From Spiribacter salilacus (GTDB taxonomy: Bacteria; Pseudomonadota; Gammaproteobacteria; Nitrococcales; Nitrococcaceae): 64,000 bases of DNA. The stretch spans positions 186,001 through 250,000 of the forward strand of contig NZ_WJPP01000004.1 in the NCBI RefSeq assembly GCF_009649225.1, in the 5' to 3' direction. The position numbers and the translations under genes were made by a program. Below are positions 1-64,000 of the stretch, piece by piece. The notes below the pieces were generated by a model. That model was not told where the DNA came from and made no database searches. It saw only the letters and a program-made list of their open reading frames with translations. Position 1 is the stretch's first letter; each line of letters opens with the position of its first letter.

Positions 1-2
1 CC

Positions 3-875
3 ATTGGGCTGCTCATTGAGAATATGGATCAGCGCTCACGCGATTACTCCAAAATCGCCGATGTGTTTCGCCCCGGTCATGCCGACTACACCTATTGGCA
101 AAAGTTTGGCATCCGCGATTATCGCGGTGGCGGTCGGTCGTCTGCGCGTGAGACGGCGCTGCGGGTTGCCGCTGGTGGTATCGCTAGAAAGTTTTTACAC
201 GAGCGACTGGGCGTGCAGATTCGGGGCTGGTTAACGCAGCTGGGCCCGATTCACTTGAATTTAGAAGATTGGGGTGAGGTGGATAACAATCCGTTCTTCT
301 GTGGCGAGCCATCACGAATTCCAGAGCTAGAAGCGTATATGGATGCGCTGCGCAAAGAGGGCGACTCGGTGGGCGCCGCCGTGGGTGTGTTGGCGCGCGG
401 TGTGCCGCCAGGTTTGGGAGAGCCCATATTCGATCGGCTTGATGCTGATTTGGCGCATGCGCTGATGAGCATTAACGCGGTGAAGGGTGTGGAGATTGGT
501 GCGGGGTTTGCCAGTGCCGGTCAAAAAGGCACCGAGCATCGTGATGAAATAACGCCTGAGGGGTTTTTGTCGAATAACGCGGGCGGCACTTTGGGGGGTA
601 TTTCCACCGGCCAAGATATCGTCGCTAAAATCGCACTCAAGCCCACTTCTAGCATTCGTTTGCCTGGGCAGTCAGTCGACATTCATGGCAAGGCGGTTGA
701 AGTGGTTACCACCGGGCGGCACGATCCTTGTGTGGGTATTCGGGCAACACCGATTGCCGAGGCGATGATGGCCATCGTGCTGTTGGATCATTACTTACGG
801 CATCGGGGTCAAAACGCAGATGTTAACTCAGGCACCCCTGTGATACCTGCGCAGCCTTCTTCGTCTAACCCCTAA
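3..875 (+). CDS. aroC: Chorismate synthase, 5' end cut by window edge
   Basis: Chorismate synthase converts 5-enolpyruvylshikimate 3-phosphate to chorismate with reduced FMN, the last shared step of aromatic amino acid synthesis. The frame is open from base 3 and reads IGLLIEN before the first ATG at 24, so the gene continues upstream and 24 is not its start. The family signature is clear: [29 protein letters not shown] is split across the first 50 codons (key parts [19 protein letters not shown]), and the C-terminal half has [15 protein letters not shown] and the GRHDPC region. About 290 residues remain of the usual ~360. The stop overlaps the next ATG (TAATG). Downstream trp genes use its product. 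Confidence 0.97.
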
Positions 876-2047
876 TGTCAGTGCGCCTGCCATACGGGCG
901 TATTTCGGCGTTTTATTTTGCTTTTTTCGCCGTACTCGGTGTGCTGTCTCCGTATTGGGGGCCGTATCTAAAAGGGCGAGGGTTTGAAGCCGCTGAAATC
1001 GGCACGCTCATTGCCTTATTGCATGTCACTAAAATTATCGCGCCCAACTTATGGGGGTGGCTGGCAGATACTAGCGGCCGGCGTATGGCGATTATTCGTT
1101 TGTCCTGTATCGCCGCGCTGTTTGGCTTTTCGGGTGTTCTAGTACCCGGCGGGTTTTGGTGGATGGCAGCGGTGATGGTGGCGTTTAGTTTTTTTTGGAA
1201 TGCCGCGTTACCGCAGTTTGAAGCCAATACGTTTAATCATTTGGGTGAGCACACGCATCAGTATGCGCGGATTCGGCTGTGGGGCACCGTTGGTTTTATG
1301 GTGGCAGTGTTGGCTGTTGGCGAGGGGATTGATCAGTACGGGATTGATATTCTCCCAAGCGTTTTGCTGGGGCTATTTTTACTGCTCGCATTAATCAGTC
1401 TGTTGGTACCGCAAGCCAGTGAGCAGCAAACCAAAACCCATTCGGGCGCATTTAAAGCGGTTTTCTTACAGCCGGCGGTTATTGGTTTGCTGGTGGCGTG
1501 TTTTTTGATGCAAGTCAGTCATGGTCCTTTTTATGCGTTTTACAGTATTTTTCTGCAGGATTATGGCTATTCCAGCACCGCTATTGGCGCATTATGGGCG
1601 GTTGCGTTAATTGCTGAGATTGGGGTGTTTTTCCTCATGCCTCGCTGGCTGCCGCACTTAAGCCCGCAGCGGGTGTTAATGTTGGTGATGGGTTTGGCTG
1701 CGGTGCGATGGCTGTTAGTGGCGTTTTTTCCAGCGTCCATCCCGCTGCAAGTGCTTGCACAGCTGATGCATGCGGGCACTTATGGTGCTTATCACGCGGT
1801 GGCGATCAGTCTGGTTAATCGTTATTTTGAAGGCGGGTTGCAGGGCCGCGGGCAAGCGCTTTATAGCAGCATGACCTTTGGTGCGGGCATTGCTGTGGGC
1901 AGCTTTGTTGGTGGGCAGTTATGGGAAGCGGTTGGTGGGGTTTGGACCTTCGCGCTATCGGCAGGGGTGGCTTTTGTTGCCATGCTGATCGTCCAGTGGG
2001 CGCTGTCCGCGTATAATCATCGTCAATACGATCGCAGGGTTAGTTAA
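875..2047 (+). CDS. MFS transporter (HcaT/NupG-like MFS_1_like family)
   Basis: This is a 390-residue integral inner-membrane protein with about 12 hydrophobic segments. Its opening pattern ([24 protein letters not shown], then [11 protein letters not shown] after the second segment) is the usual N-terminal half of the MFS_1_like family, which includes HcaT and nucleoside-type permeases. The loop [11 protein letters not shown] matches the MFS G-x3-D-x-x-G-R-R/K signature. The ATG shares one base with the aroC stop, and the gene ends 14 bases before leuC, so it is co-transcribed with biosynthetic genes. The substrate cannot be read from the sequence. Confidence 0.85.
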
Positions 2048-2061
2048 GAGGTAACACGATA

Positions 2062-3471
2062 ATGGCGGGCAAAACACTCTACGACAAGCTTTGGGAAGCC
2101 CATGTCGTCAGGGATAACGGCGATGGAACAGCGCTGCTGTATATCGACCGACAGTTGGTACATGAGGTGACATCACCGCAGGCATTTGCCGGCTTACGCT
2201 TGGCAAATCGGCCGGTATGGCGCGTGGCAGCTAACTTAGCCGTGGTTGATCATAATGTGCCGACCACTGATCGCGATAAGGGTATCGCCGATCCTGTTTC
2301 AGCCATTCAAATTGATACGCTCGATCAGAACTGCCGCGACTATGGCATTGTGCAGTTTGGTCTGCATGATCGGCGGCAGGGCATTGTTCATGTTATTGGG
2401 CCTGAGCAGGGTGCAACCCAGCCGGGCATGACCGTGGTGTGCGGTGATTCCCATACCTCAACGCATGGCGCCTTTGGTGCGCTTGCCTTTGGCATAGGCA
2501 CTAGCGAGGTTGAGCATGCGCTGGCCACCCAAACAGTGGTTCAGGCGCGCTCAAAGCGCATGTTGATTCGCGTTGATGGTCAAGTGGGGCCAGGCGTAAC
2601 GGCAAAAGACATCATGCTCGCGATTATTGGGCATATTGGCACGGCGGGCGGCACGGGCTATGCCATCGAATACGGTGGTGAGGCTATTCGTGCACTATCG
2701 ATGGCTGGTCGGATGACCATTTGCAATATGTCGATCGAGGCCGGTGCGCGCTGCGGCATGGTGGCGGTGGATGACACTACCATTGAGTATTTCCGTGATC
2801 GTCCTTTCTCGCCTAAAGGTGAATTGTGGGATCAGGCCGTGGGTTATTGGCGCACATTGGTGAGTGATGATGATGCTGTGTTTGACCGCGTGGTTACCTT
2901 AAATGCGGCCGATATCAAACCGCAGGTTTCTTGGGGAACATCTCCAGAGATGGTGCTGCCGGTAGATGCCAGTGTGCCAAATCCAAAAGACGAAGCTGAT
3001 GAAACACGCCGAGCAGGCATGGAAAGAGCATTAGAGTACATGGGGCTTACGCCGGGCACGCCAATCCGCGATATCAAGCTCGATAAGATCTTTATCGGCT
3101 CGTGTACAAATTCGCGTATTGAAGATTTACGGGCGGCTGCCGCTGTCGTGCGTGGTAAGCGTGTTGCGGAAAACATTCAAGAAGCGATGGTGGTGCCTGG
3201 TTCGGGGCTTGTGAAATGGCAGGCCGAGCAAGAGGGCTTGGATGAGGTGTTTAAGGCCGCGGGCTTTGAATGGCGGGATGCCGGCTGCTCGATGTGTTTG
3301 GGGATGAACCCCGACAAACTGAGCCCGGGAGAGCGCTGCGCCTCCACCTCTAATCGTAACTTTGAAGGCCGGCAGGGTCAGGGCGGGCGAACGCATTTGG
3401 TAAGCCCTGAGATGGCTGCCGCGGCGGCTGTTGCCGGGCATTTTGTAGATATTAGGGAGCTTGAGCAGTGA
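2062..3471 (+). CDS. leuC: 3-isopropylmalate dehydratase large subunit
   Basis: LeuC is the [4Fe-4S] large subunit of isopropylmalate isomerase, which interconverts 2- and 3-isopropylmalate in leucine synthesis. The protein is 469 residues, the family length. The three cluster ligands are visible: Cys348 in GSCTN and Cys409/Cys412 in [11 protein letters not shown]. The substrate and aconitase signatures [13 protein letters not shown] and VVPGSG are present. The start is ATG 2062 with AAGAGGT about 9 bases upstream. The stop overlaps the GTG start of leuD (GTGA), which suggests translational coupling to its partner subunit. Confidence 0.98.
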
Positions 3472-4127
3472 CAATGGAACCCCTTACGCAAGTGACAGGA
3501 TTAGTTGCGCCATTGGATCGGTCGAACGTCGATACGGATGCGATTATCCCCAAGCAGTTTTTGAAATCGATTGAGCGAACAGGCTTTGGCCCTAATCTGT
3601 TTGATGAGTGGCGCTATTTAGACGCTGGCGAGCCGGGGCAGGACTGCACCAATCGCCCCCTCAATCCCGATTTTGTGCTGAATCAACCGCGTTATCAGGG
3701 TGCCCGTATTCTGCTTGCGCGAGAGAATTTTGGCTGTGGCTCATCGCGCGAGCATGCGCCATGGGCGCTGGCAGGCTATGGCTTTCGGGTGCTAATTGCT
3801 CCAAGTTTTGCGGATATCTTCTACAACAACTGCTCAAAAAATGGTTTGCTGCCTGTGGTATTACCTGCCGATGTGGTGCAGCAACTCTTTGAGGCGACGT
3901 GGGAAAACGAGGGTTATTCGCTCACGGTTGATTTGCCCGCACAGCAGGTCATTACACCAGATGGCGAGCAGTATGCTTTTGAGATTGATCCGCATCGTAA
4001 GCACATGTTGGTTGAGGGGCTTGATGAGATTGGCCTGACGCTTGAGCATGCCGATGAAATTAAAGCCTATGAGGCGCGTCAGCGGCAGCGCACGCCGTGG
4101 CTCTTTACCGACTTGGAGCCGAGCTAA
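3468..4127 (+). CDS. leuD: 3-isopropylmalate dehydratase small subunit
   Basis: LeuD supplies the swivelling substrate-recognition domain of isopropylmalate isomerase and works as a heterodimer with LeuC. The 219-residue product has the family motifs [17 protein letters not shown] near the N terminus and [16 protein letters not shown] in the middle. The GTG start at 3468 overlaps the leuC stop by four bases; ATG 3474, two codons later, is the alternative start. The stop TAA shares its last base with the ATG of leuB. The order leuC-leuD-leuB with base-level overlaps supports one transcript. Confidence 0.97.
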
Positions 4128-5212
4128 TGCATCGCGTTTTGCTGCTGCCAGGGGATCATATTGGCCCCGAAATTATGGCTGAAGCACGTAAGGTTATTGA
4201 CGTGCTGGTGGCTGAGTTTGGCTTTTCGGTGGAGTGTGAGACCGCGCATCTGGGCGGTTGCGGTGTAGATGCCGAAGGCGCGCCTTTGCCTGAAAGCACT
4301 TTGCGCTTGGCTAAAGCCTCTGATGCCATGCTACTTGGCGCCGTGGGCGGCCCGGAATGGGATGGAATCGAGCGTGAGCTCAGGCCTGAGCGGGGTTTAT
4401 TAGGCATTCGCGCGGCAATGGGGCTATTTGCCAACTTACGGCCTGCTATTTTGTTTCCTGAGCTGGCTGCGGCATCTAGCTTGCGCCCAGAAGTTGTTTC
4501 AGATCTGAATATTTTAATTGTACGTGAGCTCACGGGCGGTATTTATTTCGGCTCACCGCGGGGTGTTGAGCAGCGTGCTGATGGGGTGCGCGAGGGGTTT
4601 AACACCTTGCGGTATGACGAGAATGAAATTCGTCGCATTGGCGAGGTTGCATTTGCGGCGGCACAACGTCGGGGCGGCCAAGTTTGCTCCGTAGATAAGG
4701 CCAATGTGTTGGAATCGAGCGAGCTGTGGCGAGAGGTTATGACGGATTTGGCTAGCAATTATCCGGATGTCACCTTAAGCCATATGTACGTTGATAATGC
4801 GGCGATGCAGTTAGTAAGAGCGCCAAAGCAGTTCGATGTGATGGTTACTGGCAACTTATTTGGCGATATTTTATCGGACTGTGCCGCGATGCTGACCGGA
4901 TCGATCGGGATGTTGCCGTCGGCATCATTAGACGAGCAGGGCCGGGGGCTTTATGAGCCAGTGCATGGTTCAGCGCCAGATATTTCGGGTCAGGGCGTGG
5001 CTAATCCGTTAGCAACGCTATTGTCATTAGCCATGATGCTGCGGCATAGCCTTGATGAGGCAGCTCTGGCAGATCATGTCGAGCAAGCGGTACGCAGCGT
5101 GCTGCAACAGGGTTTAAGAACGGCCGATATTGCGCCGCAGGGCACCTCGGCTGTGGGTACTCGGGCCATGGGTGATGCGGTGGTTGAGGCGCTGCGCGCT
5201 CGCGCGGCTTAA
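4127..5212 (+). CDS. leuB: 3-isopropylmalate dehydrogenase
   Basis: LeuB is the NAD-dependent oxidative decarboxylase that makes 2-ketoisocaproate precursor from 3-isopropylmalate. The start at 4127 gives [17 protein letters not shown], with the family's LPGDGIGPE-like opening; an upstream ATG at 4097 in the same frame lies inside leuD and would add ten unrelated residues. The length is 361 residues, as expected. [27 protein letters not shown], the DKANVL segment and NLFGDILSD with [11 protein letters not shown] are all present. It is followed after 11 bases by asd. Confidence 0.97.
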
Positions 5213-5223
5213 TTGGAGGATTT

Positions 5224-6339
5224 ATGTTGAAGGTTGGGTTTGTTGGTTGGCGTGGCATGGTCGGCTCCGTGTTGATGGAGCGGATGCGCGCTGAGCACGA
5301 TTTTAATGATATCGAGCCGTTGTTTTTCTCAACCTCGCAAACCGGAAGTGCCGGGCCGGATGTTGGCAAGCCAGTGCCGGCGTTAGCGGATGCCCATGAT
5401 CTAACTAAGCTCGCTGAGATGGACGCGATCGTGACCTGTCAGGGCGGTGACTATACGGCCGCGGTGCATGATGATCTGCGTCGGCAGGGGTGGCGCGGCT
5501 ACTGGATTGACGCCGCCTCAACATTGCGTATGAAAAAAGACAGTGTGATCGTGCTCGATCCAGTCAATGCATCGGTGATTAAGCAAGCACTGAGTGATGG
5601 TGTGGTTGATTTTGTGGGTGGTAATTGCACGGTTAGCCTGATGCTCATGGCCACCGGTGGGTTGTTTGCGCATGATTTGGTGGAGTGGGTTTCACCCATG
5701 ACCTATCAAGCGGCCTCTGGTGCTGGTGCCAATAATATGCGCGAGCTGCTCGGGCAAATGGGGTATTTGCATCAGGCCGCGCTGGCAGGTGGGTTAGATG
5801 ACCCGGCAACGGCTATTTTGGCCGTGGATCGTGCGGTGACCAACGCGCTAGGTAGCGAGGCCTATCCCGCGCAGCATTTTGGTGTGCCACTGGCGGGTAG
5901 TTTAATCCCTTGGATCGATAGCGCATTGGACTCAGGCCAAAGCCGTGAAGAATGGAAGGCCGGGGTCGAAACCAACAAAATCTTAGGCCATCAGTATGAG
6001 CAGATTCCCATCGATGGCATTTGTGTGCGAATTGGAGCGATGCGCTCACATGCGCAGGCGCTAACCATTAAGCTACGCCGCAATATCCCATTGGATGACA
6101 TTGAAGGTCTGTTAGCAGAGGCCAACGACTGGGTGCAGGTCGTGCCCAATGAGCCAGAAGCCAGCAAACGCCAATTAACCCCCGCGGCCGTTAGTGGTCG
6201 TCTTGATGTACCGATTGGTCGGCTGCGTAAGTTAGCGATGGGAGACGATTATCTGGCGGCCTTTACGGTGGGCGATCAACTACTCTGGGGCGCAGCTGAA
6301 CCCCTGCGGCGGATGCTGCGATTGGTGGTTGAGCGTTGA
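5224..6339 (+). CDS. asd: Aspartate-semialdehyde dehydrogenase
   Basis: Asd reduces aspartyl phosphate to aspartate semialdehyde with NADPH, the branch point to lysine/diaminopimelate, threonine and methionine. The product has 371 residues with an N-terminal nucleotide-binding [10 protein letters not shown]. The catalytic cysteine lies in GGNCTVSLM at residue 135, the same number as in the E. coli enzyme. The ATG is preceded by a good ribosome site (TTGGAGGA). Its place between leuB and fimV matches Pseudomonas gene order. It shares TTGA with the next start. Confidence 0.97.
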
Positions 6340-7553
6340 GGTGGATTGCCCGCACGGTCAGTTTGATTGCGCTGGGTTTGTGCAGCCTCATTGTTAATGC
6401 ACAGGTTGATATTCCGTTAAGCGTTAATATTTCTTTGCCAGGGCTGCAGCGGCTATCTGATACAGATCCTACGATAACGATTGAACCGTTATCAGCAGAT
6501 GCATCGCTGGCAGAACGTTGGCAGGCAACGCTTGGGCAAAACCCATCGGGTGCCCCAGTTATACGTGTTGAATCTGTGCAGGATGCTCCGGCTTTGCCAG
6601 TTGAGTTTCGTTTGACGGTGGAGTGGCCGCGCGGGCGGATGCAGCAGGATTATCGCCTGAGTCAAAATGGCTCAAGCCTGCAAGCAGAGCCATTGAGTTT
6701 GTTGCGATTCGGGCCAACCGATGCGCGGATGAATTTGTACCGGCTTGCTGATTTGTTAAGACCTGAGTCGATCAGTATTAATCAAATGATGCTTCGGTTG
6801 CTGGCTGACAACCCCAATGCGTTTGCGATTGAGCATGTAAATGCATTAGAGGTAAATCGCTATCTGCAGGTGCCGGCAGTGGGTTCATCGGGTTATATCA
6901 GCGTTGAGCGTGCTGATGAAATTGTCGCCCAGCAACTAGGCGAGTGGGATTCACTCGCAGTTGAGCTAGAAGAGTCCATACCCTTGATTGCTGAGGTGCA
7001 AGCCGATGTGGAGCGGCGCGATCGTATACGCCAGCAATTAGCGGAAGATAATCAGCGTTTGGGCCAGCGCATTTCGGCGCTGCAAAAAGAGGTGCTGGCG
7101 CTAACGCAAGCGAACAGAGAGCCAGTGGCAATGCCGGGCGCAGTAGCGCCAGCAGAGCAGCCCCCCGAGCCCAATCAAACACTCGATAATTGGCGGGCAT
7201 GGGCAATTGTCATCGCTGGGCTTACCGTGATTTTGTTGTGGTGGCGGCGGCAACGACGCCCGGCACAGAACAACGATGCGGTGCTGGCCGAGGCTAATGA
7301 GAAGGTGCGCAACGGGCAACTCGATGCCGCCCAAGAGGTACTGGATATTGCCTTAGGTGAGGCGCCAGAGCGAATCGATTGGCGCCTTCGGTTATTAGAG
7401 ATTCTTGCTGACCGTGAAGATGCGATTGGCTTTGAATCGGAAGCCTATGTTTTACATGCGCAACTGGATAACAAGAGCGACCCGCGCTGGCATGAAGTGG
7501 CGCGCCGTGGCCGGAAGTTGTTACCGGGACATGCGCTGTTTGCTGACGATTAA
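6336..7553 (+). CDS. fimV: FimV-family protein, short form
   Basis: FimV is an inner-membrane, peptidoglycan-binding polar organiser needed for type IV pili. This copy has a signal peptide ending near NAQ (residue 23) and a '[15 protein letters not shown]' periplasmic part. A LysM-like segment follows ([19 protein letters not shown] to LQVP, about residues 132-176). Then come a coiled coil (about 205-255), one membrane helix ([15 protein letters not shown], about 290) and a TPR-like C-terminal domain ending in LLPGHALF. It is 405 residues, against more than 900 for P. aeruginosa FimV; the long acidic cytoplasmic region is missing. The start is TTG at 6336, overlapping the asd stop. Position between asd and truA confirms the identity. 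Confidence 0.85.
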
Positions 7554-7559
7554 TTATTT

Positions 7560-8345
7560 ATGCCACGTCTAGTCCTTGGCATTGAATACGATGGCACTGC
7601 CTATAGTGGCTGGCAGGCTCAGCATCATGCGCCCTCCGTACAAGCGGCCGTGGAAGGCGCAATTGCAGAGATTGCGCAACATTCAGTGTCCATAACGGCA
7701 TCCGGCAGAACGGATGCTGGCGTCCATGCATTAGCGCAGGTGGTGCATTGCGATGTGCAGGTAGAGCGACCCCTGCGTGCTTGGGTACGTGGGGTGAACG
7801 CGCATTTGCCGCCGGATATTGGTGTTCGCTGGGCGCAAACGGTGCATGCGCAATTTGATGCGCGCCGCTCGGCACAATCGCGCCGCTATCGCTACATTTT
7901 GTGCGCTCAGCCCACACGGCCTGTTTTGCACCGGCATCGGGTGGGTTGGACATACAAGCCATTAGCCGTGGCGCCCATGCAGCAGGCAGCGTCTTGTTTG
8001 ATGGGTGAACATGATTTTTCCAGTTTTCGTGCCGCGGGCTGTCAGGCGAAGCATCCAGTGCGACGTATTCAATCGCTTAGCGTGTCAGCTGCGCAGCCCT
8101 TTATTCATATTGATATCGAAGCCAATGCTTTTATCCATCATATGGTGCGCAATATTGTGGGCACGCTGATTCCTATTGGGGCGGGTGAGCGACCGGTTGA
8201 GTGGCTGGCTGAAGTGCTGGCGGCATGCGACCGTACTCAGGCAGGAATTACCGCAGCGGCATCCGGGTTGTACTTAGTTGGGGCCCGGTATCCGGCCAGT
8301 GATGGTTTGCCTGATTTGCCCCCGCCGCCGTCCTTTGCGTGCTAA
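7560..8345 (+). CDS. truA: tRNA pseudouridine(38-40) synthase
   Basis: TruA makes pseudouridine at positions 38-40 of the tRNA anticodon stem-loop. The 261-residue protein opens with LGIEYDGTAYSGWQ, and the catalytic aspartate lies in the motif ASGRTDAGVHAL (Asp at about residue 52). RRYRYIL and NAFIHHMVRNIVG are also family motifs. The ATG at 7560 is six bases after the fimV stop. It is followed by trpF, the standard arrangement in pseudomonads and relatives. Confidence 0.97.
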   Translation: MPRLVLGIEYDGTAYSGWQAQHHAPSVQAAVEGAIAEIAQHSVSITASGRTDAGVHALAQVVHCDVQVERPLRAWVRGVNAHLPPDIGVRWAQTVHAQFDARRSAQSRRYRYILCAQPTRPVLHRHRVGWTYKPLAVAPMQQAASCLMGEHDFSSFRAAGCQAKHPVRRIQSLSVSAAQPFIHIDIEANAFIHHMVRNIVGTLIPIGAGERPVEWLAEVLAACDRTQAGITAAASGLYLVGARYPASDGLPDLPPPPSFAC

Positions 8346-8369
8346 CCCAGCGACAGTTACGATGGGTTC

Positions 8370-8981
8370 ATGCGAACGCGAATAAAAATCTGCGGGATTA
8401 CCCGTCCTGAAGATGGTGTGATGGCAGCTGAGCTGGGTGCGGATGCCATTGGGCTTGTGTTTTATCCACCAAGCCAGCGCCATGTAGACATTGCACGGGC
8501 TGCAGAAATTGCTGCAGTAGTGCCGCCCTTAGTTAGTGTGGTCGGTTTGTTTTTAGACGCCAATACCGAACAGGTAGAAGACGTGTTATCGGCCGTACCA
8601 ATTGATCTGTTGCAATTTCATGGTGGTGAGTCGGCAGAGTTTTGCGCGCAGTTTGGGCGGCGCTATATTAAATCGGTAGGGATGGCAGGCGGTGATCCAG
8701 CGGAAGTAGCGGCTGCCCACCCACACGCGCTGGCGCTTTTATTGGATGGCCATGCCCCGGGTGCAGCGGGGGGAAGCGGTGATGTTTTCGATTGGGGGCG
8801 GAAACTGCCAACAAGTCACCGTATAATAGTGGCCGGAGGTCTGCGGCCTGATAACGTGGCGCAGGCGGTTAAAATGATCAAACCCTGGGGCGTTGACTGT
8901 AGTAGTGGCGTAGAATCGTCCCCAGGCATCAAAGACAGCAGCAAAATGGCTGCCTTCACTCAAGAGGTTCATCGTGGCTAA
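8370..8981 (+). CDS. trpF: Phosphoribosylanthranilate isomerase
   Basis: TrpF carries out the Amadori rearrangement of phosphoribosylanthranilate, the third step of tryptophan synthesis. The sequence opens with [11 protein letters not shown], in which the Cys is the catalytic base. It continues with [26 protein letters not shown] and, near the end, the phosphate-binding [11 protein letters not shown] and [16 protein letters not shown]. The length is 203 residues, typical for the monofunctional enzyme. It ends inside the start of trpB (8 bases shared). No trpC or trpD lies nearby, which is usual when trpFBA is separated from trpEGDC. Confidence 0.97.
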
Positions 8982-10206
8982 CGTCATCCAGGCTATTGAA
9001 ACGCCAACCGATTTTTCGCGGTTTCCGGATGCCGCGGGGCATTTTGGGCCCTACGGCGGGCGGTTTGTGCCCGAGTTGCTGATTGCGCCCCTAGAAGAGC
9101 TCACTGCAGCCTATGAGCGCTATCGCAACGATCCGCAATTCCGCGCTGAGCTAGAGTCTGATTTAAAATATTACGTGGGGCGGCCAACGCCTCTTTACTA
9201 TGCGGAGCGTTGGTCCAAGCAAATCGGTGGTGCACAAATCCACTTAAAGCGTGAAGACCTAGATCACACGGGTGCCCATAAAATTAACAATACGATGGGC
9301 CAAGCACTTTTGGCCGTTCGAATGGGCAAAAAGCGTATCGTTGCCGAAACAGGGGCAGGTCAGCATGGGGTAGCAACCGCTGCTGCCTGTGCTCGGCTGG
9401 GTTTGAAGTGCGTGGTTTATATGGGTGCCGAAGATGTTCGTCGGCAGTCGGTTAATGTGTACCGAATGAAACTCATGGGCGCTGAGGTAGTGCCGGTTGA
9501 GTCAGGCACACGCACGCTAAAAGATGCCCTTAATGAGGCATTCCGTGACTGGGCCGCTAATGTGGATGATACGTTCTACATTATTGGCACCGTTGCAGGC
9601 CCGCATCCTTACCCGCAGCTAGTGCGCGATTTTCAGGCTGTGATTGGTGAGGAAACTCGCGAGCAGTGTCTGTCGATGTATAACCGGCTGCCCGATGCCT
9701 TGGTGGCATGCGTGGGCGGTGGTTCGAATGCCATTGGGCTGTTTTACCCCTTCCTTGGGGATACCGATGTTGCCATTTATGGTGTAGAAGCGGGTGGTGA
9801 TGGCGTAGAAACGGGGCGGCATGCAGCGCCACTGGCCGCTGGCCGGCCTGGAGTCTTGCATGGCAATCGTACGTATTTGATGGAAAACGAAGATGGCCAG
9901 ATTTTAGGCACTCATTCGGTATCGGCCGGATTGGATTATCCGGGCGTTGGCCCGGAGCATTCTTGGCTGAAAGACACCGGGCGGGTTCAGTATGTGGCCA
10001 TTGATGATGACGAAGCACTGGCGGCATTCCATCAAATGGCTGAGCTTGAGGGCATTATTCCTGCGCTTGAAACCGCCCATGCCATTGCCTACGCCGGTCA
10101 GCTTGCGGCGCAAATGCGGCCTGATCAGATGATTGTTATTAACCTATCTGGCCGGGGTGATAAAGACATCAACACCGTGGCCGAAGTAGAGGGGATGGAT
10201 CCATGA
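8974..10206 (+). CDS. trpB: Tryptophan synthase beta subunit
   Basis: TrpB condenses indole with serine using pyridoxal phosphate. The 410-residue product has [13 protein letters not shown], the PLP lysine in HTGAHKINN (Lys103 with the GTG start used here), [12 protein letters not shown] and the phosphate-binding [10 protein letters not shown]. The GTG at 8974 overlaps trpF by eight bases. The N terminus is about 15 residues longer than in E. coli TrpB, so a slightly later start cannot be excluded, but no ATG occurs before the conserved part. The stop overlaps trpA (ATGA), as expected for a coupled alpha2-beta2 complex. Confidence 0.97.
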
Positions 10207-11021
10207 GCCGTATTGAACACCGCTTTGCCCAGTGCAAAGAAGCTGGCAAAACAGCGCTGGTTACCTATGTGACCGGTGGAGATCCTAACCCAGACGCTAC
10301 CGTGCCTGTGATGCACGCATTAGTGCGTGCTGGGGCAGACATCATTGAAGTAGGCATGCCGTTTTCGGATCCAATGGCCGATGGGCCGGTTATTCAGGCC
10401 GCTTGTGATCGAGCATTACTGCATGGCACGGGCATTAAAGGCGTGTTGGAGATGATTCGTGAGTTTCGGCGAGAAGATCAAGACACCCCCGTGGTGCTGA
10501 TGGGATATCTCAATCCGATTGAGCAGACGGGGTATGACAAGTTTTGCCGAGAGGCAGCGTCGGCCGGCGTCGATGGTGTGTTAACCGTTGATCTGCCACC
10601 AGAAGAAAGCAGTGAGCTTGGCGCTGCGTTAAGCGCGCATTCGCTCGATCCGATTTGGCTGATTGCGCCAACCACTAGCGATGCTCGCATTAAAGCGATT
10701 TGTGCTCATGCACGGGGCTTTGTTTACTACGTTTCGCTTAAAGGGGTAACGGGCGCAGCAAGCTTGGATACCGATTCCGTCGGCTCGCATGTTGATGAGA
10801 TTCGGCGTGCCACCCAGCTGCCGGTAGGCGTCGGCTTTGGCGTCAGAGATGGTGCAGATGCGCAGCGGCTAGCAACGCTGGCAGATGCGGTTGTGGTGGG
10901 CAGTGCCATTGTCTCGCGCATTGCAGAGCATGCCGATGATCCGGCAGGGATGATTGCGGCCGTCGAGAGCATCACTCGGGATCTACGGGCCGGGCTGGAT
11001 CAGCCACTAGTGGAGGCCTAA
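10203..11021 (+). CDS. trpA: Tryptophan synthase alpha subunit
   Basis: TrpA cleaves indole-3-glycerol phosphate and passes indole through the tunnel to TrpB. The product has 272 residues, the normal size. The catalytic glutamate lies in [18 protein letters not shown] and the catalytic aspartate in [28 protein letters not shown] and [11 protein letters not shown] form the phosphate site. The ATG overlaps the trpB stop by four bases. accD begins two bases after its stop, so trpFBA and accD form one unit. Confidence 0.98.
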
Positions 11022-11023
11022 GC

Positions 11024-11902
11024 TTGAGTTGGTTCGAAAAATTGATGCCCTCGCGAATTCGAACCGAGGGCACAGCACGCGGCAAGAGTGTTCCGGAGGG
11101 GCTCTGGACTAAATGCGATGCCTGCGCGGCGGTGCTTTATCGCCCCGAGCTTGAGCGTAATTTAGAGGTTTGCCCAAAATGTGACGCCCACATGCGAATT
11201 GGCGCACGGCGGCGGTTAGCAGTGTTTCTGGATGCTGGCGACCAAGTTGAGTTGGGTGCCGACTTGCAACCCGATGATGTACTCAAATTTAAAGACTCCA
11301 AGCGTTATCGAGATCGTCTGGTTCAGGCCCAAAAGGCAACCGGCGAGCGCGATGCGCTTGTGGCGATGTCTGGTCATCTACACGGCTTGCCGGTAGTCGC
11401 TGCCGCGTTTGAGTTTCAGTTTATGGGTGGCTCAATGGGTGCCGTGGTAGGTGAGCGGTTTGTGCGAGCGGTCAATGCGGCTATTGAGAAAAAAGCACCA
11501 TTAGTTTCGTTTAGCGCCAGTGGCGGTGCGCGAATGCAAGAAGCTCTTTTTTCTTTGCTGCAAATGGCCAAGACCAGTGCTGCGCTGGGGCGGCTGAGAG
11601 AAGCGCATTTGCCCTTTGTGAGTGTGCTGACCGATCCCACCATGGGTGGGGTGTCGGCAAGTCTGGCAATGTTAGGCGATGTTGTGGTGGCTGAGCCGGG
11701 GGCGCTGATTGGATTTGCGGGCCCTCGAGTTATCGAGCAGACGGTTAGAGAGACGCTGCCCGCAGGGTTTCAGCGCAGTGAGTTTTTACTAGAGCATGGT
11801 GCTATTGATTTAATTATTGATCGACGTCAGCAGCGTGCGCGGCTGGCATCGTTATTGGCCATTCTCACTCAGGCGGAATCGCCAGTGGTGGGAGTTGGCT
11901 AA
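11024..11902 (+). CDS. accD: Acetyl-CoA carboxylase carboxyltransferase beta subunit
   Basis: AccD with AccA transfers the carboxyl group from biotin to acetyl-CoA to give malonyl-CoA for fatty acid synthesis. The N-terminal zinc ribbon is visible as Cys31, Cys34, Cys50 and Cys53. The carboxyltransferase core has [40 protein letters not shown] and [12 protein letters not shown]. The start is TTG 11024, giving the usual [14 protein letters not shown] opening. The 292-residue length fits. The trpA-accD-folC order is conserved in Gammaproteobacteria. Confidence 0.97.
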
Positions 11903-11911
11903 TTTGGCGTT

Positions 11912-13201
11912 ATGACCCGCCAAACGCTCACTGACTGGCTTCAGTGGTTAGAGACGCTCCATCCGGTTGAAATCGATCTTGGGCTTGCTCGGATTACCCA
12001 AGTGGCTGAAATTTTGGAACTACGCCAACCCGGCGTGCCGCTCGTAACGGTTGCAGGTACTAACGGCAAGGGCAGCACGGTTGCCTGCCTAGAATCCATG
12101 TTTAACGCCGATGGTTGGCGCCCCGGGTGTTATACCTCACCGCATGTTTTGCGCTACAACGAGCGTATTCGGGTGGGTGGAACTCCGGTTGATGATGAGC
12201 TTATTCTGGCGGCTTTCGCGGCCATTGATGCGGCACGCGGTAACATTACGCTGACCTATTTTGAGTTTGCCACGCTGGCTGCGGCTTGGTGTTTCAGAGA
12301 GCGGGGCTGTGATGTTTGGGTGCTTGAAGTTGGCTTGGGTGGGCGTTTGGATGCAACCAATACCTTTGATGCCGACCTTGCCATAGTCACCACGATCGAC
12401 TTGGATCACACCGAATGGTTGGGCGATACCCGCGAGGCAATTGCAGGCGAAAAGATGGGGATTGCGCGAGCAGGCAGACCGATTGTTTGTTCCGACCCCA
12501 ATCCGCCTGAGCGAATAAAAGCGAAGGCGAGTCAACTTTCCGCTCCGTTGTTGCAGCTTGGGCGAGATTATTTTTTTAATCTCCAATCGCAGGGCCGACA
12601 GTGGTCTTGGTCGTCAGCTAACGATCAGCTTGCAGAGCTGCCTCGGCCCAGTTGGCTGCCGGATGCAGCTATGGTGAATGCGGCGGGCGCAGTGATGGCG
12701 GTACGAGGCGCGCTTGAGGCGGTGGCGCTTTCAGAGCAGGGAGTCAGGGAAGGGCTGCGGCAGGCCACGTTAACCGGCCGACAGCAGCTGCTCAGCCACG
12801 AGGGTTACCAGTGGTTACTCGATGTTGGCCATAACCCATCCGCTATTGGATTGTTAGCGGAGCGGCTAAAACAAGAAAAACAGGCTGGAAAAGCGGTGGG
12901 CATGGCCTTTGCTTTAATGCAACGCAAAGATCTTGAGCCGGTGCTGCAGCAGCTCATCGGCATTGTTGATCAATGGTTCATACTTGACTTGCGTGATGCC
13001 CAGAGTCATTCACCCGCTGTGGTGGATGAAACCGTTCGGGGTTTAGGTGGGGTGGTGCTGGGGCAAGGCGATGCCAAGCAGGCAATTCAATCGCTTGAGC
13101 AGTGGGCTGTCTCATTTGAAACATGCCTTGTGGGTGCGGGATCATTTCGTGTAGTTGAACTACTGATGCGGGCTGGTATTGGGGAGGAACACAATGGATA
13201 A
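11912..13201 (+). CDS. folC: Dihydrofolate synthase / folylpolyglutamate synthase
   Basis: FolC adds glutamate to dihydropteroate and then to folates, using ATP. The 429-residue Mur-ligase-like protein has the P-loop VAGTNGKGSTVA at about residues 46-57, then GCYTSPHVLRYNERI. The GLGGRLDATN and TTIDLDHTEWLG motifs follow. The C-terminal domain has the conserved LDVGHNP. Its last eight bases overlap the ATG of the SPOR-domain gene. The order accD-folC-SPOR-cvpA-purF is conserved from E. coli to Pseudomonas. Confidence 0.97.
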   Translation: MTRQTLTDWLQWLETLHPVEIDLGLARITQVAEILELRQPGVPLVTVAGTNGKGSTVACLESMFNADGWRPGCYTSPHVLRYNERIRVGGTPVDDELILAAFAAIDAARGNITLTYFEFATLAAAWCFRERGCDVWVLEVGLGGRLDATNTFDADLAIVTTIDLDHTEWLGDTREAIAGEKMGIARAGRPIVCSDPNPPERIKAKASQLSAPLLQLGRDYFFNLQSQGRQWSWSSANDQLAELPRPSWLPDAAMVNAAGAVMAVRGALEAVALSEQGVREGLRQATLTGRQQLLSHEGYQWLLDVGHNPSAIGLLAERLKQEKQAGKAVGMAFALMQRKDLEPVLQQLIGIVDQWFILDLRDAQSHSPAVVDETVRGLGGVVLGQGDAKQAIQSLEQWAVSFETCLVGAGSFRVVELLMRAGIGEEHNG

Positions 13202-13673
13202 GCGCTTTAAGCAGCGGCTAGCAGGGGCGGTGGTGCTTGTTGCCTTGGGGGTCATCTTTATTCCGATGTTGCTCAGTGGCCCTGTGCAGCAGACGCGAGT
13301 TGATATCGAGCTGGATATTCCACCTGAACCCACAACCCCACCCGTGCCAGAGTTACCTGATGTCTCTGCACCAGAGCCAGAACCAGAGCCAGAACCCGAA
13401 CCCGAGCCACAGCCAGAGCCAGAGCCTGAATTGGTCGGTGAGGTTTTTGTTCAAGTTGGTAGTTTTGGTAGTCAGGAAAATGCGCAACGCTTGGTTGATA
13501 CGCTGGAGGCTGATGGTTTTAGCGTTAGAATAGTGACCGGAGACACCAACCAAGAAGCCCGCCATCGCGTTCATGTGGGTCCGTTTGCAAGTCGTGAGGC
13601 CGCTGAGCAGGCCGCGCAACGTCTGGCAGAAGATCACGAGCTACCCGGGTTAATACTCGAGCAGACCGAATAA
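13194..13673 (+). CDS. dedD: SPOR-domain cell-division protein (DedD-like)
   Basis: This is a 159-residue bitopic inner-membrane protein. It has a short basic cytoplasmic start (MDKRFKQR), one membrane helix (AGAVVLVALGVIFIPMLL), a proline/glutamate-rich periplasmic linker (about residues 47-80) and a C-terminal SPOR domain (VFVQVGSFGSQENAQRL to the end). SPOR domains bind denuded septal glycan. I chose ATG 13194 because GGGGAGG lies 8 bases before it; the in-frame TTG at 13179 would add MGRNT only. Position between folC and cvpA is that of dedD. The linker is coded by a near-tandem DNA repeat (see 13371). Confidence 0.9.
   Translation: MDKRFKQRLAGAVVLVALGVIFIPMLLSGPVQQTRVDIELDIPPEPTTPPVPELPDVSAPEPEPEPEPEPEPQPEPEPELVGEVFVQVGSFGSQENAQRLVDTLEADGFSVRIVTGDTNQEARHRVHVGPFASREAAEQAAQRLAEDHELPGLILEQTE
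13371..13430 (+). repeat. Near-tandem Pro-Glu codon repeat inside the SPOR protein
   Basis: Twenty consecutive codons alternate CCN and GAR (one CAG) to encode ten Pro-Glu units, one of which is Pro-Gln. The repeat unit is six bases (CCAGAG / CCAGAA / CCCGAA), with synonymous variation that breaks perfect tandemness. It forms the stiff periplasmic linker between membrane helix and SPOR domain and may vary in length between strains. Confidence 0.9.
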
Positions 13674-14215
13674 TGACTGATACACTGACATGGCTAGATT
13701 ACGCGCTGATCGGCTTGGTCGGCATTTCCATTCTTATCGGTGTGATTCGTGGTTTTGTCCGTGAGGTCATTTCCGTGGTGGTCTGGGTTGCTGCCTTTTG
13801 GGTGGCGATTGTCTATAGCGGGCAAGTGGCAGACCGATTAACGCCATTCATCGATTCGGCATTAGTGCGAATGGTGCTGGGGTTTTCGGCGTTATTTGTG
13901 GTCACTCTGCTGGTGGGCGCCGTGGTTAGCTACATCGGCCGGTTACTGGTTGGCCGAACCGGTTTAACGGGCACAGATCGTTTGCTTGGAATGGTGTTTG
14001 GTGGGTTGCGAGGGGGGTTGTTAGTAGGGCTTGTTGTTCTGGGAGCCGGGCTAACAGCGCTGCCCCAAGAAAACTGGTGGCAGAGCTCAAGGGTGGTTGA
14101 AATCTATCATCCATGGGTGTGCCATGACCGTGTTGGCGGTTGGGTCGAGAATGTGCCGGTTGATGGATCAGCGGTGCTGGGTTACTGGAAGGACTACTGT
14201 GTCGACGAGGAATAA
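13673..14215 (+). CDS. cvpA: CvpA family membrane protein
   Basis: CvpA is a small inner-membrane protein named for its effect on colicin V production; its biochemical role is unsettled, although loss often derepresses envelope stress. The 180-residue product has four hydrophobic helices: YALIGLVGISILIGVIRG, then VISVVVWVAAFWVAIV, VRMVLGFSALFVVTLLVGAVV and GGLRGGLLVGLVVLGAGL. The family pattern G-x-x-RG-F-x-R-E is present as GVIRGFVREV. Its ATG overlaps the SPOR gene stop (TAATG), and purF follows after six bases. Confidence 0.95.
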   Translation: MTDTLTWLDYALIGLVGISILIGVIRGFVREVISVVVWVAAFWVAIVYSGQVADRLTPFIDSALVRMVLGFSALFVVTLLVGAVVSYIGRLLVGRTGLTGTDRLLGMVFGGLRGGLLVGLVVLGAGLTALPQENWWQSSRVVEIYHPWVCHDRVGGWVENVPVDGSAVLGYWKDYCVDEE

Positions 14216-14221
14216 GGCGAT

Positions 14222-15727
14222 ATGTGCGGTGTAATCGGTATGGTGGGCAAAAGCCCCGTTAACCAGGCGCTGTATGACGGCCTTACGGTTTTGCAGCATC
14301 GCGGGCAAGATGCTGCAGGCATTATGACCTATGACAATGGCCGTCTGCATTTGCGCAAAGACAATGGGCTTGTTCGCGATGTGTTCAGTGCCGAAGACAT
14401 GCTCCAACTGCGGGGTAATGTGGGAATAGGGCATTGTCGCTATCCCACGGCGGGCTGCAGCAGCTCTGCAGAAAGCCAGCCATTTTATGTAAATTCCCCG
14501 TATGGCATTAGCATTGCTCACAATGGCAATCTGACCAATGCCAGCGATATTAAGCGCGATTTGTTTTTAGCGGATCTGCGACATATCAATACAAGCTCTG
14601 ATTCTGAAGTATTGCTTAATGCCTTTGCCCATAAATTGGGCGAACTCGGCAAGCTACGTGTGAGCGAAACCGATATTTTTGATGCGGTTGCCAATATTCA
14701 TGAACGCTGTCGGGGTGGTTATGCGGCAATCGCAATGATTAATGGCTATGGCATCTTGGGGTTTAGGGACCCCAACGGCATTCGCCCCTTGTGTTATGGC
14801 AGTCGAGATACCGATGCGGGTACGGAGTATATGATTGCATCGGAAAGCGTCGCCTTAGATGTGCTGGGTTTTACTTTAATTCGTGATGTTGCACCGGGCG
14901 AGGCCGTGCTAATTGATCTACAGGGCAATCTGTATACCCGGCAATGCGCTGCTGCTCCGCAGTTGGCGCCCTGCATTTTTGAATATGTTTATTTGGCCCG
15001 TCCAGACTCCATGCTTGATGATGTTTCGGTGTACAAGTCTCGCCTGCGGATGGGGCGTACGCTTGCCGGAAAAATCAGACGAGAGTGGGCGCATCACGAT
15101 ATCGATGTGGTGATTCCAATCCCTGATACCAGCCGCACGGCGGCGCTGGATTTAGCCAATGATCTAAATATCCTGTATCGGGAAGGGTTTATTAAAAACC
15201 GCTACATCGGCCGCACCTTCATCATGCCGGGCCAAGCCGTCCGCAAAAAATCGGTGCGGCAAAAACTCAATCCAATTGAGTTAGAGTTTCGGGGTAAGAA
15301 TGTTTTATTGCTCGACGATTCTATTGTGCGGGGTACGACCTCTGAGCAAATCATCCAAATGGCGCGGGAAGCCGGTGCCAATAAAGTGTTTTTTGCATCG
15401 GCTGCGCCACCGGTACGCTATCCGAATGTGTATGGCATCGATATGCCCGCAGCGCAGGAGTTGATTGCGCATAACCGCAGCGTTGAAGAGATTCGCGCCG
15501 TGATTGGCGCTGACGATATGATCTATCAAGACTTGGATGATTTGGTGGAAGCCGTGCGCGGTAAAAATACGGGTTTGCGTGAGTTTGACTGCTCTTGTTT
15601 TGATGGTCGTTACGTAACCGGCGATATCACCGCTGAATATTTGTTAGCGCTAGAAACGGAACGCGCTGATGCAATGCGTGTTGGTGCTCCGCTGCAAAGC
15701 AATCGCTTAGCAGGTATGAATTCATGA
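14222..15727 (+). CDS. purF: Amidophosphoribosyltransferase
   Basis: PurF makes 5-phosphoribosylamine from PRPP and glutamine, the first committed step of purine synthesis. The product begins MCGVIGMVG, so the catalytic cysteine is residue 2 and there is no propeptide, as in other Gammaproteobacteria. The N-terminal Ntn amidotransferase has [10 protein letters not shown] and GHCRYPTAG. The C-terminal PRTase domain has the PRPP loop [17 protein letters not shown]. It is 501 residues, the normal length. It ends in a four-base overlap with metZ (ATGA). Confidence 0.98.
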
Positions 15728-16899
15728 GTTGGGGCCCAGATACCAAGGGGCTGCGTGCAGGATTAGAACGTACCGCTGAGCAAGAGCACTCAGAGGCGAT
15801 CTTTCCCACCTCAAGTTTTGTTTTTGCGAATGCCGCTGAAGCAGCCGCCCGTTTTTCCGGCGAGCAGCCCGGCAATATCTACTCGCGCTTTACCAACCCC
15901 ACTGTGCGTGCATTTGAAAAACGACTGGCCGCGATGGAAGGGGGCGAAGCCGCCATTGCCACTGCATCGGGCATGTCTGCGATTCTTGCGTTGATTATGG
16001 GCTTGCTTAAAGCCGGTGACCATATTGTGTGTTCAGTGGCCGTATTTGGTACCACGACATCACTTTTAGATAACCAATTACGCCGGTTTGGGGTGGAGAC
16101 CGATTTTGTCCCGCTAACCGACCTGGGTGCCTGGGAAGCAGCCATTCGGCCAGAAACGCGATTACTGTTTTTGGAAACCCCATCTAATCCACTGACTGAG
16201 TTGGCAGACATTGCCAAGCTTGCTGAGTTGGCGCATGACCATGACGCACTGCTAGTAGTTGATAACTGCTTTTGTACACCCGCGTTACAACGCCCACTCG
16301 AGCTTGGCGCAGACCTTGTGACTCACTCGGCTACTAAGTATTTGGATGGGCAGGGGCGTTGCGTAGGTGGCGCCATCGTGGGTGATGCCGAGCGCTTGGG
16401 TAAGCAAATCTTTCCTTTTTTGCGATCGGCCGGACCGACCATGAGCCCATTTAATGCGTGGGTGTTTTTAAAAGGGCTGGAGACCCTGAACTTACGTATG
16501 CGGGCGCATAGTGAGCAGGCAATGCAGCTGGCCCAGTGGTTGTTAAAGCAGCCCGAAGTCAGCCATGTTTATTATCCAGGCTTGCCTGATCACCCGCAGC
16601 ATGCCCTAGCAGCCAGCCAGCAGTCTGGTTTTGGTGGCATTGTGTCGTTTGAGGTACAAGGCGGTCGTGAGGCAGCTTGGCGTGTTATTGATGCCACGCA
16701 GATGCTCTCAATAACAGCCAATCTGGGGGATGTGCGCACCACGATCACCCATCCGGCAACTACAACGCATGGTCGAATGAGCGCTGATCAGCGGGCCGCT
16801 GCCGGCATTAAAGAAGGGTTGTTGCGCGTTTCTGTGGGTTTGGAGGATATTGCCGATATACAGGCAGATTTACTCCCTGGGCTGACGGGGCAACGGTGA
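15724..16899 (+). CDS. metZ: O-succinylhomoserine sulfhydrylase
   Basis: MetZ is a PLP enzyme that makes homocysteine directly from O-succinylhomoserine and sulfide. The 391-residue sequence belongs to the Cys/Met-metabolism PLP family: [56 protein letters not shown], and the Schiff-base lysine Lys205 in [10 protein letters not shown]. The residues following ([12 protein letters not shown]) and location directly behind purF match MetZ rather than MetB or MetC. It is the fourth gene here with a sulfide or methionine link, together with asd upstream. Its stop overlaps the GTG of the glycerate kinase gene (GTGA). Confidence 0.93.
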
Positions 16900-18134
16900 A
16901 CCAGCCGCGAGAGTTTCTTCAGCAGCTGCATGCTGCAGCCGTGGCGGCGGTTAATGGCCGTGATGCGGTGGCAAATGCATTAAAGACTAATCCGCTTGGA
17001 TCCAAGCCCATTACCTTAATTGCGATTGGCAAGGCAGCGGCTTCCATGGCGCATGGCGCACTCGATGTGCTGGAAAACCAAGTTAAGCGTGGCCTGATTA
17101 TTACGCGAGCGGGTTATGCCGATGCGTCACTCTTGCAGCGGGCGGCGATAGAGCAGCTCGAAACGGCTCACCCGGTGCCCGATGCGCGTAGCTTGGCGGC
17201 TGGCACACGTCTTGTTGAGTTTCTAACGGAGGCACCCGCAGAGTCTCAGTTACTGTTTTTGATCTCAGGTGGTGCATCCAGCCTCGTTGAGCGACTGCCT
17301 GAGGGGGGCAGTGCGGAAGCACTCGCTGAATTGAATTCGGCGTTGTTAGCCGGCGGCTTAGATATCGGTCAAATGAATCGAATTCGCAAAGCGTTTTCCA
17401 CCATTAAAGGGGGGCGCTTAACGCAATGGCTTGGTTCGCGTGCCACCAAGGTATTACTGATTTCAGACGTGCCGGGTGATGACCCGGGCGTTATTGGGTC
17501 GGGCTTGCTCTTTGCCGATGAGCAAGGTCCCCCGCCGCCGGAGCAACTCGCTGCACTAAAAATAGAAATGGCGCCTGCACCCACGCCCCCATCTCCTCAA
17601 GACGCCGTATTTTCCAGCATTGATTGGGAGATTGTAGCCAGCAACAGCATTGCACTGAATGCCGTTGAGGCGGCAGCAACGGCGGCTGGCGTCGCTGTGA
17701 ATCGGCATCCTGAATTTCTTGAAGGTGAGGCAATTACCTGTGGTAAACAATTAGCGCAGGCATTAATGGATGGGAACTCCGGTATCCATATTTGGGGTGG
17801 GGAGCCTACGGTTAATTTGCCATCAAATCCCGGGCGTGGCGGGCGTATGCAAACGCTCGCTTTAGCGGCAGCTTGTGAATTGGAAGGTACAGATAAGTTG
17901 CTGCTTGCCGCCGGTACGGATGGTGCGGATGGCCCAGGAGAAGATGCCGGCGCAGTTATTGATGGAGAAACCATCAAGCGTGGCAGCGCTGCCGGTTTGA
18001 CGGCTGAAAGGTGTTTAAAGGCGGCGGATGCGGGCAATTTTCTCGCGGCCTCGAATGATCTGGTGAAAACCGGTTATACCGGCACCAATGTGATGGATGT
18101 TGTGATCGGGTGGTGTCCTAACCTTGATGTTTGA
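16896..18134 (+). CDS. Glycerate 2-kinase, DUF4147/MOFRL family
   Basis: This 412-residue protein resembles the GckA/TtuD type of glycerate kinase, which phosphorylates D-glycerate to 2-phosphoglycerate. Visible features are IAIGKAAASMA (about residues 45-55), FLISGGASSLVERLP, RIRKAFSTIKGGRL, LLISDVPGDDPGVIGSG and the C-terminal MOFRL segment with GGEPTVNLPSNPGRGGRMQ and AAGTDGADGPGEDAGAVID. It starts with GTG overlapping metZ and shares eight bases with the next gene. No hydroxypyruvate reductase or glyoxylate carboligase is adjacent, so the source of glycerate is not shown here. Confidence 0.9.
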   Translation: MNQPREFLQQLHAAAVAAVNGRDAVANALKTNPLGSKPITLIAIGKAAASMAHGALDVLENQVKRGLIITRAGYADASLLQRAAIEQLETAHPVPDARSLAAGTRLVEFLTEAPAESQLLFLISGGASSLVERLPEGGSAEALAELNSALLAGGLDIGQMNRIRKAFSTIKGGRLTQWLGSRATKVLLISDVPGDDPGVIGSGLLFADEQGPPPPEQLAALKIEMAPAPTPPSPQDAVFSSIDWEIVASNSIALNAVEAAATAAGVAVNRHPEFLEGEAITCGKQLAQALMDGNSGIHIWGGEPTVNLPSNPGRGGRMQTLALAAACELEGTDKLLLAAGTDGADGPGEDAGAVIDGETIKRGSAAGLTAERCLKAADAGNFLAASNDLVKTGYTGTNVMDVVIGWCPNLDV

Positions 18135-18636
18135 CTGGGGTTTTTTGCGAAAATGGCGCCGATCGTTGCCGCAAGCTGACAGTGCAGACCCAGAGCAGCG
18201 AGTAGCGGCAATTAATCAGGGTGATGTTGGCCAAAATACCCTTCGCCGAATGGCGCTCCATGATCAAGCTGATCGGGTGCGCGCGGCTGCGGCAAAGCGT
18301 TTGCTTGATCTGGTTGTGTTGCGCCAGCTTCTTGAGCAAGAGGCATCAGCTGACGTTGCAGCGGCTGCCAGAGCCCGCTACCGGCAGCTGCTTTCGGGGG
18401 GCGATGAACTGGCACTTGAGTACCGTCTGGCAGCCGTGCAGGCCTGTAACGATCGGCAAATACTTGCTCACGTGGCAAGAAGTGCCCGTGAAGAGGTGCT
18501 GCGGCGGGCTGCCTTGTCACGCGTGAACGATCGTCAGGTGCTAGCCGAGGTGGCGCAGCACGACCCAAGCGAACAAGTCAGGCGTGCAGCGGATGATCAG
18601 CTCGCTCGGTTACGCGCTCAAAGAAAATCGTTGTAG
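18127..18636 (+). CDS. HEAT-repeat-like helical protein of unknown function
   Basis: I do not recognise a named gene. The 169-residue product is cytosolic, arginine- and alanine-rich, and built of repeated helical units of about 25-30 residues: 'DQADRVRAAAAKRLLD', 'EASADVAAAARARYRQLL', 'LEYRLAAVQACNDRQILAHVA', 'EEVLRRAALSRVNDRQVLAEVA', 'SEQVRRAADDQLARL'. The recurring N/D-D-R-Q-x-L-A-x-V-A pattern marks at least two close repeats. Such HEAT-like solenoids usually bind proteins or nucleic acid. The start is ATG 18127 (TTG 18124 is one codon earlier), inside the end of the kinase gene. It is the last gene of the operon, and its final 27 bases overlap lpxH on the other strand. Confidence 0.7.
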   Translation: MFDWGFLRKWRRSLPQADSADPEQRVAAINQGDVGQNTLRRMALHDQADRVRAAAAKRLLDLVVLRQLLEQEASADVAAAARARYRQLLSGGDELALEYRLAAVQACNDRQILAHVARSAREEVLRRAALSRVNDRQVLAEVAQHDPSEQVRRAADDQLARLRAQRKSL

Positions 18637-19365
18637 CTCATATTGCCCATTTTCGATGCGCAAGACACTGCCTTGCTCAAACCAGTCGCCCAAGACGATT
18701 CGCACGCAGGGGGCGCCATCAACATTTAGGCTGTGCTGAGCGGGTCGATGAGTGTGGCCATGAATGAGCCGCTGGACCTTTTCTTCGCGAAGCCGTGCCT
18801 CCACCGCCGCGGGATTTACATCCATAATCGCTTGTGATTTTGCGCTCATTGCGCTGCTGCTTTGCTCACGTGCCGCTTGTGCTTGGCGAATTCGCTCAGC
18901 AATTGGTAAGGCAAGAAACCCAGATTGCCATTGAGGGTTTCGGAGTTGCTGGCGCAGCGCTTGATAATCAACATCATCGGTACAAAGCGCATCGCCATGT
19001 TCTAGGATGACGGGTTCGTTATCGATCACAATGCGCACCGGCTCTTCTAAAAGTTTTGCGCCGGCGGCTTCGGCAAACGCATGACCCAGTAAAAAGTCAC
19101 GATTGCCGTGCAAAAGGTAAATAGCCACGCCTTGCGCTGCCAGCGAATGAAGCGCAGGGGCAATTGGGTCGTCGGCAGGTTGGGCATCATCGCCAATCCA
19201 GGCTTCAAACAAATCCCCTAAAATATACACTGCTTGGGCGTGACGAGCAGGGCCGGCAAGGAATTGTAAGAACGCGGCAATAGCCTGTGGGCGGCTCTGA
19301 TCGAGGTGTAAATCAGCGATCATGAGGATAGGGGCTTGGTGGCTGTTATGCTCAAGTGGCTTCAT
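18610..19365 (-). CDS. lpxH: UDP-2,3-diacylglucosamine diphosphatase
   Basis: LpxH cleaves UDP-2,3-diacylglucosamine to lipid X in lipid A synthesis at the inner membrane. The calcineurin-like metal motifs are in order: IADLHLD, GDLFEAWIGDD, LLHGNRDFLLG, EHGDALCTDDVDYQ and the closing HGHTHRP. I chose the start at 19365 (MKPLEHNS), which gives 251 residues; the frame is open to 19410 but the extra 15 residues are not LpxH-like. In E. coli lpxH sits beside cysS; here it is divergent from gltX-cysS. Its 3' end overlaps the HEAT-like gene by 27 bases. Confidence 0.95.
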   Translation of the reverse strand: MKPLEHNSHQAPILMIADLHLDQSRPQAIAAFLQFLAGPARHAQAVYILGDLFEAWIGDDAQPADDPIAPALHSLAAQGVAIYLLHGNRDFLLGHAFAEAAGAKLLEEPVRIVIDNEPVILEHGDALCTDDVDYQALRQQLRNPQWQSGFLALPIAERIRQAQAAREQSSSAMSAKSQAIMDVNPAAVEARLREEKVQRLIHGHTHRPAQHSLNVDGAPCVRIVLGDWFEQGSVLRIENGQYELQRFSLSA

Positions 19366-19428
19366 GGCGATGAGAATTCCACTATTCGTGGCTGCATGCA
19401 AGCAGGGCATGGGCTAACATGATGCGCC

Positions 19429-20880
19429 ATGACAAAACGACCTGTAAAAACACGATTTGCTCCTAGTCCTACGGGGTTGCTGCATGCCGGCAACTTACGA
19501 ACGGCCATTTTTAGTGCACTGCTGGCAAAAAGCCAAAATGGCACCTTTTTATTGCGGATAGAAGATAGCGACGAAGCCAGAAATCAGGCCGACGCGCTCG
19601 CTGCTGTTATGGAAGATTTACGCTGGCTTGGCGTGCATTGGGGTGAAGGGCCAGATTGTGGGCAGCCCCCGGTTAACTGGCAGCAGTCAGCACGGGCAGA
19701 GATTCATGCCGACTATTTTGATCGGCTCTTGGATAGCGGCCATGCGTATCCGTGTTTTTGCACCGTTGAGCGGCTGGATAAGCTACGTCGCCAGCAACAA
19801 GCAGCTGGCAAACCCCCTCGGTATGACGGGCATTGCGCCGAGATTGATCCTACCGAGGCCCGTGCACGCATGCAGGCCGGAGAAGCCGCCAGTTTGCGCT
19901 TACGCGTACCCGCTGCGCGGTCGCTAAAGTATGTGGATATTGTGCGCGGTGAGCAGGCAATTTCTTCTGATCGGTTGCCGGGTGATTTTGTGATTCGGCG
20001 GGCCGATGGCACCGCGGCATTTTTGTTCGCAAACGCGCTGGATGATGCCTTGATGGGCGTTACCCATGTGCTGCGGGGCGAAGATCACATTGCTAATACA
20101 CCACGGCAGTTGCTGGTCTTAGCAGCGCTTGATTTGCCGGTGCCCGCGTACGGGCATTTGGGATTGGTGGTGGGTGTTGAAGGCCGGCCTTTATCCAAGC
20201 GCAGCGGCGCAGCAAGCATTGCGGATTTACGAGCCACTGGCTATCGGCCTGAGGCTGTATTCAATTATCTAGCGCGCCTCGGATACTCAGGGGCTAGCGA
20301 TCAACTTGAAACGCTGAATGACTTCGCCCAAACATTTGATCCGGGGCATTTGGCAAAAGGCCCAGCGTTATTTGATTACCGTCAGTTGGATCATTGGCAG
20401 GATCTGGCTATGGCACAAGCGCCCGTGGCTGACTTGCTGGATGCGTTTGATTCGAATTGCGTTGATGGGCCAATTGATACTGCCGCGCTGGAGCAGCTGG
20501 TAGGGCTTGTTCAGCCGAATATGCGCTTTCCACAAGAGATTAACGACTGGGCGGCACGGTTATTTGGATCTGCCTTGCTGGCATCGCACACAGAGGCCGC
20601 GCAGCAGCGGATGAGTTCGGTGGGGCCCGATTTTTTCACTCAGGCGTTAGCGGTCATTGAATCGGATCGGGGCGCTGAGTGGTCTGTTTTAAAGGCGTCG
20701 CTTGAGCAAGCAACAGGTCAGCGTGGGGGTGGGCTTATGAAGCCGTTACGCTTGGCATTGACTGGGCTTGAGTCTGGCCCGGGTTTAGGCGGCATCATTG
20801 CGCTGATGCCAGCGGCCATTGCTCGTCAGCGCCTTGAAGCTGCGGCGGCGATTGCGGTGGGAGCAGCGCGGGATGCTTGA
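19429..20880 (+). CDS. gltX: Glutamate--tRNA ligase
   Basis: GltX charges tRNA-Glu with glutamate. The class I HIGH-type motif is HAGN in [18 protein letters not shown] (residues 9-26). The KMSKS-type motif is the variant LSKRSG beginning at Leu255, typical of Glt[13 protein letters not shown] and [15 protein letters not shown] also match. It is 483 residues. The start at 19429 is divergent from lpxH, with 63 bases between the two start codons. Its stop lies inside the first codons of cysS (8 bases shared), so the two synthetases are coupled. Confidence 0.97.
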
Positions 20881-22273
20881 GGTTCACAACAGCTTAAGCG
20901 GCAAAAAGGAAGTTTTTCGGCCTATCGAGCCACCGCATGTGCGCATGTACGTTTGCGGTATGACGGTCTATGACTACTGCCACCTGGGTCATGCCCGGGC
21001 GATGGTGGTGTTTGATACCGTGGTTCGGCATCTGCGCTTTAGTGGTTATCAGGTGGAGTACATCCGCAATATCACCGATGTTGACGATAAAATTATTCGT
21101 CGCGCGGCCGAGCTTGATGAGCCGATCGGCTCGTTAACGTCGCGTTTTATTGCTGCGATGCATGAAGATGCAGACGCCTTAGGCTGTTTGCGCCCTGATG
21201 CAGAGCCGCGCGCTACCGAGCATATTGCCGAGATTATTGCGTTAATTGAGCAGCTGATTGATTCAGGGCATGCCTATGCAGTGAACGGCGATGTGTATTA
21301 CTCGGTGGCCAGTTTTCCTGACTATGGTGCGCTTTCGGGTAAGCGTCTTGAATCACTGAGAGCGGGCGCGCGCATCGAGCCTGGAGAGCATAAGCAAGAT
21401 CCGGCTGACTTTGCATTATGGAAAGGCGCGGCAAACGATGAGCTTGGCTGGCCATCGCCTTGGGGAATGGGCCGCCCGGGTTGGCATATTGAATGCTCAG
21501 CAATGTCGATTGCCCATTTGGGTGCGCATTTCGACATTCATGGCGGGGGGGTGGATTTAAAATTTCCTCATCATGAAAATGAAATTGCCCAGTCAGAAGC
21601 GGCCACCGGCAAGCATTTTGTGAATTACTGGATGCACAACGGGCATGTGCGAGTCGATGACGAGAAGATGGCAAAGTCATTGGGCAATTTCACCACCATT
21701 CGCGATGTTTTGGCGGCACATCCTGCCGAGGTGGTTCGGCTCTTTTTGTTAAGCACTCACTATCGTAGCCCACTTAATTTTAATGATGCCGCATTGGATG
21801 CAGCTCGCGCGGGGTTAGAGCGGATGTATACCGCCCTTCGAGGGTTGCCAGCAGAGGCTAACGCCATTAACGACAGCTGGAAGGCTCGTTTTACGGCCGC
21901 CATGGATGATGATTTCAATACACCACTTGCGCTATCTGTGCTGTTTGACTTGGCGCGTGAAATTAATCGGCAGCGCGAGGCGGGTAAGCAGGAAACGGCC
22001 GCAAGCTTAGGTTGCTGTTTACGTCAATTGGGCCAAACCATTGGGTTGTTAATGGATGATCCGGAGCAGTTTTTACAAGGCGGGGCGGCTACGGTAGGGG
22101 GTGATATAGCACGTATTGATGCCTTAGTGGCTGAGCGTGAGGCGGCGCGTGCCAATCGTGACTTTGCCCGAGCTGATGAAATTAGAGCAACACTACTCGC
22201 CGAGGGTGTGGTCCTTGAAGATGGCGCGGGCGGTACAACCTGGCGTCGCTCAGCGGGCGGAGCCACGATCTGA
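20873..22273 (+). CDS. cysS: Cysteine--tRNA ligase
   Basis: CysS charges tRNA-Cys. Motifs: zinc and substrate Cys in YVCGMTVYD, the HIGH equivalent HLGH in CHLGHARAM, zinc ligands in WHIECSAMS and HHENE, and the KMSKS loop as KMAKS in [12 protein letters not shown]. The Ser-to-Ala change at the middle position is conservative, because both lysines and the last Ser remain. I used ATG 20873 ([13 protein letters not shown]), which gives 466 residues; the open frame extends back to 20819 inside gltX without family similarity. Its last 24 bases overlap yfjD on the other strand. Confidence 0.97.
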
Positions 22274-23536
22274 TACAGGCTTGACAGGCGGTTGCAGCCG
22301 CGCCACCTTCACCCGGTTTTCCTCCGTTTGGAGCACGGTTACCGGGTGTCGATCGATCAGAAAACTGGTGCCGGGCTCTGGAATGGTTTCTAAGTATTCC
22401 AGTATCAATCCATTGAGTGTTTTGGGGCCATCCGCGGGCACGGTCCAACCCAGTAGGCGATTGAGTTCTCGAACACTTGCGCTGCCAACCGCCAGAAAGC
22501 TGCCATCTGGCTGTGGATGAATGTCTTTAATGTTCTCAGCAGGGTCGGTGGTGAACTCGCCAACAATCTCCTCAAGAATATCGTCGATGGTTACAAGGCC
22601 AGTAAGATCGCCATATTCATCAACAATAAGCCCCATCCGCCGTTTAGCCGACTGAAAATTCAGCATTTGCACATGCAAAGGCGTGCCTTCAGGGATGAAA
22701 TACGGCGTCATTAAACTTTCGCGCAACTGCTCAGGGCCCATCTCCCCAGTAACCATCGCAGCCAGACTGCGACGCACATGTAGCACGCCCTGAATATTGT
22801 CGATGGGGCCTTCATGCACCGGTAAACGTGTGTAGGCAGAGCGAATGATTTGTTCGCGAATGGTTGCCCAGTCGTCTTCTAAATTAATCGCGCTAAGTTC
22901 ATTGCGCGGAATCATGATGTCTTCAACGGTTGCCTTGTCTAGATCAAGAATACTGAGCAGCATCGATTGGTGGCGCTGCGGAATCATTGCGCCCGCCTCA
23001 TTAACGACGGTCCGCAGTTCTTCGCGGCTTAACGTTGAATGGCCTTCCTGGTCAGGCTTAATGCCAAATATCCGCAGGATGCTATTGGCAATTAAATTCG
23101 TTAACCAAACCAACGGGTAGAGAACGCGTAACAGGGGGCCAAGAATCCAAGCCGCGGGAAATGCAATACGCTCGGGGCGCAGTGCTGCCAGTGTTTTCGG
23201 TGCTACTTCGGCAAAAATCAAAATCACAAGGGTGAGTAAGCCGGTTGCAGCTGCTAATGCGCCCTCACCACCAAGCCGAAGCGCAATCAATGTGGCAACA
23301 GCAGAGGCGGTGATATTGACGAAGTTGTTGCCCAACAAAATGATGCCAATCAGCCGATCGGGTCGCTTTAATAGCTTTTCGGCCCGGCGAGCACCACGAT
23401 GCCCGTCACGTGCTAAGTGGCGTAAGCGATATCGATTTAGCATCATCAGCGCGGTTTCAGAGCTAGAAAAACACGCCGACAAAATGATCAGTCCGATAAG
23501 GATGCCAAAGAGCGCTGAAAGGGGGATAGCGTCCAT
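22250..23536 (-). CDS. yfjD: CNNM/CorB-type transporter with CBS pair and CorC domain
   Basis: The 428-residue protein has an N-terminal CNNM (DUF21) membrane domain (about residues 1-185; [20 protein letters not shown] and [18 protein letters not shown]), a CBS pair (about 200-335; [51 protein letters not shown]) and a C-terminal CorC/HlyC domain. E. coli YfjD (CorB) is linked to Mg/Co resistance, and archaeal and eukaryotic homologues move Mg2+. It lies 12 bases behind ypjD, as in E. coli. The 3' end overlaps cysS by 24 bases. Confidence 0.93.
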
Positions 23537-23548
23537 AGAGTGTATTGC

Positions 23549-24355
23549 TCAGCGGCCTAGAATGAGTTCGAGAACGACTTTACTGCCAAAGTAGGCAAGG
23601 GCCAAAAGCAAAAAGCCGCCTAGCGTGCCACGAACCGCTGTGCGCCCACGCCAACCGGCAAAGTAGCGGCCGACTAAAACGGCTGCAAAGACAATCCAAG
23701 CAAGCCCGGAGATCACGGTTTTGTGCACAAGGTCTTGAGCAAGGAGGTTGTCTACAAACAACCAGCCGGTGAGTAACGCAAAAGACAATAAGATAAAACC
23801 GACAATGAGCAGCTGAAAGAGCAGCGCTTCCATGACCTGAAGGGGGGGCAGAACGCCGAGCAACCCCCCTGGATGCCGCCGGCGTAGCGCATGGTCTTGC
23901 CAGGCCAGCAGCAACGCTTGAGCACTCGCTAGCGCAAAGATGCTGTAGGCCAGTACTGAGGAGATCACGTGGATATCGACGGCGGCACCGATGGGCACCA
24001 GGGCCTGAGTGCTCGGCGCGGATAAACTCGCCAACGCTAAAGTGAGCGCTGCTAACGGGAAAATAACCACGCCTAAGCTAATAACAGGTTGACGAAGGGA
24101 TGCGATTAACAGAGTAATCCCGGTAAGCCAGCCCACCAGTGAGGCCGCATTCACAACCGCAAGGTTGATGCCCGCTGCTGTATAAAGGTTTTGCCAAACC
24201 AAAACGGCGTGAATTAAAGATGCGGGTACTGCCAGCAGAATAGCCAGATGCTCAGCGCGGCGCATGGGCATAAGCCCGCGGAAACCGACTACCAGAGCAA
24301 TCAGTGCTGCGTTGTACAGAATTACCGCTATCGGTAACGCGACGATTTGATTCAT
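23549..24355 (-). CDS. ypjD: CcsA/YpjD-family inner-membrane protein
   Basis: This 268-residue protein has eight or so membrane helices and matches the YpjD branch of the cytochrome c assembly (CcmC/CcsA) superfamily: HVISSVLAYSIFALASAQALLLAWQDHALRRRHPGG followed by LPPLQVMEALLFQLL, split here around the conserved region. YpjD proteins are not proven cytochrome assembly factors; E. coli YpjD (CorE) was tied to Co/Mg phenotypes together with YfjD. I chose start 24355 (MNQIVALPIAVILYN); the frame stays open to 24433, but that stretch contains the ffh promoter. It is divergent from ffh, the same as in E. coli. Confidence 0.88.
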   Translation of the reverse strand: MNQIVALPIAVILYNAALIALVVGFRGLMPMRRAEHLAILLAVPASLIHAVLVWQNLYTAAGINLAVVNAASLVGWLTGITLLIASLRQPVISLGVVIFPLAALTLALASLSAPSTQALVPIGAAVDIHVISSVLAYSIFALASAQALLLAWQDHALRRRHPGGLLGVLPPLQVMEALLFQLLIVGFILLSFALLTGWLFVDNLLAQDLVHKTVISGLAWIVFAAVLVGRYFAGWRGRTAVRGTLGGFLLLALAYFGSKVVLELILGR

Positions 24356-24395
24356 GCGCAAAAGGCGAGCTTTGCAAAGCAAACAAGGCTTGATG

Positions 24396-24424
24396 ATGGC
24401 ATAAACTGTAGGGCCTAGTACAAT
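24396..24424 (+). promoter_or_regulatory. Sigma-70-type promoter for ffh
   Basis: ATGGCA (24396-24401, 4 of 6 to TTGACA) and TACAAT (24419-24424, 5 of 6 to TATAAT) are separated by exactly 17 bases. The site lies about 40 bases before the ffh ATG in the ypjD-ffh divergent gap. Predicted from sequence only. Confidence 0.5.
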
Positions 24425-24463
24425 TTCCTGCATCAGTTTGAAAAGAAAACGGAGACGAACCTA

Positions 24464-25825
24464 ATGTTCAGCAACCTGAGTGATCGGTTTGAGGCCATCG
24501 GCAAGCGCCTGCGCGGCAAAGGGCGGCTGACTGAGGACAATATTCAGGAAACGCTGCGTGAGGTTCGCATGGCCTTGCTAGAGGCAGACGTGGCCCTGCC
24601 GGTTGTTAAAGATTTTATTGCGGATGTGCGTGAACGTGCGCTCGGCGCAGAGGTAATGAAAAGCCTCACACCCGGGCAGGCATTTATAAAAATTGTGCAT
24701 GCAGAGCTCGTTCAATTGATGGGCGAGCAAAACGATGCGCTTGATTTAAGCACCCGCCCGCCGGCTGTTGTTATGGTGGCGGGTTTGCAGGGTTCTGGTA
24801 AAACAACCAGTATCGCCAAACTTGGCCGGCGCCTTATCGAGCAGGATAAAAAGAAAGTACTGGCCGTGTCGCTTGATGTTTATCGCCCGGCGGCTATTGA
24901 TCAGCTGCAGCGCCTTGCTAGCGAGGTGGGGTTTGATTTTTACCCGACCGATACAACACAGGATCCGGTTGCCACTGCCAAGGCAGCGCTGGGGCAGGCA
25001 ACCACTGGCTATTACGACGTACTGCTCGTTGATACCGCTGGTCGTTTGCATGTCGATGAAGAAATGATGAGCGAGGTGGGGCGGATTCATGCCGCAGTGC
25101 AGCCGGTGGAAACGCTGTTTGTGGTAGACAGCATGACGGGCCAAGACGCCGCCAATACGGCTCAGGCATTTAATGCAGCCTTGCCATTAACGGGCGTAAT
25201 TTTAACCAAAACAGATGGTGATGCCCGCGGCGGTGCGGCGCTGTCCATTCGGCAAATCACTGGCAAGCCGATTAAGTTTTTAGGTATCGGCGAGAAAACC
25301 GATGCCCTAGAGGCGTTTCATCCCGATCGGGTGGCATCGCGCATTTTGGGCATGGGTGATGTGCTTAGCCTGGTTGAAGAAGTTGAACGCAGCGTAGATC
25401 GCGGCCAAGCCGAGCGCATGGCGGATAAGTTCAAAAAAGGCCAAGGTTTTGACTTGGAGGACTTGCGTGATCAAATGCAGCAAATTAAGCGCATGGGCGG
25501 CTTAGGCAGTTTGATGGATAAAATGCCGGGCATGGGGCAGATGAGTCAGCAGGTTGGAAATCAGTTAGATGATGGGCAAGTGCGCCGGCAGGTAGCCATC
25601 ATTGATTCGATGACACCGGATGAGCGCCGCCGGCCCGATGTGATCAATGGGTCACGCAAGCGCCGGATCGCAGCAGGTGCGGGCATGCAGGTGCAAGATG
25701 TTAACCGGCTGTTGAAACAACATAAGCAAATGCAAAAGATGATGAAGCAGCTCAAAAAAGGCGGCATGAAGAAGATGATGCGCCAGTTTGGGGGTGGAAT
25801 GCCTCCGGGGCTTGGCGGGCGCTAA
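24464..25825 (+). CDS. ffh: Signal recognition particle protein Ffh
   Basis: Ffh binds 4.5S RNA and signal sequences and delivers nascent membrane proteins to FtsY. The N domain (residues 1-90) is followed by the GTPase domain with P-loop [14 protein letters not shown] (about 107-120), the LLVDTAGRL switch and [13 protein letters not shown]. The methionine-rich M domain covers the last ~150 residues ([53 protein letters not shown]). At 453 residues it has normal length. GGAG lies about 10 bases before the ATG. rpsP follows after 56 bases from its own promoter. Confidence 0.98.
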
Positions 25826-25840
25826 GCAGACAGGTACAAT
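25812..25840 (+). promoter_or_regulatory. Sigma-70-type promoter for the rpsP operon
   Basis: TTGGCG (25812-25817) and TACAAT (25835-25840) are spaced by 17 bases. The -35 box is inside the last codons of ffh and the -10 box in the gap, 42 bases before the rpsP ATG. The same -10 hexamer is used before ffh. Confidence 0.5.
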
Positions 25841-25881
25841 CGCGGGTTATCCCAAGGCATGGCAAGAGGCCTAAAGCAAAC

Positions 25882-26151
25882 ATGGTTACGATTCGACTAT
25901 CGCGCGGCGGCGCTAAAAAGCGTCCGTTCTATCATTTAGTGGTCACCGATCGGCGTAACGCCCGAGACGGCCGGTTTATTGAGCGGGTTGGGTTTTTTAA
26001 CCCGATTGCCGCTGGGCAAGAAGTGCCGTTGCGCATCGATCTTGACCGGGTAGACGAATGGCTGGCCAAGGGCGCGCAGCCTAGTGATCGCGTTAGCCAA
26101 CTGATTCGCCAGGCACGCCGTGGCGCAGCCGCTGAGGCTACCGAGGCCTGA
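25882..26151 (+). CDS. rpsP: 30S ribosomal protein S16
   Basis: S16 is an early-binding protein of the small subunit body. The 89-residue sequence has the family opening [41 protein letters not shown], shown here by its key parts [15 protein letters not shown] and RVGFFNP. The last 20 residues are an alanine-rich tail ([11 protein letters not shown]) typical of gammaproteobacterial forms. It is the first gene of rpsP-rimM-trmD-rplS, the conserved four-gene operon; rimM begins 22 bases later. Confidence 0.98.
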
Positions 26152-26173
26152 TTAATCAAGGCTGGCCGCTGAG

Positions 26174-26680
26174 ATGAGCGGGGCTGATTGGATTGAGCTC
26201 GGCGATATTGTTGGCGTGCACGGTGTCAGGGGCGCGGTCAAAATTCGTTCTTGGACTCGGCCTCGGGAGAATATTTTTAGCTACCCGATTTGGCGGCTTG
26301 TCAGCGAGTCGGGTGAACAAACAGCAACGCTGATTAAAGGCCAAGCGCAGGGGCGTGGGCTGGTAGCGCAGCTAAAAGATGTTAATGATCGGGATCAGGC
26401 AGCAGCGTTACGCGGCGCCAAAATTCAGATCCCAAAGGCGGATTTACCGCCTCCGGCGCCAGGGGAATACTACTGGGCCGATTTAGAAGGCTTGCAGGTG
26501 CAAACAGTCACGGGAGAAGATTTAGGCACCGTGACTGGCCTGATGGAAACAGGTGCTAACGATGTGTTGGTGGTTCAAGGTGAGCGGGAACGGTTAATCC
26601 CCTTTGTTCCAGAACTCTACGTTAAGCAAGTGGATATGGCGGCGGGCCGTGTGATTGTAGATTGGGATGCAACGTTTTGA
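26174..26680 (+). CDS. rimM: 16S rRNA processing factor RimM
   Basis: RimM assists maturation of the 30S head around S19. The 168-residue protein has the N-terminal barrel (ELGDIVGVHGVRGAVKIRSWT) and the C-terminal PRC barrel (EYYWADLEGLQVQTVTGEDLG, then GANDVLVVQG, and LIPFVPELYVKQVDMAAGRVIVDW). Both domains are intact. The final bases overlap the start of trmD. Confidence 0.97.
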   Translation: MSGADWIELGDIVGVHGVRGAVKIRSWTRPRENIFSYPIWRLVSESGEQTATLIKGQAQGRGLVAQLKDVNDRDQAAALRGAKIQIPKADLPPPAPGEYYWADLEGLQVQTVTGEDLGTVTGLMETGANDVLVVQGERERLIPFVPELYVKQVDMAAGRVIVDWDATF

Positions 26681-27420
26681 CTGCATTAAGGTTTGATGTA
26701 GTTACTTTGTTTCCTGAGTTTGTTAAAGCCGTGCAAAACTACGGCGTGATTGCACGGGCGGCAGACCAAAAACTGATAGAATTAGTCACTTGGAATCCGC
26801 GCGATTACGCCACTGACCGGCATCGCACGGTAGATGATCGACCTTACGGGGGCGGCCCCGGAATGGTCATGAAGGTAGAGCCATTGCGCGCCGCAATTCA
26901 GGCAGCGCGGCAGGCTGACCAGCCAGCATCGGTTGTGTATCTGACCCCTGAGGGGGGTCAGCTTAATAATGAGATAGCGGCATCGCTGGCGCAACGGGAA
27001 CGGATTATTCTGTTGTGCGGCCGTTATGAAGGAATTGATGAGCGACTCATCGAATTAGAAGTCGATGAAGAGCTTTCAATTGGTGATTATGTGGTAAGCG
27101 GTGGTGAGCTGCCTGCCATGGTCACCATTGATGCAGTTGCACGGCAACTGCCGGGTGTTCTTGGGCATTCTGAGTCGGCAGTCCAAGATGCTTTTACGGG
27201 CGGAGTCTTAGACTGCCCGCATTACACCCGACCTGAACAGATTGACGGGCGTTCAGTGCCAGAGGTGCTGTTGAGTGGCGATCATGGTGCGGTAGCCCAA
27301 TGGCGGCGGCGCGAGGCACTCGGGAGAACCTGGCGTAAGCGTCCGGAGCTGATTGAACAAGTTAAGTTGAGTGCTGAAGATCAGGCACTTCTGGATTCAT
27401 ACAAGTCGGAGCATGGCTAA
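26677..27420 (+). CDS. trmD: tRNA (guanine37-N1)-methyltransferase
   Basis: TrmD methylates G37 next to the anticodon and so guards the reading frame. The trefoil-knot SPOUT signatures are present: DDRPYGGGPGMVMK, VYLTPEGGQ, LLCGRYEGIDERLIE and ELSIGDYVVSGGELPAM. I prefer the TTG at 26677, which overlaps the rimM stop (TTGA) and gives MTALRFDVVTLFPEF; an in-frame ATG at 26662 inside rimM would add five residues. rplS follows after three bases. Confidence 0.95.
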   Translation: MTALRFDVVTLFPEFVKAVQNYGVIARAADQKLIELVTWNPRDYATDRHRTVDDRPYGGGPGMVMKVEPLRAAIQAARQADQPASVVYLTPEGGQLNNEIAASLAQRERIILLCGRYEGIDERLIELEVDEELSIGDYVVSGGELPAMVTIDAVARQLPGVLGHSESAVQDAFTGGVLDCPHYTRPEQIDGRSVPEVLLSGDHGAVAQWRRREALGRTWRKRPELIEQVKLSAEDQALLDSYKSEHG

Positions 27421-27423
27421 AAA

Positions 27424-27795
27424 ATGAGCAACATTATCGAAGCGCTGGAGCGTGAACAGGTAGAAAAAACCGGGCGGTCATTGGCCGACATGAACCCGGG
27501 CGATACGGTGCTGGTTAACGTATGGGTGCGTGAAGGTAACCGTGAGCGGACGCAGCCCTTTGAAGGTGTGGTCATTGCTAAGCGCAATCGCGGCCTAAAC
27601 TCTTCTTTTACGGTTCGTAAAGTCTCGCATGGCGAGGGCGTTGAGCGGGTTTTCCAGCTGCATAGCCCTCTAATCGAGAGCATTCAGGTCAAGCGCCGCG
27701 GTGATGTGCGCCGGGCTAAGCTTTACTTTCTGCGCGATCGCCGTGGCAAGGCCGCACGTATTCGCGAAAAGGTTAAGGCCAAGGGCAGCAACTAA
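27424..27795 (+). CDS. rplS: 50S ribosomal protein L19
   Basis: L19 lies at the 30S-50S interface. The 123-residue product has the signatures FNPGDTV-like '[19 protein letters not shown]', [23 protein letters not shown] and the closing [25 protein letters not shown] region. It ends the translation operon. The stop overlaps the serB stop on the opposite strand by four bases, so no intergenic terminator fits between them. Confidence 0.98.
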
Positions 27796-29015
27796 TACGG
27801 ACTTTCGGCGTCGTTCATACCCATCAGGTAGAGAACGCCGTCGAGGCCAATGGTTGAAATGGCTTGCCGTGCGCTCTGCTGTACTAAGGGTTTCGCATGA
27901 AAAGCGATACCTAAGCCAGCAATCCTTAGCATTGGCAGGTCGTTTGCGCCGTCCCCCACCGCAATCACCTGTTCCAGTGCAATGCGTTCCTGCCGAGCAA
28001 TATCTTGCAGCAATTCGGCCTTGCGATCACCATCAATAATAGGGCCTAGAACCTGGCCCGTTAGGCGGCCATCGACCATTTCCAAGTCATTAGCATGCAC
28101 ATAGTCGAGTCCAAGCTGGCTTTTTAAGTGTTGCCCAAAAAATGAAAACCCACCTGAGATCACGGCCGTTCGATAACCCAGCATTTGCAGGGTCTTAATG
28201 AGTCGTTCAGCGCCCTCGGTTAAAGTCAGCCGCTCTGCAACGCGCTCTAAAACCGTGGCATCAAGCCCCTCTAGCGCGGCAACTCGGCGTTTCAGGCTCT
28301 CGCTAAAATCAATCTCGCCACGCATCGCGGCTTCTGTAATAGCGGCAACGGCCTTGCCTGCGCCCGCTTCATGCGCTAGTTCATCGATCACTTCTTGCTG
28401 AATAAGTGTCGAATCCATATCAAACACAACGAGGCGGCGATTGCGTCGATAGAACGTATCCGCTTGAAATGAAATATCGATATCCATTTCCTGAGAAATG
28501 GAGAGAAACGCAGATTTCATGGCGTCTTCGTCACCCGGCTCACCGCGTAGCGACAACTCTAAGCAAGCCCGACTGTCGATATTTTCGTCGTGCAATGGGC
28601 TGCGGGCTGATAGCCGAACAATATCTTCGATATTCAGCCCATGAGTGGTGGTTACCGCTGCAATGCGTGCGATTTGTGCAGCAGTCACTCTTCGTCCAAG
28701 TAACGTAAGCACATAGCGTGCTTGATTTTCTCCACTCACCCAGCCTTGATACTCGGACAAGCTGACCGGCTGAAAGCGAACCCGCAAATCTAGGGTATGC
28801 GCCTCAAAGAGCAGATCTTTTAAAACATGTGCAGAATGCGCTTCGTCTGCAAGCTTAATGAGAATACCTAGAGCCAAATTCTCATGCACCATCGCCTGAC
28901 TGATATCGAGCACGCGCACATCGTACTGCGCAAGCACCCTCATGAGTGCTGCGGTAATGCCTGGGCGGTCACTGCCGGAGATATTGACGAGAATAATGTT
29001 GTCAGACTGGCTCAT
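27792..29015 (-). CDS. serB: Phosphoserine phosphatase with N-terminal ACT-type domains
   Basis: SerB hydrolyses phosphoserine in the last step of serine synthesis. The long 407-residue form has two N-terminal regulatory ACT-like domains (about residues 1-180; it opens [28 protein letters not shown]). An HAD phosphatase domain follows, with the nucleophile in [13 protein letters not shown] (about residue 198) and the C-terminal [10 protein letters not shown]. Long SerB forms of this kind occur in Pseudomonas and mycobacteria, where the ACT domains bind serine. It is divergent from msrB with about 60 bases between. Confidence 0.96.
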
Positions 29016-29076
29016 GGGTTCGCTCGGTTAAAATGAACGCGTTATTGTAGGGCAAATCTTAAAGGAGCTGAGCCTC

Positions 29077-29460
29077 ATGACCGATTTGAAAGAGCGTTTA
29101 ACGCCAGAGCAGTATCGTGTGACCCAGCAAAAGGGCACTGAGCCACCGTTTACGGGTACTTACAACGACTTTAAAGGCGATGGTGTTTTTGGCTGTATTT
29201 GCTGTGATACGCCCTTATTCGACAGCGCGCAAAAATACGACTCAGGCTCAGGCTGGCCGAGTTTTTGGGCGCCGATAGAAGCCGCGAACATTGATGAGGA
29301 GGCTGATCAGAGTTTGGGGATGCGTCGGGTCGAGGTGCTTTGCCATCAATGTGGCGCACATTTGGGGCACGTCTTTCCTGATGGTCCAGAGCCTACGGGG
29401 CTTCGTTACTGCATTAATTCGGCGTCGCTGCACTTTAATCCCAGAAACAATACGGTATGA
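29077..29460 (+). CDS. msrB: Peptide-methionine (R)-S-oxide reductase
   Basis: MsrB reduces the R isomer of methionine sulfoxide in proteins. The 127-residue protein has the zinc-binding cysteine pairs ([11 protein letters not shown], and [12 protein letters not shown]) and the catalytic Cys112 in [27 protein letters not shown] is the substrate region. AAGGAG lies about 10 bases before the ATG. It is followed after 34 bases by the acetolactate synthase gene. Confidence 0.97.
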
Positions 29461-29494
29461 TGACAAGGTGAACACAACTTACTGATTTTGGAAG

Positions 29495-31396
29495 ATGATC
29501 ATGCAAGAAGCAGCTCTCCCCAGCGAAGCGAAGTGCCTTGCCGACGCGAAGGAAGTTCAATCGACCCATCCGCGCGCAGGCGAGCAAATGAGCGGTGCGG
29601 AGATGGTAATCGAGGTATTGGCCCAGGAAGGCGTCGATACGGTCTTTGGTTATAGCGGTGGTGCGATTCTGCCGACTTACGATGCGGTATTTCGGTTTAA
29701 CGAGCGTAACCGCACCCAGCCTGAAGAAGAACCCATGCGCTTGGTCGTGCCGGCCAACGAGCAGGGCGCAGGCTTTATGGCCGCAGGGTATGCGCGTAGC
29801 TCGGGCAAAGTGGGGGTGTTTCTGGTCACCTCCGGGCCTGGAGCCACCAACACGGTCACACCCATTCGCGATTGTATGGCTGATTCGATTCCTGTGGTGG
29901 CAATTACGGGGCAGGTACCGCGCAGTGCGATGGGTACCGATGCATTCCAAGAAGCCCCCATCGTTAACATCATGGGCGCCTGCGCCAAGCATGTTTTTTT
30001 AGTCACACGCCCTGAGCAGCTGGAAGAAACCATTCGAACGGCGTTTGAGGTGGCACGGTCTGGCCGGCCTGGTCCGGTTGTCGTTGATTTGCCTAAAGAT
30101 GTGCAAAATTGGGTGGGTCATTTCAAGGGCGAGGGGGTTTTGGACATCCGCGGGTATCGCCAGCGGATGGAGGCACTCGCCACGCAGCGGTTATCTGAAC
30201 AAAAGGCCAAAGATTTCTTTGCTTTGCTAGAGCAATCGCGCCGACCATTGCTTTACGTGGGTGGCGGCGCCATTCATGGTGATGGGGCTGAGGCTGTGAT
30301 GGCTTTTGCCAAAGAGCATGGGATTCCCGCGGTTACTACGGTAATGGGCCTTGGCGCCGTCGATAGTACGGATGATCTGTGTCTGCACATGCTAGGCATG
30401 CATGGCACCGCGTATGCAAACTATGCGGTAGAAGACTGTGATTTTATTGTGGCCGTAGGCGCGCGGTTTGACGATCGCGTGGCCGCAAGAGCCGAATTGT
30501 TTGCACCACTTGCCGAGCATGTTGCGCATATCGACATTGATGCCGCAGAAATTGGCAAGGTTAAACGCGTCGACTGGTCGCATATCGGCGAGGCAGGGCA
30601 TGCCATGCAGTCTTTGCTGGAGTACGGCCGGGCGTTTGGCTTTAAGAAAGATTACAGTCGCTGGGCTGCGCATTGCCAAGAGCTACGTAAGCGTCATCCC
30701 ATGGACTACAAACAAGATGGTGACCTAATCCAACCGCAAGCGGTAATGGCCTCTTTAAACGCCATCACACGCGGCGAGGCAATTGTGAGCACGGGTGTGG
30801 GCCAGCATCAAATGTGGGCGGCTCAATATCTTGATTTTAAATACCCGCGGCTATGGATGACCTCTGGCTCTATGGGCACGATGGGGTTTGGTTTGCCAGC
30901 AGCCATTGGGGCACAGTTTGCCAATCCAAACGCAATTGTGATCGATGTTGATGGCGATGGCAGCTTGCGAATGAACTTGGGTGAGATGGAAACCGTTACC
31001 ACTTACGGTTTGCCCGTTAAAATTTTGCTGCTGAATAATAACGGCGATGGCATGGTTCGGCAGTGGCAGCGGCTATACTTTAACGATCGTTTCTCCGGTA
31101 GCGATAAATCGCTGCATAAAAAAGATTTCGTTAAAGCGGCCGAAGCCGATGGCTTTGAGTTTGCCCGGCGTGTTGATAGCCGTGAAGCGCTAGATGAAGC
31201 CATGGCGGCCTTTGTTGGGTTCGATGGCCCGGCATTTCTTGAAGTTATGATTGATCCGGATGCCGGCGTTTATCCGATGGTGGGGCCGGGCATGGGTTAC
31301 AAGCAAATGGTAACCGGTGATCATATTCCAGGTCGGGAAATTCCTGAGATTGGATCAGGCCGCACAGATAAGATTGACCAGTCGGAAATGTTTTAA
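29495..31396 (+). CDS. ilvB: Acetolactate synthase large (catalytic) subunit
   Basis: This is a ThDP enzyme that joins two pyruvates, or pyruvate and 2-ketobutyrate, for branched-chain amino acid synthesis. The catalytic glutamate is in VVPANEQGAGFMAAGYAR, which excludes glyoxylate carboligase (Val there). GDGSLRMNLGEMETVTTYGLPVKILLLNN is the ThDP-Mg motif, presented here by GDGS...N. At 633 residues it is about 55 longer than E. coli IlvI: some 35 extra N-terminal residues and a C-terminal tail ending DKIDQSEMF. No small regulatory subunit (ilvN/ilvH) follows; htpG begins five bases after the stop. ATG 29501 is an alternative start two codons in. Confidence 0.92.
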   Translation: MIMQEAALPSEAKCLADAKEVQSTHPRAGEQMSGAEMVIEVLAQEGVDTVFGYSGGAILPTYDAVFRFNERNRTQPEEEPMRLVVPANEQGAGFMAAGYARSSGKVGVFLVTSGPGATNTVTPIRDCMADSIPVVAITGQVPRSAMGTDAFQEAPIVNIMGACAKHVFLVTRPEQLEETIRTAFEVARSGRPGPVVVDLPKDVQNWVGHFKGEGVLDIRGYRQRMEALATQRLSEQKAKDFFALLEQSRRPLLYVGGGAIHGDGAEAVMAFAKEHGIPAVTTVMGLGAVDSTDDLCLHMLGMHGTAYANYAVEDCDFIVAVGARFDDRVAARAELFAPLAEHVAHIDIDAAEIGKVKRVDWSHIGEAGHAMQSLLEYGRAFGFKKDYSRWAAHCQELRKRHPMDYKQDGDLIQPQAVMASLNAITRGEAIVSTGVGQHQMWAAQYLDFKYPRLWMTSGSMGTMGFGLPAAIGAQFANPNAIVIDVDGDGSLRMNLGEMETVTTYGLPVKILLLNNNGDGMVRQWQRLYFNDRFSGSDKSLHKKDFVKAAEADGFEFARRVDSREALDEAMAAFVGFDGPAFLEVMIDPDAGVYPMVGPGMGYKQMVTGDHIPGREIPEIGSGRTDKIDQSEMF

Positions 31397-31400
31397 CGCA

Positions 31401-33242
31401 ATGAGCGATACCCAAAATCCCGAAACCCATGAGTTTCAGGCAGAGGTCCAGCAATTGCTGGACCTGATGATTCACTCTCTCTACAGCAATCGTGAAATCT
31501 TTCTGCGTGAGTTGATTTCAAACGCCGCCGACGCGGCGGATCGGTTGCGATTTGAAGCCCTACAGACGCCTGAGCTTAACGAGGACGACCCCGAACCGCG
31601 AATTGAAATTCGTGTTGATGAAAAAGCGCGAACCGTTAGCGTGATCGATAATGGCACGGGTATGGATCGCACCGAGGTGATTGATCATCTCGGCACGATT
31701 GCACGATCAGGCACCCGACGTTTTCTTGAAGCAATGACCAATGATGAGCGTCAGAACGCCCAGTTAATTGGTCAGTTCGGCGTTGGTTTTTACTCCGCGT
31801 TTATTGTGGCAGATAAGGTAACAGTGCATACCCGGCGTGCCGGTTTGGCGCCTGAAGACGGCGTTTTATGGACCTCAGCGGGCAAAGGGCAGTTTGAAAT
31901 TGCCTCGCTGCCGCGTGAGGCTCGAGGCACGGAAGTCACCTTACATTTGGGTGCAGAGCAAGACGAATTTCTCGACCGTTTTCGCCTAAAGTCAATTGTT
32001 CGGCGCTACTCTGATCACATCGCCATCCCAATTTTGATTGCTGAAGAAAACGGCGAACTGGAAACCATCAATCAAGCCTCTGCGCTGTGGATGCGACCGA
32101 AATCGGAGTTAAGCGATAGCGATTATCACGACTTCTACCGGCAGTTAACCTTTGATACCGAGCCCCCGTTAGCAACGCTGCATAACAAGGTTGAAGGTGC
32201 TCAGGCCTACACCTCATTGCTGTTCTTACCCAGCCAGGCACCCTTTGATTTATTCGAGCCAGAGGGGCGAAGCGGGCTACGGCTATATGTGCGTCGGGTC
32301 TTCATTATGGAAGATCGCGAACACCGATTGATGCCGCGGTATCTACGGTTTGTGCGTGGCATTATTGATTCAGATGATCTGCCGCTCAATGTCTCGCGTG
32401 AACTGCTGCAACATAATCGGTTGATTGACCGAATTCGGGCGGCTTCTATCAAACGCGTACTCGATGCTTTAGAGCGTTTGGCTAAAGAGGAATCAGAGCG
32501 CTACAACAGTTTTTGGAGCGCGTTTGGGACGGTGCTCAAAGAGGGGCCAGTCGAAGACCCTGCCAATGCGGAACGCATTGCCGGGTTGCTGCGCTTTTAC
32601 TCCACACACGAAACATCCGCGCCCAGCGTGTCTTTGGCAGATTACATTGTCCGGATGAAGCCAGACCAAGACGCTATTTACTACCTAACGGGTGAATCTT
32701 TTGCTGCCGTTAGCAATAGCCCGCACCTAGAAGCCTTTCGCAAGCATGAATTAGAAGTGCTACTGCTTGCAGAGCCGGTAGATGAATGGCTCACCACCCA
32801 TCTAACCGAGTTTGATGGGCATCCCTTGAAAGCCATTGCAAAAGGCCAGTTGGATCTGAATCAAGCGGAATCGACCGAGCCTCCAGCAGAATCTGTGAGC
32901 AACTTGATCGAACGGGTAAAAACTGCGCTGGGTGATCGTGTCTCAGATGTTCGAGTCAGTCATCGATTAACGGACTCGCCCGCCTGTTTAGTGGTTGACG
33001 AAGGCGAGCTGGGCATTCACATGCAGCGGATGCTAAAGGCGGCTGGCCATGACTTGCCCAGTCAGCAACCGATTCTTGAGATTAATCCCGAGCATGCCAT
33101 TATCGAGCGTTTGGCGCAGATGACAGACGCGTCTATTGATGATTGGGCCGTGCTTTTATTTGAGCAATCAGTGCTGATGGAGGGGGGGCGTTTAGACGAC
33201 CCCGCTAGTTTTGTTCGGCGCATGAATCGACTGCTCGACTGA
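31401..33242 (+). CDS. htpG: Molecular chaperone HtpG (Hsp90)
   Basis: HtpG is the bacterial Hsp90, an ATP-driven dimeric chaperone. The GHKL ATPase domain has LYSNREIFLRELISNAADAADRLR, VIDNGTGMDRTEV and LIGQFGVGFYSAF. The middle domain has GIIDSDDLPLNVSRELLQ, and the C-terminal dimerisation domain follows. ATG 31401 gives 613 residues and the family start ETHEFQAEVQQLLDLM; the frame is open from 31317 but that part lies in the previous gene. The stop shares bases with the minC start (TGATG), an unusual link of a chaperone to the division-site operon. Confidence 0.97.
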   Translation: MSDTQNPETHEFQAEVQQLLDLMIHSLYSNREIFLRELISNAADAADRLRFEALQTPELNEDDPEPRIEIRVDEKARTVSVIDNGTGMDRTEVIDHLGTIARSGTRRFLEAMTNDERQNAQLIGQFGVGFYSAFIVADKVTVHTRRAGLAPEDGVLWTSAGKGQFEIASLPREARGTEVTLHLGAEQDEFLDRFRLKSIVRRYSDHIAIPILIAEENGELETINQASALWMRPKSELSDSDYHDFYRQLTFDTEPPLATLHNKVEGAQAYTSLLFLPSQAPFDLFEPEGRSGLRLYVRRVFIMEDREHRLMPRYLRFVRGIIDSDDLPLNVSRELLQHNRLIDRIRAASIKRVLDALERLAKEESERYNSFWSAFGTVLKEGPVEDPANAERIAGLLRFYSTHETSAPSVSLADYIVRMKPDQDAIYYLTGESFAAVSNSPHLEAFRKHELEVLLLAEPVDEWLTTHLTEFDGHPLKAIAKGQLDLNQAESTEPPAESVSNLIERVKTALGDRVSDVRVSHRLTDSPACLVVDEGELGIHMQRMLKAAGHDLPSQQPILEINPEHAIIERLAQMTDASIDDWAVLLFEQSVLMEGGRLDDPASFVRRMNRLLD

Positions 33243-33916
33243 TGGCGATTGAAATTAAGGGCCGCATGGGCACCTTTATGGTGCTGCGCATGTTGACGTC
33301 TGATACCTCAGAGGTGTTACGCCAACTGGATGGCCGGTTGACCAATGCGCCAGATCTTTTCTCGGGTGTTCCCCTCGTTTTAGCCCCGGCAGACGGACTT
33401 AACGTAACGGTAGAAACGTTGCGCGATGTGGCAGAAGGCCTCAAAGAGCGCGGCCTTTTGCCGGTGGGCAGCATGAATGTGAGCGAGGCGCTGGCATCGG
33501 CAGCCGGTTTGGGGCTAATCCGGAATCTGGCAGCGGCAACTCGAGAGAAACCGGCTCCCGCCGCCGCGCCAGCTGGCCCTGCGCAGGTGGTTACCCAGCC
33601 GGTTCGCTCTGGCCAGCAAATTTACGCGCGCGGGGGCGATCTTGTCGTGACTGCGCCCGTTAGTGCGGGGGCTGAAATTATGGCGGATGGCCATATTCAT
33701 GTTTATAACACCCTGCGAGGCCGAGCGTTAGCAGGGGTTCAGGGCGCCACTGATGCGCGCATTTTTTGTATGGATCAGCGTGCGGAGTTGCTCGCAATTG
33801 CGGGTCATTACCAGTTAAGTGATCAAATAGATCCTGCCCTAGGCGGGATATCGACAATGGCGTGGCTGGAGGGAGATAGCCTCCAAATCCAGCCCGCGTT
33901 TAACCCGGGAGGTTAG
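33242..33916 (+). CDS. minC: Septum site-determining protein MinC
   Basis: MinC inhibits FtsZ assembly away from midcell when recruited by MinD. The 224-residue protein has an N-terminal FtsZ-inhibiting domain (residues 1-100), a proline/alanine linker (PAPAAAPAGPAQ) and the C-terminal beta-helix: RSGQQIYARGGDLVVTAPVSAGAEIMADGHIHVYNTLRGRALAG, recognised by GQQIYA, GDLVV, SAGAEI and GNIHVYG-like HIHVYN. It starts on the htpG stop and is followed by minD after one base. Confidence 0.96.
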   Translation: MAIEIKGRMGTFMVLRMLTSDTSEVLRQLDGRLTNAPDLFSGVPLVLAPADGLNVTVETLRDVAEGLKERGLLPVGSMNVSEALASAAGLGLIRNLAAATREKPAPAAAPAGPAQVVTQPVRSGQQIYARGGDLVVTAPVSAGAEIMADGHIHVYNTLRGRALAGVQGATDARIFCMDQRAELLAIAGHYQLSDQIDPALGGISTMAWLEGDSLQIQPAFNPGG

Positions 33917-33917
33917 T

Positions 33918-34724
33918 GTGGCAAGAATTGTAGTGGTGACATCCGGTAAAGGCGGTGTAGGCAAAACGACCACCAGTGCTGCATTCGGTGCAGGATTAGC
34001 GAGAGCAGGGCATCGTACTGTCGTGGTCGACTTTGATGTGGGCCTGCGTAATTTGGATTTGATTATGGGGTGTGAGCGCCGAGTCGTTTACGACTTTGTT
34101 AATGTGATTCATGGAGAAGCCAATCTCAATCAGGCGCTCATTCGCGACAAACGAGTTGATAATCTTGCCATTCTTCCAGCCTCACAAACCCGAGACAAAG
34201 ATGCACTGACCCAAGAGGGCGTTGAAAAGGTGCTCGAAGGCCTTGCTGAGGAGTTTGATTACATCGTTTGCGATTCTCCGGCAGGTATCGAGCGCGGTGC
34301 GCATCTGGCCATGTACTATGCCGACGATGCGCTGGTAGTAACCAACCCAGAAGTCTCCTCAGTCAGAGATTCAGACCGCGTACTGGGGTTGTTATCCAGT
34401 AAAACGCGACGTGCCGAGCGCGGAGAAGATCCCGTTAAAGAGCATCTGATCGTGACACGCTATTCTCCATCCCGGGTCGGTAAGGGAGAGATGTTGAGCG
34501 TTGAGGATGTCTGCGAAATTCTTTCGATTAATCTATTGGGTGTTATTCCTGAATCAACAGCAGTCCTCAACGCATCGAATGCGGGTATGCCGGTTATTCT
34601 TGATGAAAAATCGGATGCAGGCCAGGCGTATGACGATACGGTTGCGCGCTTTTTAGGTGAGAAGCGGGATCATCGCTTTTTGACCGATAAAAAGGGATTG
34701 TTTAGCAAGCTGTTTGGAGGCTGA
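33918..34724 (+). CDS. minD: Septum site-determining ATPase MinD
   Basis: MinD is a membrane-cycling ParA-type ATPase that carries MinC and oscillates with MinE. The deviant Walker A motif is SGKGGVGKTTTSAAF (about residues 9-23). VVVDFDVGLRNLDLIMG and DYIVCDSPAGIE are the switch motifs. The C-terminal amphipathic helix (KKGLFSKLFGG) for membrane binding is present. The GTG at 33918 follows a strong GGGAGG site. Length 268 residues. Confidence 0.98.
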   Translation: MARIVVVTSGKGGVGKTTTSAAFGAGLARAGHRTVVVDFDVGLRNLDLIMGCERRVVYDFVNVIHGEANLNQALIRDKRVDNLAILPASQTRDKDALTQEGVEKVLEGLAEEFDYIVCDSPAGIERGAHLAMYYADDALVVTNPEVSSVRDSDRVLGLLSSKTRRAERGEDPVKEHLIVTRYSPSRVGKGEMLSVEDVCEILSINLLGVIPESTAVLNASNAGMPVILDEKSDAGQAYDDTVARFLGEKRDHRFLTDKKGLFSKLFGG

Positions 34725-34731
34725 GGCAATT

Positions 34732-34986
34732 ATGGGCTTTCTTGATTATTTTCGATCTGAACGGCGTGCCTCAGCTTCGGTAGCCAAAGAGCGCCTGCAG
34801 GTAATCGTAGCGCGTGAGCGAAGCGGTCGTGGCGGGCCAGATTATCTCCCAGCGCTGCAAAATGAGATTCTTGAGGTTATTCAGCGCTATACGAGCGTGG
34901 ATGATGATGCTGTCAAAATCCAAGTTGAACGAGACGGCGATTGCGAAGTATTAGAGGTGAATGTGACATTGCCCGCTGATCACTGA
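34732..34986 (+). CDS. minE: Cell division topological specificity factor MinE
   Basis: MinE stimulates the MinD ATPase and restricts MinCD to the poles. ATG 34732 gives 84 residues beginning MGFLDYFRSERRASASVAKERLQ, where the first residues are the membrane-targeting and MinD-binding helix. The rest is the dimeric topological domain (IVARERSGRGGPDYLPALQNEILEVI, then VDDDAVKIQVERDGDCEVLEVNVTLP). An in-frame GTG-type start inside minD would add six residues without support. The last 7 bases overlap mltD on the other strand. Confidence 0.97.
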   Translation: MGFLDYFRSERRASASVAKERLQVIVARERSGRGGPDYLPALQNEILEVIQRYTSVDDDAVKIQVERDGDCEVLEVNVTLPADH

Positions 34987-36566
34987 GCGGCGGTCACATC
35001 AACCTGTAGCTGAAGCCGTTGTCCAGGCTGCAACAAATTGTTGCTGCCCAAGTTGTTCCAGCGTCGTAAATCGGCAATGGTCACTCGAAAGCGCTCGGCA
35101 ATTCGATACAGTGAATCGCCCTGACGAACCGTATAGTTGACCTGTTGAATCGTATCGACTGCGTTACTGGCCAGGTTGCTAGTCGGCGCCGATTCTGTTG
35201 ACCAAACCGTAAGCTGCTCACCCACGCGTAGCGTGTTATCAGCGCTCAACGCATTCCAGCTGACCAATTGATCAACGCTCACCCCATAGCGGCGGCTGAT
35301 GGCCCATAGCGACTCGCCTGGCTGCACCACATGGTTGAAACGTTGCTCGCTTTGCGTAGACCCCGCAATATTTTCTGTGCCGGTGGGTCGGCTTGAAACC
35401 GGCACCAAAAGATCGCTACCAGCGCGGATGATATGCCCATTAATATTGTTCGCCTCTTGCAAGGCCGATACGCTAATGCGGTAGCGTTGAGCAATTTCGC
35501 CTAGGGTTTCGCCTGGACTGACAAGGTGCCGTTGCCAGCGCATCCACTGCTCACGCGGAACTTCCGCGGCTCGCTGATTGAATTGATCAACTTGCGCTAG
35601 CGGAAGCAGAAGCCGATGTGGCCCCTCCGGCGCACTTGCCCAGCGGTTGTAGCCTGGGTTGAGTGCATAGAGCATTTCCATGTCAATGCCCGCAAGCTCT
35701 GCGGCAAGCGCTAAATCGAACTGATGCGCTAGTTCAACCACTGATATCGCCGGTTCATTATCGATAGGTACGAGCGCTACACCGTAAGCCGGTGGGTCTA
35801 GCACGATATCCCGGGCAGCCAGTAGTCGGGGCACGTACTGCATGGTTTCGCGGGGTAGGCTTAGCGACCAGTAATCGGTGGGTTTGCCGGCCGCTTCATT
35901 ACGTTTAATTGCCCGGGCCACGGTGCCTTGTCCAGCGTTGTACGCGGCAAAAGCCAGTAACCAATCGCCATCAAAGAATTCATGCAGATAGGTTAAATAG
36001 GTCAGTGCGGCGTCTGTGGAGGCGAGCACATCACGGCGGCCGTCATACCACCAATTTTGATCAAGGCCAAAATGCTGCCCGGTGCTGGGTATAAACTGCC
36101 ATAAACCCGCGGCTCGGCCATGAGAGTAGGCCGTGGGCTTATAGGCACTTTCTACAATTGGCAATAAGGCCACTTCCATCGGCAGCCCGCGCGTATCGAT
36201 TTCTTCAGCAATGTGGAATAGATACGGACTGGCTCGCTCACTTACGGTAATCCAAAAATCTTCTAACCCAACGTAGCGCTGGCGCTCTTTGGCAACGCGC
36301 GCGGCATTACCCTCTGGTAGGGTGAAACCGGCGCGAATCCGATCCCATACATCATTGCTTTCGATGGCTTCGGAGGAGGGTTGAGTCAATGTCTCAGCTA
36401 GCATCCCCGTTTGGGTTGATGCGGAGGCCGCTGTTGGCGAGAAATAACCGCCGCTACCGCCGGGGGTGGATGATTGACTGCCAGGACCGCTGCTGTCTTG
36501 CAGAGACGCACAGCCAGAGATCGTCAGCATCAAAGCGATGGGGAAGCCCCAGCGAAGACAGCGCAT
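34980..36566 (-). CDS. mltD: Membrane-bound lytic murein transglycosylase D (lipoprotein, three LysM)
   Basis: The 528-residue precursor has a lipobox (LTISGC, Cys19) for an outer-membrane lipoprotein. The lysozyme-like domain (about residues 125-260) has the catalytic Glu in LLPIVESAYKPTAYS, then GRAAGLWQFIPSTGQHFGL and AFAAYNAGQGTVARA. Three LysM peptidoglycan-binding repeats follow (HLVSPGETLGEIAQRY; HVVQPGESLWAISRRYGV; YTVRQGDSLYRIAERF). It cleaves glycan to 1,6-anhydro ends. It is directly downstream of gloB (9 bases), the E. coli neighbourhood. Its stop overlaps minE. Confidence 0.96.
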   Translation of the reverse strand: MRCLRWGFPIALMLTISGCASLQDSSGPGSQSSTPGGSGGYFSPTAASASTQTGMLAETLTQPSSEAIESNDVWDRIRAGFTLPEGNAARVAKERQRYVGLEDFWITVSERASPYLFHIAEEIDTRGLPMEVALLPIVESAYKPTAYSHGRAAGLWQFIPSTGQHFGLDQNWWYDGRRDVLASTDAALTYLTYLHEFFDGDWLLAFAAYNAGQGTVARAIKRNEAAGKPTDYWSLSLPRETMQYVPRLLAARDIVLDPPAYGVALVPIDNEPAISVVELAHQFDLALAAELAGIDMEMLYALNPGYNRWASAPEGPHRLLLPLAQVDQFNQRAAEVPREQWMRWQRHLVSPGETLGEIAQRYRISVSALQEANNINGHIIRAGSDLLVPVSSRPTGTENIAGSTQSEQRFNHVVQPGESLWAISRRYGVSVDQLVSWNALSADNTLRVGEQLTVWSTESAPTSNLASNAVDTIQQVNYTVRQGDSLYRIAERFRVTIADLRRWNNLGSNNLLQPGQRLQLQVDVTAAQ

Positions 36567-36575
36567 GTTGTGTTC

Positions 36576-37343
36576 CTAAAATTGATCTTTCCATTGCCGA
36601 AGTGCCGCAAACACTTCGACCGGTTCTTTTAGCGATCGCCCCGCCCATTGGCTGGCGCTGGCAGCTACATCGGCATTATCCCAGCGTAAAAACGGGTTGG
36701 TCGCTTTTTCTTCATCCATGGTGGAAGGTAACGTGATCCCGTTTCGTGCCCGCTGACTGCGCACCTGGTCAAGACGTGACGCTAAGCGCGTATTGTTTGG
36801 TTCAACAGCGGCCGCAAATTCTAGATTTTTTAACGTGTATTCATGGCCGCAATAAATTTTTGTGTTATCTGGCAGCGCGCGCAGTGTTGCAAGATAATGC
36901 TGCATTTGCTCAGCAGACCCTTCAAAAAGCCGCCCGCAACCGCCGGCAAACAATGCATCACCGGCAAACAAAATGCCATCCCCGTAATAGACGATATGAT
37001 CCAGCGTATGCCCTGGGGTGGCGATGATTTCAAGATCAATAAATAGCTCAGCGGGCTCTATATGGTCACCAGGACGTACCGGATTGGTGATACCAGCAAT
37101 GTTTGAGTCAGCAGGCCCGTAAACCACAACGTTCCCTTGCGCCAAGGTTTTTACCCCACCAATGTGATCGTGATGATGGTGCGTAATTAAGATGGCAGAT
37201 AGCTCGGCATCCATACCTTCGAGCGCTGAGCGCACCGGCCCGGCTTCACCTGGATCAACAACCGCTGCCTTGCCGTTCTTTGGTTGACGGACCAGCCAAG
37301 TATAATTGTCTGATAAAGTTGGGATCGGTGTAATTTCGAGCAT
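36576..37343 (-). CDS. gloB: Hydroxyacylglutathione hydrolase (glyoxalase II)
   Basis: GloB hydrolyses S-lactoylglutathione to lactate in methylglyoxal detoxification. The binuclear metal motif is THHHHDHIGG (about residues 53-62), with further ligands in TPGHTLDHIVYY, FAGDALFAGGCGRLFEG and YCGHEYTLKNL. The start at 37343 gives MLEITPIPTLSDNYTWLV and 255 residues; the frame is open to 37466 but the extra residues are basic and not family-like. It is divergent from yafS, as in E. coli. Confidence 0.96.
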   Translation of the reverse strand: MLEITPIPTLSDNYTWLVRQPKNGKAAVVDPGEAGPVRSALEGMDAELSAILITHHHHDHIGGVKTLAQGNVVVYGPADSNIAGITNPVRPGDHIEPAELFIDLEIIATPGHTLDHIVYYGDGILFAGDALFAGGCGRLFEGSAEQMQHYLATLRALPDNTKIYCGHEYTLKNLEFAAAVEPNNTRLASRLDQVRSQRARNGITLPSTMDEEKATNPFLRWDNADVAASASQWAGRSLKEPVEVFAALRQWKDQF

Positions 37344-37424
37344 GGCGTGCATGCTAACCCGACTCGACGCACGCCTCAAATTAGAGGCAAAATTTGAAAT
37401 ACAAACAAAGGGGTGCCTGAGGCG

Positions 37425-38144
37425 ATGCACTCGCTGCACACGTGGTTTGCGTCTACGGCAGGTCAAGAATTGGCTGAGCGTGAGGTACGTTTGCTCAATC
37501 GCCGGCTTGCCGGGCTTTATGCCACTCGCGTTTTACAGGTGGGTGCTTATGGCGCGGGGCACTGTCCAGCTGTTTTTGGACGGGCAAGGCAGTGGATTGT
37601 GGATGATTGGCGCCAAGGCCCCGTTGACTTGCAAGGGGCGCCCGAAGCTCTGCCTTTTGCGAACGAGAGCGTGGATGTGGTGATTTTGATTCACCAGCTC
37701 GAATTTGCAGATCGACCGCATCAGGTGATGCGTGAAGCGGTTAGGGTATTGGCGCCCGAAGGGCATTTGTTAGTTTTAAGTTTCAACCCCTATAGTCTGT
37801 GGGGGTTACGCCGTTTGCTCGCTTTTAAGCATGGGCAGCCGCCTTGGACTGGGCGTTATTTAAGCGCGCTACGTTTAGCTGATTGGATGTTAGTGCTTGG
37901 CTTAACCCCACGCTCGCCTGATGCACTGGCACTATTGCTGCGGCAGCGCGTTCGTGCCATGCCGTATAATCAAAGTTTGGGGCCAGTTTTGCGGTGGGTA
38001 GGCGGTGTTAATCTCGTCATCGGGCAAAAACGTGTGCCCGGACCCACGCATCCGTCGTTACGGCGTTTGCGAAAACTTGAGCTAAGCCCGCGTGGGTGGA
38101 TTGAGGCTGGCGCCCGCCATTCACGCGAGGAGATAAAGCAATGA
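37425..38144 (+). CDS. yafS: YafS-like SAM-dependent methyltransferase
   Basis: This protein of about 239 residues has a class I methyltransferase core: [16 protein letters not shown] as motif I (weak glycine pattern), [62 protein letters not shown], seen as the usual acidic loop, then post-motif strands (key parts [11 protein letters not shown] and [12 protein letters not shown]). The substrate is unknown, also in E. coli. I prefer ATG 37425; GTG 37413 is four codons earlier. Position between divergent gloB and rnhA matches E. coli yafS. Its stop overlaps rnhA (ATGA). Confidence 0.9.
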
Positions 38145-38587
38145 AAACGGTTGAAATGTATACAGATGGGGCGTGTCGTGGCAATCCTGGCCCTGGCGGT
38201 TGGGGTGTTTTACTACGCAATGGAGAAAAAGAGCGGACGCTCTATGGCGGCGACCCCAACACGACCAATAACCGGATGGAGCTTACCGCTGCGATTGAGG
38301 GGCTGAGCTTGCTGTCAGAACCTTGTCGGGTGGAATTAACAACCGACTCAGAGTATGTGCGGCGCGGTATTACTGAGTGGATGCCGGGTTGGAAGCAGCG
38401 CAATTGGCGAACGGCATCCCGCAAACCGGTGGCCAATCGTGATTTATGGGAACGCCTTGATGCTATCGCGAGCGAGCATGACGTGCGCTGGCATTGGGTG
38501 CGTGGTCATTCTGGCCATGCTGAAAATGAGCGTGTGGATGCGTTGGCTAATCAGGGTATCGATGAAATGCAGTCAGTGAGCCGCTAA
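38141..38587 (+). CDS. rnhA: Ribonuclease HI
   Basis: RnhA cuts RNA in RNA-DNA hybrids. All four metal-binding acids are visible: Asp in [17 protein letters not shown] (residue 7), Glu in [13 protein letters not shown], Asp in [11 protein letters not shown], and Asp in [11 protein letters not shown]. The basic handle ([23 protein letters not shown]) is intact. 148 residues. It overlaps yafS and dnaQ at both ends. Confidence 0.98.
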
Positions 38588-39312
38588 TGCGACAGGTGAT
38601 TTTAGATACTGAAACAACGGGCCTTACGCCTGAGGAAGGCCATCGCGTTATTGAAATCGGCTGTTATGAGTTAGAGCAGCGTCGCCCCACTGGGAAGCGT
38701 TTTCATGAGTATTTAAATCCCGGGCGGCCCGTTGATCCAGATGCCATGGCGGTTCATGGGTTAACCGATGACTTCCTCTCAGATAAGCCACGTTTTTCAG
38801 ACGTTGCACAAGCGTTCATTGATTTTGTTGGGGGCGCCGAGCTCATTATTCACAATGCCCCATTTGACGTGGGCTTTTTGGATTACGAGTTGGAGAGAAT
38901 GGGCACTGCCTGGGGCCGTGTCACCGATCATTGCACGGTGTTAGATAGCTTGGAGTTGGCGCGCCGACGACATCCAGGACAGCGCAATAGTCTGGATGCC
39001 CTGTGTCGCCGCTACGGTATCGATAATACGCGACGCGAGTTACATGGCGCGTTATTAGATGCTGAGCTGCTAGCTGAAGTTTATTTGGCAATGACGGGCG
39101 GTCAGGCCGCCTTGCACTTGGGCGGCGCAACGTCCGGCGCAGTAGATGCGGTTGTCGCGCCAATTCAGCGTCTAAGTAGGGATCGGCCGCGCCTTGCCAC
39201 GCCGCAGCCAAATGAAGCGGCCTTGGAGGCACATGATGCTTGGCTTGATTTTCTCGATGAAAAACTCAATGCGCCCTGCGTGTGGCGCACGCTAACTGAG
39301 GAAAAAGAATGA
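38587..39312 (+). CDS. dnaQ: DNA polymerase III epsilon subunit (3'-5' proofreading exonuclease)
   Basis: DnaQ proofreads for the replicative polymerase. DEDDh motifs: ILDTETTGLTPEEGHRVIEIG (Asp and Glu at residues 7 and 9), IIHNAPFDVGFLDYE, and the HGALLDAELLAEVYLAMTGGQ box with catalytic His and Asp. The ~60-residue C-terminal tail binds the polymerase alpha subunit. 241 residues. The rnhA stop provides the A of its ATG. rnhA and dnaQ are divergent in E. coli but co-directional here, as in many Gammaproteobacteria. Confidence 0.97.
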   Translation: MRQVILDTETTGLTPEEGHRVIEIGCYELEQRRPTGKRFHEYLNPGRPVDPDAMAVHGLTDDFLSDKPRFSDVAQAFIDFVGGAELIIHNAPFDVGFLDYELERMGTAWGRVTDHCTVLDSLELARRRHPGQRNSLDALCRRYGIDNTRRELHGALLDAELLAEVYLAMTGGQAALHLGGATSGAVDAVVAPIQRLSRDRPRLATPQPNEAALEAHDAWLDFLDEKLNAPCVWRTLTEEKE

Positions 39313-40049
39313 CAAAACCATTTGTTGGGCCGGTGAATGCGGTCACATTTGATCTCGACTTTACCTTGTGGGATCTGACCGGTGTACTACATCACGCAGA
39401 GTCAGTGGCGCAGGGGCTTTTAGAGCAGCGCTACCCCGATGTGGCCGCGCGCTTTGACCTTGAGGGTCTGCGTCAACTCCGCGACGAAGTCATGCAAAGC
39501 CGCTCCGATATTGCACATGACGTAACCGCATTGCGCCGTGAGGCGTTGTGGCGTGCCGGTCAGGTTGGGGGGCTGAGTGGTGAAGCCCTACAGCAAATGG
39601 TTGATGAGATTTTTGAGGCATTTTTGGACGCCCGGCATGCTGTGCGTCTATATGACGATGCGATACCGCTGCTGGAGGCATTGCATGGCAAAGTACGATT
39701 GGGTGCGATTACCAATGGTAATGCGGAGGTGCATCGACTTGGGTTAGATCGGTATTTTGATTTTGCCTTATCGGCGGTTGAAATTGGTGCTGCTAAACCA
39801 TCGCGGCTTGTTTTTGAGACGGCACTCAATCGAGCCGGAGTAGCAGCACAAAGCGTTGTGCATGTGGGTGATGATGTGCATAGCGATGTGACTGGCGCTG
39901 CTAATTTTGGCATGCAAGCGGTGTGGTTGAACCGAGACGGGGCTACTTGGCCTGCTGATATTCCTGCAGTACCGCATCACGAAGTAGCCAGCTTGGCTGA
40001 ACTACAGGGCATGCTGTCTGGAATCGTTGAAAGGGCAGCGGTGCGCTAA
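39309..40049 (+). CDS. HAD-superfamily phosphatase (YjjG/PGP-like)
   Basis: The 246-residue protein is a class I HAD hydrolase. The nucleophile motif is VTFDLDFTLWDL (Asp at about residue 15), the second motif IGAITNGNAEVHRLGLD, the lysine in AAKPSRLVFETAL, and the metal motif HVGDDVHSDVTGAANFGMQAVWLNR. The helical C1 cap lies between residues about 25 and 115. It resembles YjjG-type nucleotidases and haloacid-type phosphatases; the substrate is not readable. It overlaps dnaQ (ATGA) and the next gene (TAATG). Confidence 0.85.
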   Translation: MTKPFVGPVNAVTFDLDFTLWDLTGVLHHAESVAQGLLEQRYPDVAARFDLEGLRQLRDEVMQSRSDIAHDVTALRREALWRAGQVGGLSGEALQQMVDEIFEAFLDARHAVRLYDDAIPLLEALHGKVRLGAITNGNAEVHRLGLDRYFDFALSAVEIGAAKPSRLVFETALNRAGVAAQSVVHVGDDVHSDVTGAANFGMQAVWLNRDGATWPADIPAVPHHEVASLAELQGMLSGIVERAAVR

Positions 40050-40819
40050 TGCAAGGCTTTGGTCTTATTGTTATTGGTGATGAGCTTTTATCCGGCAAAC
40101 GTCAGGATAAGCATTTCTCCCACCTGATCAGCCTGCTTGCAGCGCGAGGGCTTGAACTCAGGTGGTGTCGGTTTATCAGTGACGAGGCGCCCCTGATTAC
40201 CCAAACGCTCAAAGAAACAATGGCAGGGCCAGATGTCGTGTTCAGCTGCGGGGGGATTGGTGCAACGCCGGATGATAGAACCCGGCAGTGTGCAGCAGAG
40301 GCGTTAGGTGTGGGTATCGCTCCGCACCCCGAGGGTGTGGCCGCGTTAGAAGCGCGATTTGGAAGCCCTGTTGAGCCGCCGCATCGAATGCGTCTTGTCG
40401 AGTTTCCAGTGGGGTCGCGTTTAATCCCTAACCCTGTCAATCAGATTCCCGGGTTTAGCGTTGCGCGCCATCATTTTGTGCCTGGTTTCCCCAATATGGC
40501 CTGGCCAATGATGGAGTGGGTGCTAGATCACGAATACTTAGAGTGGCAAGATTCAGCCCGCTGGGTGGAACAGGCAATTGGGGTGGATGGGGCGCGTGAG
40601 AGTGATGTTATCCCTTTGCTTGAGCGATTTGAACAGCGCTATCCAGCGTTGCGGCTGTCTTGCCTGCCCAACACGCGCATTGAAGGGTTTGCCTTAGAGC
40701 TTGGCGTGAGAGGTGCGCCTGATGAAGTAGCTGAGGGCATGCAAACTTTACAGCAGGATATTGAGGCGCTGGGTTTTACCTGGGCGGCGGTAGAGATAGG
40801 CAAAGCTGATGGCGAGTGA
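40049..40819 (+). CDS. CinA-type molybdopterin-binding-fold protein
   Basis: The 256-residue protein carries the MoaB/MogA-like fold of the CinA N-terminal domain: LIVIGDELLSGKRQDKHFSHLISLLAARGLEL, then VVFSCGGIGATPDDRTRQCAAEALG and later VPGFPNMAWPM. It has no C-terminal nicotinamide-deamidase domain. Stand-alone proteins of this kind are widespread, and the E. coli relative YfaY is of unclear role; some homologues act as NMN or ADP-ribose pyrophosphatases. A housekeeping metabolite-repair role is a guess from the neighbours. Confidence 0.8.
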   Translation: MQGFGLIVIGDELLSGKRQDKHFSHLISLLAARGLELRWCRFISDEAPLITQTLKETMAGPDVVFSCGGIGATPDDRTRQCAAEALGVGIAPHPEGVAALEARFGSPVEPPHRMRLVEFPVGSRLIPNPVNQIPGFSVARHHFVPGFPNMAWPMMEWVLDHEYLEWQDSARWVEQAIGVDGARESDVIPLLERFEQRYPALRLSCLPNTRIEGFALELGVRGAPDEVAEGMQTLQQDIEALGFTWAAVEIGKADGE

Positions 40820-41966
40820 TCGGGTCACGCTGCGTTATTTTTGGCCCTTATTTTGGGTTGTGCTGCTAATGGTGTTCGCGCCCCTTTTTGGGGTGTGGGT
40901 GGCTGGTGGCGATCCTAGTGTTTTTGTCAGATTCCCGCCGCGCCCGCTGTCGGCCGCGCCAGGAAGTTTTACGCCATGGATCTTTGCCATCTATCTCGCT
41001 GCCATTTTGGCGGTTTTAGGCCCGTTTATCGTTAAGGTTTTCCAATCAACATTGCAAAGGTCGGCCCAACAAGGCATCTCGCAGCATCGGCTAGGTAGCT
41101 ATCCATGGTGGGGTTGGGCAGGGCTCGGGCTACTAATCATTAGCTGGGTGATTGCATGGGTGCCGATTGCCGGGCTTGAAGAGGCGCGCCGCCTGAGCTT
41201 TACGCCATTATGGGTGGGTTACACCGTTGCGGTGAGTGCTTGGGTTCAGCGGCGTGGTGGGCGCGTGATGATGATCGAAGAGCCTTGGCGGTTTTTGGCG
41301 CTTTTCCCAGCTAGTGCTTTGTTTTGGTATCTGTTTGAATTTTTGAACCAATTTACCGGCAATTGGATTTATGAAGGCACCGGAGTTGGTACGCACGAGG
41401 CGGTTCAATGGTTCCTGCGCTCGGCTTTGCCTTTTAGCACTGTGTTGCCGGCAGTGCTGGTTACGCGTGACTGGCTGGCCACTTGGCCGGCGGTTAGTGG
41501 CGGACTTGACCGCTTTGCCCCCATCAATCCAAAGCATCCTCAACGCTTTGCTTTCATTGCGCTGTTGCTTAGTGTGGCGGGTTTGATTGCCGTGGCAATC
41601 TGGCCGGATGCGCTCTATTCATTTTTATGGTCGGCGCCCCCATTATTGATGGTGGCGCTGCAGGCACTAAACGGGCAGCGTCACCTATTTATGCCCGTTG
41701 CCCAAGGGGATTGGCGGGATCCTTGGCTAACGGTGGTTGCCGCCTTGTTTTGTGGCTTGTGCTGGGAGTTGTGGAATGTGTTCAGTTTAGCCCGCTGGAC
41801 TTACCACATTCCGCATGCCCAAGTACTGCATTTGTTTGAGATGCCCTTACTAGGCTACGCTGGCTACTTACCATTCGGTATAACCTGTGCAGTGGCAGCA
41901 CAGCTTTTAACGGGCATGGATCCGCGAGCTCGGCATTGGGGAGGTACCCATGACAATACTAAGTAA
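40809..41966 (+). CDS. Polytopic membrane protein with a duplicated E-x2-N-x5/6-W-x-Y motif, unknown
   Basis: I do not recognise a named family. The 385-residue protein has about eight to ten membrane helices. Two similar blocks stand out: FEFLNQFTGNWIYEGTG (Glu at residue 177) and WELWNVFSLARWTYHIP (Glu at 320), the latter followed by EMPLLGYAGYLPFGI. Both have the form aromatic-E-x2-N-x(5-6)-W-x-Y at the end of a helix, which suggests an internal duplication. The ATG lies inside the end of the CinA-type gene (11 bases), and the 3' end shares 17 bases with the next gene, so it is probably translated together with the symporter genes. Confidence 0.75.
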   Translation: MASDRVTLRYFWPLFWVVLLMVFAPLFGVWVAGGDPSVFVRFPPRPLSAAPGSFTPWIFAIYLAAILAVLGPFIVKVFQSTLQRSAQQGISQHRLGSYPWWGWAGLGLLIISWVIAWVPIAGLEEARRLSFTPLWVGYTVAVSAWVQRRGGRVMMIEEPWRFLALFPASALFWYLFEFLNQFTGNWIYEGTGVGTHEAVQWFLRSALPFSTVLPAVLVTRDWLATWPAVSGGLDRFAPINPKHPQRFAFIALLLSVAGLIAVAIWPDALYSFLWSAPPLLMVALQALNGQRHLFMPVAQGDWRDPWLTVVAALFCGLCWELWNVFSLARWTYHIPHAQVLHLFEMPLLGYAGYLPFGITCAVAAQLLTGMDPRARHWGGTHDNTK

Positions 41967-42144
41967 ACGCAGTCTTTGGCTTATTGTCATGGCATTGCTG
42001 GTTGTGGCCGGCGTTTATGTGCCTTATGGCCTGCTTGGTGGGAGTTCGCCGAGTTTTATGATTGCGGGATTTTGGCTCTTATTTGGTGTTGGCGTGGCCA
42101 TTATGGTGATTTTGGGCACAGCACGTTGGAAGGATGAGTCATGA
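41950..42144 (+). CDS. Small two-helix membrane protein preceding the SSS symporter
   Basis: The 64-residue product has two hydrophobic helices (SLWLIVMALLVVAGVYVPYGLL and FMIAGFWLLFGVGVAIMVIL) and a short charged end (ARWKDES). It overlaps the genes on both sides, by 17 and 4 bases. Small membrane proteins in this position are common before SSS-family symporters and may be accessory subunits; I infer that role from position and size only. Confidence 0.7.
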   Translation: MTILSKRSLWLIVMALLVVAGVYVPYGLLGGSSPSFMIAGFWLLFGVGVAIMVILGTARWKDES

Positions 42145-43616
42145 TCTCACCTATCCTAATTTGGGCGGTGATTGGGGTATTTGCGCTGTTAGGAATAAGC
42201 ATCGCGGTGCTGGCGGCCCGGGCCAATACGGGCACGGTAACAGATTATTTTCTGGGTGGGCGTGCAGTGGGCGGCATGGTTGCAGGGCTGTCTTATGCAG
42301 CCACCACCTATTCGGCTTTTATGCTGGTGGTCTTAACGGGTTTAACCTATCGCGGCGGGATTGGCGCGCTTGGCTTTGAACTGATTTATTTTGCCGGTCT
42401 ATCCTTATTGGTATTGTTTGCGCCGCGTTTTTGGCTCGTTGCAAAACGCTGGGGTTTTATTTCTCCGGCTGAAATGGTGGGCGCGCGCTATGGAGACCGG
42501 CGCGTGGCGCAGGTTATGGCGGCGGTTAGCCTGATCTTCCTGTTGCCCTATTGCACCACCCAAATGGCGGGTATCGGTTTGCTCTTATCCGGTGTCACGG
42601 GTGGGTCTTTTAGTCTTTTTCAGGCCATTGCGGTTGGTGCCGCGCTGGCGATGTTCTGGTCGATCGTCGCGGGTCTGCGATCAGTGGCGTGGACCGATGC
42701 CGCACTCTCTGCCGTGATGGTGGTTTCCGGCGTGCTGGCGGTCGGGTTTGCGGTGTCTGCCTTAGGGGGCTGGGGTGAGTTTCTTTCGACGGCGCGCAGC
42801 GAACACGGCGAATGGCTCGATGTGCCTGGCCCGGGCTTGTGGAGTTTGAGCACATTTGTTGCGCTGTCGTTCCCATGGTTTTTCTTTGCACTATCCAATC
42901 CGCAGGTGAGTCAGCGTTTGTTTATTTTGCGCGACTTTGCCGCCATGCGCCGCATGATTCGATGGGTGTTGGGTTTTGGTTTGCTCTTTACGCTCATTGC
43001 TGTGGTGTGGGGGTTTGCGGCGCTACAATTGGCCCCAGATCTAGAAAACACGTCGATGGCAACGCCGGCATTGCTCACATCGGGAGTGATTCCGGTATGG
43101 GTTGCTCTGTTGTTAATTCTTGGCATTCTCTCAGCGGCCATTTCAACATTAGATTCGATTGCGCTGACAGTGGGTGCAATGGTTGCGCGTGATTTTCTGC
43201 CGCGTGTGATTGCTCCAACCGATGCGCAGCAGATTTTGGCGGGTCGTATGGTAATGGCGATTGTTATTTTATTTGCCAGTTACTTTGCACTGCAGCAGGC
43301 GCAAATCGTGCAGCAACTCGCCGCACTCTCGGCGGCGGGCTTGTTGGTTGCCGTGCCGCCCATTATCGGCGCGTTTTTTTGGCAACGTGGCACAGCTACG
43401 GGCGCGTTAGCCGGTATGTTAGGCGGGTCTGTGGTGGCGGTTTGGTTGGCAATGATTGCTAAAATTAGCGTTTTTGACCCGGTTTTGTCGTTTTCTGTGG
43501 CCGCCGTCAGCACAACGTTATTCGTTGTTGTAAGCCTAATTACCCGCCCGCGGGAGGATGCCTTAGACTTTCAGTCAGAGATTGCTGAGGCATTAGCGCG
43601 GCATCGTGCCTTCTAA
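42141..43616 (+). CDS. Sodium:solute symporter family (SSS) transporter
   Basis: The 491-residue protein has about 13 membrane helices with SSS family traits: TDYFLGGRAVGGMVAGLSYAATTYSAFMLVVLTG in the first two helices, ISPAEMVGARYGDRR and the Ser-rich LGILSAAISTLDSIALTVGAMVARDFLPR in the Na2-site helix (key part SAAISTLDS). The substrate (amino acid, carboxylate or vitamin) is not deducible. It begins in ATGA overlap with the small membrane gene. The last 24 bases overlap the chalcone-isomerase-like gene on the other strand. Confidence 0.9.
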   Translation: MISPILIWAVIGVFALLGISIAVLAARANTGTVTDYFLGGRAVGGMVAGLSYAATTYSAFMLVVLTGLTYRGGIGALGFELIYFAGLSLLVLFAPRFWLVAKRWGFISPAEMVGARYGDRRVAQVMAAVSLIFLLPYCTTQMAGIGLLLSGVTGGSFSLFQAIAVGAALAMFWSIVAGLRSVAWTDAALSAVMVVSGVLAVGFAVSALGGWGEFLSTARSEHGEWLDVPGPGLWSLSTFVALSFPWFFFALSNPQVSQRLFILRDFAAMRRMIRWVLGFGLLFTLIAVVWGFAALQLAPDLENTSMATPALLTSGVIPVWVALLLILGILSAAISTLDSIALTVGAMVARDFLPRVIAPTDAQQILAGRMVMAIVILFASYFALQQAQIVQQLAALSAAGLLVAVPPIIGAFFWQRGTATGALAGMLGGSVVAVWLAMIAKISVFDPVLSFSVAAVSTTLFVVVSLITRPREDALDFQSEIAEALARHRAF

Positions 43617-44186
43617 CAGGTCTTCGCGTAACGGTTTAGATAATGGCGATTGGTTATCTAGCCAAATGCCAAAGTAAATGGCCGCAAAGTCGGCGCCAGC
43701 CACAGTGCCGACTGGCTCACCGTTAAAGCTTAGTTGTGTGCCAACACCGGGAATATAGTCCATCCGATATCGATCTCCCTTTTCAACAGACTGAAAAAGG
43801 GCATGAAAGGCGTCAATCGAAGGCTGAAGGGCCTTTAATTCTTCCGGTGAGCGCTGCTCTGCAAGTTTGGTATTGGCTGCCAGAATAATGTCGTCTGCCG
43901 AGATGGTGTGGAAGTATTCAATTTCTAACCGCCGGGGTGTTTGATTTGCAAGTACCGCGTCAGATGTTGTGCCGTCAGGCAAATAAAGCCCGGCGGCATA
44001 AACAATAAAAACAATACGATAACGAACAATGCCCGTGCCGCTTAACGTTAACGACTGCTCATTGAGCATGATTTGGCGCGGGAATTCCGCACCATTTTGA
44101 GTGACAGTTGCCGCTGCTTGCTGGATACCCGATACCGCGAGTAAGCCTATTAGAATGGTTCTTGCTGCTATGCGGGTAACGTTCAT
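43593..44186 (-). CDS. Chalcone-isomerase-fold periplasmic protein
   Basis: The 197-residue precursor has a signal peptide (ARTILIGLLAVSGIQQAAA) and the bacterial chalcone-isomerase-like domain: LTLSGTGIVRYRIVFIVYAAGLYLP, LEIEYFHTISADDIILAA and FAAIYFGIWLDNQSPLSKPLREDLL, recognised by IVFKVYAAGLYL-like and G-IWL-x-P-S/L-x3-LR patterns. Plants use this fold for flavonoid cyclisation; bacterial members more likely bind fatty acids or other lipids and have no proven reaction. It overlaps the DUF3833 gene by four bases, a pairing seen in lipid-modification clusters. Confidence 0.85.
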   Translation of the reverse strand: MNVTRIAARTILIGLLAVSGIQQAAATVTQNGAEFPRQIMLNEQSLTLSGTGIVRYRIVFIVYAAGLYLPDGTTSDAVLANQTPRRLEIEYFHTISADDIILAANTKLAEQRSPEELKALQPSIDAFHALFQSVEKGDRYRMDYIPGVGTQLSFNGEPVGTVAGADFAAIYFGIWLDNQSPLSKPLREDLLEGTMPR

Positions 44187-44743
44187 GGGCTATCGTTCGC
44201 TTGCGGATTGCGTTGGAAAAATAGGGTGACGCGGCCAACTCGAAAACCAAATTTGGTGACATCGGCGGTGTTAATTAGCACCTCATCATCGATTAAGTAC
44301 ATCCAATCATTAAATTTCAGATTCCAAGTTTGATCGCCAACATCTAAAGCGAGCACATAGCTCCAGTTAAGTGCGTTACCGCTGCGCACACCGGAGGCAG
44401 ACCCAACTACGTCGCCTGCGGTCCCTCGGTAGGTTTGTTCGTCAATCCGTTCAATCTCCCAAACCCGGCGCTCGGTTTTTCCGTCGTCGTATTCAAAATG
44501 TTCATCGAGAATGATTTGGTCGCCATTGACTTGGCCATCGATATCTACCGTAAAACGCCGCTGTACCTTGCCATTTCTGGTTTGGAACATGCCCCAGGCT
44601 TTTACCTGCCCGTCAAAGTATTCTTCGAGTAAAAATTCTGGCGTTTGGTCTGCATAGTCATCAGGGCTGACGCCAGCGCAGGCCGTTAGGATGCTTACCA
44701 TGATGAAAATCACGGCTGCTTGGTAAAGTCGGGTTAACCACAT
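44183..44743 (-). CDS. DUF3833 family lipoprotein
   Basis: Start 44743 gives 186 residues with signal peptide and lipobox (VSILTAC). The mature part matches DUF3833: FLLEEYFDGQVKAWGMFQTRNGKVQRRFTVDIDG, then VWEIERIDEQTYRGTAGDVVG and LNWSYVLALDVGD, ending in FFQRN. An open frame reaches 44878 but that part overlaps the divergent gene. DUF3833 has no known activity; its genes often sit with chalcone-isomerase-like and cyclopropane-fatty-acid genes, so a lipid-related envelope role is likely. Divergent from the glutaredoxin-DUF3429 gene. Confidence 0.85.
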   Translation of the reverse strand: MWLTRLYQAAVIFIMVSILTACAGVSPDDYADQTPEFLLEEYFDGQVKAWGMFQTRNGKVQRRFTVDIDGQVNGDQIILDEHFEYDDGKTERRVWEIERIDEQTYRGTAGDVVGSASGVRSGNALNWSYVLALDVGDQTWNLKFNDWMYLIDDEVLINTADVTKFGFRVGRVTLFFQRNPQANDSP

Positions 44744-44814
44744 AATTTTCTCCCTTGCATCGATGGGTTGGAACCCTATCATGGGGCATCGGTTCAATTG
44801 TTGGGAGTCCTTCG

Positions 44815-45519
44815 ATGTCGCATGAAGCAGAAATCGCAAAGTTGCTGCGCAGTGAAGAGGTTGTGATTTTTCACTCACCCGTCACCGATTTAGGCGGCTT
44901 AGAAGAGGTGCTTGAGCAATCCGGGCGCACTTGGCGCACGGTGGAGTTGGGCATGGGCTCAGCAGATAGCCGCGATTTCTTTGCGGCACTTAAGGCACGA
45001 ACGGGTTTGCAGACGCTACCCCAGATATTTATTGATGGGCGGTTTGTGGGAGGGTTGCGAGCGGGGCAAGAGGCTTTGATGAAACGCGCTTCAGCGGTTA
45101 GTGCGGCTAAGTGGATGGGCTATCTGGGGTTGTTGCCCTTTATCTTTGCAGCGCTGGGTGTCTGGTTTGGGCTGCCGTGGGTAACGTCTGTGTTGGCTGC
45201 CTATGGCGCAGTCATTTTATCATTTGTTGGGGCCATTCACTGGGGGTTTGCGATGACCCAGCGTGGCGTGCGTCCTGAGGTTTTCTATGCCTCCGTTGTG
45301 CCAGCATTGGTGGCCTGGGGGGCTTTGTTAACCCCCAAAATTATTGGTCTGCCGTTGCTTGCTGCCGGCTTTATCGGATGGCGATTGTGGGAGCAAAGAG
45401 ATACCGGTCCACTTTTACCAGGATGGTTCCGTGCCATGCGCACAGTGTTGACGATTGGGGCAGTTGCTAGCTTGTTACTGGGATGGGCGGCGCTATTGCC
45501 ATTTATAAGTAGGGTGTAA
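44815..45519 (+). CDS. Cysteine-free glutaredoxin-like domain fused to DUF3429 membrane domain
   Basis: The 234-residue protein has an N-terminal thioredoxin-fold domain (residues 1-95) of glutaredoxin type: VVIFHSPVTD at the position of the CPYC active site, the cis-Pro strand TLPQIFIDGRFVGG (Pro69), and the closing helix. Then comes a DUF3429 domain with about five helices (WMGYLGLLPFIFAALGVWF, YGAVILSFVGAIHWG). No cysteine occurs anywhere in the protein, so the domain cannot do thiol chemistry and may only bind. I used ATG 44815; the open frame to 44755 is not conserved-looking. The 3' end overlaps cls by 17 bases. Confidence 0.85.
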   Translation: MSHEAEIAKLLRSEEVVIFHSPVTDLGGLEEVLEQSGRTWRTVELGMGSADSRDFFAALKARTGLQTLPQIFIDGRFVGGLRAGQEALMKRASAVSAAKWMGYLGLLPFIFAALGVWFGLPWVTSVLAAYGAVILSFVGAIHWGFAMTQRGVRPEVFYASVVPALVAWGALLTPKIIGLPLLAAGFIGWRLWEQRDTGPLLPGWFRAMRTVLTIGAVASLLLGWAALLPFISRV

Positions 45520-46888
45520 AAAGCCAAGCGATTGCATCGCGAATGCGTGGTAGCAGCCGGCGGTTGTCTAGCTCCTCAAGTTCAATGCGTTGAGAGGCAA
45601 GTCGCGCCGATTCAACATGATCAGCCATGGTCGCACCAAACTGCGCATCATAAATTTCAACAACCAACTCAAAATTAAGCCGCAGGCTGCGTGGATCAAG
45701 ATTAGCTGATCCCACTTGCGTGTAATGCCGATCAACAACGAAGAGCTTGCTGTGGTCAAACGAGCCATCTTGGTAATAAACGCGAACTCCCCATTTAACT
45801 AGTTCCCAAAGCATATTGCGGGTTGCCCAATGCATGAAGGGTAAATTATTTTTGCCCGGTAAAATGATATCGACTTGAGTGCCGCGTACGGCGGCTGCCT
45901 GCAGTGCAGCCACCAGCTCACGCGGTGGCAGAAAGTAAGGCGTCATAATAGCGATATGCTCGCGCGCAGCGGCCACAGCCCCTACCAGCACCATGGTGAG
46001 GCGGTGTAAATCTTCATCGGGGCCATCAATAATGGCGCGGCACAGGGCATCACCCCCTGTGCTCTGATGGGGCGTTGGCGCGGGGGCATTGCGATTTTTC
46101 GTTGTAAATTCCCAGTCATCTAAAAAAACTTGGTCAAGTTGCAGCGTTAATGGGCCATCAACGCGAAAATGCACATCTCGCTGGATTAAATGCCGATCGC
46201 CAATGTTCATACCACCGGTAAAAGCGGTTTGCCCGTCAATGAGTAGTAATTTGCGATGATTACGTAAATTGATGAGTGGGCTGGGTGGAATGAGCCGTGG
46301 CGGTAAGAAACGGGCGTGCGTTACGCCACGTCGACGCAGCGTCCAACGAATGGGCGGCCATGAGTACCATTCGCCAGCTCCATCAAGCAACACCCGCACA
46401 TCCACGCCGCGCGCCTGAGCGTTTGCAAGATGATCAACAAATTGCTGGCCCGTTGGATTATTCTCGAAAATGTAGGTCGATAGATAAATTCGTGTTTTGG
46501 CCGCGTCAATAGCGGCTAGCATGGCAGGGTAGGCCGCTTGCCCACCGATTAGTTCATGGACCGAGTTGCCATGGGTAAGCGGAAGCCCCGTTACGGCGTT
46601 TGAAATTTGTGCCTGAGTGCGAAATGCCGTGGGAATATCTTCAGGCACTTCGTCTTTTTCATGCTGAAACGGGCTCGATTCACTGCTACGCAGTCGTTGG
46701 GCTCTAACGCGAACTCGATTGATGCCAATTAGCAGATAGAGAATCGGGCCAATGACCGGGAATAACAGGCATCCGGCAATCCAGGCAAAAGCGGCGGCGG
46801 GCTCGCGCTTGTATAGTAAGGCATGCAAAGCGGCGCCGGTGGACATGGCCAGTACACCGATAACCACAATCCATTGTAATGATTGCAT
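45503..46888 (-). CDS. cls: Cardiolipin synthase
   Basis: Cls joins two phosphatidylglycerols to cardiolipin. The 461-residue protein has two N-terminal membrane helices (WIVVIGVLAMSTGAALHAL; AFAWIAGCLLFPVIGPILYLLIG) and two phospholipase D domains with HKD motifs: NHRKLLLIDGQTAFTGGMNIGD and DHSKLFVVDRHYTQVGSANLDPRS (key H-x-K-x4-D in each). Both active sites are complete. It is divergent from a LysM transglycosylase gene with only 34 bases between the starts. Confidence 0.95.
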   Translation of the reverse strand: MQSLQWIVVIGVLAMSTGAALHALLYKREPAAAFAWIAGCLLFPVIGPILYLLIGINRVRVRAQRLRSSESSPFQHEKDEVPEDIPTAFRTQAQISNAVTGLPLTHGNSVHELIGGQAAYPAMLAAIDAAKTRIYLSTYIFENNPTGQQFVDHLANAQARGVDVRVLLDGAGEWYSWPPIRWTLRRRGVTHARFLPPRLIPPSPLINLRNHRKLLLIDGQTAFTGGMNIGDRHLIQRDVHFRVDGPLTLQLDQVFLDDWEFTTKNRNAPAPTPHQSTGGDALCRAIIDGPDEDLHRLTMVLVGAVAAAREHIAIMTPYFLPPRELVAALQAAAVRGTQVDIILPGKNNLPFMHWATRNMLWELVKWGVRVYYQDGSFDHSKLFVVDRHYTQVGSANLDPRSLRLNFELVVEIYDAQFGATMADHVESARLASQRIELEELDNRRLLPRIRDAIAWLFTPYL

Positions 46889-46922
46889 TGTGTCTGGAGG
46901 CCTCCGCCGCTAGTATCTGAAT

Positions 46923-48413
46923 ATGGCTCGATTAGTTTGCTCATTACTGTGCCTTTTGTCTGTGCTGATGTCGACGGCAGGGGCAAGTGAGCGCGTGTTG
47001 CCACGGCCTGCAGAGCTCGAGCCGGCCGTCTCGTTTTGGAAGCAAATTTATACCGACGTCTCGGTAGACCAAGGGTTGATTCACGACTCGGGTCAAAATT
47101 TGGTGGTTTATGGTCAAATATCGGTAGCGCCGCCGCCGCATTGGGCCGAGCGTAGGCAGCAGGTGCGCCGCGGGCTTGAGCGCTATCGCAGTGCCTTTCG
47201 AGCATTAGCTGATCAGCAAGGCGTTCCTAACGATGCGTTACAAGCGCAAATCGCAGCGCGGTTGCCTTCGGATGTTCAGGTAGCGGATTACGAAGCAATT
47301 GCTGATCGGCTGCGTTTTCAAGGGGGCCTTAAAGAACGATTTTATGAAGGCCTCGTCAGATCTGGGCAATGGCGTGCACACATTCAAGCGGTTCTAGCGG
47401 CATACGATGTGCCGGAAGCGTTAGTTGCGTTGCCCCATGTAGAGTCTTCATTTAACGCGGTGGCACGCTCTCATGCCGGTGCAGCTGGGTTATGGCAGTT
47501 TACATCCGGTACCGGGCGTGAATATATGCGCGTTGATCCGGTGCTCGATGAGCGTTTAGACCCTTGGCTCAGTACAGAGGCCGCAGCCCAACTTTTGAGC
47601 CACAATTATGCGCAGCTCAATAGCTGGCCATTGGCAATTACCGCTTATAACCATGGCCTGAATGGCATGCGCCGCGCAGTGCGGGATGTTGGCACCAGCG
47701 ACTATGTGGCCATTCGTGATCGGTACAAAGGCGCGCGATTTGGGTTTGCATCACGCAATTTCTACCCGTCTCTGCTAGCCGCTGCCGAAGTCGATCAAAA
47801 TGCCGAGCAGTATTTTGGCCCCATTCCGTATGCGGATCCGGTTGTGCCAATTCGAGTCACTTTAGACTACTACGCGCCGATTGATGTACTCGCGAAGTCT
47901 CTGGGTCTGAGCAAAGCTGAGCTACAAGCATTAAATCCTGGATTAGGCCCATCCATTTGGGACGGCCGGAAGTTTGTGCCCAGTGGGTATGCACTTGCCT
48001 TGCCGGCTGACCCCCAGGTGGACTGGGTTGCCGCGGTAGATGCGCTTCCTCTGAGTCAGGTTTACCGAGATCAACGCCCAAGTATTGAGCACGTGATTGC
48101 GAGTGGAGAAACCCTATCGGGTATTGCAACTCGGTATGGCGTGGGCGTACAGGCATTAATGGCCGCTAATGGCGTGAGTAACGCCAATCGCATTCGTGCA
48201 GGCCAGCGCCTGCGTCTACCAACCGCAGGAGCCATGCCAACCCCTGTGGGTGGCGCTATGTACGTGGTACGCCCTGGCGATACCTTAGATGCGATTGCTG
48301 CAAGGCATGGGGTAAGCGTTGGCGAACTAGCGCAGCTGAATGCGCTGGATGATCCCAATCGACTGCGCGTAGGCCAAGAATTAGCGCTAGTTGAAGGTAG
48401 TGCTGGGCCCTGA
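46923..48413 (+). CDS. Lytic transglycosylase with two LysM domains (MltD-like, second copy)
   Basis: The 496-residue precursor has a cleavable signal peptide (LLCLLSVLMSTAGASE) rather than a lipobox, so it is probably periplasmic. The family 1 transglycosylase domain lies at about residues 155-260, with the catalytic Glu in ALPHVESSFNAVARS, then AGAAGLWQFTSGTGREYMRV and ITAYNHGLNGMRRA. Two C-terminal LysM repeats follow (HVIASGETLSGIATRYGV; YVVRPGDTLDAIAARHGV). It differs from the mltD at 34980 in anchor, LysM number and a long N-terminal region. Confidence 0.92.
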   Translation: MARLVCSLLCLLSVLMSTAGASERVLPRPAELEPAVSFWKQIYTDVSVDQGLIHDSGQNLVVYGQISVAPPPHWAERRQQVRRGLERYRSAFRALADQQGVPNDALQAQIAARLPSDVQVADYEAIADRLRFQGGLKERFYEGLVRSGQWRAHIQAVLAAYDVPEALVALPHVESSFNAVARSHAGAAGLWQFTSGTGREYMRVDPVLDERLDPWLSTEAAAQLLSHNYAQLNSWPLAITAYNHGLNGMRRAVRDVGTSDYVAIRDRYKGARFGFASRNFYPSLLAAAEVDQNAEQYFGPIPYADPVVPIRVTLDYYAPIDVLAKSLGLSKAELQALNPGLGPSIWDGRKFVPSGYALALPADPQVDWVAAVDALPLSQVYRDQRPSIEHVIASGETLSGIATRYGVGVQALMAANGVSNANRIRAGQRLRLPTAGAMPTPVGGAMYVVRPGDTLDAIAARHGVSVGELAQLNALDDPNRLRVGQELALVEGSAGP

Positions 48414-48455
48414 GTAGTATAAAGGCTTGTTAGGCAGCGGAGATGGGCAAAAGAT

Positions 48456-48965
48456 ATGATCGAGGCCATCAAACGTTTTTATGAGACTCACATCACCCCA
48501 GAGTCTGAAGATCAAAATGCCGCCGCGGTGCAGCACCGTCTACAACTTGCCTCGGCTGCTTTGCTCATCGAGATGGCGCAAGCCGACAATCAACGCCATA
48601 GCATGGAGTTTCAGGCCATTCATGATGGGATCATGGAGGTCTTTGATTTGAGCGCAGAAGAGACTGCGGAGCTGATAGAGCTTGCAGACGAAGAAGCCCA
48701 TGCCGCCACCGATCATTTCGAGTTCACCCATCTCATTAATGCCGGTTTTGATTACGCCGGAAAAACAAAACTCGTCGAATTACTGTGGCGGGTGTGTTTA
48801 GCCGATGCTGAAATGGACCGGTATGAAGAGCAGCTCGTGCGTAAAATTGCAGAGCTACTACACATTGAGCATAGTGATTTTATTGCCGCAAAACTTCGGG
48901 TCCAACGTGACTACAGCACCACAGGCCATCTTGATGATTTCGACGATTATGATGAGTCACGTTAG
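48456..48965 (+). CDS. TerB-family protein
   Basis: The 169-residue cytosolic protein has the helical TerB fold: LQLASAALLIEMAQADNQRHSMEFQAI and LVELLWRVCLADAEMDRYEEQLVRKIAELLHI, with two acidic A-D-x-x-x-x/A-D-A-E-M-D-x-x-E segments that look like the metal-binding half-sites of TerB. It is acidic and ends in DDFDDYDES. TerB proteins were found in tellurite resistance operons but most stand-alone ones have unknown roles. No other ter genes are nearby. The stop overlaps the next GTG. Confidence 0.85.
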   Translation: MIEAIKRFYETHITPESEDQNAAAVQHRLQLASAALLIEMAQADNQRHSMEFQAIHDGIMEVFDLSAEETAELIELADEEAHAATDHFEFTHLINAGFDYAGKTKLVELLWRVCLADAEMDRYEEQLVRKIAELLHIEHSDFIAAKLRVQRDYSTTGHLDDFDDYDESR

Positions 48966-49447
48966 TGCCGGTATTTAGAGCCCGTCAGGTCGCTAAAATT
49001 CGAGATGCAATTGCTGCTGGCCGTCAGGCGGTGCGACGGGCAGGTATCGCTGATCCGGTCGTATTTGCGCGTGCTTTTGTTGAGGCAGAGGGGGCGCAAC
49101 GCCCTGATGTGGAAGACGCCCAAGCGCATGCGGAGCTCGGTAAGCAGCTGCTCAGTCTTTTGGCAAAAAATCCGAATGCCGACTCAGCAGACCCAGATAT
49201 TCAAAGAGAGCTGCGGCGTGCGCGCGAACAAGCAAAATGGGCAATGCTGATGGAAGATGACTCAGTGGCCGGGTTTTTGCTGCAATTATCTGCCGATGCG
49301 TTAGAGACACCGCGTGGTGAAGCTCTAGCCCATCAGAGTTTTGGTTTAGGTCCGGGTATCTTTCGTAAAGCCGATATTCCGGTTTTACAACCGGAATGCG
49401 ATGGGGCAGTTTTCTTGCCCATCAGTCAACATGAAATTGAATCCTAA
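48965..49447 (+). CDS. Hypothetical soluble protein
   Basis: I do not recognise this gene. The 160-residue product is soluble, alanine-rich and largely helical, with a Q/R-rich middle (LRRAREQAKWAMLMEDDSVAGFLLQLSADALE) and a C-terminal part ending in VFLPISQHEIES. It has no signal peptide, membrane helix or metal motif. It starts with GTG on the TerB stop codon and is followed after 14 bases by a 48-codon membrane ORF, so the three probably form one unit. Confidence 0.65.
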   Translation: MPVFRARQVAKIRDAIAAGRQAVRRAGIADPVVFARAFVEAEGAQRPDVEDAQAHAELGKQLLSLLAKNPNADSADPDIQRELRRAREQAKWAMLMEDDSVAGFLLQLSADALETPRGEALAHQSFGLGPGIFRKADIPVLQPECDGAVFLPISQHEIES

Positions 49448-49461
49448 CGGGGAGTTTATTG

Positions 49462-49608
49462 ATGAAAGATTTGGGGTTGTTGTTATTGGGGGTCTGGTTG
49501 ATGGTCAATGGCTTGCAAGACTTGCTGGCATTGGACTTTCGGCATGACGAGGTCATTTTGGCAATTCTGGGGATTGCTGCGGGGGGCTTAATTATCGTTC
49601 GTCGCTAG
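49462..49608 (+). CDS. 48-residue hydrophobic membrane peptide, hypothetical
   Basis: ATG 49462 to TAG 49606-49608 encodes 48 residues with two hydrophobic stretches (LGLLLLGVWLMVNGLQDLLAL and VILAILGIAAGGLIIV) joined by a charged turn (DFRHDE), ending in Arg-Arg. A strong purine-rich site (GGGGAG) lies about 8 bases before the start, which supports translation. The fold resembles a two-helix hairpin with the basic end on the cytoplasmic side. Function unknown; probably co-transcribed with the TerB gene. Confidence 0.65.
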   Translation: MKDLGLLLLGVWLMVNGLQDLLALDFRHDEVILAILGIAAGGLIIVRR

Positions 49609-49644
49609 TAGACGATCGCAAATCGATCGGGTACGCTTCCCCCA

Positions 49645-49674
49645 TTGACCACAATATGTAGTGTTAAGTATTGT
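49645..49674 (+). promoter_or_regulatory. Candidate promoter for nrdJab
   Basis: TTGACC (49645-49650) and TATTGT (49669-49674) are separated by 18 bases, about 50 bases before the nrdJ ATG. The first candidate NrdR box lies between the two hexamers, where bound repressor would block RNA polymerase. Weak -10 match; prediction only. Confidence 0.4.
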
Positions 49675-49694
49675 TAAAAAGTCCTATATTGTGG
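49649..49694 (+). promoter_or_regulatory. Candidate NrdR box pair
   Basis: CCACAATATGTAGTGT (49649-49664) matches 14 of 16 positions of the NrdR consensus as I recall it (ACACWATATATWGTGT). A second, degenerate box at 49679-49694 keeps 9 of 10 bases in its right half (TATATTGTGG). The 30-base offset is close to three helical turns, the spacing typical of NrdR pairs. NrdR is the ATP/dATP-sensing repressor of nucleotide reductase genes. Confidence 0.55.
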
Positions 49695-49722
49695 AAATTG
49701 GCAGAAAAACAAGGAGTACCCG

Positions 49723-51879
49723 ATGACGACCGTTCCACATTTGAGAGCGCTTCCCACAAGCGCTGCAGAGATACCGATACAGCCGGCGTCACAGGATATT
49801 TGGGATAAAAAGTATTGCCTAAAATCCAAGGATGGTGAGCTGGTTGATAAAAGCATTGACGATACCTACCGTCGTGTAGCGCGTGCGCTTGCGGATGTGG
49901 AAGCAGAAGATCAGCGCGAATATTGGTTCGAGCAGTTTGTTTGGGCGTTACGCTTTGGCGCCATCCCAGCAGGCCGAATCACCTCTAATGCGGGTGCGCT
50001 GGCGCACAAGCCTGCCACCTCAACGATCAATTGCACCGTCTCGTCCACGGTGGGCGATTCAATGGACGAAATTTTAGATAAGGTCCACGAGGCAGGCTTA
50101 ACGCTTAAAGCCGGTTGTGGCATCGGCTATGAGTTTTCCACGTTGCGGCCGAAGGGGGCTTACGTCTCTGGCGCGGGTGCTTACACCTCCGGCCCGCTGT
50201 CGTTTATGGATATTTACGACAAAATGTGTTTCACGGTCTCTTCTGCCGGCGGTCGACGCGGCGCGCAGATGGCAACGTTTGATGTGGGTCACCCAGACGT
50301 CCTCGATTTTATTAAGGCAAAACGTGAAGACGGGCGGCTTCGGCAGTTTAATCTCTCGTTGCTGATTACTGATGGCTTCATGCAGGCGGTTGAAGAAGGC
50401 AAAGACTGGCCATTGGCATTCCCAATGAAGCGGGATGAGGCAGAAGCCGATGGCGTCGATCTGAACGATCCAGATCAGGTTCTGTGGCGTGAGTGGCCCA
50501 ATCGTAAAAGCGGTTATGTGACGCGTGAAGATGGCCTTGTGGCCTGTCGTATCTACCGCTGGGTGAAAGCCGAGCGTATTTGGGACATGATCATGACCTC
50601 GACCTACGATTTCGCAGAGCCAGGCTTTGTGTTGATCGATCGGGTTAACGAGATGAATAACAATTGGTTCTGTGAAGAAATTCGCGCAACCAACCCTTGT
50701 GGTGAGCAGCCTTTGCCGCCGTATGGCGCCTGTTTGTTAGGTTCAGTGAATTTAACAAAATTCGTTCGAGATCCTTTTACGGATCGGGCCCATTTCGATT
50801 GGGAAACCTATCGGCGGGTGGTGGCTATCTTTACGCGCATGCTCGATAACGTAGTCGAAATCAACGGCCTGCCCCTTGAGCGCCAGCGTGAAGAGATTCA
50901 CCGCAAGCGTCGTCACGGCATGGGCTTTTTGGGCCTTGGCTCCACAGTCACCATGCTCTGCATGAAGTACGGCGATCCCGAATCGCTGGCATTTACCGAG
51001 CAAGTTTCTCGAGAAATGGCCATTGAGGGATGGCGTGAAGCGCTGCGTCTGGCCGAAGAAAAGGGCCCTGCTCCGATTATGGACGAGGACTTTACGGTAA
51101 CAGAGCACATGCTAGCGTGGCGGCCTGAGCTGACTGATGATGGCTACAAAGTGGGCGATACCGTTAAGGGCCGTGTGCTGTGGGGGCGGTATAGCCGCTA
51201 CATGCAGCGTGTGGCCGAGGTAGAGCCAGAGCTTGTTAATGATTTGGTGGAAAAAGGGGCGCGCTTTACGCATCACACCTCTATTGCACCGACGGGCACC
51301 ATTAGCCTGTCGCTGGCCAATAATGCATCTAATGGTATTGAGCCAAGCTTTGCGCATCACTACTTCCGTAACGTGATTCGTGAAGGGAAGAAGTCAAAAG
51401 AAAAAGTTGATGTCTTTAGTTTTGAGCTGCTCGCGTACCGAACGCTGATTGATGAGGGCGCGCTGCCGAGCACCGACCCAGAAACCCGTAATCTGCCGGA
51501 TTACTTTATTGCGGCCGATGATGTCACGCCGAAGCAGCATGTGGATATTCAGGCCGCAGCACAGAAGTGGATTGACTCGAGTATCTCGAAAACCGCGAAT
51601 GTGCCAACGGACTATCCTTATGAAGACTTTAAAGACATCTACCGCTACGCCTATCAGCAAGGGCTAAAGGGATGCACAACCTTCCGCTTTAACCCTGAGG
51701 CATTCCAGGGCGTGCTAGTGAAAGAATCGGACCTCGAGAATACAACCTATCGGTTTACGCTTGAGGATGGTAAAACCGTAGAGCTCAAGGGCGGCGATGA
51801 GGTGGAGTACGACGGTGAGGTTCACACCGCAGCCAACCTTTATGACGCGCTCAAAGAAGGCTACTACGGCAAGTTTTAA
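49723..51879 (+). CDS. nrdJ: Adenosylcobalamin-dependent ribonucleotide reductase, catalytic part
   Basis: This class II reductase makes deoxyribonucleotides with a cobalamin-generated thiyl radical and needs no oxygen. The 718-residue protein matches the first half of the split Pseudomonas enzyme (NrdJa). Radical and substrate residues: the first redox Cys in TINCTVSSTVGDSMDEI, the thiyl Cys326 in NPCGEQPLPPYGACLLGSVNL, the loop PTGTISLSLANNASNGIEPSF and a C-terminal beta region. AAGGAG precedes the ATG by about 8 bases. Its partner follows after 11 bases. Confidence 0.95.
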   Translation: MTTVPHLRALPTSAAEIPIQPASQDIWDKKYCLKSKDGELVDKSIDDTYRRVARALADVEAEDQREYWFEQFVWALRFGAIPAGRITSNAGALAHKPATSTINCTVSSTVGDSMDEILDKVHEAGLTLKAGCGIGYEFSTLRPKGAYVSGAGAYTSGPLSFMDIYDKMCFTVSSAGGRRGAQMATFDVGHPDVLDFIKAKREDGRLRQFNLSLLITDGFMQAVEEGKDWPLAFPMKRDEAEADGVDLNDPDQVLWREWPNRKSGYVTREDGLVACRIYRWVKAERIWDMIMTSTYDFAEPGFVLIDRVNEMNNNWFCEEIRATNPCGEQPLPPYGACLLGSVNLTKFVRDPFTDRAHFDWETYRRVVAIFTRMLDNVVEINGLPLERQREEIHRKRRHGMGFLGLGSTVTMLCMKYGDPESLAFTEQVSREMAIEGWREALRLAEEKGPAPIMDEDFTVTEHMLAWRPELTDDGYKVGDTVKGRVLWGRYSRYMQRVAEVEPELVNDLVEKGARFTHHTSIAPTGTISLSLANNASNGIEPSFAHHYFRNVIREGKKSKEKVDVFSFELLAYRTLIDEGALPSTDPETRNLPDYFIAADDVTPKQHVDIQAAAQKWIDSSISKTANVPTDYPYEDFKDIYRYAYQQGLKGCTTFRFNPEAFQGVLVKESDLENTTYRFTLEDGKTVELKGGDEVEYDGEVHTAANLYDALKEGYYGKF

Positions 51880-51890
51880 GGATACGAATA

Positions 51891-52580
51891 ATGGCCGTTA
51901 AAATAGAAAGTAAGATTGTGGATTACGCGGTTGCAAAGCCAACTGATCTACCCGCAGCAGACGCGGCTGCCGAGGCAGCTGCTGAGTCAAGTGCTGCCAT
52001 TGAGCATATGCATGAAGAGCTACAGCGTCCGGATCGTCTTGAAGGACAGACCTACAAGATTAAAACTCCGCTGTCTGAACATGCGCTCTATGTCACCGTA
52101 AACGATGTCATCCTCAACGAGGGCACAGAGCATGAGGTGCGGCGTCCTTTTGAGGTGTTCATTAACTCGAAGAACATGGACCATTTTCAGTGGATTGTGG
52201 CGCTAACCCGAATCGTCTCTGCGGTGTTTCGCAAAGGGGGCGATTGCACGTTCCTTGTCGAAGAATTGCGTAGCGTTTTTGACCCGCGAGGTGGATATTT
52301 TAAAAAGGGTGGTCGGTTCATGCCCTCTCTGGTTGCCGAGATCGGGGATGTCCTCGAGCAGCACCTGCGCTCAATTGGGATGCTCGATCAGCTGCCCTTA
52401 GATGAACATCAGCAGCGCTTTATTGAGAGTAAGCGGGCGGAGTTTGAAGAAGCCCAAAATGCCTCGAGCGATGAGTATCCTCCAGGTGCCGAGCTTTGTG
52501 GCAAGTGTCAGACCAAGGCAATGATCATTATGGATGGTTGCCTGACCTGTTTGAGCTGCGGCGAGAGCAAATGCGGCTGA
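51891..52580 (+). CDS. nrdJb: Class II ribonucleotide reductase, C-terminal subunit
   Basis: The 229-residue protein matches NrdJb of Pseudomonas, the separately encoded C-terminal part of class II reductase required with NrdJa for activity. The N-terminal region (about residues 45-150) is beta/alpha with 'VTVNDVIL' and 'PFEVFINSKNMDHFQWIVALTRIVSAVFRKGG' (key FEVFINSKN). The C terminus carries six cysteines (ELCGKCQTKAMIIMDG, then CLTCLSCGESKCG) that include the zinc-binding and redox-relay cysteines. An Ala/Glu-rich linker lies at residues 20-40. Confidence 0.93.
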   Translation: MAVKIESKIVDYAVAKPTDLPAADAAAEAAAESSAAIEHMHEELQRPDRLEGQTYKIKTPLSEHALYVTVNDVILNEGTEHEVRRPFEVFINSKNMDHFQWIVALTRIVSAVFRKGGDCTFLVEELRSVFDPRGGYFKKGGRFMPSLVAEIGDVLEQHLRSIGMLDQLPLDEHQQRFIESKRAEFEEAQNASSDEYPPGAELCGKCQTKAMIIMDGCLTCLSCGESKCG

Positions 52581-52594
52581 TCCGATAAGCGGTA

Positions 52595-52637
52595 GATCGT
52601 TCGAAGGGGCTGCTCTGCTAGCCTCTTCGAATGGATC
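52595..52637 (+). other. Strong inverted repeat covering the pilV start codon
   Basis: TTCGAAGGGGCT (52600-52611) pairs with AGCCTCTTCGAA (52620-52631) over 12 positions with one G-U, loop GCTCTGCT. Flanking GATC on both sides extends the stem after a small bulge. The right arm ends on the A of the pilV ATG (52631). No T-run follows, so it is not a normal terminator, and no ribosome-binding site is visible in front of the ATG. Confidence 0.75.
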
Positions 52638-53011
52638 GCCGCTTTCATTATCTCAACGCCAATCGCGGCGCTTCGCTCATCGAAGTGCTGGTCGCCAGTC
52701 TTTTATTATCAATAGGCCTTGTCAGTTTTGCGCTGGCGCAGTCCACTAGCGTTACACGTAGTGCTGATTCCATTAGCCGTTTTCAGGCCCAATTGCTTGC
52801 TGGTGAGTGGGTTGCGCTGGTGCGCGCACATGCCGATCAGGCCGTGCCGCCAGGTCGTTATGCGAGCTGGCAGGATCAGGTCGAGCAAGTGCTCACAGAA
52901 GGTCAGGGTGAAGTGCTTGCCGGCCCGCAAGGCACTCAGCGGGTGCAAGTGCAGTGGCAACCCAGGCACCGTCAGCAACCCGTTATTTTTGAGCAGATCT
53001 TTTTACCGTGA
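52631..53011 (+). CDS. pilV: Minor type IV prepilin, PilV-like
   Basis: The 126-residue product begins with a 13-residue basic leader and the prepilin peptidase site RG|ASLIEVLVASLLLSIGLVSFALAQ, with Glu at position +5 and a 20-residue hydrophobic helix. The rest is a short globular domain. PilV-type minor pilins prime pilus assembly. Start ATG 52631 is the only candidate that supplies a leader; it is embedded in a hairpin and has no clear Shine-Dalgarno sequence. Its stop overlaps the GTG of pilW (GTGA). Confidence 0.85.
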   Translation: MDRRFHYLNANRGASLIEVLVASLLLSIGLVSFALAQSTSVTRSADSISRFQAQLLAGEWVALVRAHADQAVPPGRYASWQDQVEQVLTEGQGEVLAGPQGTQRVQVQWQPRHRQQPVIFEQIFLP

Positions 53012-53877
53012 ATGCGGGGCGCTATCAGCGGGGGTTCTCTCTGCTTGAGGTGAGCATTGCCAGTGCACTGAGTTTTGTTGTGCTTGCCGTTTCGGTGCAG
53101 TTATTGCTGAGCGTTCAGCAAAATCTGCGCTTAGCCAATGCGCATGCGCGGCTTAATGAAAATGCACGCGCAGCCATTACGTTAATACAAAGTCATATTC
53201 GAGCCGCGGGCAGCCTACCCTGTATTCCAAGCGCCCTAGATAGTTTACTCAGCCAAGCTGATCCTGCAGATTTGCTAGCGATTTCAGCGCCTGAGGGGGT
53301 AACGCCCATACGCGGTGATGTCTTGAGCCTGCAGATTTTTCGCACGTTGCCCGCGGATACGATGCCAGCGTCTGGGGCGATCGCCGTGGCAGCAACGACA
53401 GGTGGGGGTGAATGTGTAATCTTTGAAGCACCGGCTGACTCACAGACACATTCGGTGTTATCAGAGTCACCGTCATTCAGTGTTGCTGAGAACACCCGAT
53501 TTTATTTGGATCAATCAGTGGGGCAATCTGATTTATCCAGTCTTTTTCGGGCTCGCCAATCAAGATCAGGGCAACGAGAAGAACTCGTCGAAGGGGTTTA
53601 TGACTTGCGTATTGCCTATGGGGTCGATCAAACCGGCTCAGGTGCAATGGATGTGTTTTTGGCAGGCAATGAGGTGAGCGATTGGTCGGCGGTGCGTGCG
53701 GTACGTTTGTGGTTGCTGGTAAGCAGTGGCAGTCCGGTTAACGGGTTGGGCGCTTCTGCACAGAATTTAGTCTGGCCCGATGGTGAGCCCGTTGTGTTTG
53801 ATACAGGGGGCAGTGTAACTGACCGGGCTTTATATCAAGTGTTTGCAACCACAGTGGCCATCGAAAGGCAGATGTAA
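53008..53877 (+). CDS. pilW: Minor type IV prepilin, PilW-like
   Basis: The 289-residue product has an 8-residue leader and cleavage site RG|FSLLEVSIASALSFVVLAVSVQLLLS, with Glu +5. The globular part has the PilW-like 'RLNENARAAITLIQSHIRAAGSLPC' segment after the helix, and two further cysteines. Starts at GTG 53008 in overlap with pilV, and its stop overlaps the pilX ATG (TAATG). Role: minor pilin in the priming complex with PilV and PilX. Confidence 0.88.
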   Translation: MNAGRYQRGFSLLEVSIASALSFVVLAVSVQLLLSVQQNLRLANAHARLNENARAAITLIQSHIRAAGSLPCIPSALDSLLSQADPADLLAISAPEGVTPIRGDVLSLQIFRTLPADTMPASGAIAVAATTGGGECVIFEAPADSQTHSVLSESPSFSVAENTRFYLDQSVGQSDLSSLFRARQSRSGQREELVEGVYDLRIAYGVDQTGSGAMDVFLAGNEVSDWSAVRAVRLWLLVSSGSPVNGLGASAQNLVWPDGEPVVFDTGGSVTDRALYQVFATTVAIERQM

Positions 53878-54338
53878 TGCGCGCACAATCGGGATTGGCC
53901 TTGCTCACGATGATCGGCGTTATGCTGGCGCTTTCTTTGTTGACTACAGCGGGGTTTCAGCAGGGCCTGTTTGCGCTGCGACTAGCAGCTAATAGCGCAG
54001 ATCAGGCGATTGCTCGCATGGCCGCGGATTATGCACTACGTGAAGCAGAAAACACCCCTGAAAGTTTGGCTATCGGTGTGCTTGAACCTTCACCCCAACC
54101 AACGGTAACTGAATGGCAACCGATGCTTGAAGCAAACGGCGTAGCCAGTGTACTGCCCGCTTTTTTAGCCGATCGGGCAACCGCTCGGGTTTTAGTCGAA
54201 GCAGTTGAGCAGAGCGAGTTAACGTCGGCCTACCGCATTACCGTATTGGCTCAAACGCATTCGGGTCAGGCTCAGCAAATTGTGCAAATCAATTATTCAG
54301 ATACGGATAATTCCCGATCTTGGCGGCAACTGCGATAG
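53877..54338 (+). CDS. pilX: Minor pilin-like protein, PilX-like
   Basis: The 153-residue product opens MRAQSGLALLTMIGVMLALSLLTTAGF, a short leader and hydrophobic helix after the only Gly. The residue at +5 after that Gly is Thr, not Glu, and there is no Phe at +1. The following 'NSADQAIARMAADYALREAEN' fits the PilX region A-x-x-A-x-x-A-L-x-x-A-E. Identity rests partly on its place behind pilVW. No pilY1, pilE or fimT/U genes follow; the aminotransferase gene starts 27 bases later. Confidence 0.7.
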   Translation: MRAQSGLALLTMIGVMLALSLLTTAGFQQGLFALRLAANSADQAIARMAADYALREAENTPESLAIGVLEPSPQPTVTEWQPMLEANGVASVLPAFLADRATARVLVEAVEQSELTSAYRITVLAQTHSGQAQQIVQINYSDTDNSRSWRQLR

Positions 54339-54365
54339 CATGCGGGTTTAGAGGAGGGCATCGTT

Positions 54366-55226
54366 GTGAGTCGAACGGTTTATGTGAATGGCCAATACCT
54401 GCCGGAGGCCGAAGCCAGTCTGTCTATATTCGATCGTGCGGTGCTGTTTGCAGACGCGGTTTATGAGGTGGCTGCCGTGATCGATGGGGCGCTGGTGGAT
54501 TACCCAGCCCATCAGCAGCGCCTTGCGCGAAGCCTAAAAGAGCTAGGTATACCCCTGCCTGTCGATCCCGATGCCTTGTTGGATATTCATCACGAATTGC
54601 TCAGAAAAAACGCATTAACCGAAGGTTTGATTTATCTGCAAGTATCTCGCGGGTGTGCGGATCGTAATTTCTTAATGCCACACAAGGCAACGCCGTCTTT
54701 AGTGCTGTTTACTCAAGCTATGCCTTTGCTGGACACCGTGGCAGCAACCAACGGGCTTCGCGTTATTTCTCGGCCGGATATGCGCTGGGGAAGGCGCGAT
54801 ATTAAAACCACGCAGCTATTGTTTGCCTCGATGATGAAAACCGAGGCGGTTGCAGCGGGGGTTGATGATGTGTGGTTGCATGAACAGGGTATGGTAACGG
54901 AGGCCAGTTCTTCCAACGCGCATATTATTAACGATGCCGGGGTGTTGGTAACACGCCCTTTGTCTAATGAGATTTTGCATGGCATTACGCGCGCCGCCGT
55001 TTTAGATTATGCCGCTGAATCAGGCATGCAGGTGGAGCAGCGAACATTTAGCTTAGAAGAGGCCAAGACGGCGCGAGAGGCGTTTATAACCAGTGCCACC
55101 GCGTTTGTGACACCGGTTGTAGAGATCGATGGCGTTGCGATTGGAACCGGTCGGCCAGGCCCGGCTACACAACGCCTTCGCGAGCTTTATATTTTAAGGA
55201 GCCGATCCACCCATGGCGGCCTCTAG
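54366..55226 (+). CDS. dat: D-amino-acid aminotransferase
   Basis: A fold-type IV PLP aminotransferase of 286 residues that interconverts D-amino acids and keto acids, for example D-alanine and D-glutamate for peptidoglycan. Lys147 in RRDIKTTQLLFASMMKTEA is the Schiff-base lysine. VYVNGQYLPEAEASLSIFDRAVLFADAVYE and EASSSNAHII are family motifs, and the pattern fits D-alanine aminotransferase more than IlvE. GTG start with GGAGG upstream. The 3' end overlaps dsbG by 33 bases, the longest convergent overlap in the window. Confidence 0.88.
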   Translation: MSRTVYVNGQYLPEAEASLSIFDRAVLFADAVYEVAAVIDGALVDYPAHQQRLARSLKELGIPLPVDPDALLDIHHELLRKNALTEGLIYLQVSRGCADRNFLMPHKATPSLVLFTQAMPLLDTVAATNGLRVISRPDMRWGRRDIKTTQLLFASMMKTEAVAAGVDDVWLHEQGMVTEASSSNAHIINDAGVLVTRPLSNEILHGITRAAVLDYAAESGMQVEQRTFSLEEAKTAREAFITSATAFVTPVVEIDGVAIGTGRPGPATQRLRELYILRSRSTHGGL

Positions 55227-55946
55227 CGTTTCATCCTGAGGCAATCCACGTACCACTCGAATATCGCCCTCTGCATCGCGATAATAAACCGATGGGGTGC
55301 CGGATAAACCCAACTGCGCCATTAATTGGTTGTTAGACTGAACCGCTTGAAGATCTGCCTCTTGTAGACCGGCCCGAGGTGTTATGCCGCCTTGGTCAAA
55401 ACTCTCTTCATGAGCCGCCATCGCTTCAGCAGGGTTTTCTGCACTCAGCAGGGTGGCCGATTTTGGCAAGCTATCCTCACGGAGTACGCCAACCATAATA
55501 TGACGAATCTGTACCGTGCCAGCCTCTACCCAATCGCGAGAGGCATGATAAAAACGAGAGCAAAACGGGCAGTTTGGATCCATAAACGCATACACAATAT
55601 GCTCAGCGTCGTCTGCTCCATCAATAATCCAATTCGCTTGCTCCAGCGCTTCCCACTCCGTTTCCGGGCGTGGTGCATTGGCAGCGGCCTCTAAAATGGG
55701 CTGCGTGAGATTTTGGCCCTCTGCATCAAGTAGCGTTCCAACCAAAACATGCTCACCGTCAGCGGTAACGTAGGCCGCCATGGGTTGGCCTTGAAAGCTT
55801 AGGGTGTAGCCGCTGAGCCCTGCCGGCGCGTCAAAGGCTTCGCCAACCGTGGCGCCGCGCTCTTCAAGCGCCTGAATGGCCTCGGGCTGTGCCAGAGCGA
55901 TGCCGGCATTTAACAGCGCGGCAAGAAACAAAATGCGTAAGGTCAT
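55194..55946 (-). CDS. dsbG: Periplasmic disulfide isomerase, DsbG/DsbC family
   Basis: Start 55946 gives 250 residues with a signal peptide (LRILFLAALLNAGIALAQ). The N-terminal dimerisation domain (about residues 21-85) and linker helix lead to a thioredoxin domain with active site FMDPNCPFCSRF (Cys126, Cys129) and cis-Pro loop LSGTPSVYY. The MDPNCPxC context is that of DsbG. It corrects or protects cysteines of exported proteins. The electron donor (DsbD) is not in the window. Confidence 0.92.
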   Translation of the reverse strand: MTLRILFLAALLNAGIALAQPEAIQALEERGATVGEAFDAPAGLSGYTLSFQGQPMAAYVTADGEHVLVGTLLDAEGQNLTQPILEAAANAPRPETEWEALEQANWIIDGADDAEHIVYAFMDPNCPFCSRFYHASRDWVEAGTVQIRHIMVGVLREDSLPKSATLLSAENPAEAMAAHEESFDQGGITPRAGLQEADLQAVQSNNQLMAQLGLSGTPSVYYRDAEGDIRVVRGLPQDETLEAAMGGSAP

Positions 55947-56017
55947 GGTGCTATCCAGTGTTAACAAATTGATGTGGCTTTGGAGCATTAAGTAGGCCAT
56001 TGAGTTCGCTAAGATGC

Positions 56018-56055
56018 AAAAAAAAACCCGGCTCACCATGCGAGGGGCCGGGTTT
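56018..56055 (-). terminator. Rho-independent terminator of the hip operon
   Basis: Read on the minus strand, a nine-base-pair stem (AAACCCGGC / GCCGGGTTT, 56024-56055, 14-base loop) is followed by an unbroken run of nine T. It begins about 30 bases after the HiPIP stop and ends before dsbG, so it closes the SQR-HiPIP transcript. This is the clearest intrinsic terminator in the window. Confidence 0.88.
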
Positions 56056-56086
56056 GATAAGCGCTTTACTAAGCGCGATCAGTGCA

Positions 56087-56425
56087 TTAGCTAGGCATGG
56101 GGACCCATGCGCTGCACCAGCCGCCATCGGCTACCAGCTTGCCTGGGAATGCCGTGCAACCGCCCCAGTTTGGGGTGTCATTTTCAAGGTAGAGCCGGCA
56201 GTTGCCACAAATTGCACCTTCGGTACGCATCTCATCGCGATCGGCCGCATCGTGAACGTAGTTCAGGGCAATGGCCTGAGGATCATTTTCGTCAAGCTCA
56301 GGCATTTCCTGCGCTAAAACGTTAGAACCCCGCACACTGACGTAGGCCAGCGGTGCTGCGGCAATACCGAGCAATGCTCCGCGAAGCAAACGGCGACGAT
56401 CGTTGTTGAACTGTTGGTCAGTCAT
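56087..56425 (-). CDS. hip: High-potential iron-sulfur protein (HiPIP) with Tat signal
   Basis: A 112-residue precursor of a periplasmic [4Fe-4S] electron carrier. The Tat signal has NNDRRRLLRGALLGIAAAPLAYV. The mature domain has four cluster cysteines at residues 73, 76, 90 and 104 (CGNC, WGGC, GGWCSAW), in the usual C-x2-C-x13-C-x13-C spacing. HiPIPs of purple and sulfur bacteria carry electrons to reaction centres or terminal oxidases. AGGGGA is a strong ribosome site before the ATG. The 124-base gap to the upstream gene has room for a second promoter, but I see no convincing one. Confidence 0.95.
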   Translation of the reverse strand: MTDQQFNNDRRRLLRGALLGIAAAPLAYVSVRGSNVLAQEMPELDENDPQAIALNYVHDAADRDEMRTEGAICGNCRLYLENDTPNWGGCTAFPGKLVADGGWCSAWVPMPS

Positions 56426-56549
56426 AGTCTTCCCCTAAATGGTTATGGAAACTTAAATTAAAAACGTTGCAATCTTTGAGCGCAGGTTACCGTTGAAAGT
56501 TGCATTGGAAAAGCATTGCTAGCCATAACCTTGATCCTGAGCAATTGTA

Positions 56550-57506
56550 TTACTCGGGAACGCAGATTCGCCCCTGCTTTGCGGCTTGGGAGGTCAGGAT
56601 GGCGAGCCATAAAATGAGCAAGGTGGTCATGACCAAAAGCATGATCCCTAAGAAAAGTGCCCATGGGGCGGCGGTGAGCTCATGGTAGACAAACGTGGCA
56701 ATGGTGATTGCTGCCATTGGGAACGAATACGCCCAAAATGATAGAAAAAAGGGCAGCCGTGCAAATCTTGCTACCTGTGTGACCATCAGGGCAGTAAAGA
56801 ACAGGCCAACAAAATATAGTATTTGCCCAAATGGCGAGAGCTCACCGGTGAGCGTTGTCCACGCCACAAACCCAATGCCAGGCGGCGCAATCATAATAAA
56901 CAGTGTGGGCAGTAGCCTATTGGGTAATGGGTGATGAAAGAAGATCCGATACAAAACAACCGTTAACAACGGTGGCCAGAAAAAAATACCCACGCTAAAG
57001 CCAAGCCAAGACAGCGTTAATTGCCCGTATTCAACACCGCCAATGGGCAGCAGAACATTACCCACCACCGGAATGAACCAGGCTGGATTGATATGCTCAA
57101 TTTGAAAGTGCTCTTGATGAATCCATAGGTTAATTACGATGATCGTTAACCCCAGATGAGCCACTGCCCCGATGAGCCATAGCGCCTCGCCAATGCTTGG
57201 CGCAATGTCTCTTAATGCCGTGCCAATCAAAAGGGTACTAATGCTTATTGCCGGGAAAAAACTAAGCTTAACCGGATGATTGAACTCAGCCCGCACAAAG
57301 CTGGGGTGGCGCAAGCTTTTTACCAGATAGCTAATGGCAAAAAGAACAAAGCATGCGATGGTTAGCGCCAAGAGGCCCTGCCAAACGAAAGCCGGGGTTC
57401 CAAGCACCCCGGCTGTTTTTTGCCACGCCAAAGTGAGCCCAGAAAGCCCCATAACAACGGCGAAGATGGAAATCGGCAGGTGGGCCAGCCGAGTTGTATC
57501 AGTCAT
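56550..57506 (-). CDS. SLAC1/TDT-family anion transporter (TehA-like)
   Basis: The 318-residue protein has ten hydrophobic helices and the TDT/SLAC1 family layout: LPISIFAVVMGLSGLTLAW in helix 1, INPAWFIPVVGNVLLPIGG in the middle and IAPPGIGFVAW with FFLSFWAYSFPMAAITIA late. The family includes bacterial TehA, plant SLAC1 anion channels and yeast Ssu1 sulfite exporter. In this cassette export of an oxidised sulfur anion is a reasonable inference. It begins three bases after the stop of the small membrane gene. Confidence 0.88.
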   Translation of the reverse strand: MTDTTRLAHLPISIFAVVMGLSGLTLAWQKTAGVLGTPAFVWQGLLALTIACFVLFAISYLVKSLRHPSFVRAEFNHPVKLSFFPAISISTLLIGTALRDIAPSIGEALWLIGAVAHLGLTIIVINLWIHQEHFQIEHINPAWFIPVVGNVLLPIGGVEYGQLTLSWLGFSVGIFFWPPLLTVVLYRIFFHHPLPNRLLPTLFIMIAPPGIGFVAWTTLTGELSPFGQILYFVGLFFTALMVTQVARFARLPFFLSFWAYSFPMAAITIATFVYHELTAAPWALFLGIMLLVMTTLLILWLAILTSQAAKQGRICVPE

Positions 57507-57509
57507 TAA

Positions 57510-57857
57510 CTATCGTGTTTCTCGTAGCATCAGTTGTATGGGTGGATAGCTTAACAGACCGATGGCAATACCCACGCCAATGCCTGCACCAATTACTCCC
57601 AAATAATCGATAACGCTGGTGAGTTGCCCCAACGTGGCCTGCGTCCATGCCGGCATAAATAGCGCTGCGGCAATGCCGGTTACGATGCCAATGCTTGCCG
57701 CCACTTTAATGCCAGAGCCAACGCGAAGTGACTGCCTGCGCAGGATAACCCCGATCAACAGCAGTAGATCGAGCAGAACAACAAGCGCTAGTAACGGCAG
57801 GATAGGCCTGAAGAGCTCAAGGACCACCGCAAAGATGCCAAATAGTGAAAATGCCAT
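57510..57857 (-). CDS. Small membrane protein between SQR and the SLAC1-type transporter
   Basis: I do not recognise a named family. The 115-residue protein has three to four hydrophobic helices: LFGIFAVVLELFRPILPLLALVVLLDLLLLIGVIL (split by Pro), IKVAASIGIVTGIAAALFMPAWT and VIGAGIGVGIAIGLLSYPPIQL. It has no cysteine, histidine cluster or signal peptide. It lies 11 bases behind sqr and 3 bases before the transporter, so it probably belongs to this transport or electron-transfer unit, perhaps as a membrane anchor. Confidence 0.7.
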   Translation of the reverse strand: MAFSLFGIFAVVLELFRPILPLLALVVLLDLLLLIGVILRRQSLRVGSGIKVAASIGIVTGIAAALFMPAWTQATLGQLTSVIDYLGVIGAGIGVGIAIGLLSYPPIQLMLRETR

Positions 57858-57868
57858 GTGAGATCTCC

Positions 57869-59203
57869 TTATACCCGGCCACGCAACATGGCGTTATAAG
57901 CGGCGTGCAACATACGGTCCTTAAGGAACCAAGGTGCCCATTGAGGTTTGTAAGGGTCAAGGAAGCCAAATGAAGGCGTCATCGCTAAGTTGAAATCAAA
58001 TTCAACCAACATGGCTTTGCCTTTTTCAACAATTAATGGACAAGACGTATAGCCGTTCCATGCTGCGGTAAATTCAGATTCCTGAATCGCCGAGACGAGG
58101 TTGTCGGCCACAACGGGGGCCTGTGCCTTTACGCTTGCAGCGGTTTTTCCAATTGGTGTACCCACCACATCGCCCGCACCAAAAATATTCGAATAACGGC
58201 GATGCTGCATGCTGTGCTGATCCACTTCGAGCCAGCCTTTGAAGTTGCCATCCTGCCAGCTGAGCTCACCATCACGAATCATCGCGGGGGCAGACATCGG
58301 CGGCACCACATGGATGAAATCGTAATCCATGGTTTTAAGGCCATCTTCAGTCCTAAACGTCGCCTCACGCCGATCGGCATCAATGGCGGCCAAAGGATGA
58401 CCAAAATCGATAGCAATATCCCGCTGATTCGGGAAATAATCGATGAGGAACTCGTTGATGTCAGGCTGAGAAAAAAGCCCGCCCGCCGGCGGCAGATAAT
58501 GCAGCTCAGCGCGATCGCGGTTGCCTGCTTCGCTGAGTGCATCTTCGATAAGCATGGTGACTTTTAGCGGTGCGCCAGCACATTTAATTGGGCCGGGTGG
58601 ACGGGTAAAAAGTCCAACACCGCCAGTTTCAATAAACGATTGTGCGGCTTGCCAGGTGCGTGCGGCATGATCCGGGTTGGCATACACACAGCCAATGCCG
58701 TTTTGGCCGATTAGATCAGGGCTCATTCCCTCAATCGAATCAAAATTGACCTCAAGACCGGTTGAGATGACGAGGAAGTCATAATCCACCTGAGTGCCGC
58801 CTACGGTTTCCAGACGATTATTGTCAGGATCAAACGTGGCCACATCATCTTTGACCCAGTTAATACCACTGGGCATGTACCGGTCGTTGCTATCGATCAC
58901 TTTTTCAGGCTTCCAGAGCCCTGTGGCCACTAACGTTAAACCGGGTTGGTAATAATGCGCTTCGCGACGATCGATAATGGTGAGCTGTGCACCATCGAGT
59001 TGATTAGATAGCCGAGTAGCAATGGCCAAGCCAGCAGCGCCTGCGCCAACAATCACTATTCGTGCGTTGGTGGAGACTGCTTTTGCTGGTTTGCTGGCCA
59101 TTAAACTGCTGGCGCCCACACCGCTGGCAGCAACGCCAGCTGCTAAGGCAGACTGAGTAACAAAGCGGCGACGTCCGCTGTCGATTGGTGTTAATTTATT
59201 CAT
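57869..59203 (-). CDS. sqr: Sulfide:quinone oxidoreductase, type II-like, with Tat signal
   Basis: This flavoprotein oxidises sulfide to sulfane sulfur and reduces quinone. Start 59203 gives 444 residues with a Tat signal (GRRRFVTQSALAAGVAASGVGA), FAD motif IVIVGAGAAGLAIATRL, and Cys208 in GPIKCAGAPLKVTM and Cys388 in YTSCPLIVEKGK. Those two match the redox cysteine pair of mitochondrial-type SQR (KCAGAPQK and YTSCPLV). Cys172 (GIGCVYAN) is a further cysteine. The C terminus is amphipathic (DPYKPQWAPWFLKDRMLHAAYNAML), as in membrane-associated SQR. A Tat signal puts it on the periplasmic side. Confidence 0.9.
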   Translation of the reverse strand: MNKLTPIDSGRRRFVTQSALAAGVAASGVGASSLMASKPAKAVSTNARIVIVGAGAAGLAIATRLSNQLDGAQLTIIDRREAHYYQPGLTLVATGLWKPEKVIDSNDRYMPSGINWVKDDVATFDPDNNRLETVGGTQVDYDFLVISTGLEVNFDSIEGMSPDLIGQNGIGCVYANPDHAARTWQAAQSFIETGGVGLFTRPPGPIKCAGAPLKVTMLIEDALSEAGNRDRAELHYLPPAGGLFSQPDINEFLIDYFPNQRDIAIDFGHPLAAIDADRREATFRTEDGLKTMDYDFIHVVPPMSAPAMIRDGELSWQDGNFKGWLEVDQHSMQHRRYSNIFGAGDVVGTPIGKTAASVKAQAPVVADNLVSAIQESEFTAAWNGYTSCPLIVEKGKAMLVEFDFNLAMTPSFGFLDPYKPQWAPWFLKDRMLHAAYNAMLRGRV

Positions 59204-59260
59204 AACCAAACCCTCCTCCGAGTCCATTCCATAGGTTCAACGCCATGCGGCTTCACATCA

Positions 59261-59273
59261 GTGACATTGTCAC
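59261..59273. promoter_or_regulatory. Perfect 6-1-6 palindrome upstream of sqr
   Basis: GTGACA-T-TGTCAC is a perfect inverted repeat, 58 bases before the sqr start and just after the selO stop. The one-base centre cannot form an RNA hairpin, so a dimeric repressor or activator site is the more likely reading. The GTGA-N5-TCAC spacing is one base short of a CRP/FNR site. The regulator is unknown. Confidence 0.45.
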
Positions 59274-59275
59274 CA

Positions 59276-60715
59276 TTAGGTGCCGCAATAGGTGGCCGGA
59301 ACGATCTCATCCATGCGGGGTGGACGCAGATACTCCTGCGCATTGACCCCGGGGTTTTGGTAAGGGTTTTGAATGATGGCAAATAGCGCCTCTGCCGGCG
59401 CCATATCTCCATTTTCTGCGGCCTGTAGAGCTTGCTCTACCAAGTGATTTCGTGGAATGACAACCGGATTAGTGCTGGCCATTAGCATTTGCCGTTTGGC
59501 CGGCTGATCAGGCTCTAGGTGCAGGCGTTGCTGATAGTCAGCCCACCATTGCGCCATCCATGCAGGCGGATCCATGCGATTAAGCGCAGAGAAGGTGTTC
59601 GTATAATCGGCTTGTGCCTCGTCCATGGCGGCTAAGAGCGACTCGCCAAGCGCACGGTCGTTGGGCTGCTCGGTCAGCAACCCGAGTTTGCGTCGCATCA
59701 TCTGATCATGTGCTGTTTGAAACTGATCGGGTATTGCGTTGATCATCTCGACCACTGAGTCGAAGGCATTTTCTTCCATTAAGGGCAGTAAGCACTCGGC
59801 AAGACGAGCCAAATTCCACTGGGCGATATGTGGTTGGCGGTTAAATGCATAACGCCCTCCACGATCGACCGAGCTAAATACCCGTTGCGGAGAGTAATGA
59901 TCCATAAAAGCGCAAGGCCCGTAGTCTAAGGTCTCGCCAGATAGCATCATGTTATCGGTATTCATCACGCCATGAATAAAGCCCACGCGCAGCCACTCGA
60001 CGACTAACGAAAGGGTGCGCTGAGTGACCTCCTCCAAAAGACCCCTATACCGTGCTGGCCCTTCCTGTTCGCTTAATGCGGGGTAATGCCAAGCGATAGC
60101 GGCATCAGCCACCGCTTTGAGCCCGTCAATATCGTTGCGATGCGCAAAATATTCAAACGTACCAAAACGCAAATGGCTGCGTGCCACGCGGGTCAAAATA
60201 GCGCCGGGTTCTGGGCCACTTTGGCGGGCAATAGCCTCGCCTGTTCTTGCGGTTGTTAGAACGCGGCTAGTCGGGATGCCCAGCGCGTGCATTGCTTCGC
60301 TAATGAGTAACTCCCGTAAAACGGGGCCGAGTGCGGCGCGACCATCACCCATGCGAGAAAACGGCGTAGGGCCTGATCCTTTTAACTGAAAGTCGTGATA
60401 AACCCCTTTTTGATCAGGTAGTTGACCGAGCAACAGTGCTCGTCCATCGCCAAGTTGCGGCACGGGCGTGCCAAATTGATGCCCGGCATACGCTAGCGCC
60501 ATCGGGTCAGCGTTTAGCGGCAACGGGTTACCGAACCAAACTTGGGTGCCTTCTTTACTGGCAAGCCATTCGGGGTCGATCCCAAAGGCGTGTGCGAGTG
60601 GCTTGTTCACCAGTAGCGGCTTCGGCGCATGTAGTGGCATCGGGTGTTGCCGGAAAAACGCGTCTGACGGCAGCCATTCGGGGTAGCGGTTGATGAATTT
60701 TGATGACATAAACAT
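59276..60715 (-). CDS. selO: Protein adenylyltransferase SelO
   Basis: SelO (YdiU) has a pseudokinase fold and transfers AMP from ATP to protein hydroxyls; in E. coli it acts in redox stress. The 479-residue protein has the family motifs YAGHQFGTPVPQLGDGRALLLG, DFQLKGSGPTPFSRMGDGRAALG, FGTFEYFA and the metal-binding HGVMNTDNMMLSGETLDYGPCAFMD (key HGVMNTDN and DYGPC). It ends VPATYCGT; the conserved C-terminal cysteine replaces the selenocysteine of eukaryotic forms. Divergent from the TAXI gene, with 65 bases between starts. It may be the first gene of the sqr operon. Confidence 0.95.
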   Translation of the reverse strand: MFMSSKFINRYPEWLPSDAFFRQHPMPLHAPKPLLVNKPLAHAFGIDPEWLASKEGTQVWFGNPLPLNADPMALAYAGHQFGTPVPQLGDGRALLLGQLPDQKGVYHDFQLKGSGPTPFSRMGDGRAALGPVLRELLISEAMHALGIPTSRVLTTARTGEAIARQSGPEPGAILTRVARSHLRFGTFEYFAHRNDIDGLKAVADAAIAWHYPALSEQEGPARYRGLLEEVTQRTLSLVVEWLRVGFIHGVMNTDNMMLSGETLDYGPCAFMDHYSPQRVFSSVDRGGRYAFNRQPHIAQWNLARLAECLLPLMEENAFDSVVEMINAIPDQFQTAHDQMMRRKLGLLTEQPNDRALGESLLAAMDEAQADYTNTFSALNRMDPPAWMAQWWADYQQRLHLEPDQPAKRQMLMASTNPVVIPRNHLVEQALQAAENGDMAPAEALFAIIQNPYQNPGVNAQEYLRPPRMDEIVPATYCGT

Positions 60716-60780
60716 AGGCTGGTGTTCAACTTAGAGACGATGCAAACTTAGTCACTCTAACAAGCTGGAGGAGAAGGATC

Positions 60781-61761
60781 TTGAAAAATTTGAACATAAG
60801 CGTAATAAGCGCAGGATTAGTGCTGGCCTTAGGTGCAGGCACCGCCATGGCAGACCGGTCTGAGTGGCCCAGTAGCTTTACGGTAGGCACTGCCAGTCAG
60901 GGTGGTACCTATTTTACCTACGGATCGGGCTGGGCCAATTTGGTGGCCGATGAGATTGGGGTACCCGGTGGCGGCGAAGTTACCGGTGGACCCAATCAGA
61001 ACTTAGCCCTTGTTCACAATGGCGATATGGCTTTTGGCATGACCACTATGGGCCCGGCGGCAGAGGCCTTGGCCGGCGAAAGCCCAATTGCGCCTGGCGT
61101 TCCGCTGGATAATGCCTGTGCAATGTTCCCAATGTATGAAACCCCTTTTTCGGTGACAGTGTTATCAAACTCGGGTATTGAGTCGATTGATGATATTCCT
61201 AGTGGTGCATCAATTGGGTTTGGTCCATCAGGTTCGACGTCTGACACCTATTTCCCGCGCATGCTAGAAGAGCTGGGTGTGGATTTTGATCGGCGTAATG
61301 GTGGCTGGAGTGATCTTGCCGGGCAGCTGCAGGATGGTCTGATTGATGTGATTGCGTTTGCCGCGGGTGTGCCTATTCCGGCAGTAAGCCAGCTTGAGGT
61401 GCAAACCGATATCAACATCATTGAGTTTACTCAGGCTGAGCAGCAGCAAATTATGGATACCTTTCCGGTAGCCGCTTTTGAGATTCCAGCCGAAACGTAC
61501 CAAACGCTCAGCGAGGGTGCGCGCGCCGTGTCTATGTGGAACTTTGCTATTGCTCGTTGTGATTTGCCGGAGAGCTTTGTGTATGAGGCTACCCGTGCGG
61601 TGATGGAAAATAACGAGCGGATGGTTCAAATTCATCGGGCGGCGCGTTTTTCAGTGCCAGAGAACTATGACAAAAACGGTGTGCTGGCCTGGCACCCAGG
61701 GGCGGCCCGTTGGTTCAACGAGAATGGGTTTAGCATTGACGCGGATATGATCCACAACTAA
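60781..61761 (+). CDS. TAXI-family TRAP transporter solute-binding protein
   Basis: This periplasmic receptor of 326 residues has a signal peptide (NISVISAGLVLALGAGTAMA). The TAXI pattern is clear: FTVGTASQGGTYFTYGSGWANLVADEIG, a G-G-x-x-x-x-x-G-x-x-x-A opening, followed by GGPNQNLALVHNGDMAFGM and SGASIGFGPSGSTSDTYF (here SGASIGFGPSGST). The ligand is not deducible; known TAXI proteins bind glutamate, ketoglutarate or similar. TTG start at 60781 follows a strong GGAGGAGAAGGA site. The permease starts 22 bases after its stop. Confidence 0.92.
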   Translation: MKNLNISVISAGLVLALGAGTAMADRSEWPSSFTVGTASQGGTYFTYGSGWANLVADEIGVPGGGEVTGGPNQNLALVHNGDMAFGMTTMGPAAEALAGESPIAPGVPLDNACAMFPMYETPFSVTVLSNSGIESIDDIPSGASIGFGPSGSTSDTYFPRMLEELGVDFDRRNGGWSDLAGQLQDGLIDVIAFAAGVPIPAVSQLEVQTDINIIEFTQAEQQQIMDTFPVAAFEIPAETYQTLSEGARAVSMWNFAIARCDLPESFVYEATRAVMENNERMVQIHRAARFSVPENYDKNGVLAWHPGAARWFNENGFSIDADMIHN

Positions 61762-61783
61762 GGAAGCGTGGAGTAACACCAGC

Positions 61784-63922
61784 ATGAGCCAGCAGCAGCC
61801 GGATGTGATTGCCAAAGGGGTCGATGACGAGGTTATCGAGAGTAATCAAAGGCAGTACTCTGGGCTGGCCTGGCTTGTGATGGCTTTTTTGGCGGCGGGC
61901 TACGCCGCCTTTCATCTGTATACGCTCAATATCCGTCCATTAGAGACATGGAGCTTTCGGATTGTTCACATTGCGGGGGCGTTGATCATTGGATTTGGGC
62001 TTTATGCCAGCGTTTCCTTTGATAAAGAAAACCCACAGCAGCGGGCCGGCCTTTGGCGTTGGATTGAGGGGCTTGCTGCCTTGTTTGCGCTGCCAGCACT
62101 TTATGCCTTGTTTCAAGTTTGGGTTTTTTGGCAAAGTCTGCAAGGCGGTGCCATGCGCATCGATCCGCTTTTAGAACAATGGCATTTTGGCGTGCCTTTG
62201 CTTGTGGCAACCGGTGGCGGCATTCTTCTTGGCTGGATTACGCCGGGTACGCGGTCTCGCATTCTGGCTTCAGATGCAGTTTTAATGATTTGTGCGGTAG
62301 CGGTTGCCGCGTATTTATTGGTTGTTTTTAACACCCCCCTCCGAATGAGCACGGGCACCTCCTTTGCGCCCGTTGGCATATCATTGGCAGCGATTGCCGG
62401 TTGTGCCCTGATTATGGAACTCACGCGGCGGGTGACGGGTTTAGCGCTGGTCATCATTTCGCTGGTATTTTTGATATACGTCTTCTTTGGTCCCTATCTG
62501 CCGGGCTTTTTGGGTTATCCCGGGCTATCTATTAATCGATTTTTTAGCCAGGTCTATACCGATGCGGGTGTGTTGGGGCCGACCACTGCGGTGAGCTCGA
62601 CGTATATCATTTTATTTATCATTTTTGCCGCGTTTTTACAGGCCTCCAAAGTGGGCGAGTATTTTGTGAACTTTGCCTTTGCGGTGGCCGGACGTGCACG
62701 CGGTGGGCCGGCTAAGGTGGCTATTTTTGCCTCTGGGCTGATGGGAATGATTAACGGGACCAGTGCCGGTAACGTGGTATCGACAGGCTCACTCACCATC
62801 CCTTTAATGCGCAAAGTGGGTTATTCCAAGCAGTCTTCCGGTGCAATTGAGGCTGCCGCATCAACGGGCGGGCAGATTATGCCGCCAATTATGGGTGCTG
62901 GCGCTTTTATCATGGCTGAAATTACCGGTATTCCGTATACCGAAATTGCGCTGGCCGCTGTTATTCCTGCAATTCTGTATTTCACGGCCGTTTATTTCAT
63001 GGTGGATTTTGAGGCTGCGCAGCTGGGCATGCGCGGCTTGAACGATGATGAGCTGCCTTTGCTTGGCCGCATGTTGCGCCAGGCCTATCTGTTTATTCCC
63101 ATCATCATTTTGATTGTGGCGCTGTTTGTGGGCTACTCAGTGATCCGTGCTGGCACACTCGCCATTATCTCGGCGGTGGTGGTCAGTTGGCTCACGCCCC
63201 ATGCGATGGGGCCAAAGCGCATTGGTAAGGCGCTGCGGCTGGGCGGTGAAATGTCGATTCAAATCATCGCCGTGTGCGCCTGCGCAGGCATTATCGTGGG
63301 GGTGATCTCGCTAACAGGAGTGGGTGGGCGTTTTTCCTCCTTACTCCTCGGGTTGGCCGAAGCCAGCCAGCTACTCGCGCTGGTGTTTGCGATGTTCATC
63401 TCAATCTTGCTGGGCATGGGGATGCCGACAACCGCGGCGTATGCGGTGGCAGCCTCCGTTGTAGCGCCAGGTTTAATACGACTGGGCATTGATCCGCTGA
63501 CTGCGCATTTCTTTGTGTTCTATTTTGCAGTGGTTTCTGCCATTACACCGCCTGTGGCACTCGCCTCTTATGCCGCGGCTGGGATATCGGGTGGTAATCC
63601 CATGTCGACATCGGTAGCCTCATTCCGTATTGGCATCGCTGCGTTTGTGGTGCCGTTTATGTTCTTCTACTCCAGTGCCTTGCTGGGTGATGCAGACTGG
63701 CTATTGGTGCTTCGCGCAGCCGTTACAGCCATCGCTGGTGTGTTTTTGCTCGCGGCTGCGGTGCAGGGGTGGTTTATTGGGCGCAACGCCGGTTGGGTGG
63801 TGCGACCGCTGCTGGGCGGCTCGGCATTAACACTGATTCAAGGCGGTTGGATTACCGATTTGGTTGGCCTTGGTATTTTGGCCGTCGCCGTCTTGCTGCA
63901 GTTAAGGAGAAAACAGGCTTAA
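61784..63922 (+). CDS. TRAP transporter fused permease (4TM + 12TM)
   Basis: The 712-residue protein combines the small (DctQ-like) and large (DctM-like) membrane parts, as usual in TAXI systems. About 30 cytoplasmic residues are followed by four N-terminal helices (from LAWLVMAFLAAGYAAF) and then about twelve more. Motifs: ARGGPAKVAIFASGLMGMINGTSAGNVVSTGSLTIPLMRKVGY, GAIEAAASTGGQIMPPIMGAGAFIMAE and LLGMGMPTTAAYAVAASVVAP with HFFVFYFAVVSAITPPVALASY (key parts AGNVVSTG, TGGQIMPP, GMGMPTTA and ITPPVALA). Na+ coupled uptake is usual. The stop shares a base with the next ATG. Confidence 0.95.
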   Translation: MSQQQPDVIAKGVDDEVIESNQRQYSGLAWLVMAFLAAGYAAFHLYTLNIRPLETWSFRIVHIAGALIIGFGLYASVSFDKENPQQRAGLWRWIEGLAALFALPALYALFQVWVFWQSLQGGAMRIDPLLEQWHFGVPLLVATGGGILLGWITPGTRSRILASDAVLMICAVAVAAYLLVVFNTPLRMSTGTSFAPVGISLAAIAGCALIMELTRRVTGLALVIISLVFLIYVFFGPYLPGFLGYPGLSINRFFSQVYTDAGVLGPTTAVSSTYIILFIIFAAFLQASKVGEYFVNFAFAVAGRARGGPAKVAIFASGLMGMINGTSAGNVVSTGSLTIPLMRKVGYSKQSSGAIEAAASTGGQIMPPIMGAGAFIMAEITGIPYTEIALAAVIPAILYFTAVYFMVDFEAAQLGMRGLNDDELPLLGRMLRQAYLFIPIIILIVALFVGYSVIRAGTLAIISAVVVSWLTPHAMGPKRIGKALRLGGEMSIQIIAVCACAGIIVGVISLTGVGGRFSSLLLGLAEASQLLALVFAMFISILLGMGMPTTAAYAVAASVVAPGLIRLGIDPLTAHFFVFYFAVVSAITPPVALASYAAAGISGGNPMSTSVASFRIGIAAFVVPFMFFYSSALLGDADWLLVLRAAVTAIAGVFLLAAAVQGWFIGRNAGWVVRPLLGGSALTLIQGGWITDLVGLGILAVAVLLQLRRKQA

Positions 63923-64000
63923 TGCCCTCGGTACGTTTGTTGAATGCTGCGGCGGGTTTAGGCTGCTTGGCGCTTATTGCTTATGCGCTGATTTTGCAGT
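63922..64000 (+). CDS. Start of a further gene in the TRAP operon, cut by window edge
   Basis: ATG 63922 overlaps the permease stop (TAATG). Only 26 codons are inside the window: a short basic start (MPSVRLLNAAAG) and a hydrophobic stretch (LGCLALIAYALILQ), a signal peptide or membrane helix. Genes for DUF1850 proteins commonly follow TAXI permeases and start like this, so that is the best guess, but it cannot be shown from what is here. Confidence 0.6.
   Translation, partial: MPSVRLLNAAAGLGCLALIAYALILQ

Follow-up and report, generated by a model that had tools for sequence, protein, structure and literature searches.

A Tat-signal-bearing sulfide:quinone reductase and a DUF5368-like membrane protein form a conserved gene pair in Gamma- and Alphaproteobacteria

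In the window (the whole 64,000-nucleotide stretch of DNA analysed here), the gene of a sulfide:quinone reductase (SQR) with a Tat-type signal is followed by that of a small membrane protein, and the two products very probably act together as one unit that oxidises sulfide at the periplasmic surface of the inner membrane. The pairing of the two genes is firm. The first-pass annotation had proposed a larger cassette; judged from gene neighbourhoods, the conserved unit is smaller, consisting of SQR and the membrane protein.

Organisation of the locus

Five minus-strand genes, from selO to hip, had been annotated in series, and the coordinates of all five proved accurate. The intergenic gaps of 11, 3 and 124 nt (SQR to membrane protein to SLAC1 to HiPIP) were also correct, and the terminator that follows the HiPIP gene is real. 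The features are as follows.

59276..60715, minus strand: SelO gene (PF02696, 5.5e-111), 5' of the SQR gene and judged to lie outside the unit
59261..59273, no strand assigned: dyad GTGACAATGTCAC (as read on the minus strand), a conserved operator-like site in the SelO-SQR interval
57869..59203, minus strand: SQR gene, product predicted to be Tat-exported (444 aa, type II-like clade, redox Cys208 and Cys388)
59078..59203, minus strand: Tat-type signal peptide of SQR, SGRRRFVTQSALAAG...AKA, cleavage point placed by eye
57510..57857, minus strand: gene of the DUF5368-like membrane protein, 115 residues long with roughly three transmembrane helices and an invariant Asp84; an obligate neighbour of Tat-SQR
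56550..57506, minus strand: SLAC1/TDT anion transporter gene (PF03595, 2e-52), candidate sulfite exporter and optional member of the module
56087..56425, minus strand: HiPIP gene with Tat-type leader (PF01355, 2e-22), a neighbour in the genus only
56018..56055, minus strand: intrinsic terminator 3' of the HiPIP gene, folding at -20.5 kcal/mol (z -3.7)

Values of dN/dS of about 0.02-0.07, from a comparison of the two closest genomes, indicated purifying selection on the SQR, membrane protein, SLAC1 and HiPIP genes. A gene for a DsbG-type thiol isomerase (window positions 55194-56039) lies 3' of the terminator and stays beside the HiPIP gene across the genus, which is also that of Spiribacter sp. 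IM2438. SoxY had no match in five genus genomes, where the control likewise matched nowhere, and the viral contigs examined gave no signal.

Pairing of the SQR and membrane protein genes

The SQR gene is followed on the same strand by a DUF5368-like gene in 57 of 57 loci on chromosomes and plasmids, the first residue of the profile match lying no more than 86 nt beyond the SQR stop. These loci represent Gamma- and Alphaproteobacteria together with plasmids, and are non-independent samples. The expectation that the cassette genes would be neighbours in related genomes was thus borne out for SQR and the membrane protein, whereas SLAC1 was linked in part only. On plasmids of Paracoccus, Pannonibacter, Peteryoungia, Agrobacterium, Nitratireductor and Cereibacter, the pair is kept and all other neighbours differ; in Paracoccus denitrificans PD1222 the two genes are PDEN_RS23370 and PDEN_RS23375 of plasmid 1.

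The presence and absence of the two genes also matched exactly among 54 genomes of the window's order: the 34 genomes with the small protein were the same 34 with Tat-SQR, which scored 670-760 bits or was represented by one broken copy (G039). Five further genomes carried a non-Tat SQR alone (342-377 bits), and the small protein was absent from all five. Across 398 Pseudomonadota genomes, SQR scores were bimodal (640-752 bits in 10 genomes vs ≤371 bits); a DUF5368-like gene lay directly downstream of all 10 high-scoring SQRs and beside none of the 20 low-scoring non-Tat SQR loci inspected. The DUF5368 profile (PF17336) matched in eight of these 398 genomes, every match adjoining an SQR, and its search of genome G000 returned no match. 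A mirror-tree comparison of SQR and partner gave a correlation of r 0.90, a similarity that shared ancestry alone can also produce. No fused SQR-DUF5368 protein turned up, the 503-aa open frame of G002 proving to be an overlap of frames. In the genus genome G039, the SQR gene (L049:6105-7447) is frameshifted, with the partner gene and the dyad still in place.

A distinct clade of Tat-SQR

Translation of SQR most likely starts at 59203, at an ATG after GGAGG. With this start, the numbering of the Cys208/Cys388 pair in the first-pass annotation is right, and both residues are invariant in the 57 relatives. The hallmarks of type II SQR, namely the FAD Rossmann motif and redox cysteines within KCAGAP and GYTSCP, were present in all 57, and the best PDB match was human mitochondrial SQOR (E 8e-66). 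The flavoprotein fold and both redox cysteines are shared with type II SQR, which includes human SQOR and bacterial cytoplasmic forms, some of them fused to a BLH_phosphatase domain. Unlike these, Tat-SQRs have a Tat signal, lack a C-terminal tail, possess an obligate membrane-protein neighbour and form a clade of their own (support 100/100), which lies beside the type II forms and human SQOR in an unrooted tree. Their C-termini end 0-2 residues past the NAMLRG-type motif, whereas non-Tat SQRs extend 5-29 aa beyond it.

An N-terminus of the RR-x-hydrophobic type was found in 57/57 Tat-SQR relatives vs 0/20 non-Tat SQRs. The features expected of a Tat substrate are present in the window's case, with this motif, an uncharged h-region and a TatC gene in the genome. 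The Tat signal noted in the first-pass annotation is thus present, and it has a precedent: Tat motifs have been reported in Sulfurimonas and other Epsilonproteobacteria, on type II SQRs for which a periplasmic location was proposed (PMC4584964). Those bacteria belong to another phylum than the window's. The consistent Tat-type leader among the 57 relatives supports the earlier proposal of sulfide oxidation on the periplasmic face, a site that we infer from the signal.

A comparable group has been described in Thioalkalivibrio, where FAD-dependent oxidoreductase group 1954 was placed as sister to type II SQR and its function left open (PMC6382920). Its reported tree position is the same as that of Tat-SQR, and a search of the paper gave no mention of Tat or of a partner gene. 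Thioalkalivibrio probably belongs to the window's order, in which genomes of family f4 carry the Tat-SQR pair.

Experimental evidence comes from the same genus. The sqr gene of Spiribacter sp. IM2438 was cloned and expressed in Halomonas without its partner, and whole-cell sulfide oxidation was 34.7 vs 25.9 µmol/min/g (PMC8542531). The published cloning primers matched a genus locus (L055) exactly and covered the SQR gene only. Because IM2438 Sqr alone raised sulfide oxidation, the Tat-SQR clade holds a functional sulfide-oxidising enzyme. The partner is not the catalytic component, and overexpressed SQR at least can be active without it, although the Halomonas host may carry a DUF5368 gene of its own.

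The DUF5368-like protein and its possible roles

The 115-aa protein was joined to DUF5368 (PF17336) by profile search, with a score of 20.3 bits that lies under the curated cut-off of 25 and sets it apart from curated members. It resembles them in size, in its pattern of hydrophobicity and in lying next to Tat-SQR, and appears to be a distant relative, here termed DUF5368-like. Its earlier designation as the new part of the cassette is upheld, but it is not a protein without relatives. DUF5368 was not named in the literature searched, with no function on record. A 66-aa frame in G477 (L104:642-842) gave a weak profile match (E 2e-4) with no SQR nearby and was judged a chance match.

A structure model of the protein was poor (pTM 0.30, two sequences), and no fold match was found. 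Among 57 sequences (numbered from residue 2), positive residues cluster in the loop at 40-51 and at the C-terminus, and Glu14, Pro69 and the invariant Asp84 sit opposite this positively charged side. By the positive-inside rule, these three residues are predicted to face the periplasm, the expected location of SQR. The helices are Gly-rich.

We consider it rather probable that SQR and its DUF5368-like neighbour together make up a membrane-bound sulfide oxidase of two parts facing the periplasm, with the small protein docking or assembling SQR. SQR would fold with FAD in the cytoplasm, be exported by Tat and then oxidise sulfide via Cys208/Cys388, passing electrons to quinone. The small protein, with its N-terminus outside, three helices, and Asp84 and the conserved Glu14 exposed to the periplasm, would hold SQR at the membrane or assemble it there, and may influence how the enzyme reaches quinone.

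Two other roles deserve consideration. The Tat assembly chaperones known so far are mostly soluble and cytoplasmic, unlike this membrane-bound protein, whose best-conserved charged residues are on the predicted periplasmic side; we regard it as unlikely, if still worth weighing, that the protein serves Tat-SQR in assembly or maturation (for export, FAD loading or insertion) while staying outside the final enzyme. Such a role would fit its strict tie to the Tat forms of SQR and the activity of overexpressed SQR on its own (PMC8542531). Somewhat less likely again is a transport role, as a channel or carrier bringing HS- or the product formed in the periplasm (persulfide, polysulfide or sulfane sulfur) across to a cytoplasmic persulfide dioxygenase. 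Sulfur would have to cross the membrane because SQR is predicted to be periplasmic and the candidate dioxygenase, encoded elsewhere in the genome, has no obvious signal peptide; Gly-rich helices and the invariant Asp84 would suit such a function. However, the protein is small for a transporter, no transporter fold was found with the weak model, and one genus member (G043) keeps the SQR-partner pair but has no persulfide dioxygenase of that type.

SLAC1, HiPIP and SelO as neighbours

The SLAC1 protein of the window matches the TehA/SLAC1/Ssu1 (TDT) family over its whole length (Pfam SLAC1, 178.7 vs cut-off 27.9 bits). The Phe262 position of HiTehA (WAFSFP) reads WAYSFP here. The protein falls under the NCBIfam cut-off for TehA, and its substrate is putative. 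It is single-copy in the window's genome, and one close copy per genome was found wherever it is present. Relative to SQR, the gene adjoins (genus), is divergent (G052), lies downstream (G330) or upstream (Pannonibacter), or is separated by a gap (G365, G291); outside these five arrangements it is absent or unlinked. SLAC1 therefore appears to be a recurring yet optional neighbour of SQR.

In G031, SLAC1, a non-Tat SQR and a candidate persulfide dioxygenase form a group with the dyad upstream; in G009, SLAC1 lies near a persulfide dioxygenase, again with the dyad. The recurrence of SLAC1 near SQR, and at dioxygenase/dyad loci in two genomes of the order, lends indirect support to the earlier suggestion that it moves an oxidised sulfur anion. 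Sulfite export would fit the dioxygenase linkage in G031 and G009, and the genus SLAC1/TDT protein, encoded in the same gene run as SQR, probably exports sulfite from the cytoplasmic persulfide dioxygenase. The candidate dioxygenase of the window's genome (L149:4989-5873) is on another contig, without a nearby dyad. At L154:6771-8480, DUF2892-like, DsrE-like and SLAC1 genes stand in a row (the first two named by eye), and the dyad lies beside them, as do a Crp/Fnr-like gene and the gene of a persulfide dioxygenase.

The HiPIP assignment is clear (Pfam HIPIP, 79.9 vs cut-off 22 bits), but the gene has its own 124-nt upstream gap and is linked to SQR in the genus only. The proposal that HiPIP accepts electrons within the unit found no support beyond genus synteny, and HiPIP was set aside as direct acceptor. 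For a type II-like SQR such as this one, quinone is the simplest destination of the electrons. A link of SelO to the unit was likewise abandoned: within the genus, SelO and SQR lie anywhere between 0.05 and 3.4 kb apart, and the 72-nt interval in the window holds the dyad.

Synteny within the genus alone proves little, because the block is conserved there in its entirety, together with the DsbG gene and that of an aminotransferase. A neighbourhood kept by chance or slow shuffling of functionally uncoupled genes fits HiPIP and SelO, but is refuted for SQR and its partner, where we hold it to be extremely improbable, by the persistence of the pair across two classes and plasmids with all else changing and by the exact co-occurrence in 54 genomes.

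A conserved dyad upstream of SQR

The dyad GTGACWWWGTCAC precedes SQR in all 14 genus loci and, either unchanged or differing at one position, in nine loci of two other families; one match was observed in the window vs 0.01 expected. In G031 it likewise precedes the group of SLAC1, dioxygenase and SQR genes, and in G009 and G003 it adjoins a Crp/Fnr-like gene (both names assigned by eye). A Crp/Fnr-family gene (L047:8916-9713) is divergent from SQR in five of the 14 genus loci, the window's SQR having no such neighbour. The site at 59261-59273 is likely an operator, a function suggested by its recurrence and position. Usual Crp/Fnr sites are one base longer than this 13-bp dyad, so the identity of its regulator is a guess.

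Implications for sulfide oxidation

More broadly, a large plasmid-borne and chromosomal SQR clade could tentatively be viewed as a two-subunit periplasmic enzyme, in which DUF5368 gives the membrane and quinone site or passes sulfane sulfur inward. If true, SQR in many Proteobacteria would not be the textbook single-subunit monotopic enzyme. The gene pairing gives DUF5368, a domain of unknown function, a functional lead, and it also bears on sulfide biotreatment, as the sole tested enzyme of the genus was expressed without its partner. An earlier study asked if sulfide is oxidised by the group that is sister to type II SQR (PMC6382920), a question on which the sequence-defined clade of putatively periplasmic SQRs bears. 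The Tat signal and the DUF5368 neighbour could serve as genome markers separating outward-facing from cytoplasmic sulfide oxidation.
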